Source of the DNA: Sulfuricella sp.
GTDB lineage: Bacteria > Pseudomonadota > Gammaproteobacteria > Burkholderiales > Sulfuricellaceae
Assembly: GCA_023266195.1 (NCBI GenBank)
Contig: JAHFRP010000017.1
Location: 1-36,743 of the forward strand
Reading direction: 5' to 3'
Length of the DNA stretch: 36,743 bases
The notes beneath the pieces are model-generated. The model did not search any database, had not been told where the DNA came from, and saw only the letters and a list, made by a program, of their open reading frames with translations. The position numbers and the translations under genes were made by a program. Every line of letters starts with the position of its first letter. The stretch's first letter is position 1. Shown here piece after piece: positions 1 through 36,743 of the stretch.

Positions 1-80
1 ATCCCGAACTCAGAAGTGAAACGAGCCCGCGCCGATGATAGTGTGCACTACGCATGTGAAAGTAGGTCACCGCCAGGCTC
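1..80 (+). rRNA. rrf: 5S ribosomal RNA, 3' part
   Basis: The first ~80 bases match the 3' two thirds of a proteobacterial 5S rRNA: the conserved CCGAACTCAGAAGTGAAACG segment, the GCGCCGATGATAGTGTG helix region and the closing GTAGGTCACCGCCAGGCT. The 5' part lies outside the window, so this is the end of an rRNA operon. A strong terminator follows about 10 bases later. The exact 3' end (79-81) is judged by family knowledge only. Confidence 0.93.
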
Positions 81-90
81 CTTATACAAC

Positions 91-120
91 AAAGCCCTCC
101 TCGCGAGGGCTTTGTCGTTT
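91..120 (+). terminator. rRNA operon terminator
   Basis: Perfect 9-bp stem AAAGCCCTC (91-99) / GAGGGCTTT (105-113), 5-nt loop, followed by a T-rich tail. It sits directly after 5S rRNA, as expected for the end of an rrn operon. Confidence 0.85.
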
Positions 121-152
121 CTAATCCCAGAAAAACAAATTGACCAAACATG

Positions 153-179
153 AAAAAGCCCGGCAGCAAGCAGGGCTTT
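153..179 (-). terminator. Terminator downstream of nsrR
   Basis: Inverted repeat AAAGCCC (155-161) / GGGCTTT (173-179) with extra GC pairing inside. On the minus strand the stem is followed by a run of T (complement of the A run at 153-157). It lies 20 bases past the nsrR stop and probably ends the norD-nsrR transcript. Confidence 0.7.
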
Positions 180-198
180 CTAATGTGTTTCGCTTAGA

Positions 199-615
199 TC
201 AAACGCTGTGTTCGGGCGACCTGATCAGGTCGGCCAAAGTATAAAGATCCAGCGTTGCGAGGAAGCTCTGCAATGCTTCGCCCAGCGCGGTTTTAAGTCG
301 GCAGTCGGCGGCGAGGACGCAAGAGTTGAAGGCCGGTTCGAGGCATTCGACGATGGTCATGTTTTCTTCCATGCTGCGCACCACATCGCCCACCACGATT
401 CTTTCCGGCGGATGCGCCAGCTTGATGCCGCCGCCCTTGCCGCGCAGCGTATCGATATAGCCGTTGGTGCCGAGCTGGTGCACGACCTTCATCAAATGGT
501 TGCGCGAGATGCCGTGATAGGTGGCGATTTCGCTGATGGTGGCGAGCTTGTCCGGCCGATTGCCCAAATACAGCAGTACCCTCAGGGAATAGTCGGTGTA
601 ACGGGTTAAGTGCAT
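199..615 (-). CDS. nsrR: Rrf2-family NO-sensing repressor NsrR
   Basis: 138 aa, the usual NsrR length. The N-terminal winged helix-turn-helix (about residues 1-75) contains the family pattern RYTDYSLRVLLYL and the GGxxLA-like wing (GGGIKLAHP, 61-69). Three cysteines that ligate the Fe-S cluster in NsrR/IscR relatives are at 91, 99 and 105 (CX7CX5C). Known NsrR proteins repress NO-detoxification genes until NO damages the cluster. The gene follows norD by 15 bases and is likely co-transcribed. NsrR-like operators are visible elsewhere in the window (14710-14732, 21039-21061), which supports this assignment over IscR. Confidence 0.9.
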   Translation of the reverse strand: MHLTRYTDYSLRVLLYLGNRPDKLATISEIATYHGISRNHLMKVVHQLGTNGYIDTLRGKGGGIKLAHPPERIVVGDVVRSMEENMTIVECLEPAFNSCVLAADCRLKTALGEALQSFLATLDLYTLADLIRSPEHSV

Positions 616-630
616 GGGATTTCCGGTGCG

Positions 631-2466
631 TTAGCGGGTGAGTTGCGCATAGAGCAACGGCAATTGCTTCGGCAACTCTGACGGTTTACGGATTACAACA
701 TAACCGCCGATGCCAAACAAGTGGGGCAGGTAGCTGCCGGCTTTTTCATCGATCGTGACGCAGAACGGCCGCAGTCCCATCTGGCGGGCTTCGAGCAATG
801 CGATGCGGGTGTCCTCGATGCCATAACGCCCCTCGTATTGATCGAGGTCGTTGGGTTTGCCGTCGGTCAGGATGAACAGCAGCCGCTGCGTGGCGGGTTG
901 CTTCGCCAGGAGCTGGCTGGCGTGGCGAATGGCGGCGCCCATGCGGGTATAGTAGCCGGGCTTGATGGCAGCGATGCGGCCGCGGATGCCGGCGTTATAT
1001 TTCTCGCCGAATTCCTTGAGGACGTGGAAGCGCACATTGTCGCGTTTGAGGGACGAAAAACCGTACAAGGAGAAGCGGTCGCCGGTGGCAGAGAGCGCTT
1101 CGGCAAAGAGGAACAGACTGTCGCGGATGACGTCGATGACGCGGGCGGAGTCGCTCACCCAGGCATCGGTGGAAAGCGACAGGTCGGCCAGCAACAAACA
1201 GGCCAAGTCGCGGTCGCGATAATGGTGGGCGCGGTACAGGCCGCGTTCCGCGGCATGGCCGGTCATGCGGTCGGCGGTAAACTGGACGCAAGCGTCGAGA
1301 TCCGGCTCGCTGCCGTCGAACTGGCCGTTGATCCATACCCGAGCCGGGGTCAGCGCCTCGAACTGGCTGCGGATGCGCCGCGCGGTGGCGGCGAGGTGCG
1401 CCGGCAACGGACAAGCTTCGGCTTGACGCGCGATCATCGGCTGCAATCGGCAGTGGTTGGGTTGCAGGATTTGCTTCCGGTAATGCCATTCCGGCAGCAG
1501 GATGCCGGCGCCGAGCGGCCGATCGTCTTGCGCCGCGGAAGGCAGGTCGAGATCGAACCTTAAGCGTGATGCAACGCTTTTGCCGTCCTGAGCGACGCTC
1601 AAATGGTTGAGGTCATCGGCGGCGGGGTCGGCGCCGGGGTCGCTGTCTTCGTCGGTGGGGCGATTGGCCTTGACGTACTCGGCCCAGCTGAAAATGCTTT
1701 CGGCGCGAAAGAACAGCATGAACGGGTTTTTGTTGTCCGGCATGTCCACTCGCTCCGCCTGGCGGAGGCGCCCGTCGCCATTCTTGTTGCTGTTGCCGTC
1801 GCCTTCCTGCTGCGGTTCACCGGAGGGCGTGCCGGCCGCTTGCGGTGCGGCAGCCTGCGGTGGGTTCGGATGCAGCCAAAGGTGGACCGGATGCGGTGGC
1901 CGGTTTGCGCGCGGCAGTTTCTCGACACTGCCGGGATTTTCCAACGCAGCGCGGAGCGCGCGCTCCAGCGCCGCTTCGTCGTCGGGCAGGCCGGCCGGGT
2001 CGGGGCGCAATGCCAGTGTCGCCTCAAGCAGGCGCCGGTAGCGCGTGCGCAGGCCGGGGAAGCGGTCGAATACCGCGAGCGTCGCCCGCTGGCTGCGCGT
2101 CACCCACGACGAACCGTTCGCTTCGCCCACCGCCGCCAGGGCGATCAGCCACAGGTAAAGGTCGCGGTTGAGCGTGCGCTGCGGCAGGATGTCGAGTGCG
2201 GCGGGCAGGCGCAAGGTGGCTTCGTCGAGCCAGGTCAGTTCGGCCTTCTCGCCGCTGCCCGCGAGGCGCTGCAACAGGGTGCGGCGCGCACCATGTTCGG
2301 TTGCGGTCGAAGCCTTGACGTCCAGGCCACTGTCGCCGCCCAGTGCACGGAAGAATATTCCGGCGGTCTTGCCCATTCCTTCCAGCGTCACCGCTTCCCG
2401 CGGGTAGCGCTTTTCCGCCGCACGGGTGATGAGCTTGTGCCAGAGGGCGCCTACCGATTCTTCCAT
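631..2466 (-). CDS. norD: Nitric oxide reductase activation protein NorD
   Basis: 611 aa with a C-terminal von Willebrand factor A domain (about 420-611). The metal-ion adhesion site is visible as DLSLS (428-432), with the later TDG at 534-536. The N-terminal 400 residues are poorly conserved and hold a charged, Q/N/G-rich linker around 200-240. NorD acts with the MoxR-type ATPase NorQ to mature or insert metal in the NorCB complex. Here it is separated from norQ by about 8.5 kb and sits beside nsrR instead of following norQ. No clear Shine-Dalgarno is seen before the ATG at 2466; the start is kept because the next inframe ATG is well inside the protein. Confidence 0.9.
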   Translation of the reverse strand: MEESVGALWHKLITRAAEKRYPREAVTLEGMGKTAGIFFRALGGDSGLDVKASTATEHGARRTLLQRLAGSGEKAELTWLDEATLRLPAALDILPQRTLNRDLYLWLIALAAVGEANGSSWVTRSQRATLAVFDRFPGLRTRYRRLLEATLALRPDPAGLPDDEAALERALRAALENPGSVEKLPRANRPPHPVHLWLHPNPPQAAAPQAAGTPSGEPQQEGDGNSNKNGDGRLRQAERVDMPDNKNPFMLFFRAESIFSWAEYVKANRPTDEDSDPGADPAADDLNHLSVAQDGKSVASRLRFDLDLPSAAQDDRPLGAGILLPEWHYRKQILQPNHCRLQPMIARQAEACPLPAHLAATARRIRSQFEALTPARVWINGQFDGSEPDLDACVQFTADRMTGHAAERGLYRAHHYRDRDLACLLLADLSLSTDAWVSDSARVIDVIRDSLFLFAEALSATGDRFSLYGFSSLKRDNVRFHVLKEFGEKYNAGIRGRIAAIKPGYYTRMGAAIRHASQLLAKQPATQRLLFILTDGKPNDLDQYEGRYGIEDTRIALLEARQMGLRPFCVTIDEKAGSYLPHLFGIGGYVVIRKPSELPKQLPLLYAQLTR

Positions 2467-2557
2467 AGAGATTATTCGAGCGAAAATGAAAAAAACATTA
2501 GTCTACGCCGTTTTCCACACGCAGCCTTGCCCTGCATCAAGAAGGCAGGCTTGTCGT

Positions 2558-3841
2558 TTATGCGGCTTCGGCGGCGCTGTTTTCGGTCGGTTGCTGCGAC
2601 AAGCTGCGGATGAAAAGAAGCTCGCCGAAATCGGCGCGCAACGCATCGACAATATCGCCGTCGATTGCTCGATCGATAACCAACTGGTCGAGGACGTTGA
2701 GCGCTTGTACCCGATCCATGCCTTTGCGATAGGGGCGATCCTCGGTAATCGCCGTAAACACATCGGCTACCGCGATAATGCGCGAGCCGAGCGGAATTTC
2801 TCGCGGCCGGAACGGATAGCCCTTCCCGTCCAGCCGTTCATGGTGCAGCGATGCCCAGATGTTGACCGTCTCCAGTCCAGGAACCATCGAGAGTATCCGG
2901 TGAGTATGGTATGAGTGCTGTTTGACGATGAGCATTTCCTCTGAAGTCAGCTTTCCCGGCTTTTCGATGATTTCGATGGGTACTGTGAGCTTGCCGATGT
3001 CGTGAAGGTAGCCCGCCACCCGGAGCAGTTTTCTTTCGGTGAATGGTATGCCGAGGCGCTGCGCCAGTGCTTCGCCCGTGGCCGCAACGCCGCTCGAGTG
3101 CGTTGCCGTAAACGGGCTGCGGTAGTCGATGATTCTGCCGAACACTTTGCCCAGCTGTTCCAGAGTTTCCAGGTCGAGTCCGATTTCCCAGTCGCCGAAG
3201 CGGCTTCTTATGATCGGTTCCTTATGCTGGCAAGCGATATCGAGCCAAAATGATTCCCGAGTCGAAATCTCATCGAAGGCCGCGACAATTTCTGGACTGA
3301 ATTGGCGGCCAGAATCGGTCCCCACCGTTTTGCGTATTTCCGCTGCCTGTTCCAGGATATTTCTGTTGGCATCCGGAAGCACGGCGATGCGATCTGCAAG
3401 GTGCAGGATATGGCTGGCCAAAGGGATGGGCTCACCCGCGAATTCTTTTCCCCGGCCGAAATCCCAGTTCGCGTGGTGGAAGCGGATGGCAGAAGCCGCC
3501 TGTGCAAAAGGCGGGAAATCACGGGTAAGGATGTAGCCTTCCTCGCCATGCTTGTGCAAATCGTCGGGAGAGTTCGCGTCGCCGAGCCGATAGTGGGCCA
3601 GCGCGTGGTCGAATAGTGAAGTCATCACGGGCGACGAGATTGCGCCGACATCGTGCAATGCGCCGCCAATCAACACGTCCTGCTTCTCCGCGGGCGTGAG
3701 GCCGAGTTCCTCGGCCAAACACGAGGCGATGTACGCTACCCTGAGATGGTGGTCTGAAATCTCCGGGTGGAGAAGGTCAAGCGCTCTGGAAAAGCAGAGC
3801 ACCATGTCGATCAACTTGATTTTTAATTCTTCGGAAGGCAC
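2558..3841 (-). CDS. HD-GYP domain protein with two HD modules
   Basis: 427 aa. The first HD-like module has HH at 31-32 and HD at 63-64. The second is a full HD-GYP domain: H248, HD at 280-281 (LHDIGK) and the signature HHERLDGKGYP at 333-343. HD-GYP proteins hydrolyse cyclic di-GMP; the catalytic motif looks intact, so a phosphodiesterase role is inferred. No membrane segment or receiver domain is visible, so the input is unknown. The start is a GTG at 3841 preceded by AAGGAAAGG. It lies downstream of the CZB receptor-like gene, suggesting that NO/redox sensing and c-di-GMP control are linked. Confidence 0.88.
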   Translation of the reverse strand: MPSEELKIKLIDMVLCFSRALDLLHPEISDHHLRVAYIASCLAEELGLTPAEKQDVLIGGALHDVGAISSPVMTSLFDHALAHYRLGDANSPDDLHKHGEEGYILTRDFPPFAQAASAIRFHHANWDFGRGKEFAGEPIPLASHILHLADRIAVLPDANRNILEQAAEIRKTVGTDSGRQFSPEIVAAFDEISTRESFWLDIACQHKEPIIRSRFGDWEIGLDLETLEQLGKVFGRIIDYRSPFTATHSSGVAATGEALAQRLGIPFTERKLLRVAGYLHDIGKLTVPIEIIEKPGKLTSEEMLIVKQHSYHTHRILSMVPGLETVNIWASLHHERLDGKGYPFRPREIPLGSRIIAVADVFTAITEDRPYRKGMDRVQALNVLDQLVIDRAIDGDIVDALRADFGELLFIRSLSQQPTENSAAEAA

Positions 3842-3964
3842 GGCCTTTCCTTCTTATCTGGCTGTGCGAAACGACGAAACCGTCGCCAGTGAGTTTCTTC
3901 AGCCAATTGACGCGCTGCGCCCATGACGATTATGGCCATGGGGCAGCGGAAAATGCGGCATGGT

Positions 3965-5080
3965 CTACGCCGCCAGCTTGAGTTCGCCACCGCTCTTCAG
4001 CATCATTTTCCCCATGCCTGCCATCACTGTCAGGTTGGCCTTCTCCATCGCAGTCAGGGCGTCGAGCGCCGCGCTGTAGTCGCCGCTATAGTAGAGCTGC
4101 ACCGCTTTTCTGGCATTGATGTGCACGGCCTTGTGCGGCTCTTCCATTTCCCGGTAGCCGGGCAGTTTGGAGAAATGGGATTTTCCCTCGCCATCATAGT
4201 ACCACTGTCCAAGGCGGCAAGCCGTGTAGTCCGGCAGGTCGTCCGGTGAAATAAGAGAAACTCCCATGAATACCTTATACACTTCCAGCTTGAGGGACAG
4301 TTCTTCGATGTTGGCCAGTTCGACGTTGGATAGCATGGCTGAACTGGCGATAGCGTGCTCCATCCTGCGTGACAGGGACATCAGCCGTTTCATGCCGTGC
4401 ATCGCCGCCTCGCTTTCACTACTGTAGCGGCTGGCGTCCTCCGCACCTAACTCCATGGTGGCCTTGGCTTGCTGCGTTTCGCCCTGAATCGAGTTGACCA
4501 GGTCGGCAATCTCCGTAGTCGCCTTGGTGGTGCGTTCGGCGAGCTTTCTTACCTCATCCGCCACCACCGCGAAACCTCGCCCTTGCGCGCCGGCCCGCGC
4601 CGCTTCTATAGCGGCGTTGAGAGCAAGGAGGTTGGTCTGATCGGCGATGTCCTTGATCAGCTGGACAATGCCGCCGATCTGTCCGGCACGCTGGTTGAGG
4701 CTGTCCACGCTGACGGAGGTTTCGCGGATCTTGCCGAACATGACCTTGAGATTTTCCGCGATTTTCTCGAACGCTTGACGGCTGGTGTCAGATTCCACAC
4801 CCGCCGCCACGGCCGATCCCTTTTCCTGGTTGAGGGTACGGGCCAGACCGAAAAAAGACTGGCGGATATCATCCAGAGACTGGCCGAAATTGGACAGGTT
4901 GGCGAACATGCCCTGATAGAGCGCCCACTTCCCGCGGAGTTCAGCCGTTTCAGATTCTACTTCGGCGGCCCGCGCAGACGCATGATCCAGTTTGTTCTCA
5001 AGATCGTTCTTTTCTGCCTGCAGACGGGAATTTTCCATCCGTAAGTGCGCTAATTCTTGTTTCAGTTTGTCGCAAAACAT
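3965..5080 (-). CDS. Soluble methyl-accepting-type protein with CZB domain
   Basis: 371 aa and no transmembrane segment. Residues 1-50 are coiled coil ([16 protein letters not shown]). The chemoreceptor signalling hairpin is at about 140-185 ([18 protein letters not shown]). The C-terminal chemoreceptor zinc-binding (CZB) domain is at about 250-330. Zinc ligands normally are three His and one Cys; here C288 ([12 protein letters not shown]), H316 and H320 are present, but the first His appears replaced by Glu260 (ANIEEL where relatives have AKLDHL). It probably signals from the cytoplasm to a Che-type array or to the adjacent HD-GYP protein. Good ribosome site GGGAG before the ATG. Confidence 0.87.
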
Positions 5081-5143
5081 TTCACGCTCCCTGCCGATTA
5101 CGGCGGTGTATTTTGATCCGGGCGGTTGCCCAATTTCGGCGGT

Positions 5144-5632
5144 TTACTTCACTCCGCGCCAATCGGGTTGATCGAAATAGGTGGCGTAGCTTTCCAGAGC
5201 ATGAACAATCTTTTCTGCGCCATGGCGCCTGTCATCAGGACCGTTTTTCCCTGTCATGGCGTCAGCGCCGGCGATGAGTTCGGCCAGGACGAGATGGAGC
5301 ATGGCGTCTGCGTCCCGCTCCAGTTTGCAGTTTCGCAATATGAACGATATCTGGTCATTTACCTTCTGCGCCAGCGCCTGGTATTGCTGTGCAGTTGTCT
5401 CGCCGCTATGGATGGCTGGCAATTCCGTTGCCATTGCGGTGCGGATGTTGGTCATGCCTTGGCGCAAATGGCTGTCGGTAGCCCATTTCTTGCCATCGTT
5501 AAGGGTGAGCTGAGCAGGTGCGCCTTCGTTGTGGGAATGGCCATGGCCTTGCGCCAAGGCGACCTGCACGCCGGCACTCAGGCATGCGGCCAGCACTGCC
5601 GCCGCGATGGGTTGTTTATTTATTTTAAACAT
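5144..5632 (-). CDS. Small helical periplasmic protein of NO cluster
   Basis: 162 aa. The N-terminal signal peptide (KINKQPIAAAVLAACLSAG...ALA, about 1-27) is followed by a short His-rich stretch GHGHSHNEG. The rest is predicted mostly helical with one cysteine (NCKLERD). It resembles in size and placement the DnrP-like/cytochrome c'-like helical proteins seen next to NO genes, but it has no CXXCH, so no covalent heme is expected. Function is unknown. Strong ribosome site AGAAGGAG. It lies 33 bases after the NnrS-like gene and is likely in the same operon. Confidence 0.75.
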   Translation of the reverse strand: MFKINKQPIAAAVLAACLSAGVQVALAQGHGHSHNEGAPAQLTLNDGKKWATDSHLRQGMTNIRTAMATELPAIHSGETTAQQYQALAQKVNDQISFILRNCKLERDADAMLHLVLAELIAGADAMTGKNGPDDRRHGAEKIVHALESYATYFDQPDWRGVK

Positions 5633-5665
5633 TGTATTGACTCCTTCTGTTCTGGTTAGATGAAC

Positions 5666-6748
5666 TCACTTTTTCGCCACATAAAATCCACGGATCACGC
5701 TGGTTATGGTGCTCAGGATAAACAGAGCCAGCGCCGCTGCATTCAATAACCCGCCCATGCTACGCAGGTACGGCAGGGCCAGCCCGTCACCGCCGAGGCG
5801 TATGACCAGTGACGCGTGCAGCGCCAGCAGCGGCAGGTAAAAAGTCCAGTGATAGGGTATCTTAACCCGAACAACCGAGGGGAAAATGATCGGTGCGTGG
5901 CCGAAAATCATGGAAAATACGAAACCGATCAGAATGGCGTGCAGCACCGCATCATAAGCCGCTCCAGTCAAGCTGCCGGCGGAAAGCAGAATCAGCCCCC
6001 CTGCCGCAAGCCATGCGTAGCCAGACAGCAGGCATACAGCGATGAAGCGGGGCAGCCCTTTTTCCTTCACCGTGCGGCGCGCAATGTCCTGGCGCAATAG
6101 CCACAAGGCCAAGCCGAGCAGGCCTGCTCCATAGATGGCAATCCCCTGACCGGTTCCGGCAAAGAGGCTGCCGCCAGGCAGCAGGGTCAGAATCACGGTG
6201 AAAGCACGTTTGGCATTGGCCGAGGGTGGCAGGAAGCGGGTCAGCTCCAGCCGTTCGCCGGCGATGGTCAATACCAGGAAGTTGATCCACAGGGGCACCA
6301 CCCCCGGCACTGGTGTGCCGGTCAGCCATAACAGATTGCCCGTCAGCCAGCTTACTGCACCGAGAGCCATGGTGATCGTGAACAACTCGCGCTGGCGCAG
6401 AACAATCAGGGTCGACCCGGTGAGAAGTATGGCGCTTCCCAGTGCCATGCTTGCGGCGCCCAGGACTTGCGGGAATCCAAGCAGAGTAATGAGCCCTCCC
6501 AGTCCAGTCAGCATCGGACCGGCATAGGCCCAGCGGCGCCCCAGGGCAACCGCGCGCTCCAGTCCGATAACGGTGCCGAGGAACCCCGACACCATCAGTG
6601 GGCCATGGAGTAGCGCCAGTTGCGCCGAGGGGAGCGGTACGGCCAAGCCAAGTCGCAGCAGTCCAGCCCCCGCCCCGGTGGTTAGGGAGATGACCCCCAG
6701 AATAAGGATGGGAATGCGGAACGGAACGCCCAGATCGCCGGGTCTCAT
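5666..6748 (-). CDS. NnrS-like polytopic membrane protein
   Basis: 360 aa, almost entirely hydrophobic with about 11-12 membrane segments. Conserved His-containing helices (LLHGPLMVSGFLGTVIGLERAVAL; AVLHAILIGFVFSMIFGHAP) resemble the NnrS family, heme/copper membrane proteins that lower NO stress. I chose the ATG at 6748 since GGAG lies 8 bases upstream; an upstream in-frame start at 6805 would run inside the DUF2249 gene. The gene starts 15 bases after the DUF2249 stop, so the two are probably translated from one mRNA. The exact family name is less sure than the topology. Confidence 0.75.
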   Translation of the reverse strand: MRPGDLGVPFRIPILILGVISLTTGAGAGLLRLGLAVPLPSAQLALLHGPLMVSGFLGTVIGLERAVALGRRWAYAGPMLTGLGGLITLLGFPQVLGAASMALGSAILLTGSTLIVLRQRELFTITMALGAVSWLTGNLLWLTGTPVPGVVPLWINFLVLTIAGERLELTRFLPPSANAKRAFTVILTLLPGGSLFAGTGQGIAIYGAGLLGLALWLLRQDIARRTVKEKGLPRFIAVCLLSGYAWLAAGGLILLSAGSLTGAAYDAVLHAILIGFVFSMIFGHAPIIFPSVVRVKIPYHWTFYLPLLALHASLVIRLGGDGLALPYLRSMGGLLNAAALALFILSTITSVIRGFYVAKK

Positions 6749-6762
6749 GGTTCTTTCTCCGC

Positions 6763-7017
6763 TCAGGAGCAGCATGCCGCGACGCGGCCAATGCGTACTT
6801 TCCATACGTCGGGGCCTTCTTCCAGATATTCCCAGCTGAACTCGCCGCCGTGCTCCGCCTGGAATTGATAGTAAAGCGGCTTGGGGTCATGGTCGTTGAC
6901 CAAAAGCAGGGCTTCGTCCCGAGCCAGGCTGGAGAAGGTGCCGAAAATTAGCGGATGCCGATTGCGCGGAGCAATGGTGCGGACATCGACGATGGTTTTA
7001 TCTGTAACAGTAGTCAT
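6763..7017 (-). CDS. DUF2249 domain protein
   Basis: 84 aa, a single DUF2249 domain. Family hallmarks are visible: RHPLIFGTFSSLA followed by EALLLVNDHDPKPLYYQ (about 20-52) and the closing DVWKVRIGR. The C terminus ends in a vicinal cysteine pair (AACCS). DUF2249 proteins recur beside hemerythrins and NnrS in denitrifiers and are thought to take part in NO or redox handling, but no reaction is proven. Ribosome site AGGAAAAC before the ATG. It sits between the Fe-S factor gene (9-base gap) and the NnrS-like gene. Confidence 0.88.
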   Translation of the reverse strand: MTTVTDKTIVDVRTIAPRNRHPLIFGTFSSLARDEALLLVNDHDPKPLYYQFQAEHGGEFSWEYLEEGPDVWKVRIGRVAACCS

Positions 7018-7026
7018 GATGTTTTC

Positions 7027-7380
7027 CTAATCGTGGGTTGGTTTTTCAGTCGAGTCGGGCGATGCCTGGCCCCATCCGAAATGTTGACGCGCATGCTCGG
7101 TCATCTTGTCCGGACTCCATGGCGGGTCCCAGACCAGATTGAGGTCGATTTCGACGCCCTCGGGTGCCAGCGATTCCAGGATTTCCCGAGCATCATCGAG
7201 GATCAGTTCCCCCATCGGGCAGGCCGGCGTAGTCATGGTGAGATCGACCTGAAGCTTGTTGTCCAAAATTTTTACGCCATACACCAGGCCGAGATCGACA
7301 ATGTTCATCCCGACCTCGGGATCGATAATGCTGCGCAAGACCGTACGAACTTCTTCCTCGCCGGGCATAGTTGTTTCCAT
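7027..7380 (-). CDS. MIP18/PaaD/SufT-type metal-sulfur cluster factor
   Basis: 117 aa from the ATG at 7380. The whole protein is a MIP18-family (DUF59) domain: IIDPEVGMNIVDLGLVYGV near the N terminus and the conserved cysteine in TTPACPMGE. The tail carries VWDPPWSPDKMTEHARQHFGW, typical of the SufT-like branch. Such proteins help mature Fe-S proteins, so here it may repair NO-damaged clusters (inference from context). Start is uncertain: ATG 7380 and ATG 7368 are both possible; an upstream in-frame ATG near 7428 would run into a terminator-like hairpin. Confidence 0.85.
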   Translation of the reverse strand: METTMPGEEEVRTVLRSIIDPEVGMNIVDLGLVYGVKILDNKLQVDLTMTTPACPMGELILDDAREILESLAPEGVEIDLNLVWDPPWSPDKMTEHARQHFGWGQASPDSTEKPTHD

Positions 7381-7418
7381 GGGGTGCCACTTTATCCATT
7401 GCCTGGGCATAGGGTAGA

Positions 7419-7456
7419 AGCCGCCCATCCTTGGGGGGGGGGAGGATGGGCGGCTT
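7419..7456 (-). terminator. Hairpin with G10/C10 loop between operon genes
   Basis: Long inverted repeat: GCCGCCCATCCTT (about 7420-7432) against AGGATGGGCGGC (about 7444-7455), with a loop of ten consecutive G (7433-7442). On the minus strand it follows the triple-repeat protein gene. Only a short TTC follows the stem there, so it may be a partial terminator or mRNA-stabilising hairpin and not a full stop. On the plus strand it is followed by TTTGTT. Confidence 0.6.
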
Positions 7457-7482
7457 TGTTCTAAGCCTCCACGGCTTGTTGA

Positions 7483-7842
7483 TTAATTAACGTGGGCCGA
7501 GCAACTCGGAGTGTTGAAGCTCCAGTCGGCGCAGGCCAGTTGCTGTTTGGCAGCCGGGCCGGCCGCGGATGCAGTGCTGGCGGGAGCCGCATTCGTCTTC
7601 TCAATGTTGGCTGAGCAGCCTGGAGCGTTAAAGCTCCAGTCCGAGCAGGAGGCTAGTTGCTGTTTATTGTACTGGCCCGCGCTGGCCGGAGCCTTGTGGG
7701 TATTCTCGATGCTCGCCGAGCAACCTGGGGTGTTGAAGTTCCAGTCGGAGCAAGACAGGCCATCGCTATAGGCGGACTTGGCCGACAGGGCCGCGAGTCC
7801 GATGAATGCCACTGCCAAGGTCGATGCAACTTTGTTTTTCAT
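7483..7842 (-). CDS. Small exported protein with three CX9C repeats
   Basis: 119 aa, not recognised as any family I know. Residues 1-26 form a signal peptide (MKNKVASTLAVAFIGLAALS, then AKSAYS). The mature part holds three copies of the motif C-[SA]-D-W-[NS]-F-N-[TA]-P-[GS]-C-S-A, with cysteine pairs 31/41, 66/76 and 104/114. Repeats are 35-38 residues apart, joined by Ala/Pro/Ser/Gln/Lys linkers. All six cysteines of the mature protein lie in the repeats. The gene has a sigma-54-type promoter (7915-7930) and diverges from a PAS-type sigma-54 activator. It is first in the operon that leads into the Fe-S factor, DUF2249 and NnrS-like genes. Metal, cluster, heme or disulfide chemistry is possible; none is shown. 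Confidence 0.82.
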   Translation of the reverse strand: MKNKVASTLAVAFIGLAALSAKSAYSDGLSCSDWNFNTPGCSASIENTHKAPASAGQYNKQQLASCSDWSFNAPGCSANIEKTNAAPASTASAAGPAAKQQLACADWSFNTPSCSAHVN

Positions 7843-7914
7843 GATAATTCCCTTACGTTGAGTTATTTAAAGAGCCGCTTTTATCTCGTGAATCGTAAAC
7901 AGCAATCCCCTATG

Positions 7915-7930
7915 AGCCAGAACCGTGCCA
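7915..7930 (-). promoter_or_regulatory. Sigma-54 (-24/-12) promoter
   Basis: Minus-strand TGGCACGGTTCTGGCT matches TGGCAC-N5-TTGCW except one base, with the obligatory GG-N10-GC spacing (GG at 7929-7928, GC at 7917-7916). The start site would be near 7904, giving a ~60-base leader to the exported-protein gene at 7842. A sigma-54 activator gene is divergent, as expected. Confidence 0.75.
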
Positions 7931-7988
7931 GATTTGTATCTTGTTGTTATTAAACAAACTTAATATTTTTCGCAAAAAACACAACTTG

Positions 7989-8036
7989 CAATCGTTCACA
8001 GTAAACGTTAATTTATGCGTTTATTGTGAACGATTG
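7989..8036. promoter_or_regulatory. 19-bp inverted repeat, probable activator site
   Basis: Left arm CAATCGTTCACAGTAAACG (7989-8007) and right arm CGTTTATTGTGAACGATTG (8018-8036) are complementary in 18 of 19 bases, separated by an AT-rich 10-base spacer. The centre lies about 108 bases upstream of the predicted sigma-54 start site, an ordinary enhancer distance, and 32 bases before the activator's own ATG. It could therefore serve both enhancer binding and self-repression. If transcribed it would also form a hairpin before the activator start. Confidence 0.7.
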
Positions 8037-8044
8037 GCGTAATC

Positions 8045-9406
8045 ATGATGACGATTCCCATGCTCAAGATGTTTCTGGATAGCCTGGAAGAAGGGGTGCT
8101 GTTTCTGGACAAAAACCGGAAGGTAATGGCGGCTAACCGGGCAGCAACGCAGATGATCGGATATGAAGACGGGAACCTGGTTAATCTGCTATGCCCCAGC
8201 ATCTTCAAGGGGACGGAGTGCGCGCAGTCTTGCGAGAAACGGGGGAGTTGCGCGCTGACCCCAGACTGGAAGGCAAGCGATATCATTCAGGATATCGTGT
8301 TGCAGCGGTCGGGCAATACAGCTGTTTTTCTGCGAATGTGGGCCATATTGCTTCCGCCGTCTGAGAGCGTGCCATTGTATTGCGCGATTATCTTGCGTGA
8401 CCGCTCGCATGAGGTGGAACTGGAGCAGGAAGTGACGGAACGCATGCAACTCGGCAGCATGGTTGGCCACGGCCCGGCGATGCAGAAACTCTATTCACAA
8501 ATACTGCGGGCAGCCCAGAGCGACGCCAATGTTCTGTTGACGGGTGAAAGCGGAACAGGAAAAGAGCTGGTCGCCAAGGCATTGCATGATAGTTCGGGTC
8601 GTTGCAAAGGGCCTTATGTTCCGGTGCACTGTGCTTCGCTACCAGAGAACCTTCTCGAATCGGAATTATTCGGTTATGCCAAGGGCGCTTTTACTGGCGC
8701 GACATTGGCAAAAATTGGCCGGTTCGAGGCGGCCGAAGGAGGAACTTTGCTGCTGGACGAAATCGGCGAAATTCCTCTGGGTACGCAAGTGAAGTTGTTG
8801 CGCGTATTGCAGGAACGAGAGGTGGTGCGATTGGGCGAAAATCATGCCCGTCCGGTCGATGTTCGCGTCATCGCGGCGACGCACCGAAATCTGGCTGCCA
8901 TGGTTGAGCGTGGTGAATTTCGGGAAGACCTCTATTACCGGTTACGAGTCCTCCCTTTGCATGTTCCTGCCCTGCGTGACCGAAAGGAAGACATTCCAAT
9001 GCTTGCCGGTAAGTTGCTTAACGATCTGGGAGGCAGATACAAGCGTGACAACATGAGGCTTGCCCACGAGACCGTGCTTGCTCTGGAGGCCTACGATTGG
9101 CCGGGAAATATCCGCCAGTTGTTCAATGCGCTTGAATATGCATTAGTGAATGCGGACGGCCCGAACATTCTGCCGCCGCATCTTCCACCGGAGGTCCAAT
9201 CGATATCGCAGACCGCGGTGGATGCAGGATGGCCCGAGCCATTGCTGGTGCGGCCATATTACCGCCGCCCCCAGCAGGCAGAAAACGAATTGGAAGTCAT
9301 TGCCCGTGCGCTTGCCGAAACGGGAGGGAACAAGGCTGAGGCTGCGCGCAGATTGGGGATGTCGCGCACTAGCTTATGGAAGCGGCTTAAGCGGAACCAC
9401 AGTTGA
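8045..9406 (+). CDS. PAS-type sigma-54 activator (NorR-like position)
   Basis: 453 aa. The N-terminal PAS-like domain (about 5-120) has a cysteine set C50, C59, C63, C69 (CX8CX3CX5C). The AAA+ domain (about 138-370) has Walker A GESGTGKE (167-174), the sigma-54 contact loop GAFTGA (214-219) and Walker B GGTLLLDE (232-239). A Fis-type helix-turn-helix closes the protein (about 415-450, [20 protein letters not shown]). It occupies the place of norR, but NorR has a GAF sensor with non-heme iron; this one has PAS plus cysteines, so an Fe-S, heme or thiol sensor is inferred. A putative target promoter and enhancer lie just upstream. Confidence 0.92.
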
Positions 9407-9487
9407 ACTACCTCGTTTCCGCCTGCACACAGAGAGGTCATGAGTAGTTTGTTCGGCACCGGCCAGGCGGATTTGCAGCCAATTTCC

Positions 9488-9509
9488 TTCAAGTCCGACA
9501 GGCTTCTAG
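9488..9509. repeat. Solo arm of a dispersed palindromic repeat
   Basis: TTCAAGTCCGACAGGCTTCTAG here matches 33061-33082 in 21 of 22 bases. At 33043-33082 the sequence is part of a full palindrome; here I see only one arm. It lies in the 172-base convergent gap between the activator gene and the ferredoxin gene. Confidence 0.6.
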
Positions 9510-9578
9510 AAACGGACGTGATCAGACCGGGCCGTGGCAGGTTCTCCCGGGCTGTTGTGTCGCGGTGCTGCGGTGACT

Positions 9579-10577
9579 TTACCCATGGCGCGCAGGCGGG
9601 GTCTTGAGGGTTTTGATCTGCGGTCCAGGCTGGTAGCAATAGGCGGGGATTTCGTCATGGTGGCCAAAATCGCGTGCCGATTTGTCCAGCGCGCACTCAT
9701 GCTCCACCCATTTCAGCAGGGTACCTTGCGGATTTTTCGTCTGCACCTGGCTGCATGCCTCGGCGCACTGGCCGCACTGGGTGCAGGCGAACATGTGGCG
9801 CTTGATGGTGCGTGGCTTGAGGCGCATCGGGCAGACATGCTCACAGGCTGCATTGCAGGCGGCACAGGTTTCGGCGCGGCGGCGGTCGAAGCCGATTACC
9901 AGCGCCTTGCGGTTTCCCATCCAGGCGAGTGACTGGAACAGGCCGATGGCGCAGCCGAAGCGGCAGAACAGATGTCGGGCGAACATGAATTCGACGAAGA
10001 AAATGATGGTGCCGGCAGTCAGGAAAATGGCCTGATTACGCGTCACGGCGCCGTGCCAAAGATTGCCGTAGATTTCCGCCGGAGGCAGAAGGTAGGTAAG
10101 CAGTGTTGTGGCCCAGGCGAACGCGAAGGCCAGCGCCAGCGGCACCACCGCGAGCCAGTACCAGGGATTCGCACGGGTGACGCTGCCGTCGGCGTTGCGC
10201 TCCGGTATCTTGTGTTTGTCCCAGATGCTTTGCTTGGCTGTGGCGCGGCGCAGCACGCCATTGACGGTTTCCACCACCGAGAAATGCGGGCACAGCCAGC
10301 CGCAGTAGAGTCGGCCATATTTCCACGAGACCCACACGCCGGTCGCTATGACGCCGAGGATCGGCAGGCCGCCGCGCAACATGATATTGATTCCCGCTTC
10401 GGTGGCGCCGATGCGGTGCGCCAGGAAATCGTCCAGCCCCAGCGTCCAGTGCAGGCCAAGGAAGAAAAAGTGCTTGACGTTCAAATCGAGCCGGAATAGG
10501 TCGAATACCGGCGCCAGCACGAACAGGATGAAGAATCCGGCCTGGAACAGCAGGCGTTTTTGCTGCGTGCTAATCAC
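9579..10577 (-). CDS. NapH/NosR/CcoG-like membrane ferredoxin
   Basis: 332 aa from the GTG at 10577. About five or six membrane segments are followed by a cytoplasmic ferredoxin part. Cysteine motifs: YCGWLCP, CRFGC, then CAACNAACEHVCP and CTQCGQCAEAC, the last two able to bind two 4Fe-4S clusters. This architecture is known in NapH, NosR and CcoG electron-transfer or copper-reduction proteins. The GTG overlaps the stop codon of the preceding membrane-protein gene and has GGGAAG upstream; the longer reading from 10646 is less likely. Its role in the nor operon may be electron delivery or metal reduction for NorCB maturation (inference). Confidence 0.82.
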   Translation of the reverse strand: MISTQQKRLLFQAGFFILFVLAPVFDLFRLDLNVKHFFFLGLHWTLGLDDFLAHRIGATEAGINIMLRGGLPILGVIATGVWVSWKYGRLYCGWLCPHFSVVETVNGVLRRATAKQSIWDKHKIPERNADGSVTRANPWYWLAVVPLALAFAFAWATTLLTYLLPPAEIYGNLWHGAVTRNQAIFLTAGTIIFFVEFMFARHLFCRFGCAIGLFQSLAWMGNRKALVIGFDRRRAETCAACNAACEHVCPMRLKPRTIKRHMFACTQCGQCAEACSQVQTKNPQGTLLKWVEHECALDKSARDFGHHDEIPAYCYQPGPQIKTLKTPPARHG

Positions 10578-10971
10578 AACGTCTTCCCAGCAGCGGATAC
10601 ACGTATTTCTGCCCGGCCAGCGCCTTGGCCAGCCCGAGTACGCCAAGCAGCACCAGGGTGGAGTGGCAGGTGGTGAAGTAGAGAATTACGATGACCCAGG
10701 TGGCGGGTGCGGAATAACCGCCGAGCAAAATGATCAGGATATTGGCAAATATCAGCAGTGCACCCGCCCACAGGCTGGCGCTGATCGCCTGGCGCAGGTG
10801 GCAGACGGCAAGCGTCGGCGTGCCGGCTGCGCGTCGCGAATATAGCCAGAGCAGCGCCAGGAAAGCCAGGCCCGGCGCCAATAACAGATTGGCGAGATAC
10901 AACGTTTCCGCCCAGATCGCGAGGGCTTGACCCGGGATGGGGGCTCCCGCATTATCTGCCGAAGCTGGCAT
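10570..10971 (-). CDS. Small membrane protein between norQ and ferredoxin gene
   Basis: 133 aa with about three membrane helices (ALAIWAETLYLANLLLAPGL; ISASLWAGALLIFANILIIL; TWVIVILYFTTCHSTLVLLG). I do not recognise the family. A His/Cys pair occurs in AVCHLRQA and TTCHSTLVLL, both near membrane borders, which could bind heme or copper. It overlaps the end of norQ by about 20 bases and the start of the ferredoxin gene by 8, so translation is coupled and a role with those two is likely. Start ATG 10971; TTG 10977 is an alternative. Confidence 0.75.
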   Translation of the reverse strand: MPASADNAGAPIPGQALAIWAETLYLANLLLAPGLAFLALLWLYSRRAAGTPTLAVCHLRQAISASLWAGALLIFANILIILLGGYSAPATWVIVILYFTTCHSTLVLLGVLGLAKALAGQKYVYPLLGRRCD

Positions 10972-11734
10972 GGACAATTTCCATCAATGCGTCGGCGGTT
11001 TCCTCATCGTCGGTGAGGGTTTCCACCATGGCCGCGCGGCATGCCTCGACCGGGTTGAAGCCGCTGCCGATCAGCGTAGCGGCGTAGACCAGCAGACGGG
11101 TGCTGGCGGCTTCCTCCAGGTCATGTTCCTTGAGCGCACGCAGGGCGTTGGCGAGGTTGACCAAGCGCTTTGCCAGCATCGCGTCGGCGCCGGTCTCACC
11201 GACGAGAATTTCCTGTTCCAGCGCACTTTCCGGAAAGTCGAAGCGCAGCGAAACGAAGCGCTGGCGCGTGCTGGGTTTCATTCCCTTGAGGAAATTCTGG
11301 TAGCCGGGGTTATACGACACCACCAGCATGAACTCGGGCGGAGCCTGAAGGATCTCGCCGGTTCGCTCGATCGGCAGGATGCGCCGGTCGTCGGATAGCG
11401 GGTGAAGCACGACGGTGGTGTCCTTGCGCGCCTCCACCACTTCGTCCAGGTAGCAAATGCCGCCCTCGCGCACCGCGCACGACAGTGGGCCGTCGCTCCA
11501 GTAGGTCACGCCGTCGCCGATCAGGTGGCGACCGACCAGGTCTGCGGCGGTCAGGTCGTCGTGGCAGGCCACGGTATAGAGCGGCCGGTTAAGTTTTGCC
11601 GCCATGTGCGCGACGAAGCGCGTCTTGCCACAGCCGGTCGGTCCCTTGATCAGCAGCGGCAGCTGGTTGCGGTAGGCATGCTCGAACAACTCGGTTTCGT
11701 TGCTGTGCGGTTTGTAAAAAGGTAAGTTGCTCAT
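10952..11734 (-). CDS. norQ: NorQ, MoxR-type AAA+ ATPase for NO reductase
   Basis: 260 aa, standard CbbQ/NorQ size. Walker A GPTGCGKT (31-38) and Walker B ICYLDE (93-98) are intact. The segments DLTAADLVGRHLIGDG and VVSYNPGYQNFLKGMKPSTR are typical of NorQ. With NorD it forms the chaperone system that activates cytochrome c-dependent NO reductase. An exact FNR/DNR-type box lies 67-80 bases upstream, inside the end of norF, so norQ may have its own promoter. Ribosome site GGAA before the ATG. Confidence 0.93.
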   Translation of the reverse strand: MSNLPFYKPHSNETELFEHAYRNQLPLLIKGPTGCGKTRFVAHMAAKLNRPLYTVACHDDLTAADLVGRHLIGDGVTYWSDGPLSCAVREGGICYLDEVVEARKDTTVVLHPLSDDRRILPIERTGEILQAPPEFMLVVSYNPGYQNFLKGMKPSTRQRFVSLRFDFPESALEQEILVGETGADAMLAKRLVNLANALRALKEHDLEEAASTRLLVYAATLIGSGFNPVEACRAAMVETLTDDEETADALMEIVHASFGR

Positions 11735-11796
11735 TTTTCCGGCCTGAAAGTTAACCCGATTTGGCTACGGGTAGCCTAATGGATGGTTGGGTGGAA

Positions 11797-12078
11797 TTAA
11801 TTGATCCCCATCAAATATGCGGCCGCGATCATGCCGCCAACGATGATCAGGTAGCCGCCCATGATCGCCCGCCATAGCAGGCTGGTCTTGCGCAGCCCCA
11901 TGAAGAAGCCGGCGATCATCTGGCCCTTGAGCAGGGTGATGGCGAGCACCAGCAGCATGACGTTGCGCCCGCCCAGGCCGGCGTCGCCGATCGAGTAGGT
12001 GACGCCGGTCAGCGCGATCAGGGTAAGCCAGATCAATGTACAGGGGCGGACGAAACGGGGTTGGGAAGGTTTGTTCAT
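11797..12078 (-). CDS. norF: NorF-like cytochrome oxidase subunit IV protein
   Basis: 93 aa with three membrane helices and the COX-IV pattern (ITLLKGQMIAGFFMGLRKTSLLWRA in the middle helix and loop). NorF supports full NO reductase activity but is not catalytic. Its start overlaps the region just after norE (4-base gap) with AGGTGA as ribosome site, so it is coupled to norE. Its last codons carry an FNR/DNR-type box, see separate entry. Confidence 0.85.
   Translation of the reverse strand: MNKPSQPRFVRPCTLIWLTLIALTGVTYSIGDAGLGGRNVMLLVLAITLLKGQMIAGFFMGLRKTSLLWRAIMGGYLIIVGGMIAAAYLMGIN
11801..11814 (-). promoter_or_regulatory. FNR/DNR-type box upstream of norQ
   Basis: TTGATCCCCATCAA, an exact TTGAT-N4-ATCAA dyad, overlapping the last codons of norF. 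The centre is 73 bases upstream of the norQ ATG. At the usual -41.5 position the transcript would start near 11766, leaving a ~32-base leader. The -10 would be TAGGCT (3 of 6), so promoter strength is uncertain. Confidence 0.6.
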
Positions 12079-12082
12079 GGCA

Positions 12083-12673
12083 TCACCTGATCACGTAAAC
12101 CAGCGGAAAGAGAATGATCCACACCAGATCCACCATGTGCCAGTAGGAGGCGCCGGTTTCGACGCCGGTGTGGTGTTCGATACTGTAGCCACCGCTCCTG
12201 GCCTTGGCCATGACGAACGCCAAAATCACCATGCCGAGGATGACATGCATGAAATGGAAAATGGTGAGCGACAAATAAAACATGTAGAAGGTATTGGTGC
12301 TGAGCGAAATTCCCGCCGAAAACTTGGCGTGGAACTCGAACAGCTTGATGACGATAAACACGCCGCCCAGCGCGATGGCGGCGCCCAGCCAATTGGCGCA
12401 CTGCCGGGAAAGCCCCTGCTTGATCGCGGCAACGGCGCGCACCACGAAGTAGCTGCTGGTGATCAGCACCAGCGCATTGACGGCGCCCGATGCACGGTTG
12501 AGCATCAACTGCGACTGGTTGAATAGTTCGACGTTATGGGCGCGGGCAAAGGCATAGGAGCCAAAGAAGATGCCGAACGCCAGCAATTCGGCGAAGATGA
12601 AAAACCAGATCGCCAGGTCGCCTGGGGGGGTGCCCGGTTCGTGGGCGTCGATGGTCAAGCTTTGAGTAGTCAT
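12083..12673 (-). CDS. norE: NorE-like heme-copper oxidase subunit III
   Basis: 196 aa with five membrane helices typical of cytochrome oxidase subunit III (DLAIWFFIFAELLAFGIFF; SYFVVRAVAAI; FYMFYLSLTIFHFMHVILGM; GASYWHMVDLVWIILFPLVY). The E in FIFAELLAF and H in FHFMHV and YWHMVDLVW are family hallmarks. NorE is an accessory of NO reductase. A terminator-like hairpin separates it from norB, so it may depend on readthrough. No good Shine-Dalgarno is seen before ATG 12673. Confidence 0.9.
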   Translation of the reverse strand: MTTQSLTIDAHEPGTPPGDLAIWFFIFAELLAFGIFFGSYAFARAHNVELFNQSQLMLNRASGAVNALVLITSSYFVVRAVAAIKQGLSRQCANWLGAAIALGGVFIVIKLFEFHAKFSAGISLSTNTFYMFYLSLTIFHFMHVILGMVILAFVMAKARSGGYSIEHHTGVETGASYWHMVDLVWIILFPLVYVIR

Positions 12674-12769
12674 TGTCAGTTTGCCAAGATATTGCGGTTC
12701 GACGAGCTATTCTAGCCCTTGCCGGCCGCGGATAATACTGGATAAAAAAACTCGGGTATTTGGGGTCAA

Positions 12770-12797
12770 AAAAGGGAGGGGCGCACCCCTCCCTTTT
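12770..12797 (-). terminator. Terminator between norB and norE
   Basis: Perfect 12-bp stem AAAAGGGAGGGG (12770-12781) / CCCCTCCCTTTT (12786-12797), 4-base loop, followed on the minus strand by a T run (complement of the A run 12768-12773). It lies 7 bases after the norB stop. It should limit norE-norF expression relative to norCB. Confidence 0.85.
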
Positions 12798-12803
12798 CAA
12801 GCC

Positions 12804-14207
<1,404 letters not shown>

Positions 14208-14223
14208 TCAGGGTGACCAAAAA

Positions 14224-14655
14224 TTAACCCTCGATGTTCGGCGGCCAGTTATTGGTGTTGATTTCGCCGGTCCATTTCAGGAATGCCACCATGTCGTCCA
14301 GTTCCTGGTCGGTCAGGTTGAATTGCGGCATCTGGCGGCGGTTGCCCGGTGTGCCCTCGGCCGGACGGCTCTTGATCCAGGCCTTGACGAATTCTCCGCC
14401 GCGGCGCTTGTAGACGTTGCCCAGTTCCGGTGCGTAGTAGGCACCTTCACCCAGCAGGGTGTGGCAGCCGATACAGTCGTTTTTCTCCCATACGTTCTTG
14501 CCGCGGGCTACGGCATCAGTGATGTTCTCACGATGGTCGCGTTTCGGCAGGACCTGCATGGTGTCGAAAGACAAGGCGACAAGGAGCAGGAAGAAAAATG
14601 TCGCTCCCCCGAAAAAAATGTTGCGCGCCATTGACTTGGTAAATGCTTGGCTCAT
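14224..14655 (-). CDS. norC: Nitric oxide reductase cytochrome c subunit NorC
   Basis: 143 aa. One N-terminal membrane anchor (about 12-30) and a periplasmic cytochrome c domain with heme motif CIGCH (61-65); M109 in RRQMPQF is the probable sixth ligand. It passes electrons from periplasmic cytochromes to NorB. Perfect GGAGG ribosome site 7 bases before the ATG. The upstream region has an FNR/DNR-type box, an NsrR-like dyad and a C10 tract. Confidence 0.97.
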   Translation of the reverse strand: MSQAFTKSMARNIFFGGATFFFLLLVALSFDTMQVLPKRDHRENITDAVARGKNVWEKNDCIGCHTLLGEGAYYAPELGNVYKRRGGEFVKAWIKSRPAEGTPGNRRQMPQFNLTDQELDDMVAFLKWTGEINTNNWPPNIEG

Positions 14656-14709
14656 GTTTACCTCCTAAAAATTAATTCAAGAAAACTCTTTTACTTGTTA
14701 TCCGCGCTA

Positions 14710-14732
14710 AACATACACGGCGTATACATCTT
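14710..14732 (-). promoter_or_regulatory. NsrR-like operator in norC leader
   Basis: 23-bp imperfect dyad. The right half ATACATCTT (14724-14732) is an exact NsrR half-site; the left half AACATACAC matches AAGATGYAT at six of nine positions. Half-site spacing equals that of enterobacterial NsrR operators. nsrR is encoded in the same island. It lies 55-77 bases upstream of the norC ATG. Confidence 0.6.
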
Positions 14733-14860
14733 CGTGCACGGCATCCCCCCCCCCTGAAAGTTACGCGCTGCCCCTGCTCGGTTATCTGCATCCGGATTAA
14801 AGAAAACCGCCACCTTGTTTGCGGCAGCCCTCAATTTAGAGGATAGGGTCGAGTCAAACC

Positions 14861-14874
14861 TTGATTCATATCAA
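14861..14874. promoter_or_regulatory. FNR/DNR-type box between norC and hemerythrin
   Basis: TTGATTCATATCAA, an exact TTGAT-N4-ATCAA dyad. With the centre at -41.5 it fits weak -10 hexamers on both sides, so one site could activate norCB leftward and hemerythrin-DUF2249 rightward under low oxygen or NO. Confidence 0.8.
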
Positions 14875-15004
14875 GGATTGCGACAACGCCTTAACCAAGA
14901 ATGAAGGTACTGCTTTGCCCGGCTTTTTCACTCGTTTGATCAATTCCTGGTTTGCTATACTTTTCACCATTGTGCCTTGTACTTTTTATTCGACAGGATT
15001 TCTC

Positions 15005-15445
15005 ATGGAAACAATCAGCAGTTATATGAGCAGCGACCATCATCGCTGCGACAATTTGTTCGCGCAGGCCGAATCCGCCGCCTCCGACGAGGATTGGGGG
15101 GCGATGGCTACGGACTTGCAGGCCTTCCTGGATGCGATGCACCAGCATTTTGCGATGGAAGAGGACGTGCTGTTCCCCGCTTTCGAAGAGCGCACCGGCA
15201 TGAGCATGGGGCCGACCCAGGTGATGAAGATGGAGCATCGGCAGATGCGCGAATTGTTCGACGCGATGGTTGCCGCCTTGCAGCAACGCAACCGGGACGA
15301 ATTCCTCGGCCAGGCCGAAACCTTGCTGGTGATGATGCAGCAGCACAACATGAAGGAAGAGCAGATTCTTTATCAAATGGCCGACCGGATGCTGTCGGGT
15401 GAAATCGAAGACGTGCTGCAGAGGATGCGCGCGGCAGCGGCGTGA
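15005..15445 (+). CDS. Hemerythrin-like diiron protein
   Basis: 146 aa four-helix hemerythrin domain. Probable diiron ligands: H12, H48-x3-E52, H78 and H114-x3-E118 (HQHFAMEED; KMEHRQM; QQHNMKEEQ). Proteins of this kind bind O2 or NO; those beside nor and DUF2249 genes are thought to buffer NO or help repair iron centres. The start is ATG 15005, with CAGGA 7 bases upstream; the frame open from 14861 overlaps the FNR-type box and is rejected as start. DUF2249 follows after 7 bases, so the pair is an operon. Confidence 0.9.
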   Translation: METISSYMSSDHHRCDNLFAQAESAASDEDWGAMATDLQAFLDAMHQHFAMEEDVLFPAFEERTGMSMGPTQVMKMEHRQMRELFDAMVAALQQRNRDEFLGQAETLLVMMQQHNMKEEQILYQMADRMLSGEIEDVLQRMRAAAA

Positions 15446-15452
15446 GGTTGAT

Positions 15453-15716
15453 ATGACCCACGAAACCGTGCTCGATGTCCGCGGATTGGAGCCGCCGGAG
15501 CCGTTGGAAAAGGCGCTGGACGGCGCTGCCGCATTGCAGCCGGGCGAGCGCCTGCGCATGATCCATCACCGCGAACCGTGCCTGCTGTACCCGCTGCTGG
15601 CGAAACGGGGATTTGAGCATTTAACCGGAGCCAAGTCGGAAGACCATTATGAGGTTCTGATCTGGCGCAAGGGGGATGCGGCGGCGGCTCCGGTCGATTC
15701 GACCGGAAAAACGTAA
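15453..15716 (+). CDS. DUF2249 domain protein
   Basis: 87 aa. Compact DUF2249 domain: VLDVRGLEPPEPLEKAL, then LQPGERLRMIHHREPCLLYPLL and the end HYEVLIWRKG. One cysteine (REPCLLY) replaces the more usual DHDP-type segment of the two other copies in the window, placing it in a different subgroup. A short Ala/Pro tail follows. Co-transcribed with hemerythrin; role inferred to be in NO/iron handling. Confidence 0.85.
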   Translation: MTHETVLDVRGLEPPEPLEKALDGAAALQPGERLRMIHHREPCLLYPLLAKRGFEHLTGAKSEDHYEVLIWRKGDAAAAPVDSTGKT

Positions 15717-16037
15717 CGGTTGACGTGACTGTTTATGTTCTGCGGCATCGCCATAAACCGTTCTGGGCGCGCCAATTAAACGTCGTTCACGCGAAACCGG
15801 CGATGACAAACCGGAGTAAATCGGCGTTTCCCCAGAGAAGCGCCGATTAAACGTCATTCCAGCGCAAGCGGGAAGCTGTATGCCGCTGGACATACTGGAT
15901 TCAAGCTTGCGCCGGACTGACGAAACCGGAATAAATCAGCGCCTTCCTGGCGGCGAATTCGCTCGCATGGAAGCAATCGATTGTGCGAACAAATTCGCAC
16001 CTACAACTTCACCAACTGCGTTTCTAGGTTCAACCTC
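15717..16037. repeat. Intergenic repeat region (REP-like palindromes)
   Basis: 321 bases without a gene. A pair of related units: GCCAATTAAACGTCGTTC (15771-15788) and GCCGATTAAACGTCATTC (15842-15859), each followed by a GCG-rich stretch and an AAACCGGNRTAAATC segment (about 15812 and 15924). A 17-bp inverted repeat with two mismatches, GTCATTCCAGCGCAAGC (15853-15869) / GCTTGCGCCGGACTGAC (15905-15921), is typical of extragenic palindromes scattered in proteobacterial genomes. The last ~60 bases hold nothing clear except the ribosome site of the next gene. Confidence 0.65.
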
Positions 16038-17333
16038 ATGAGTTTGCAACCCGGCCTGTCTTTCGACCAGGCGCCGCCAATCCTGGTGCCGTTCCGTTTT
16101 TTTCTGAGCGCGCCCCTGTTCGGCCTGCTCGCCGCGCTGCTGGCGTTGTGGTTCGGTCCCGCGCTGCTGGACAGCCGCTGGCAGCCGGCGGTGCTGGCGT
16201 GGACCCACCTGATGACGCTCGGTTTTCTCGGCATGGCCATGGTCGGTGCGATGATGCAATTGCTGCCGGTGATGGCCGCATCGCCGGTTGCGCATCCGGT
16301 CGGGGTGGCGCGCACCGTGCATGGGCTGCTGCTGCCCGGCGTCATATTGCTGGTGCTGGGCTTCCTTCTTGCCAGCCATTGGCCGATGCGCCTGGCGATG
16401 GCGTTGCTGGGCACGGGGTTCCTGGTGTTCGTGGCGGCGGTGGGGGAAAGTTTAAAGCGCGCCTCCTCCGCCAATCCGACCGTGGTCGGCATGCGGTTCG
16501 CGGTGATCGGGTTGGTCGTTACCGCGGCGCTCGGTTTGACGTTGGCGAGCAACTACGGCTGGGGCTGGTGGCTGACCGATCGGGTGACCGTGACCAACCT
16601 CCATCTGTCGTGGGGTTTTCTAGGTTGGGTCGGCATGCTGGTAATCGCGGTTTCCTACCAGGTGGTGCCCATGTTCCAGCTTACCCCCGCTTATCCCAAA
16701 ATGGCCGCGCGCTGGCTCACCGGTGCGTTGTTCATGCTGCTGCTGTTGTGGTCGGCAACCCGGTTGTTGCCGGAAGAAATGCGGGACAAGGGATGGCTGG
16801 CGATAGGGTTGCTTGCCGCGGCGGGCTATGCCGGCTATGCGATTACCACGCTGCGCCTGCAGTTGCAGCGCCGTCGCAAGCAATCCGACGTGACGCTGTT
16901 GTTCTGGCGTTTTGGCATGGTGTGCCTGTTGTTGGCATTGGCCGCCGGCGTCATGCGGCAGGCGATGCCGCTCCTGGTGGACATCCAGGGCAATAACTTC
17001 GCGCTGGCCTTCCTGTTCATCGCCGGCTTTGCGGTGTCGGTCGTCAACGGCATGCTCTACAAGATCGTGCCGTTCCTGATCTGGTTCCATCTGCAAAGCC
17101 GGTTGATCGGTGTGGCGAAGGTGCCGAACATGAAACAGATCATGCCCGATGCGGGCATGCGCCGGCAGATGTGGCTGCATTTCGCGGCGGTGCCCGTGCT
17201 GGTATTCGCCGCGTTGTGGCCACCGCTGATCTATCCGGCGGCGCTGTTGTTCGGCGCTTCCATGGTGTTGCTGGAGTGGAACCTGATCTCGGCCTATAAC
17301 GTTTACAGAAGAAATATCAAGCTGGTAAGCTGA
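16038..17333 (+). CDS. NnrS/COX1-like 12-helix membrane protein
   Basis: 431 aa, about 12 membrane helices. Helix pair AWTHLMTLGFLGMAMVGAMMQLLPVM and NLHLSWGFLGWVGMLVIAVSYQVVP hold His residues in the positions where the relative at 19599-20729 has AHIHLALAMGVMPLIVGAMSHFVPVL and LHLHLNTVGFIGLTAIATLQVLLP, so the two look homologous. Such proteins occur near NO genes and resemble heme-copper oxidase subunit I or NnrS. Heme or copper binding by the conserved His is inference. ATG 16038 chosen because of AGG upstream and the leader peptide-like nonsense before it. A TauD-like gene follows after 37 bases. Confidence 0.75.
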   Translation: MSLQPGLSFDQAPPILVPFRFFLSAPLFGLLAALLALWFGPALLDSRWQPAVLAWTHLMTLGFLGMAMVGAMMQLLPVMAASPVAHPVGVARTVHGLLLPGVILLVLGFLLASHWPMRLAMALLGTGFLVFVAAVGESLKRASSANPTVVGMRFAVIGLVVTAALGLTLASNYGWGWWLTDRVTVTNLHLSWGFLGWVGMLVIAVSYQVVPMFQLTPAYPKMAARWLTGALFMLLLLWSATRLLPEEMRDKGWLAIGLLAAAGYAGYAITTLRLQLQRRRKQSDVTLLFWRFGMVCLLLALAAGVMRQAMPLLVDIQGNNFALAFLFIAGFAVSVVNGMLYKIVPFLIWFHLQSRLIGVAKVPNMKQIMPDAGMRRQMWLHFAAVPVLVFAALWPPLIYPAALLFGASMVLLEWNLISAYNVYRRNIKLVS

Positions 17334-17370
17334 TGCCACTACCCCGAAAGAATCGACGAGAGAATATCTT

Positions 17371-18294
17371 ATGAGCCCGACACCCCCCGATCCCCTCAGC
17401 CCTTTTTCCCTGCATCAGGATGCGCTGTACCGCATATGGCGCGACCAAAAGCTGGAGAACTACCCGACCCGCGCCGAGCGGATCGTGGTGGAAACCGCCG
17501 ATCCGCGCAACTTGACCGACGCGGAATACAACGCCATCCTGCAATCCTGCCGCAAAACCAATATGGCGGTGTACGTCGGCAAGACCGGGACCGATCCGGA
17601 CAAGGAAATCCCGCGGCTGCTGGGCAAGCGCTTCGGCCTGGAGCGGCTGGACTGCAACATGCTGGCCGACGACGATGGCCTGACCTCGCTCAAGGTGGTG
17701 AGCACCACTCCGCGCCAGGCCTATATCCCCTACACCGACCGGCCGATCAAATGGCATACCGACGGCTACTATAATTCGCCGCAGCGGCAGATATGGGGCT
17801 TGCAGCTGCATTGCGTGCAAAGCTCGGCCACTGGCGGCGAGAACGCCTTGCTCGACCACGAGGTCGCCTATTTGCTGCTGCGCGACGAAAACCCCGATTT
17901 CATCCGCGCCCTGATGCAGCCGGACGCGATGACCATCCCGGCGCGGGTGGAGGAAGGCGACGTAGCGCGGCCGGACGAGGCCGGGCCGGTGTTTTCCATC
18001 CATCCCATAACGGGCGATTTGCACATGCGCTACACGGCGCGTACCCGCAGCATCGTGTGGAAGCAGGATGCCGCGACGCTGGCGGCGGTGGCTTTTCTGG
18101 AGAAACTGCTCGCCAGCGACTTGCCCTACATTTATCGCGCCCGGCTGGAACCGGGGATGGGGTTGATCTGCAACAACGTGCTGCATGACCGCGCCGGTTT
18201 CAGCGACGACGAGGCCCATCGCCGCCTGCTCTACCGGGCGCGCTACTACGACCGGATTGCCGGGACGGGTGTGCGGGAGACCTACGGTTTATAG
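17371..18294 (+). CDS. TauD/TfdA-like Fe(II)/2-oxoglutarate dioxygenase
   Basis: 307 aa. The iron facial triad is visible: H129-T-D131 (KWHTDGYYN) and H272 (NNVLHDRAGF), followed by a likely 2-oxoglutarate-binding Arg in RRLLYRARYY. Substrate unknown. An oxygen-dependent enzyme inside an NO-respiration region is unusual; it could also be a non-catalytic Fe-binding relative. It is paired with the upstream NnrS/COX1-like gene. A shared terminator lies between it and the convergent nitronate monooxygenase. Confidence 0.83.
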   Translation: MSPTPPDPLSPFSLHQDALYRIWRDQKLENYPTRAERIVVETADPRNLTDAEYNAILQSCRKTNMAVYVGKTGTDPDKEIPRLLGKRFGLERLDCNMLADDDGLTSLKVVSTTPRQAYIPYTDRPIKWHTDGYYNSPQRQIWGLQLHCVQSSATGGENALLDHEVAYLLLRDENPDFIRALMQPDAMTIPARVEEGDVARPDEAGPVFSIHPITGDLHMRYTARTRSIVWKQDAATLAAVAFLEKLLASDLPYIYRARLEPGMGLICNNVLHDRAGFSDDEAHRRLLYRARYYDRIAGTGVRETYGL

Positions 18295-18318
18295 GAAAAT
18301 CAGAAAGACCGTCGCGAA

Positions 18319-18344
18319 AAAAAACCCGCGGCAGCGGGTTTTTT
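18319..18344. terminator. Bidirectional terminator
   Basis: Perfect stem AAAAAACCCGC (18319-18329) / GCGGGTTTTTT (18334-18344), loop GGCA, with A and T runs on both sides. It sits between the convergent dioxygenase and nitronate monooxygenase genes and should end both transcripts. Confidence 0.92.
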
Positions 18345-18365
18345 CTGCGGTGAGAACGATCTCGA

Positions 18366-19538
18366 TCAGGCCGAGAAGACGGACTTCCGTCCGGTCAGCA
18401 GGTATTCCAGCAGTTCGCGCACCGGCCGGATCGCCGAGCCGAACGGCAGGGCTTCCGAGCCGCGGAAAAACAGGCCCTTGTTGACGTCCCCGCGCATTGC
18501 GGCGGCGAGCTGGGAGTCGATGCAGAACTGGCCCATTTTCGACACGCCGTCGCGCAATCCGCAATCCGACAGGCAGTCGAGCACGGCGGCGCATTTCGCG
18601 CGGATCGGGTCGGCGTAAGCCATCAGCTTGATTTCGCGCTTCAGGTAATTTTTCAGCCAGGGCGTCAGTACGGCGCGTGCGGGCAGACCGGCGGTGCTCA
18701 TGAAGGTGACGATGTCCTCGGGCTTGGCTTCTGCCAGGACTTTCTTGAAATTGGGATGGGCATCGCCTTCCTCGGTCACGGCGAACGGCGTGCCGATCTG
18801 CACCGCGCCGGCCCCGAGCGAAAGCAGGTTGCGCACTTTTTCGAAAGTGTTGATGCCGCCGGCCGGGATCAGCGGAATCCGTTCGCGCTCGATGCCGAAT
18901 TCCTTGAACAGCTTGAATACGCCTTCCAGCACGCCGGGAAAGTCGAAGCGCGGATCGTTGATGTCTTCCGGCTTGGGGGCGCCGAGGTGGCCGCCGGCGT
19001 AACGCGGGTGCTCGATCACGATGGCGTCGGGCAGTTTCTGCTTGCGCATCCATTTTTTCAGCACCACGTTGATGCCGCGCACGTCGGACAGGATCGGGAT
19101 CAGCGCCACCTTGGGGAACTCGGCCGCCATTTCCGGCAGGTCGAACGGCAGGCCGGCGCCCATCACGATGGCATCGGCACCGCTTTCGCACGACTGGCGG
19201 ACCAGCTGCGGGTGCTCGGTCACGGCCTTCATCACGTTGACGGCGATCATGCCGTTGCCCTGGGCGATGTCCTTGGCGCTCATGATTTCGCGGTCGAGCG
19301 CAATCAGGTTGGCGCGATCCATCTCGCCTTTGTCTTTGGAATGCAGCGTCTGCTCCATCAAGTCGGGATGGTGGCGGCGCAGGTCGATACTGGCAATGGT
19401 GCCCACCGCGCCTTCTTTCGCCACTGCGCCGGCCAGCCGGTGCGCAGAAATGCCGACGCCCATGCCGCCCTGCACGATGGGAAGCAATTCCTTGCCCTTA
19501 AGCCTAAGCAAGGGCAAATCGGTGTGCAGCATGGTCAT
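18366..19538 (-). CDS. Nitronate monooxygenase / FMN-dependent enoyl reductase-like
   Basis: 390 aa TIM-barrel flavoprotein of the NMO/2-nitropropane dioxygenase family. Hallmarks: PIVQGGMGVGIS near the N terminus, GADAIVMGAGLPFDLPE, EHPRYAGGHLGAP (FMN-phosphate region; the catalytic His in AGGH), IPAGGINTFEKV and GAGAVQIGTPF. It may detoxify nitronates or act as a quinone/enoyl reductase. Start: ATG 19538 or 19532; the longer frame to 19592 runs through an FNR/DNR-type box and is rejected. It ends at a bidirectional terminator. It may also be the third gene of the DUF2249-membrane protein operon. Confidence 0.87.
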   Translation of the reverse strand: MTMLHTDLPLLRLKGKELLPIVQGGMGVGISAHRLAGAVAKEGAVGTIASIDLRRHHPDLMEQTLHSKDKGEMDRANLIALDREIMSAKDIAQGNGMIAVNVMKAVTEHPQLVRQSCESGADAIVMGAGLPFDLPEMAAEFPKVALIPILSDVRGINVVLKKWMRKQKLPDAIVIEHPRYAGGHLGAPKPEDINDPRFDFPGVLEGVFKLFKEFGIERERIPLIPAGGINTFEKVRNLLSLGAGAVQIGTPFAVTEEGDAHPNFKKVLAEAKPEDIVTFMSTAGLPARAVLTPWLKNYLKREIKLMAYADPIRAKCAAVLDCLSDCGLRDGVSKMGQFCIDSQLAAAMRGDVNKGLFFRGSEALPFGSAIRPVRELLEYLLTGRKSVFSA

Positions 19539-19578
19539 AGTCTTTTGTTTCGCATTGGTTTTACGCCGCTGCAGCAGG

Positions 19579-19592
19579 TTGATCAAGATCAA
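19579..19592 (-). promoter_or_regulatory. FNR/DNR-type box before nitronate monooxygenase
   Basis: TTGATCAAGATCAA, an exact TTGAT-N4-ATCAA dyad, centred 48 bases upstream of ATG 19538. If used at -41.5, the transcript would start about 6 bases before the ATG, almost leaderless. No good -10 is seen, so it may act differently, for example at a class I position. Confidence 0.6.
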
Positions 19593-19598
19593 CGGATT

Positions 19599-20729
19599 TT
19601 ACTCTAATCCGCGCTCCCGGTTAAGCACTGTTTTGGCGGCAGCGGCCAGCTGCAACACGAAAGCGGCCAGCGCGGCAACGGAAAGGGCAAAGCCGCCGCG
19701 CCAGCCCAGGCCGAGCAGCAGTCCGCCGCTGAGAAACAGCATCGCGCGCCAGCCGCTCCCAAACATCAGATCTTGCCTGACTCGGGCGTGCCATGCCGTC
19801 TGGGGGCCGGGCCGCGCCCAGACCGGCAGCAGTTGGCTGACGGCGCCGGTCACCAGGGGCAGCAGGAAGGCGAGGATGAAGGCGTGAGCGGTGGCCGTGG
19901 TATCCAATATCCCCGCCGCATGCAGCCCGCCGAACGACAGGGACGCCGCGAAGCCGGCCAGCGCGGCGGCGAGCGAGGGCGCGGCGCCATGGATTCGGCG
20001 GATATCCGAGGCAAAAAGCGCGAGCCAGGACCGGCCCAGGCGCAGCAGCGGCACCGCCCATAACGTAGCGCCCGCCCATGCGAGCGGTTTGAGCCAGGCG
20101 GCGCCGGCCGCGACCAGCAGCGTGCCGGCCAGCGCCCACTTCAGGTCAGCCCTCAGCCTTGCCGCTGCTTGCGGGTCGGGTCTGCCGACCGCGGTCGGCA
20201 GCAGCACTTGCAGCGTCGCAATCGCCGTCAGGCCGATGAAGCCCACGGTGTTGAGGTGCAGATGCAGGCGCTTCAATGCCAGGCGCTGCTCCGGCCAAAA
20301 TGCCATGGCCACCACCGCCGCCAGCGCCAGGAGCAGGCAGCCGATCGCGGCCGAATACCAGTACAAACAGGGGTGAGGCTTGCCGAATGCGCCGGCCGCG
20401 CGCCTGACGATCCAGGCGGCGAATGCCGCCGCCGCGGTCAGCGCGAGCAGCGCGGCGAAATAATAGAACTGATTCGATGCGGCGAAGGAAAAAAACGCGA
20501 GAGCGCCGGCTGTGAGTGCCGCCGCGGGAATCAGCCGCACGCCGGCATGCGGTGCAGAACTGCGGGTCAGCACCGGCACGAAGTGGCTCATCGCGCCGAC
20601 GATCAGCGGCATGACGCCCATCGCCAGAGCAAGGTGGATGTGGGCGGCGGGGGGTAACGGGGTGAACCAGGGCAGCGCGACGGCGCCGGCGAAACTTGCC
20701 ACCGCCGTCAGCGCCAGGACAACCAGCAT
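19599..20729 (-). CDS. NnrS/COX1-like 12-helix membrane protein
   Basis: 376 aa, strongly hydrophobic, about 11-12 helices. His pairs in HIHLALAMGVMPLIVGAMSH and LHLHLNTVGFIGL match positions in the 16038-17333 protein, indicating paralogy. Ala-rich composition is greater than in its relative. The ATG follows the DUF2249 stop by one base, so it is translationally coupled. Its role is likely in NO/heme chemistry at the membrane, by context. Possibly regulated by the NsrR-like site before the DUF2249 gene. Confidence 0.75.
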   Translation of the reverse strand: MLVVLALTAVASFAGAVALPWFTPLPPAAHIHLALAMGVMPLIVGAMSHFVPVLTRSSAPHAGVRLIPAAALTAGALAFFSFAASNQFYYFAALLALTAAAAFAAWIVRRAAGAFGKPHPCLYWYSAAIGCLLLALAAVVAMAFWPEQRLALKRLHLHLNTVGFIGLTAIATLQVLLPTAVGRPDPQAAARLRADLKWALAGTLLVAAGAAWLKPLAWAGATLWAVPLLRLGRSWLALFASDIRRIHGAAPSLAAALAGFAASLSFGGLHAAGILDTTATAHAFILAFLLPLVTGAVSQLLPVWARPGPQTAWHARVRQDLMFGSGWRAMLFLSGGLLLGLGWRGGFALSVAALAAFVLQLAAAAKTVLNRERGLE

Positions 20730-20730
20730 G

Positions 20731-20991
20731 TTACTTGCGGGTGAAATCGATCACGATCTGGCCGGGTTCGCGGGTAACGTAGGCGATCTCGATGCCGTCG
20801 CCGTAGCGCTCCTGCAATTGGGCCAGCAGCGGCAGCGGGTCGTGGTCGTTGACGAAGAGCATGGTTTCGCCGGGGTGGAGCGAATCCAGCGCGCCGAAGA
20901 TGGCGGCGTGGCGGAAGCGCTTGGCGACGCCGCGGGCATCGAACGGATAGCGCATGTCGGGGGAGATAATGTTGGCGCAATTGTGGGACAT
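20731..20991 (-). CDS. DUF2249 domain protein
   Basis: 86 aa. DUF2249 hallmarks: YPFDARGVAKRFRHAAIFGALDSL, then GETMLFVNDHDPLPLLAQL and a closing GQIVIDFTRK. ATG 20991 has AAGGAA 7 bases upstream; the in-frame start at 21018 is less likely. This copy is closest to the one at 6763-7017 (shared LFVNDHDP/LLVNDHDP) and also precedes an NnrS-like gene, so the pair DUF2249 + NnrS-like is repeated within the window. Confidence 0.87.
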   Translation of the reverse strand: MSHNCANIISPDMRYPFDARGVAKRFRHAAIFGALDSLHPGETMLFVNDHDPLPLLAQLQERYGDGIEIAYVTREPGQIVIDFTRK

Positions 20992-21038
20992 TTTGGGTTC
21001 CTTTGAAAGTGATGGCAAGAATGCCTGACTATTTTAAT

Positions 21039-21061
21039 AAGATATATAAAAAATGCAAGTT
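21039..21061 (-). promoter_or_regulatory. NsrR-like operator before DUF2249 operon
   Basis: 23-bp dyad with half-sites AAGATATAT (21039-21047) and ATGCAAGTT (21053-21061), AT-rich centre. It fits AAGATGYAT-N5-ATRCATCTT at 14 of the 18 half-site positions with the correct spacing. It overlaps a TTGCAT -35-like element on the minus strand and lies 48 bases upstream of ATG 20991. Confidence 0.55.
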
Positions 21062-22347
21062 TAACCGGGGCGCTGCCCATAGGTTACGCGCGGTATTTTT
21101 GCCAGGTCCAGGCCGGTGGCGACTTGCGAGAATCCGGCCCGCATCAGCAGTGCCCGGCAGGCATCGGCCTGATCGTGGCCGTGCTCGAACAGCAGCCAAC
21201 CCGCCGGATTGAGGTACGTCGGGGCATGCCGGACGATGGTGCGGATGTCGTCCAGGCCGTCGTCGCCCGCCACCAGCGCCGAGATCGGTTCGAAGCGCAC
21301 GTCGCCCCGGGCGAGGTGCGGGTCGGCGGCGGCGATGTAAGGCGGATTGGAAGCGATGAGGTCGAATTTTGCCCCTTCCAGCGTCCCGTACCAGTCGCTT
21401 TGGGCGAAACGCAGGTTGTGCGCTCCCAGCGACTGTGCGTTGTTTCGGGCGACTTCCAGCGCGGCGGCGGACCGGTCTACCGCCAGAATATCGGCTTGCC
21501 GTCGCCGTAGCGCCAGGGAGATCGCCACCGCGCCGCTGCCCGTGCCCAGATCGAGCACCCGGCAGGGCTGGCCAGGGGGAATGCGCTCCAGCGCCAGTTC
21601 GACCAGCAGCTCGGTTTCTGGCCGGGGAATCAGCACGGCCGGGGAGACCTTGAAGTCGAGGCTGAAGAATTCGCGCTCGCCGAGGATGTAGGCAATCGGC
21701 TCGCCCTGAAGGCGGCGCGCAAGCAGCGCATCGAACGCGGCGGCCTGCTCCTGGGCGAGCGCGTCGCGGTCGTGGCTGACGAGCCAGGAGCGCGGCCGGT
21801 CGAGGGCGCGGCACAGCAGGATTTGGGCTTCGAGGCGTGCTTCGCGCTGGTCGAGGTCGAGCGCAGCGGCAAGAGCCGCTTCGCTTTGGCTGAGCAGGAT
21901 TTTGATGGGATTGCCGAAACTGGCAAAAGCCATTCCCCCCTTTGAAAAAGGGGGGCTAGGGGGGATTTCACCGCGGCGCAAATCGCCTGCACTGTGTACG
22001 TAAATCGCGTTATAGATAGTGCCCACCACCGCATCCATTTCCCGCAATACCTGCAAGTTGTCGAATCGTAATACCGACAGCCCCTTACTTGCCAGATAGG
22101 CGTCGCGGCGCTCATCCCTGGTGGTGGAGCCGGCATTCGCATGTTGGGAGCCGTCCACTTCCACTACCAGCTTTGCGCTGGGTGCGTAGAAGTCCAGAAT
22201 ATAGGGTCCCACAGGCTTCTGACGGTAGAACTGGACGTCCAGCAACTGTTTTCGACGCAAGCGCGACCATAACATCTTTTCGGCGTCAGTCATGTCGGTG
22301 CGCAAGGTGCGGGCGTTCTGTTTGAGAGTGGGGCGATATTTGAGCAT
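21061..22347 (-). CDS. prmC: PrmC release-factor methyltransferase fused to DUF559
   Basis: 428 aa open frame. Residues ~1-115 are a DUF559 (Vsr-like endonuclease-fold) domain: WSRLRRKQL, PYILDFYAPSAKLVVEVDGSQH. A short junk-like linker (EIPPSPPFSKGG) is the translation of a repeat element. The rest is PrmC/HemK, which methylates the Gln of the GGQ motif of release factors: LDLGTGSGAVAIS (SAM) and SNPPYI (catalytic). A normal-length PrmC (290 aa) could start at ATG 21933, whose Shine-Dalgarno AAAGGGGGGA is provided by the repeat. So two products are possible from one frame. Downstream of prfA as usual, but with the element inserted between. Confidence 0.85.
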   Translation of the reverse strand: MLKYRPTLKQNARTLRTDMTDAEKMLWSRLRRKQLLDVQFYRQKPVGPYILDFYAPSAKLVVEVDGSQHANAGSTTRDERRDAYLASKGLSVLRFDNLQVLREMDAVVGTIYNAIYVHSAGDLRRGEIPPSPPFSKGGMAFASFGNPIKILLSQSEAALAAALDLDQREARLEAQILLCRALDRPRSWLVSHDRDALAQEQAAAFDALLARRLQGEPIAYILGEREFFSLDFKVSPAVLIPRPETELLVELALERIPPGQPCRVLDLGTGSGAVAISLALRRRQADILAVDRSAAALEVARNNAQSLGAHNLRFAQSDWYGTLEGAKFDLIASNPPYIAAADPHLARGDVRFEPISALVAGDDGLDDIRTIVRHAPTYLNPAGWLLFEHGHDQADACRALLMRAGFSQVATGLDLAKIPRVTYGQRPG

Positions 22348-22482
22348 GATGAAATCCCCACCGTAGGTGAATCGCATGGAAATGACGCCACTTGTCGCCT
22401 CCCCTGGATTTGAGGGGGTGAACGGTCGTCGCTATTCGCCACACTTTTAAATCCCCCCTAGCCCCCCTTTTTTAAAGGGGGG
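21935..22482 (-). mobile_element. DUF559-carrying element with 34-bp inverted repeats
   Basis: A 548-base unit bounded by inverted 34-bp repeats (21935-21968 and 22449-22482) that differ at one base. Each has three runs of six G/C and an internal CCCCCCTTTTT-N-AAAGGGGGG hairpin. Inside is only the DUF559 domain. No target duplication is evident. Such G/C-run repeats next to DUF559 genes are seen in many proteobacterial genomes (general knowledge); whether the unit moves is unproven. Confidence 0.7.
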
Positions 22483-22492
22483 TCGAAAAGGG

Positions 22493-23575
22493 TCAACCTT
22501 CCCCGCTCAACGAAGCCAGCTGTTCCGCCTGGTGCTCGGCCATCAGCGCGCCGGCCAGCTCCTCCAGGTCGCCGTCCATGATCTGCTCGATCTTGTACAG
22601 GGTGAGGTTGATGCGGTGGTCGGTGATCCGCCCCTGCGGGAAATTGTAGGTGCGGATGCGCTCGGAGCGGTCGCCGCTGCCGATCAGGGATTTGCGCGTG
22701 GCGGCTTCCTTCGACTGGCGTTCGCGCAGCTGGATGTCCATGATGCGCGCGGCCAGCACCGACATCGCCTGCGCCTTGTTCTTGTGCTGCGAGCGGTCGT
22801 CCTGGCATTCCACCACGATGCCGGTGGGCAGGTGGGTGATGCGGATCGCCGAGTCGGTCTTGTTGATGTGCTGGCCGCCGGCGCCCGAGGCGCGGAAGGT
22901 GTCGATCCTGAGCTCGGCCGGGTTGAGCACCACATCGGCGACTTCGTCCGCCTCCGGCATGACCGCGACGGTGCAGGCGGAAGTGTGGATGCGGCCCTGG
23001 GTTTCGGTCGCCGGCACGCGCTGGACGCGGTGACCGCCGGATTCGAACTTGAGTTTGGAATAGGCGCCCTGGCCGACGATCTTGGCGATGATTTCTTTAT
23101 AACCGCCCATTTCTCCGGGGCTTTCCGACACGATTTCGACCTGCCAGCGCTGGCGCTCGGCGTAGCGCGCATACATGCGGAACAGGTCTCCGGCGAACAG
23201 CGCGGATTCGTCGCCACCGGTGCCGGCGCGGATTTCGAGGAAGATGTTGCGCTCGTCGTTGGGGTCTTTCGGCAGCAGCAGCTTCTGCAGGTCGAGCTCG
23301 ATTTGTTCCAGTTGTGCCTTGGCGCTATGCACTTCTTCTTCGGCAAATTCCTTCATTTCCGGGTCGGACAGCATTTCCTGCGCAGTTTTCAGATCCTGCT
23401 CGGCCTGCCGGAAGCGGTGATAGAGCTCGACCACCGGCGTGATCTCGGCATGCTCGCGCGTCAGGCGGCGGTAGTTCTCCATGTTGGCCGTGGCGTCGGA
23501 GCTGCTTAAGCGCTGGGTCAGTTCGACCAGGTGTTCGCTCAGCTGGTCGAGCTTGGCGATAAGTGAGGGTTTCAA
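22493..23575 (-). CDS. prfA: Peptide chain release factor 1
   Basis: 360 aa counted from the TTG at 23575. This start puts PAT (stop-codon recognition) at 188-190 and GGQ at 233-235, exactly the standard RF1 positions, so the TTG start is well supported; the longer frame to 23632 would overlap hemA by 44 bases. RF1 ends translation at UAA/UAG. It starts 13 bases after hemA, the classic hemA-prfA-prmC order. The repeat 22449-22482 begins 10 bases after its stop. Confidence 0.96.
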
Positions 23576-23588
23576 GGGCTGCCTTTGT

Positions 23589-24839
23589 TTATTCGGTGTG
23601 GATGTTGTACAGGCGGTGCAGCAGGGCTTCAAGCTGGACGCGGTCTTCGCCGCTGGCGTGGTTGAGGGCGTGGCTGGGGCCGTGCAGCAGCTTGTTGGCG
23701 AGCGCCCGGCTCATCTGTTCCAGCACCTCGCGCGGGTCTTCGCCGTGGGCGAGCAGGCGCTGGGCGCGCTCCAGCTCGTGGCGGCGCATCCGCTCGCAAT
23801 GGTCGCGCAGGCCGCGGATGGTGGGCACCACGCTACGGGTTTCGATCCAGTGCAGGAAATCCTCCACCTGTATCTGGATGATCGCCTCCGCTTCCTCGGC
23901 GGCGAGCTGGCGGTTGCCGATGCCGGCCTCGATTACCTGGGCCAGGTCGTCTACCGTATAGAGAAACACGTCGTCCAGTTCGCCGACCTCGGCCTCGATG
24001 TCGCGCGGCACCGCCAGGTCGACCATGAACATCGGACGGTGCTTGCGCTGCTTGATGACGCGCTCGACCAGGCCTTTGCCCAGGATCGGCAGCGGGCTCG
24101 CGGTGGAGGTGACGATGATGTCCTGAGAAGCCAGGTGCTCGGGCAGCTCGTTCAGGGTGATGGCGCTGCCGCCCAGGCGCGCGGCCAGGATATGGGCGCG
24201 CTCCAGGGTCCGGTTGGCGACGGTGATGTGTTTGGGGTGCCGCGTTGCGAAATGGCTGGCGCATAGCTCGATCATCTCGCCCGCGCCGATGAACAGGACG
24301 TTCTGCTCCCCGATCGAAGGGAAAATCCGTTCCGCCAGGCGCACCGAGGCGGCCGCCATGGAAACGCTGTTGGCCCCGATCTCGGTCTGGGTGCGCACTT
24401 CCTTGGCGACCGAGAAGGTGCGCTGGAACAGCTTGTGCAGCAGCGTGCCGAGCGTGCCGGCGCGCTTGGCGGTGGTCACCGCCTGTTTCATCTGGCCGAG
24501 AATCTGGGTTTCGCCCAGCACCATCGAATCCAGTCCGCTGGCGACGCGGAAGGCGTGCTTGATCGCCTCGCCCTGGGGCAGGGTGTAGAGGTGCGGCTCG
24601 ATCACCTGTTTCTTGACGTGATGGTAATCCGCCAGCCATTCCACCGTCTGCTGCGGGTCGGCGGTATTGCAGTAGATCTCGGTGCGGTTGCAGGTGGACA
24701 GGATCGCCGCTTCTTTTACCTGGCGGTGCCCGACCAGGTCGAGCAGCGCCTGTTCCAGGGTTTCAGCGTGGAAGGCGACCTGTTCGCGGACCGCCAGCGG
24801 GGCGGTTTGGTGATTGATGCCGAGGGTGAATAATTGCAT
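23589..24839 (-). CDS. hemA: Glutamyl-tRNA reductase
   Basis: 416 aa. Catalytic Cys50 in STCNRTEIY, the [15 protein letters not shown] segment, Rossmann NADPH site VLFIGAGEM and C-terminal helical dimerisation domain are all present. First step of tetrapyrrole synthesis from glutamyl-tRNA. Supplies heme for the NO reductase and cytochromes in the window, although this location with prfA is standard in beta- and gammaproteobacteria. Confidence 0.97.
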
Positions 24840-25000
24840 GGGTCAATTGTGCACTTTTCGCCGCGAAGTTGGCAACCGGGGGCGCAGCGGGGCGAATGAA
24901 GCATGCATAGGCATGGTGGCCAAGGCCGGCCAGGATGGGATAGGTTATTGAATTGCCGGATTTTCCCATATCGGGGGGTGTATATCAAGAAATCCGGGAA

Positions 25001-25025
25001 GGGGAGCCGCTATTTTCGGCTCCCC
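25001..25025 (-). terminator. Hairpin after CoA-transferase gene
   Basis: Perfect 9-bp stem GGGGAGCCG (25001-25009) / CGGCTCCCC (25017-25025), 7-base loop, 10 bases past the stop of the minus-strand gene. Only a short TT follows on that strand, so termination may be weak. Confidence 0.6.
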
Positions 25026-25034
25026 CGATTTTGA

Positions 25035-26906
25035 TCACTCGAACAGCATCGTCACTTCATAGGTATCGTCGCGCCGCTGGATGGTGATGTCGTCGCACGC
25101 CCGCTTGGCGAGGTTGATCATGTTTGCGTTGTAGGTCTGGATTATGGCGGAGAAGCCGCGCAGCCGCCGGCTTTTCGCATGTTCCATCAGCCGGAGCTGC
25201 ATCGCCGTGCCGATGCCGACGCCTTGCCATTGCGGCGAGACCATGTAGGCGACCTCCGCCAGATTGGTGGCCGGATTGACGAAGTAGCAGGCGCTGCCGA
25301 TGATCGCTTCGTCTTCTCCGTTGCCGGATACCGCCAGAAATGCCACCTCGCTGTCCTGATCGACGCTGCACAAATGTTGTGCTTCCGAGGCGGAGAGGTT
25401 GTTCAGGCGGCGGAAAAAGCGGGTGTAGCGGTCTTCCCGGCTCATGCGCTGGAAGAACTGCTCCAGGGCCGGCGTGTCGCTGGTTTTGACCGGGCGGATG
25501 AGCACGTTTTTCTGGTTGCGCAGCAGCACGCTGCGCTCTTCCTTGGCGGCATAGGCGCTTTTTTTCCGGAGCGATTGGCCGCGCTTCACGTAGCCGTGCT
25601 TCTTCGCCTTCTCCAGCAGGCCTTCGCGGAAATCTGGATGGGCGATCTCGATCAGCGCCAGCGCCCGTTCCTGGATGGACTTGCCGAACAGGTAGGCGAT
25701 GCCGTATTCGGTGACCACATAGTGGACATCCGAGCGGGCAACGGCGACCCCTTCGTCCTCCAGAAGCGAGAGGCGGATGCGCGAAGCCTTGCCGTTGTCG
25801 GTGGTGGATTTCAGGCAGACGATGGGCTTGCCGCCGGGCGAACCGGCGGCGCCGCGCAAAAATTCGAGCTGGGTGGAAATGCCGCTGCAAAATTCGCCCT
25901 CGAACTGGTCGGCGCAAACCTGCCCGGTCAAATCCACCGCCAGGGCCTGGGTGATGGAAACCATCTTGTTCTGGAGCGAGATGGTGTGGGCATCGCACAC
26001 GCTTTCGATCGGGCGGAACGAGAACAGCGGGTTGCGGTCGATCAGGTCGTACAGCCGGCGCGTGCCCATGCAGTAGCTGGCCACGATGGTCCGTCTATCC
26101 TGGCTTTTCGCCCGTCCGGTGATGACGCCGGCTTCGATCAGATCGACGATGCCGTCGGTAATCACATCCGAATGCACGCCGAGATCGAGTCGGTCGGTGA
26201 GGTGCTTGAGCACTTCGTTGGGAATCTGCCCCAGGCCGATTTGCAGTGTGGAGCCGTCATCGACGATGCTCGCGATATGCTGCGCGATCTGGCCGGTCGC
26301 CTCGTCGGCCGGGGCATAGCCGAATTCGATCAGCGGCGCGTCGTTCCACACCAGGTGGTCGAAGCGGCCGACATGGACGAAACTTTCGCCCATGGTGCGC
26401 GGCATGTTGGGATTGATTTCGGCGATCACGTGTTTGGCGTATTTGACGACGGCGGCGGTCACATCCACCGAAACGCCCAGGCTCGAATAGCCGAACTCGT
26501 CCGGCGGAGAAACCTGGATCAGCGCCACATCGATCGGAATCCGACCGTTTTCGATCAGCCGCGGCACCTGCGCCAGGGAAATGGGGATGTACTCGGCCAG
26601 CCCCTTCTTGACCGCGGAGCGGGCGTCGCTGCCGACCACGAAACACTTGTGCGCGTATTTGGTCTGCGCCTCTTCCTTCTTGCCGGGGATCGCGCCGTCG
26701 GTCAGGAAATGAAACAGCGTAGTGCCGGCGGGCGGCTTGTCCAGGCTTTCCAACGCGTGCGCCAACAGGCGCGGCGTGGCGCACGCGGCGCCGATGTAGA
26801 CATTGTTGCCGGGCTGGATCAGGCGGACGGCCTCCGTTGCGGAGGCGATTCTGGCTTGGTGCTCTTTCAGGGCGGGATACTTCGAGAAAATCTTTTCCAG
26901 TTCCAT
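25035..26906 (-). CDS. Acetyl-CoA hydrolase/transferase fused to GNAT domain
   Basis: 623 aa. N-terminal ~430 residues: CoA-transferase family I of the 4-hydroxybutyrate/acetate type (VYIGAACATPRLL; VSPPDEFGYSSLG; GLGQIPNEVLKHL; the catalytic Glu region QFEGEFCSG). C-terminal ~470-620: GNAT acetyltransferase fold (EVAYMVSPQWQGVGIGTAMQLRL as acetyl-CoA loop). Natural fusions of this kind are known and may combine CoA transfer with protein or small-molecule acetylation. Start ATG 26906; no neighbour shares its operon. Confidence 0.88.
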   Translation of the reverse strand: MELEKIFSKYPALKEHQARIASATEAVRLIQPGNNVYIGAACATPRLLAHALESLDKPPAGTTLFHFLTDGAIPGKKEEAQTKYAHKCFVVGSDARSAVKKGLAEYIPISLAQVPRLIENGRIPIDVALIQVSPPDEFGYSSLGVSVDVTAAVVKYAKHVIAEINPNMPRTMGESFVHVGRFDHLVWNDAPLIEFGYAPADEATGQIAQHIASIVDDGSTLQIGLGQIPNEVLKHLTDRLDLGVHSDVITDGIVDLIEAGVITGRAKSQDRRTIVASYCMGTRRLYDLIDRNPLFSFRPIESVCDAHTISLQNKMVSITQALAVDLTGQVCADQFEGEFCSGISTQLEFLRGAAGSPGGKPIVCLKSTTDNGKASRIRLSLLEDEGVAVARSDVHYVVTEYGIAYLFGKSIQERALALIEIAHPDFREGLLEKAKKHGYVKRGQSLRKKSAYAAKEERSVLLRNQKNVLIRPVKTSDTPALEQFFQRMSREDRYTRFFRRLNNLSASEAQHLCSVDQDSEVAFLAVSGNGEDEAIIGSACYFVNPATNLAEVAYMVSPQWQGVGIGTAMQLRLMEHAKSRRLRGFSAIIQTYNANMINLAKRACDDITIQRRDDTYEVTMLFE

Positions 26907-27197
26907 TGCTTGGTTCCCCCAGAAAAATCAATTTAGGTATCTTGTAAGCCGATTCTTGGTCAATCCAACGCCGTTTTCGAAGATGGTATCGAAAGCCGGG
27001 CGTTTCGGAAAGGATCGGATGTCGCCCCGCCGGTTTTTCCCGGCAGGGGAAAAGGGGCTGCGCGCATTGCGCAGAACGAACCCTCGCATATTCAAGGTGA
27101 AACACGCAAAGCCCCGTGCCCCTTTCCCGCAGGCGGGAGAGGGAAACGGGGGAAGCGGTTGTGGAGCGAGCGCCGGGGCGGCGATCCCCCATGCCCA
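26907..27197. other. Gene-free gap with REP-like hairpin
   Basis: 291 bases without a supported gene. A near-perfect hairpin CCCTTTCCCGC (27120-27130) / GCGGGAGAGGG (27133-27143), one mismatch and a 2-base loop, is of the common dispersed CCCTCTCCCGC type. The remainder should hold the CoA-transferase promoter, which I cannot pin down. Confidence 0.5.
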
Positions 27198-27365
27198 TCA
27201 GGTCAATTTGCGGGCCACTTCCGTCAGGATGTCCCGTTCTTCGCGCAAGCCGGCCTTCCATTCGGGTTTTTCCGACTTGCCGATTTCACCTTTCAGGTCG
27301 GAAAGATAGGTCTCGATGGCGTGAAGAAGTATTTTTCGCTCTTGATCGCTTAATTCCAGGTTCAT
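27198..27365 (-). CDS. Conserved-looking 55-aa helical protein
   Basis: Short gene read directly from the DNA: ATG 27365 to TGA 27198, 55 aa starting MNLELSDQERKILLHAIETY and ending EVARKLT. GGAGG lies 10 bases upstream. The protein is highly charged and predicted as two amphipathic helices. A consensus-grade sigma-70 promoter (27437-27465) lies upstream. It resembles small conserved hypothetical proteins of proteobacteria with the start LSxxERKxLLxAI; function unknown. Confidence 0.75.
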   Translation of the reverse strand: MNLELSDQERKILLHAIETYLSDLKGEIGKSEKPEWKAGLREERDILTEVARKLT

Positions 27366-27436
27366 ATCGGCGTCCTCCGTTCCATCAGTCTATGAGGGCG
27401 GCGCCGTTTTTCGCGTCGCGTCGCCTTATAAATGAA

Positions 27437-27465
27437 TTTATAGACATTGGCCGAAGGAATGGCAA
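27437..27465 (-). promoter_or_regulatory. Sigma-70 promoter for 55-aa gene
   Basis: Minus strand: -35 TTGCCA (27465-27460), 17-base spacer, -10 TATAAA (27442-27437). Start near 27430 gives a ~65-base leader. The -10 is part of a perfect palindrome TATAAAT-GA-ATTTATA (27427-27442), a possible operator. Confidence 0.65.
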
Positions 27466-27588
27466 CCGATCGCCTTGTCGAATCAAGTCGGATCAAGCCG
27501 CCCACTTCCGAATAATACGGTTAATTCAATATTAATGGGCGTCGGTGCCGGCAAGGCGGGGTAGCCATGCTCAAACGGCCGCGATCTC

Positions 27589-28821
27589 TCACGCCTTGTC
27601 CGGAAATAATCCGGGCATCCAGCGGGCCGCGAGCGCGGCCGGGAAGGCCAGGCGTAGCGGGGCGCGCGTGCTTTCCGAGGTGAGCACGCCTTGTTCGAGC
27701 AGGGCGGAGACGATGCGGCGGGCTTGGCGGACGCCGGTGCCGACGATGTCGGCGGCGTCGGCGCGGGGCAGTTCGCCGCGATAAAGGACGGCTTCGAGAA
27801 TGCTGCCGGATTTCGGCGGCAGGCGATTGAGCCGTATCTCTTCTTCGGCCCACAGCAGGATGCGCGTGCGCAGCCGGTCGGGCTGGAGCAGGCCTTCCAT
27901 GAAGTTCACCTGGTCGATGCAGGTCGTCAGAAAGAAGCGCGTGAATTCCGCCAGGTTTTCTTCGCTGAGATTGCCGCGGCCGTCGAGATCGTTGCGGCGC
28001 GGAAGGTCGCAGGCTGCAAGGTGCGCCTTGTAAGCCTGCGCATTGCGGGCGAGGCCGCGGGAGATGGACCAGACGCCGCCGGTGTCGAGCTGGTCCAGCA
28101 GCATCGCGTGCGACATCAGGCGGGCGACGCGGCCGTTGCCGTCGAGAAACGGGTGTATCCATGCAAGACGGTGATGCGCGGCGGCGGTGGCGAGGATGGC
28201 GGCGGTCTTGCCGAGCGTGCCATAGACTTCCGCGAAGCGTTTCAGGAAGCGCGGCAAGGCGGGCGGGCTGATCGCGATATGGCTGCCGACTTCGACATCG
28301 CGGTTGCGCAGTTCTCCGGGGATCAGCCGCACCCGCTCTTTCGTCGCAGGGTCTTCGACCCACAGCAGGTCATCGGGCAGCAGCCCGCAAAAGCGCCGAT
28401 GGATTTCGCAGAGAGACTCGGCCGCAACCGCCCGGCCCTTGAGCCCGCCGCTATCGATCCATTGCTGAACCGTGATGTGCGCTTTGGCTTCGAGCTGGAG
28501 GTCGCGCTTCCTGGCGTCTTTGCTGTAGTCGTTCTTGAGGGCGCGTTCGATATCGATGGGGTGCGTATCGTGCCCCTCGATCAGGTTGCTGTAATAGCAG
28601 TTCATTGCCCGCACGAGGTCGGACAGGGAGGCCAGCAGGCTTTCGGGCAGGCTACGGCGAAACCCGGCGCTCTTCTGCGCCAGTTCGAGGGCAAGATCGG
28701 TCAGGGCGGCGCGATGGCGCGATGTCTCGCCGATCTGTAGGGGTTCCATCATGGAAACGGCTTCGCCCCGGTCTTTGGCCGCTTCGATGTCCGCTTTCAT
28801 GCCCGCTTTTTTATTTGCCAT
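27589..28821 (-). CDS. Fic family protein (AMP transferase type)
   Basis: 410 aa from ATG 28821. Fic core motif HPFLDGNGR (223-231), the catalytic His and phosphate-binding loop intact. An N-terminal inhibitory motif SNLIEG (78-83) fits the class II pattern (S/T)xxxE(G/N) that blocks ATP binding. The C-terminal ~70 residues form a winged helix-like domain (LPRADAADIVGTGVRQARRI). Fic enzymes transfer AMP to hydroxyl groups of target proteins. It stands alone, without a visible antitoxin gene. TTG 28827 is an alternative start. Confidence 0.9.
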   Translation of the reverse strand: MANKKAGMKADIEAAKDRGEAVSMMEPLQIGETSRHRAALTDLALELAQKSAGFRRSLPESLLASLSDLVRAMNCYYSNLIEGHDTHPIDIERALKNDYSKDARKRDLQLEAKAHITVQQWIDSGGLKGRAVAAESLCEIHRRFCGLLPDDLLWVEDPATKERVRLIPGELRNRDVEVGSHIAISPPALPRFLKRFAEVYGTLGKTAAILATAAAHHRLAWIHPFLDGNGRVARLMSHAMLLDQLDTGGVWSISRGLARNAQAYKAHLAACDLPRRNDLDGRGNLSEENLAEFTRFFLTTCIDQVNFMEGLLQPDRLRTRILLWAEEEIRLNRLPPKSGSILEAVLYRGELPRADAADIVGTGVRQARRIVSALLEQGVLTSESTRAPLRLAFPAALAARWMPGLFPDKA

Positions 28822-28829
28822 ATGCAAAT
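28813..28829. promoter_or_regulatory. Palindrome over fic start codon
   Basis: ATTTGC (28813-28818) / GCAAAT (28824-28829) flank the ATG of the fic gene. It may be an operator for self-control by the winged-helix domain, or chance in AT-rich DNA. Confidence 0.3.
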
Positions 28830-28871
28830 ATATATCAAATTGTTAGCGGTTTTCAATGGCTATATTTAATT

Positions 28872-28895
28872 GCTTTGAAGTCCGCTTTGAAGTCC
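28872..28895. repeat. Tandem 12-mer pair
   Basis: GCTTTGAAGTCC occurs twice head to tail (28872-28883, 28884-28895), upstream of fic. No function apparent. Confidence 0.55.
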
Positions 28896-28935
28896 GTTTT
28901 ATGAATGGTTGGGATACACCTCGGACCGAAAATAA

Positions 28936-28966
28936 AAAACGCCTCCGGATTGGGAGGCGTTTTTTT
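28936..28966 (-). terminator. Terminator after tRNA-Phe
   Basis: Stem CGCCTCC (28940-28946) / GGAGGCG (28953-28959) extended by A/T pairs, with A and T runs on the two sides, so it works in either direction. It lies 20 bases past the tRNA 3' end. Confidence 0.88.
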
Positions 28967-28986
28967 GCTTAACTACTTGATTTGTT

Positions 28987-29062
28987 TGGTGGCCCGGGGC
29001 GGAATCGAACCACCGACACAAGGATTTTCAATCCTCTGCTCTACCGACTGAGCTACCGGGCC
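28987..29062 (-). tRNA. tRNA-Phe (GAA)
   Basis: 76 bases on the minus strand. Acceptor stem GGCCCGG / CCGGGCC with encoded CCA, D-loop GCTCAGTCGGTAGAGC, anticodon loop TTGAAAA (anticodon GAA) and T-arm GGTTCGATTCC. No integrated element borders it. Confidence 0.97.
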
Positions 29063-29150
29063 GTATTCGGCGCATCCTGCGTATTATGCGGTGCCGCACG
29101 CAGGGTTGCGTTTTGAAGAAGGCGAATCATACCCGAAAAGGATCGCGGAG

Positions 29151-30539
29151 TCATCCGTTCGTTGCCATGTTTTTTGGGCGGGGCGCAGCCGGAAAGACGA
29201 CGGTTGCTTTCAGCCCGCCGGTTTCGCTCGTGCGCGTGAAGCTGATGCTCGCCCCATGTATCTCGGCGATGCGCTGGATAATCGAAATTCCCAGGCCGGC
29301 GCCCTCTGCGGACGACGGGCCGAGGCGGTCGAAGCGCCGGCCCAGGCGGGCGAGCTGTTCGTCGGGCACGCCGGGTCCGCTGTCGGCTACTTCGAGCTGG
29401 ACGGCTTCGTCCCGGCGGTGGATCGAAATCGAGACGCGCCCTTGCTCCGGCGTGTAGCGGATCGCGTTGTCCAGCAGGTTTCGGGCGAGGATGGCGAGAA
29501 AATCCGCCGATCCGGGGATCCATGCCGATTCGTCGCCGTTCAATTCCAGCTCGATTTTTCTGGCGATCGCGGCGGAGCCCTGTTCGGCGCAGCTTTCGCG
29601 CACTACCCGAGCCAGATCGACCGGTTCGAGGTGGGGCGCGGACGAGAGTGCATCGAGCCGGGACAGGGTCAGCATTTGCTCGACCAGGTGAGTCATGCGG
29701 TCGGCGCCCCGCAGCGCCTTGGCCAGGCTTTCGCGCCATTCCTGTGCTTCGCCGGCGAGCAGGGCGGCTTGCACCTGGGAGCGCAGGGCGGCAATCGGGG
29801 TGCGCAATTCGTGGGCCGCATCGCTGGTGAAGCGGCGCTCGTTTTCGAGCGCGGCGGCGACGCGGTGCAGCAGGAGGTCGAGGGCGTCGACGACCGGGGC
29901 GATTTCTTTCGGGGTGTTGTCCAGGCTGATCGGGTCCAGCCTTTCCGGGGAGCGCAGGCCCAATTCGTGCGCGAGCTTGCGCAGTGGATAGAGGCCGAAG
30001 CGGATTGCCGCCAGTGCGGCGAGCGCCAGCAGGGGCAGCCCGAACAGGAACGGCGCCAGGTTGTGCCAGGCCACTTCTCCGGCCAGCTCGCTGCGCGCCT
30101 TGTCGGTTTGGCCGACGACCACGTCGAGCCCGCGGCGCGGGTCATGCTGCCGGTAGTAGCGCCATCTGTCGCCGTTGCTGCACCCTTCGCTGAAGCCTTC
30201 CGGTGGCAGTGGGCCGGCCAGTGCGGCGGGCGCGTTGCGGGAGTGGAGAAGCAGGCGCGGCGCGCCGTTCACGCTCGTCCAAACCTGAAAGGCCATGGCG
30301 CGCTGGTACTTGTGTGCAAGCGGGCCGAGTTCCTGGATCCCGTCCTCGCCCTCGTCGGCGCGGGAGGCGACGGCAAGCAGCGTCTGGCTGAGCTGGGCGA
30401 GTTGGGCATCGAACATTTCGTCGGCTTCATGCAGTGCGTTCCGGTAACTCTCGTAGCCGGCCAGCAGGCCGAACAGCGACACGGCACCGAGCATCATGGC
30501 AACCAATTGAACTTGCAGGGAAAGTTGCCTGAATTTCAT
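29151..30539 (-). CDS. qseC: QseC-like sensor histidine kinase
   Basis: 462 aa. Membrane helices at about 11-30 and 162-182 enclose a periplasmic sensor. Phosphoacceptor H243 (AAHELRTPIAALRSQVQ), N box in ARNLLDNAIRYTP and G boxes DSGPGVPDEQL and GAGLGISI. The start overlaps the regulator stop (ATGA). QseC-type kinases sense catecholamines or quinone/redox state in different species; the ligand here is unknown. Symbol by family only. Confidence 0.88.
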   Translation of the reverse strand: MKFRQLSLQVQLVAMMLGAVSLFGLLAGYESYRNALHEADEMFDAQLAQLSQTLLAVASRADEGEDGIQELGPLAHKYQRAMAFQVWTSVNGAPRLLLHSRNAPAALAGPLPPEGFSEGCSNGDRWRYYRQHDPRRGLDVVVGQTDKARSELAGEVAWHNLAPFLFGLPLLALAALAAIRFGLYPLRKLAHELGLRSPERLDPISLDNTPKEIAPVVDALDLLLHRVAAALENERRFTSDAAHELRTPIAALRSQVQAALLAGEAQEWRESLAKALRGADRMTHLVEQMLTLSRLDALSSAPHLEPVDLARVVRESCAEQGSAAIARKIELELNGDESAWIPGSADFLAILARNLLDNAIRYTPEQGRVSISIHRRDEAVQLEVADSGPGVPDEQLARLGRRFDRLGPSSAEGAGLGISIIQRIAEIHGASISFTRTSETGGLKATVVFPAAPRPKNMATNG

Positions 30540-31204
30540 GGCCGGCGCTCCACCACATAGCCGATGCCGCGCAGGGTGCGGATGAAATCGGCGCCGAGTT
30601 TTTTGCGCAGATGGTGGATGAAGACTTCGACGGTATTGCTGTCCACGCCGTCGCTCCAGCCGTACAGGCTTTCTTCGAGCTGGGCACGGGTCAGCACCCG
30701 GCCGGCGTTTTGCATCAGCATCTCGAGCAGGGCGAATTCACGGACCGACAGCTCGACCGGCTGATGGTCGCGCCAGGCTTGGCGTGCGGCCGGGTCGATC
30801 TCGACCGGGCCGATGCGCAGGCGTGGGGTGGCATGTCCGCCCGAGCGGCGGATCAGCGCATGTAGCCGCGCCGCCAGCTCTTCCATGTCCACCGGCTTGA
30901 TCACGTAGTCGTCCGCGCCCAGGCCGAAGCCCTTGAGCTTGTCCAGCGTGGCGTCGCGCGCGGTCAGGATCAGCACGGGCGTCCGCAGGCCGGTTTCCCG
31001 CGCCGAGCGCAGCACCGAAAAACCGTCGCGCTGCGGCAAGCCGAGGTCCAGCACCACCGCGGCATAGGTGGCGCCGGCGCTGGTCATGGCCTGCCCGGCC
31101 TGGCATCCGTCGCGCAGCCAGTCGACCTCGAAGCCCAGGTGGCCGAGGCTTTTCTGGATGCCGTCGCCGAGTAAAAGGTCGTCTTCGACCAGCAGAATTC
31201 TCAA
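30536..31204 (-). CDS. qseB: QseB-like OmpR-family response regulator
   Basis: 222 aa. Receiver domain with D53 as phosphoacceptor (VLDLGLPQRDG) and acidic D8/D9; winged-helix OmpR domain in the C-terminal half (LTRAQLEESLYGW, VEVFIHHLRKKLG). Start is TTG 31204 with an excellent GGAGGAG site. A direct repeat typical of this regulator family lies in the divergent gap to shp. Confidence 0.9.
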   Translation of the reverse strand: MRILLVEDDLLLGDGIQKSLGHLGFEVDWLRDGCQAGQAMTSAGATYAAVVLDLGLPQRDGFSVLRSARETGLRTPVLILTARDATLDKLKGFGLGADDYVIKPVDMEELAARLHALIRRSGGHATPRLRIGPVEIDPAARQAWRDHQPVELSVREFALLEMLMQNAGRVLTRAQLEESLYGWSDGVDSNTVEVFIHHLRKKLGADFIRTLRGIGYVVERRP

Positions 31205-31242
31205 TTAGTCTCCTCCAGTGGTTCCCAGTCTATGCGCCGACG

Positions 31243-31259
31243 ATTAAGCAATGTTTAAG
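31243..31259 (+). promoter_or_regulatory. QseB/PmrA-type direct repeat
   Basis: ATTAAG (31243-31248), 5 bases, TTTAAG (31254-31259): an 11-base-periodic repeat like the PmrA/QseB box. It ends 10 bases before CATACT (31270-31275), a -10-like element, so the second half replaces the -35 of the shp operon promoter. Could also control qseBC. Confidence 0.6.
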
Positions 31260-31339
31260 ATTCGTTGTCCATACTTCGCTGAAGGTTGCCGGAGGGGATG
31301 CCTCCGAAGCCGGGTTGGAAATTAACAGGAGATTGTATT

Positions 31340-31759
31340 ATGACCGTAAAAAATTGCTGCATCACCCTTCTGCTTATCGCCGGTGCGGGCGCCGCCCACG
31401 CCGGCACGCCCGGCTCGCTGGCGTCCGGCTACGCGGCCGAAGCCGCCCGCTCGGTGCCGGGCTTCACGCCTTCCGCCGAGCGCGGCCAGGCTTTTTTCAG
31501 CCGCAGGCGGGACGTGTCGCCAACCATGTCCAGTTGCGCCGCCTGCCACAGCGAGCAGCCCACGGACGAAGGGCGGCATGTCGTCACCAACAAGCGCATC
31601 GCGCCACTTTCGCCTGTGACCAATCCAGACCGATTCACCAGCTCCGCCAAGGTCGAGAAATGGTTCCGGCGCAATTGCCAGGAAGTGGTCGGGCGCGAAT
31701 GCGTCGCCGCCGAGAAGGCCGATTTCATTCAATTCGTCAGCAAAGGAATTACAAAATGA
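31340..31759 (+). CDS. SHP-type c-type cytochrome (DUF1924)
   Basis: 139 aa. Signal peptide (1-21, ends AHA), one heme site CAACH (66-70) and two later cysteines (NCQEVVGREC) that in the sphaeroides heme protein form a disulfide. Family members bind O2 or NO at a high-spin heme with an Asn ligand. AGGAGA ribosome site. Its stop overlaps the next start (ATGA). Confidence 0.88.
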   Translation: MTVKNCCITLLLIAGAGAAHAGTPGSLASGYAAEAARSVPGFTPSAERGQAFFSRRRDVSPTMSSCAACHSEQPTDEGRHVVTNKRIAPLSPVTNPDRFTSSAKVEKWFRRNCQEVVGRECVAAEKADFIQFVSKGITK

Positions 31760-32217
31760 AAATGCCATTCGTGTTTTTTCTGGCCATATTCGCCACAGCG
31801 GCTCAGGCCGACGGCCACCAGCTGACCGTGCCGGCCAACGCGCAATGGCAGAGCGAATGCGGCAGCTGCCACCTGGCTTATCCGCCCCAGCTGCTCACGG
31901 CGGAAAACTGGCGCCAGGTGATGAAAGGCCTGGATCGGCACTTCGGCGCCAACGCCACGCTCGACGCGAAGGAAAACGCGGAAATACTGGCTTTCCTGGA
32001 GCGCCATGCGGCGCGGGATTCGCGCTACAGCGCGAAATCGCTGCGCATTTCCGACACGCCCTGGTTCCAGCGCGAGCATCGCGAGGTGCCTCATACGGTC
32101 TGGTCGCATAAGCAGGTGAAAAGCCCGGCCAACTGCACTGCCTGCCATATCGACGGCGACAAGGGGAATTGGTCGGAACGCGGCGTCCGCCTGCCTGACG
32201 GGCGCCGTTGGGAATGA
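31756..32217 (+). CDS. Diheme cytochrome c (DHC)
   Basis: 153 aa. Signal peptide (about 1-18, AQA), two heme sites CGSCH (35-39) and CTACH (127-131). The partner of SHP in the known SHP-DHC-CYB electron-transfer chain; it passes electrons from the membrane cytochrome b to SHP. Coupled to shp by ATGA overlap. Confidence 0.88.
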   Translation: MKMPFVFFLAIFATAAQADGHQLTVPANAQWQSECGSCHLAYPPQLLTAENWRQVMKGLDRHFGANATLDAKENAEILAFLERHAARDSRYSAKSLRISDTPWFQREHREVPHTVWSHKQVKSPANCTACHIDGDKGNWSERGVRLPDGRRWE

Positions 32218-32236
32218 GTCATTCAACCTAAAAAAT

Positions 32237-32393
32237 TTAGCCACAGAGAACACAGAGAACACAGAGTTCACAGAGTTCACAGAGGAAAAACATGGGGTTG
32301 TCGGTCTAACTGCCCTCACCCATCAGGTGAATGCGGAAATGTCCAAAAATCCGCTTCATCTCTGTGTTCTCTGCGATCTCTGTGGCTCGAACT
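32237..32393. repeat. CACAGAG tandem repeats with inverted partner
   Basis: Five 9-base units CACAGAGAA/CACAGAGTT (32242-32285) and, 75 bases later, the inverted CTCTGTGTTCTCTGCGATCTCTGTGG (from 32360). Similar GCCACAGAG repeats are dispersed in many proteobacterial genomes. They split dhc from cyb by 207 bases; the inner part has no gene. Confidence 0.7.
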
Positions 32394-32424
32394 GAGGTTT
32401 TTAGGTTCAACAGGAGAGAAAATC

Positions 32425-33036
32425 ATGATGAAAAAGATACTGGTGTGGGACTGGCCGACGCGCATCGGCCACTGGCTGCTGGCGGCGAGCTTCGCCGTGG
32501 CCTGGCTGACCGGCGAAAGCGAGGCGTGGCGCCTGGTTCACGTCGCGGCGGGGTACACGATGGCGGCCGTGCTGGCCTTCCGCCTGTTCTGGGGCGTCGC
32601 CGGCACGCGCTATGCCCGCTTTTCCGCTTTTCTGTACACGCCGCGGCAGGCCTGGGCTTACCTGAAAGGGTTGCTGCGCGGGGAAAAAAGCCACTGGATC
32701 GGCCACAATCCGGCGGGCAGCTATGCGATCTATCTGCTGATCCTGTGCGGCTTCGCGGCGGCGGCGAGCGGCTGGGCGGCTTATCGGGAAAACGCGGCGC
32801 AATGGTTGGGAGAGCTGCATGAGGGCCTGGCGGCGGCGATGCTGACCGTGGTGGTCGTGCACGTGGCCGGGGTGGTGGTCAGCAGCCTGCTCCATCGCGA
32901 GAACCTGGTCAAGAGCATGCTCGACGGCTACAAATCCGGGCGGGCCGAAGAAGGCATCGCTTCGGGCAAGATGCTGTGGGCCGCGTTGCTGCTCGGGTTG
33001 GCGGGGTGGGCTGCCGCTTCGGCGTTTTTGCCGTGA
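32425..33036 (+). CDS. Prokaryotic cytochrome b561 (CYB)
   Basis: 203 aa with four or five membrane helices. His residues in DWPTRIGHWLLAAS, LVHVAAGY, LHEGLAA and VVVHVAGV are the heme b ligands of the family. It oxidises membrane quinol for DHC and SHP. AGGAG ribosome site; ATG 32428 is also possible. Confidence 0.9.
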   Translation: MMKKILVWDWPTRIGHWLLAASFAVAWLTGESEAWRLVHVAAGYTMAAVLAFRLFWGVAGTRYARFSAFLYTPRQAWAYLKGLLRGEKSHWIGHNPAGSYAIYLLILCGFAAAASGWAAYRENAAQWLGELHEGLAAAMLTVVVVHVAGVVVSSLLHRENLVKSMLDGYKSGRAEEGIASGKMLWAALLLGLAGWAAASAFLP

Positions 33037-33042
33037 AACGGG

Positions 33043-33082
33043 CTAGGAGCCTGTCAGATCTTCAAGTCCGACAGGCTCCTAG
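33043..33082. repeat. Palindromic repeat / terminator between convergent genes
   Basis: Perfect 13-bp arms CTAGGAGCCTGTC (33043-33055) / GACAGGCTCCTAG (33070-33082), 14-base loop. The TAG stop of the symporter gene lies inside the right arm (33079-33081). A near-identical arm is at 9488-9509, showing it is a dispersed element. Confidence 0.75.
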
Positions 33083-34983
33083 GCCGCTTCGTCGAGGGCG
33101 CCGTTCCTGAGATTGGGGTAGCGGCAGTGCTCCACCATGTCGCGGGCGGCCTGCGCCGGCGCCGGTGTCAGCAGGCTGACGACGATCACGGTCAGCATGC
33201 CGGCGGGCATGCCGAAGGTGCCGGCGGCGATGTCCTTGATGCCGAACCAGGGCGTCATGCCGTGGAATTTAACGCCGATCAGGTAGAACAGGCAGACGCC
33301 CAGGCCGACCGCCATGCCGCTGACCGCGCCCCACTGGTTGGCGCGTTTCCAGAAAATGCCCAGCACCAGCGCGGGGAAGAAGGCGGAGGCGGCGATCGAG
33401 AAGGCCCAGGCGACCATGGACAGGATGTTGTCCGGCTTGAGCGAAGCGAACCAGGCGGCGACGAGCGCCACCAGCAGGAGCAGGATCTTGGAGATGATCA
33501 TGCGGCGCGGGGTCGAGGCGGCAGGGTCGAGCATCTTGTAGTAGACGTCGTGCGATAGCGCGTTGGCGATGGTGAGGAGCAGTGCGTCCGCCGTCGACAA
33601 AGCCGCCGCCAGCCCGCCCGCCGCCACCAGGCCGGATACCACGTAAGGCAGGCCGGCGATTTCCGGGGTGGCGAGCACGATCACGTCGGGGTTGAGGGTC
33701 AGCTCGGCCAGTTGCAGGATGCCGTCGTGGTTGATGTCGTCGATCTGCACCAGGCCGACCTTGGCCCAGGCCGAGATCCAGGCGGGCAGGTCGGCGATGC
33801 TGCTGCCGATCAGCTTGGTGTAGATCTCGAACTTGACCAGCACCGCCAGCGCCGGCGCGGTGAAATACAGCAGGGAAATGAAGAAGATCGACCAGAACAC
33901 CGATTGGCGCGCCTCCTTTACGCTGGGCGTGGTGTAGTAGCGCATCAGGATGTGGGGCAGGGCGGCGGTGCCGATCATCAGGCAGGCGGCCAGCGCCATG
34001 AAGTTGAGGCGGGCGGTGTCGCGGGTTTTTTCGTCTTCGCCGGGGAACGGTTCGGCGTGCGGCGTGGGCGCCTTGGCCTTGGCCCTCAGCTCGGCCAGCT
34101 GGCGCTCGGTTTCCGCCGAAGCGGGCTGACCCTTGAGGCCGGCGGCGAGGTCGTCGGCCTTTTTCTGGAACAGCGCGCGCGCTTCGAGCTGTTTCGGGTC
34201 GTTGAAGATTTCCTTTTCGCGCTCGGTGACTTTCTGCAGCACCTGGCCGGACATCAGGTGCGGCACCGGCACGTCGGTGATGCGCTGCGACAGCATCACC
34301 ACCGGCACCAGGTAGGCGATGATCAGGATTACGTATTGCGCCACCTGGGTCCAGGTGATCGCCTTCATCCCGCCCAGCATCGAGCACACCAGGATGCCGG
34401 CGACGCCGACGAAGATGCCGGTGGTGAAGTCGATGCCGAGAAAGCGGCTGCTGATCAGGCCGACGCCGTAGATTTGCGCCACCACGTAGGTGAAGGAGGC
34501 GAGGATGGCGGCGAATACGCCCACCGTGCGCGCCACGTTGCCGCCATAACGCGCGCCGAGAAAGTCGGGGATGGTGAACTGGCCGAACTTGCGCAGATAG
34601 GGCGCGAGCAGCAGCGCCACCAGCACGAAGCCGCCGGTCCAGCCGAGCACGAAGGCCATGCCGTCGTAGCCCGACAGGTACAGCGTGCCGGCCATGCCGA
34701 TGAAGGAGGCGGCGGAAAGCCAGTCGGCGCCGGTCGCCATGCCGTTGAACACGGCGGGCACGCGGCGCCCGGCGACGTAGTATTCGGAAATGTCGGCGGT
34801 GCGGCTCATCACGCCGATGCCGGCATACAGGCCGAAGGTGGCGGCCATGAAGATGTAGCCGATCCAGGCGTTGGACATGCCCATCTGCTCGGCGATCGCC
34901 AGCAGGATGACGAAGGTGATGAAGCCGCCGGTGTAGAAGCCGTAGTAGCGCGACAGGCTGCGGAAGAAAATCTTGTTCTTAAT
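33079..34983 (-). CDS. Acetate/solute:Na+ symporter (VC_2705 type)
   Basis: 634 aa if started at the ATT at 34983. The 33 codons before the first ATG (34884) read RSLSRYYGFYTGGFITFVIL, the conserved N-terminal helix of this symporter family, with no ATG, GTG or TTG among them; the ATT overlaps the DUF485 stop by one base. About 13-14 helices in all. Typical SSS segments: ISEYYVAGRRVPAVFNGMATGADWLSAASFIGMAGT. A charged soluble insert (about residues 245-320) is usual for the VC_2705 branch. Likely takes up acetate or another small organic acid. Confidence 0.88.
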   Translation of the reverse strand: MKNKIFFRSLSRYYGFYTGGFITFVILLAIAEQMGMSNAWIGYIFMAATFGLYAGIGVMSRTADISEYYVAGRRVPAVFNGMATGADWLSAASFIGMAGTLYLSGYDGMAFVLGWTGGFVLVALLLAPYLRKFGQFTIPDFLGARYGGNVARTVGVFAAILASFTYVVAQIYGVGLISSRFLGIDFTTGIFVGVAGILVCSMLGGMKAITWTQVAQYVILIIAYLVPVVMLSQRITDVPVPHLMSGQVLQKVTEREKEIFNDPKQLEARALFQKKADDLAAGLKGQPASAETERQLAELRAKAKAPTPHAEPFPGEDEKTRDTARLNFMALAACLMIGTAALPHILMRYYTTPSVKEARQSVFWSIFFISLLYFTAPALAVLVKFEIYTKLIGSSIADLPAWISAWAKVGLVQIDDINHDGILQLAELTLNPDVIVLATPEIAGLPYVVSGLVAAGGLAAALSTADALLLTIANALSHDVYYKMLDPAASTPRRMIISKILLLLVALVAAWFASLKPDNILSMVAWAFSIAASAFFPALVLGIFWKRANQWGAVSGMAVGLGVCLFYLIGVKFHGMTPWFGIKDIAAGTFGMPAGMLTVIVVSLLTPAPAQAARDMVEHCRYPNLRNGALDEAA

Positions 34984-35236
34984 CTTCGGCCACCCCGTAT
35001 TTTTTATCCAGCTTGTTCATGTAGCGGGCGTAGCACCACACCAGCGCGACGTAGATCGCCAGCGAGCCCTGGGAAGTCATGTAGAAGCCGAAGGGAAAGC
35101 CGAGGAAGGTGAATTTATTCAGGTCGCGCACGAACCAGATCACCGCGAAAGTGGCCAGGAACCAGACGAACAGCAGGAACCCCGTCATCCGCAGATTCTT
35201 GTGCCAATACTCCTGTAGTTTTGTTGAGGTGGGCAT
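34979..35236 (-). CDS. DUF485 membrane protein, symporter partner
   Basis: 85 aa, two membrane helices (MTGFLLFVWFLATFAVIWFV; FYMTSQGSLAIYVALVWCYA). DUF485 proteins precede ActP-type symporters and are their small partners. ATG 35236 fits the family N terminus; TTG 35260 lies in an AT-rich repeat. No ribosome site is clear. Confidence 0.88.
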   Translation of the reverse strand: MPTSTKLQEYWHKNLRMTGFLLFVWFLATFAVIWFVRDLNKFTFLGFPFGFYMTSQGSLAIYVALVWCYARYMNKLDKKYGVAED

Positions 35237-35335
35237 GTTTGAAGAATTTTGAATTCTCAATTTTGAATTCTTAATTTCGGTGCGGTTTGCCGGTCGCTAA
35301 TTTAACATTCAAAATCAAAAATTAAAAATTGGTTT

Positions 35336-36037
35336 TCAACTGGCCCAACTGATCCAGCGCTGGGCCTTTTCCACATCCTGCAGCCCCTTGAAATCGGGGA
35401 TGTTTTTTTGCCGGGCGATTTTTGTCGCGGCGAGGAACAGCTGGGCGGTGGACAGCGCATCGGCCAGCGCGCTGTGGCGGGCATAGTTCCGGATGTGGAA
35501 ATGGCCGCTCCAGTCGTCCAGCGCGCGGTGCCGGTTGGCGAGTTCGGGGAGGAATCCGGGCATCACGTAGGCAAGGTCGAGCCAGGGGCGCTTGAAGTCG
35601 AAATGCAGAAACTCCTTGAGCGCGCGCTTGATCATGGTTTCGTCGAAGGTGACATGGAACGCGACCAGCGGGTCCTTGCCGACGAATTCGAGAAAGCGCA
35701 GCAGCGTTTCCACCGGCGGCACGCCCCCGGTCTGCGCGGTGCCGCCGATGCCGTGGATCAGGATGTTGTCCTTGCCGCTGGCGGTCGGCTGCTGCAGGAT
35801 GATCTCGAAGCTGTCGGTCAGGTCGATCCGGCCCTGATTCACGGCTACCGCGCCGATGGCGATGAGCCGGTCGCGCGCCAGATTGAGGCCGGTGGTTTCC
35901 ACGTCCACCACCACGAAGCGCGAGGCGTCCAGCTCTGAGCCGGCCGGGTTCGGCAAGCGGCGCCAGGCATCCAGGCGCGTGGCCGCCTCGGCGCTGAGCG
36001 CCACTTCCGGATGGAACAGCCGGGAGAGCCAGTTCAT
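35336..36037 (-). CDS. DEDDh 3'-5' exonuclease (DnaQ-like)
   Basis: 233 aa. Exo I VVVDVETTGLN, Exo II VAFHVTFDETM, Exo III ARHSALADALSTA. Start ATG 36037 overlaps the previous stop (ATGA); further reading upstream is spurious. Commonly found after a CBS/DUF294 gene near acetate permeases. Substrate unknown; a DNA polymerase III epsilon-like proofreading or repair nuclease is likely. Confidence 0.9.
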   Translation of the reverse strand: MNWLSRLFHPEVALSAEAATRLDAWRRLPNPAGSELDASRFVVVDVETTGLNLARDRLIAIGAVAVNQGRIDLTDSFEIILQQPTASGKDNILIHGIGGTAQTGGVPPVETLLRFLEFVGKDPLVAFHVTFDETMIKRALKEFLHFDFKRPWLDLAYVMPGFLPELANRHRALDDWSGHFHIRNYARHSALADALSTAQLFLAATKIARQKNIPDFKGLQDVEKAQRWISWAS

Positions 36038-36743
36038 AAGCGGTAATCCAGCGCCAGGCGGGCTTGCAGCTTGCGCGCCTGGCGGAAGGCTTCCTTCAGT
36101 ATGCGCCGGTCGAGATCGTTGAGCCGATTCGGGTCGATGCGGTTGTCCATCGCCGGTTCCTCCCGGCTTTCGTCGTGCTGGTGGCGCAGGCGCAGCAGCT
36201 GGATGAACAAAAAAGCCTCGATCCAGCCTTCCACCTCGGCCGGCGGGATGTTGAGCGTGGGCGCGGCGAGGCGCAGGCGCTGGACGGTATGCGTGTGTCC
36301 GCCGCCCGCGGCCAGGCCGAGAATCCGCGCCGCATCGACGAACGGGGTGATGCCGTTCAACTTGAGGTCGAGGGTGTGGTTCTCGCCGGTTACGAAGTCG
36401 CGTACCAGCCCCAGCGGCGGCCGGTTGCGCAGGGCGTTGGCCGCCATCTGGTGCAAAAAGCGCGGGTTGGCGGCGGCCCGCCCGGTCAGCCAGGCCCGCA
36501 AGTTTTCGGCGAGGGCGTGTTGGCCGTGCAGGCTGCGGAAGTCGAAAAAGATCGTGGCGTGCAGCAGGGCTTCCGGGTCGCCGCGGTCGATCCATTCCGC
36601 GAAGGTCTCCTTCCACTCCGCAAGCGACAAGCACCACTGAGGATTGCTCGCCATCACATTGCCCCTGCACAGCGGGAAGCCGCAGGCATCGAGCGCCGCG
36701 TTGATGCGCGTGGCCACCGCCAGCAAATCGCGGCGCACTTCGT
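36034..36743 (-). CDS. CBS/DUF294 nucleotidyltransferase-like protein, C-terminal part
   Basis: The window cuts off the N terminus. The 236 visible residues match the DUF294 nucleotidyltransferase (MRRDLLAVATRINAALDACGFPLCRGN; YF-like EWIDRGDPEALL) and its substrate-binding C-terminal domain. Full-length relatives carry a cyclic nucleotide-binding domain and two CBS domains before this part. A GlnD-like signalling role near the acetate symporter is inferred. Confidence 0.82.
   Translation of the reverse strand, partial: EVRRDLLAVATRINAALDACGFPLCRGNVMASNPQWCLSLAEWKETFAEWIDRGDPEALLHATIFFDFRSLHGQHALAENLRAWLTGRAAANPRFLHQMAANALRNRPPLGLVRDFVTGENHTLDLKLNGITPFVDAARILGLAAGGGHTHTVQRLRLAAPTLNIPPAEVEGWIEAFLFIQLLRLRHQHDESREEPAMDNRIDPNRLNDLDRRILKEAFRQARKLQARLALDYRL

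Follow-up and report, generated by a model that had tools for sequence, protein, structure and literature searches.

A small, patchy family of exported-looking cysteine-loop proteins in Sulfuricella and other Proteobacteria, with a sigma-54-type promoter and nitric oxide genes nearby in one of its types

The 36,743-nucleotide stretch of Sulfuricella sp. DNA analysed here (the window, taken at its full length) carries a gene for an exported-looking repeat protein of 119 amino acids which, judged from ORF, motif and profile evidence, belongs to a real, small and patchy family of exported-looking loop proteins, present in a few Proteobacteria, Sulfuricella-like and otherwise. The family protein is previously undescribed, and no description of it was found in the open literature searched. 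In one type of member, type A, a conserved sigma-54-type promoter occurs together with nitric oxide (NO) genes nearby, for which reason the loop protein may be a new helper for living with NO; sigma-54-type control and the NO context are well supported by the sequences compared.

The window protein and its repeat units

The window gene (7483..7842, type A) lies on the minus strand, a detail absent from the initial annotation. As that annotation had claimed, three repeat units follow a signal peptide, which is judged here by eye and from alignment (signal-peptide-like region at 7765..7842). The units, likewise on the minus strand, are CSDWNFNTPGCSA (unit 1, 7714..7752, residues 31-43), CSDWSFNAPGCSA (unit 2, 7609..7647, residues 66-78) and CADWSFNTPSCSA (unit 3, 7495..7533, residues 104-116). 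By eye, the likely cleavage falls ahead of D27 (A-Y-S / D-G-L-S-C), which would leave a mature chain of approximately loop-linker-loop-linker-loop and little else, with unit 1 starting at about the fifth mature residue and the chain ending three residues past unit 3. A lipobox right after the hydrophobic stretch was not seen by eye, the cysteine of G/D-L-S-C lying some 10 residues beyond. All six cysteines (6/6) sit inside the three C-x-D-W-x-F-N-x-P-x-C units, which bears out the earlier statement that every mature cysteine belongs to a repeat, and in 200,000 shuffles of the mature window residues not even one such unit was obtained. No named family had been known for this protein, and neither Pfam (best score 19.6, cutoff 26.2) nor NCBIfam (best 17.9, cutoff 180) provides a model above its curated cutoff. 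The best hit of a PDB profile search was chance-like (E 0.16), and two AlphaFold2 predictions gave no usable fold (pLDDT 46 and 52).

Two types of family member

Type A comprises the window gene and four further loci, designated G005, L038, L043 and L049, and extends across about three genera. The genes at L038, L043 and L049 have three units each, and that of G005, from the same genus as the window, encodes within a window-like operon a 46-aa form with one unit, consisting of a signal peptide and one loop and nothing more; its interpretation as a three-unit gene shortened by a stop was rejected, as no further repeat lies past its stop. Type B comprises a paralogue in the window's own genome (contig C8), whose three units have C-x13-C or C-x14-C spacing with D-W-G-F-N, and a gene in another Sulfuricella (G001); the member at L050 is also of type B. 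The genomes of L038, L043, L049 and L050 gave one motif match each, and no second family copy was seen in them.

The comparison of these members qualifies two earlier statements. The CX9C repeats that had been described hold in type A, but the spacing is, on the genes compared, not general to the family, because it is C-x13-C and C-x14-C in the type B paralogues. The W, F, N and P that had been called invariant are so within the window's three units, but among the 13 type A units compared across five genomes strict invariance is confined to both cysteines, D, F and the final A, with W (12/13), N (12/13) and P (11/13) close to it.

Relatedness is supported by profile cross-tests, which were run at Z 4000 and in which the best shuffle never exceeded 13.7 bits. 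With the window protein left out of its construction, a profile recovered that protein at 113 bits (E 1.4e-33; best of 200 shuffles, 8.2 bits), and the corresponding left-out-member profiles recovered L038, L049 and L043 at E 7.1e-34, 5.8e-33 and 8e-33. The type A profile reached type B at E 1.1e-16 and 4.1e-15, and the type B profile reached four type A proteins at E 9.3e-12 to 4.4e-6, with the window protein weakest. In the pooled repeats of the four three-unit type A genes pS is 0.755 and pN 0.148, values drawn from six pairs of four genes that are not independent and several of which are saturated at synonymous sites; in the sole type B pair dN/dS is about 0.14 in the repeats and about 0.32 in the linkers. 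It follows that the units are conserved at the protein level, under stricter constraint than the linkers, and the selection on the repeat unit that had been suspected is thus found as purifying selection. The initial annotation had also staked itself on homologues with conserved repeats existing elsewhere; these were found, so this half of its refutation test does not refute it.

Distribution

The family is rare and patchy in the partial genome samples searched, by a pattern that would miss members with every unit altered as well as by profile. At the DNA level, D-W-x-F-N-x-P-x-C gave 10 matches in 3/22 family genomes (reversed control 0), and a same-class scan of 369 genomes returned the own genome plus a single other place, interrupted by a stop, against one place for the control. 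A motif scan of 84,980 species genomes returned 25 stretches, among them four members (L038, L043, L049, L050); the other 21 were set aside, since in 18 a lone motif sat in an unrelated or short frame and in three (L039, L053, L057) no open frame crosses the motif. A single-protein peptide-pattern scan of species genomes yielded 61 stretches and no confirmed member, its exact 8-residue patterns being too narrow. In viral contigs none of 14 pattern stretches was confirmed, and plasmids gave no match.

By profile, six of 399 genomes of the order matched, three truly (G000, G005, G464), with one relic (G055) and two dismissed; among 99 relatives of G464 there were five matches, two of them true (G464, G777), with the same relic and two dismissed; among 60 relatives of G779 there were two, G779 itself and one dismissed; and among 398 genomes of the phylum the own genome alone was matched. 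The L038 locus is taken as genome G777 and the L049 locus as G464, the match places being the same. Weak profile matches in G045 and G431 were dropped after their frames were read, and G841 was dropped alongside G045, with which it shares identical coordinates and score. The remaining weak or strong matches among 16 genomes (G000, G001, G005 and G055 apart) contain no W-x-F-N-x-P-x-C unit, and L017 is a chance frame with W-R-F-S-P-P-V-C. The G055 sequence is a degenerate two-unit relic and was kept apart from the true members; it follows, at L068, a frame-broken copy of an HExxH lipoprotein-like gene. A gene of that kind adjoins type B in L033 (7057-7890, this copy having no Pfam match) and also, judged by eye, in L035.

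Promoter and upstream palindromes

Upstream of the window gene, a sigma-54-type -24/-12 site, TGGCACGGTTCTGGCT (7915..7930, minus strand), starts 88 bases before the start codon and matches 11 of 12 scored positions, a score that none of 2000 shuffles reached. A GG-N10-GC site matching 10 or 11 of 12 positions lies 81-88 bases before the start in 5/5 type A genes; the share of 2000 shuffles that did equally well is 0.0005 for L049, 0.0015 for L038, 0.002 for G005 and 0.0055 for L043. Farther upstream, a pattern scan placed two palindromes, GTTYANNNTRAAC, at 7994..8031 (7994-8006 and 8019-8031, no strand assigned), which are candidate activator sites; the window holds no further match, and a pair of matches never arose in 100 shuffles. 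If one mismatch at most is allowed, such palindromes start at 158-164 bases before the start in all five type A genes and are doubled at 184-189 in three of the five, counts which taken alone are weak for L049 (p 0.051) and L043 (p 0.065). Of six genomes, G000 and G005 each have a single copy of the long double site in its exact pattern, which was not found in G001, G464, G777 or G779. Neither of two type B genes has such a palindrome, and their sigma-54 sites are poor (8/12 and 7/12; p 0.12 and 0.25).

The gene had been described as the first after a sigma-54 promoter. The site is there, but only at the two loci from Sulfuricella (window and G005) does the gene stand at the head of an operon, and the constant features of type A are its own promoter and palindrome.

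Gene neighbourhoods

On the minus strand, the window gene precedes Fe-S maturation and DUF2249 genes, as had been proposed: a FeS_assembly_P (PF01883) protein (7027..7428, E 2.9e-19) and a DUF2249 protein (6763..7017, E 3.6e-32). Next come a hydrophobic membrane-protein-like ORF of 379 aa (5666..6805), kept in L034 and in L075 (L038), and an exported-looking protein of 162 aa (5144..5632) without a Pfam family at E <= 1. The label NnrS-like, given earlier to the 379-aa ORF, finds no backing in Pfam, the ORF having no family at E <= 1 and none at E <= 0.01 in trimmed form. A second hydrophobic membrane-protein-like ORF lies near NO genes at 15981-17333; neither of the two has a Pfam match, and they do not match each other. 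A Fer4-type protein and a nor-like cluster, assigned by Pfam and synteny, occupy 9579..14655 (minus strand), the cluster consisting of NorQ, COX4-like, COX3/NorE-like, COX1/NorB-like and cytochrome c/NorC-like genes.

The peptide and Fe-S genes have between them a very stable RNA hairpin (7418..7456, minus strand) with a 14-bp stem, an 11-nt loop and a z of -6.1. Its loop holds a long C run (a G run on the plus strand), and a terminator scan, which takes loops of 3-8 only, found none there. The annotated FeS_assembly_P ORF start overlaps the hairpin, and the true start is probably later, because the match with G005 starts from residue 16. With a strong hairpin between the peptide and Fe-S genes, one full-length operon mRNA is not assured, and output of the window peptide may exceed that of the downstream genes. 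The z-scores behind the remaining type A genes are weaker (G005 -1.0, L049 -0.4, L043 -3.4, L038 -2.9), so that a strong hairpin is not a constant feature.

The G005 locus is syntenic with the window as far as NorB, the end of the compared stretch, and nor genes adjoin type A in three loci: window, G005 and L049/L069. The 18-kb stretch L069, from the L049 genome, holds the peptide, the activator, norQ, E, B and C homologues and a VWA protein that is NorD-like by position, and is without the FeS, DUF2249 or 379-aa gene. At L038/L075 an Rrf2 gene, NsrR/RirA-like and below both NCBIfam cutoffs, is divergent from FeS, DUF2249 and 379-aa homologues and the peptide, the last with its own promoter. 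At L043, type A is near nirS (NirS, Cytochrom_D1, E 1.1e-149) and a TonB receptor gene, and FeS_assembly_P and DUF2249 genes were not found in the stretch. No NO gene was recognised among the type B neighbours; type B being also without the promoter, the loop as such may be unrelated to NO.

The divergent activator

Facing the window gene on the plus strand (8045..9406) is a protein of PAS - sigma-54 AAA+ - Fis-type HTH architecture, identified with Pfam and NCBIfam and by alignment. Against the NCBIfam NorR equivalog it scores 330.5 bits (cutoff 476), and residues 126-450 alone match. Its PAS domain (window 8045-8458) has four cysteines, C50, C59, C63 and C69 (C-x8-C-x3-C-x5-C), which are invariant in 8/8 aligned homologues. 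Cys-bearing PAS domains are known, and the four-cysteine PAS is a possible Fe-S or redox/NO sensor.

The initial annotation had suggested looking for a shared neighbourhood with PAS sigma-54 regulators. In three loci type A is indeed divergent from such an activator, but none was found in the peptide-bearing G777 (77% complete) and G779. Among 61 relatives (E <= 1e-10) the PAS sensor occurs in two, G000 and G005, the same two with type A in this set; among a second set of 56 genomes it occurs in seven, the peptide-bearing G000, G005 and G464 together with G785, G790, G798 and G805, in which no peptide was found by profile. With four genomes having the activator without the peptide and two having the peptide without the activator, the pairing is partial.

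Five activator loci were read in the four peptide-less genomes. At one of these (L089, G790:C5) the activator is divergent from two tandem exported-looking proteins of 102 and 98 aa, which are alike and do not belong to the loop family, and a sigma-54-type site and a GTTCATAGTGAAC palindrome precede the pair. The other four, two of them cut off close by at contig ends, show no loop protein or like arrangement. As the L089 activator faces an unrelated pair, the regulator need not mean loop-protein function.

Proposed function and alternatives

The reading we favour, with a rough probability of 0.45 for the whole explanation from family to protective role, is that of NO-linked, sigma-54-switched, exported loop mini-proteins. 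The family would consist of exported mini-proteins with one or three 11-residue cysteine-bracketed loops, C-S-D-W-S-F-N-x-P-G-C, joined by flexible Ala/Ser/Thr/Pro-rich linkers. Type A would be switched on through its dedicated sigma-54-type promoter and upstream palindromes, presumably bound by the divergent PAS protein as the likely activator; its four invariant cysteines might harbour a sensor of Fe-S or redox/NO type, with NO as the putative signal. The protein would be exported by Sec, and in the periplasm its cysteine pairs would probably close as disulfide loops, giving a string of binding loops that may protect or serve the nitrite/NO-respiring machinery or mop up NO-derived or metal-NO species. 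A more specific version combines a cysteine-PAS (possibly Fe-S) sigma-54 NO sensor with an exported loop protein forming a periplasmic NO/iron-binding or redox adduct, that is, a secreted modular NO buffer with its capacity tuned by loop number (1 or 3); we regard it as a long shot.

The alternative that survives best, although unlikely, is the initial annotation's periplasmic thiol trap, whose reduced cysteines would either capture NO, forming S-nitrosothiol or dinitrosyl iron, or else bind copper or heme; an Fe-S trap and a thiol sensor had been named there as further candidates. The NO-gene neighbourhood and the placement of every mature cysteine in conserved units are consistent with such a trap, but paired periplasmic cysteines usually oxidise, no conserved His or Met was found in the family proteins, and the cysteine spacing differs in type B; moreover, the invariant D, F and A and the nearly invariant W, N and P exceed the needs of a bare thiol sink and argue for a shaped recognition loop instead. 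Decidedly unlikely is a secreted peptide precursor, from which the loops would be cut out to act outside the cell as signal or antagonist, the repeat number setting the dose. The occurrence of one or three repeats, with a G005 form reduced to signal peptide and loop, the variable linkers and the HExxH lipoprotein-like gene beside type B (in L033; by eye in L035 and at the G055 relic) point in that direction, but the linkers share no cleavage motif by eye, no exporter or modifying enzyme was recognised among the neighbours read, a subset of which was scanned, and no peptidase was recognised beside type A.

We hold equally doubtful the view that the product is an envelope protein under sigma-54 control for general redox or nitrogen stress, with NO genes merely co-travelling in clusters. 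It would agree with the activator type facing unrelated exported-looking proteins in one of five loci read, and with the general link of sigma-54 to the cell exterior set out in excerpts of a published study (PMC3162934), but a nor, nirS or NsrR/RirA-like context accompanies 5/5 type A loci, with neighbours that differ. That the gene is a spurious or decaying ORF is hardly credible, for the rarity and patchiness of the family and the degenerate G055 relic would suit it, but type A, kept across about three genera under purifying selection and with a promoter, contradicts it.

Significance and comparison with known systems

For the favoured NO-linked loop mini-proteins, the named motif, its promoter architecture and the genome set provide the means to probe a role of an exported protein when bacteria handle NO. 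The mature one-loop Sulfuricella peptide, of about 20 residues if cleaved as proposed, would be small enough for synthesis and direct study of its disulfide, metal or NO chemistry, and the four-cysteine PAS would add a further candidate NO or redox sensor.

The twin CX9C proteins of the mitochondrial intermembrane space have C-x9-C motifs in a helical hairpin closed by two disulfides. Type A shares the C-x9-C spacing, but the family differs in having single cysteine pairs on long linkers and Pro inside, and the conserved C-x9-C spacing of twin CX9C proteins is not found in type B (C-x13-C / C-x14-C). The DUF2249 gene, which we take to correspond to COG4309, and the FeS_assembly_P gene are both present in the window operon, as companions only. 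According to excerpts of a study of NO regulons (PMC1274295), COG4309 is reported within the NnrR and NsrR regulons. In the same excerpts, NorR-type regulons combine an activator with adjoining NO genes and with tandem inverted-repeat sites that precede a sigma-54 promoter (PMC1274295). The window shares with them, as there described, the tandem inverted repeats, the sigma-54 promoter and the adjacency of NO genes; it differs in its sites, GT-N9-AC in place of the GT-N7-AC given there, in its sensor, a PAS domain with four cysteines, and in its target, an exported-looking protein of no known family.
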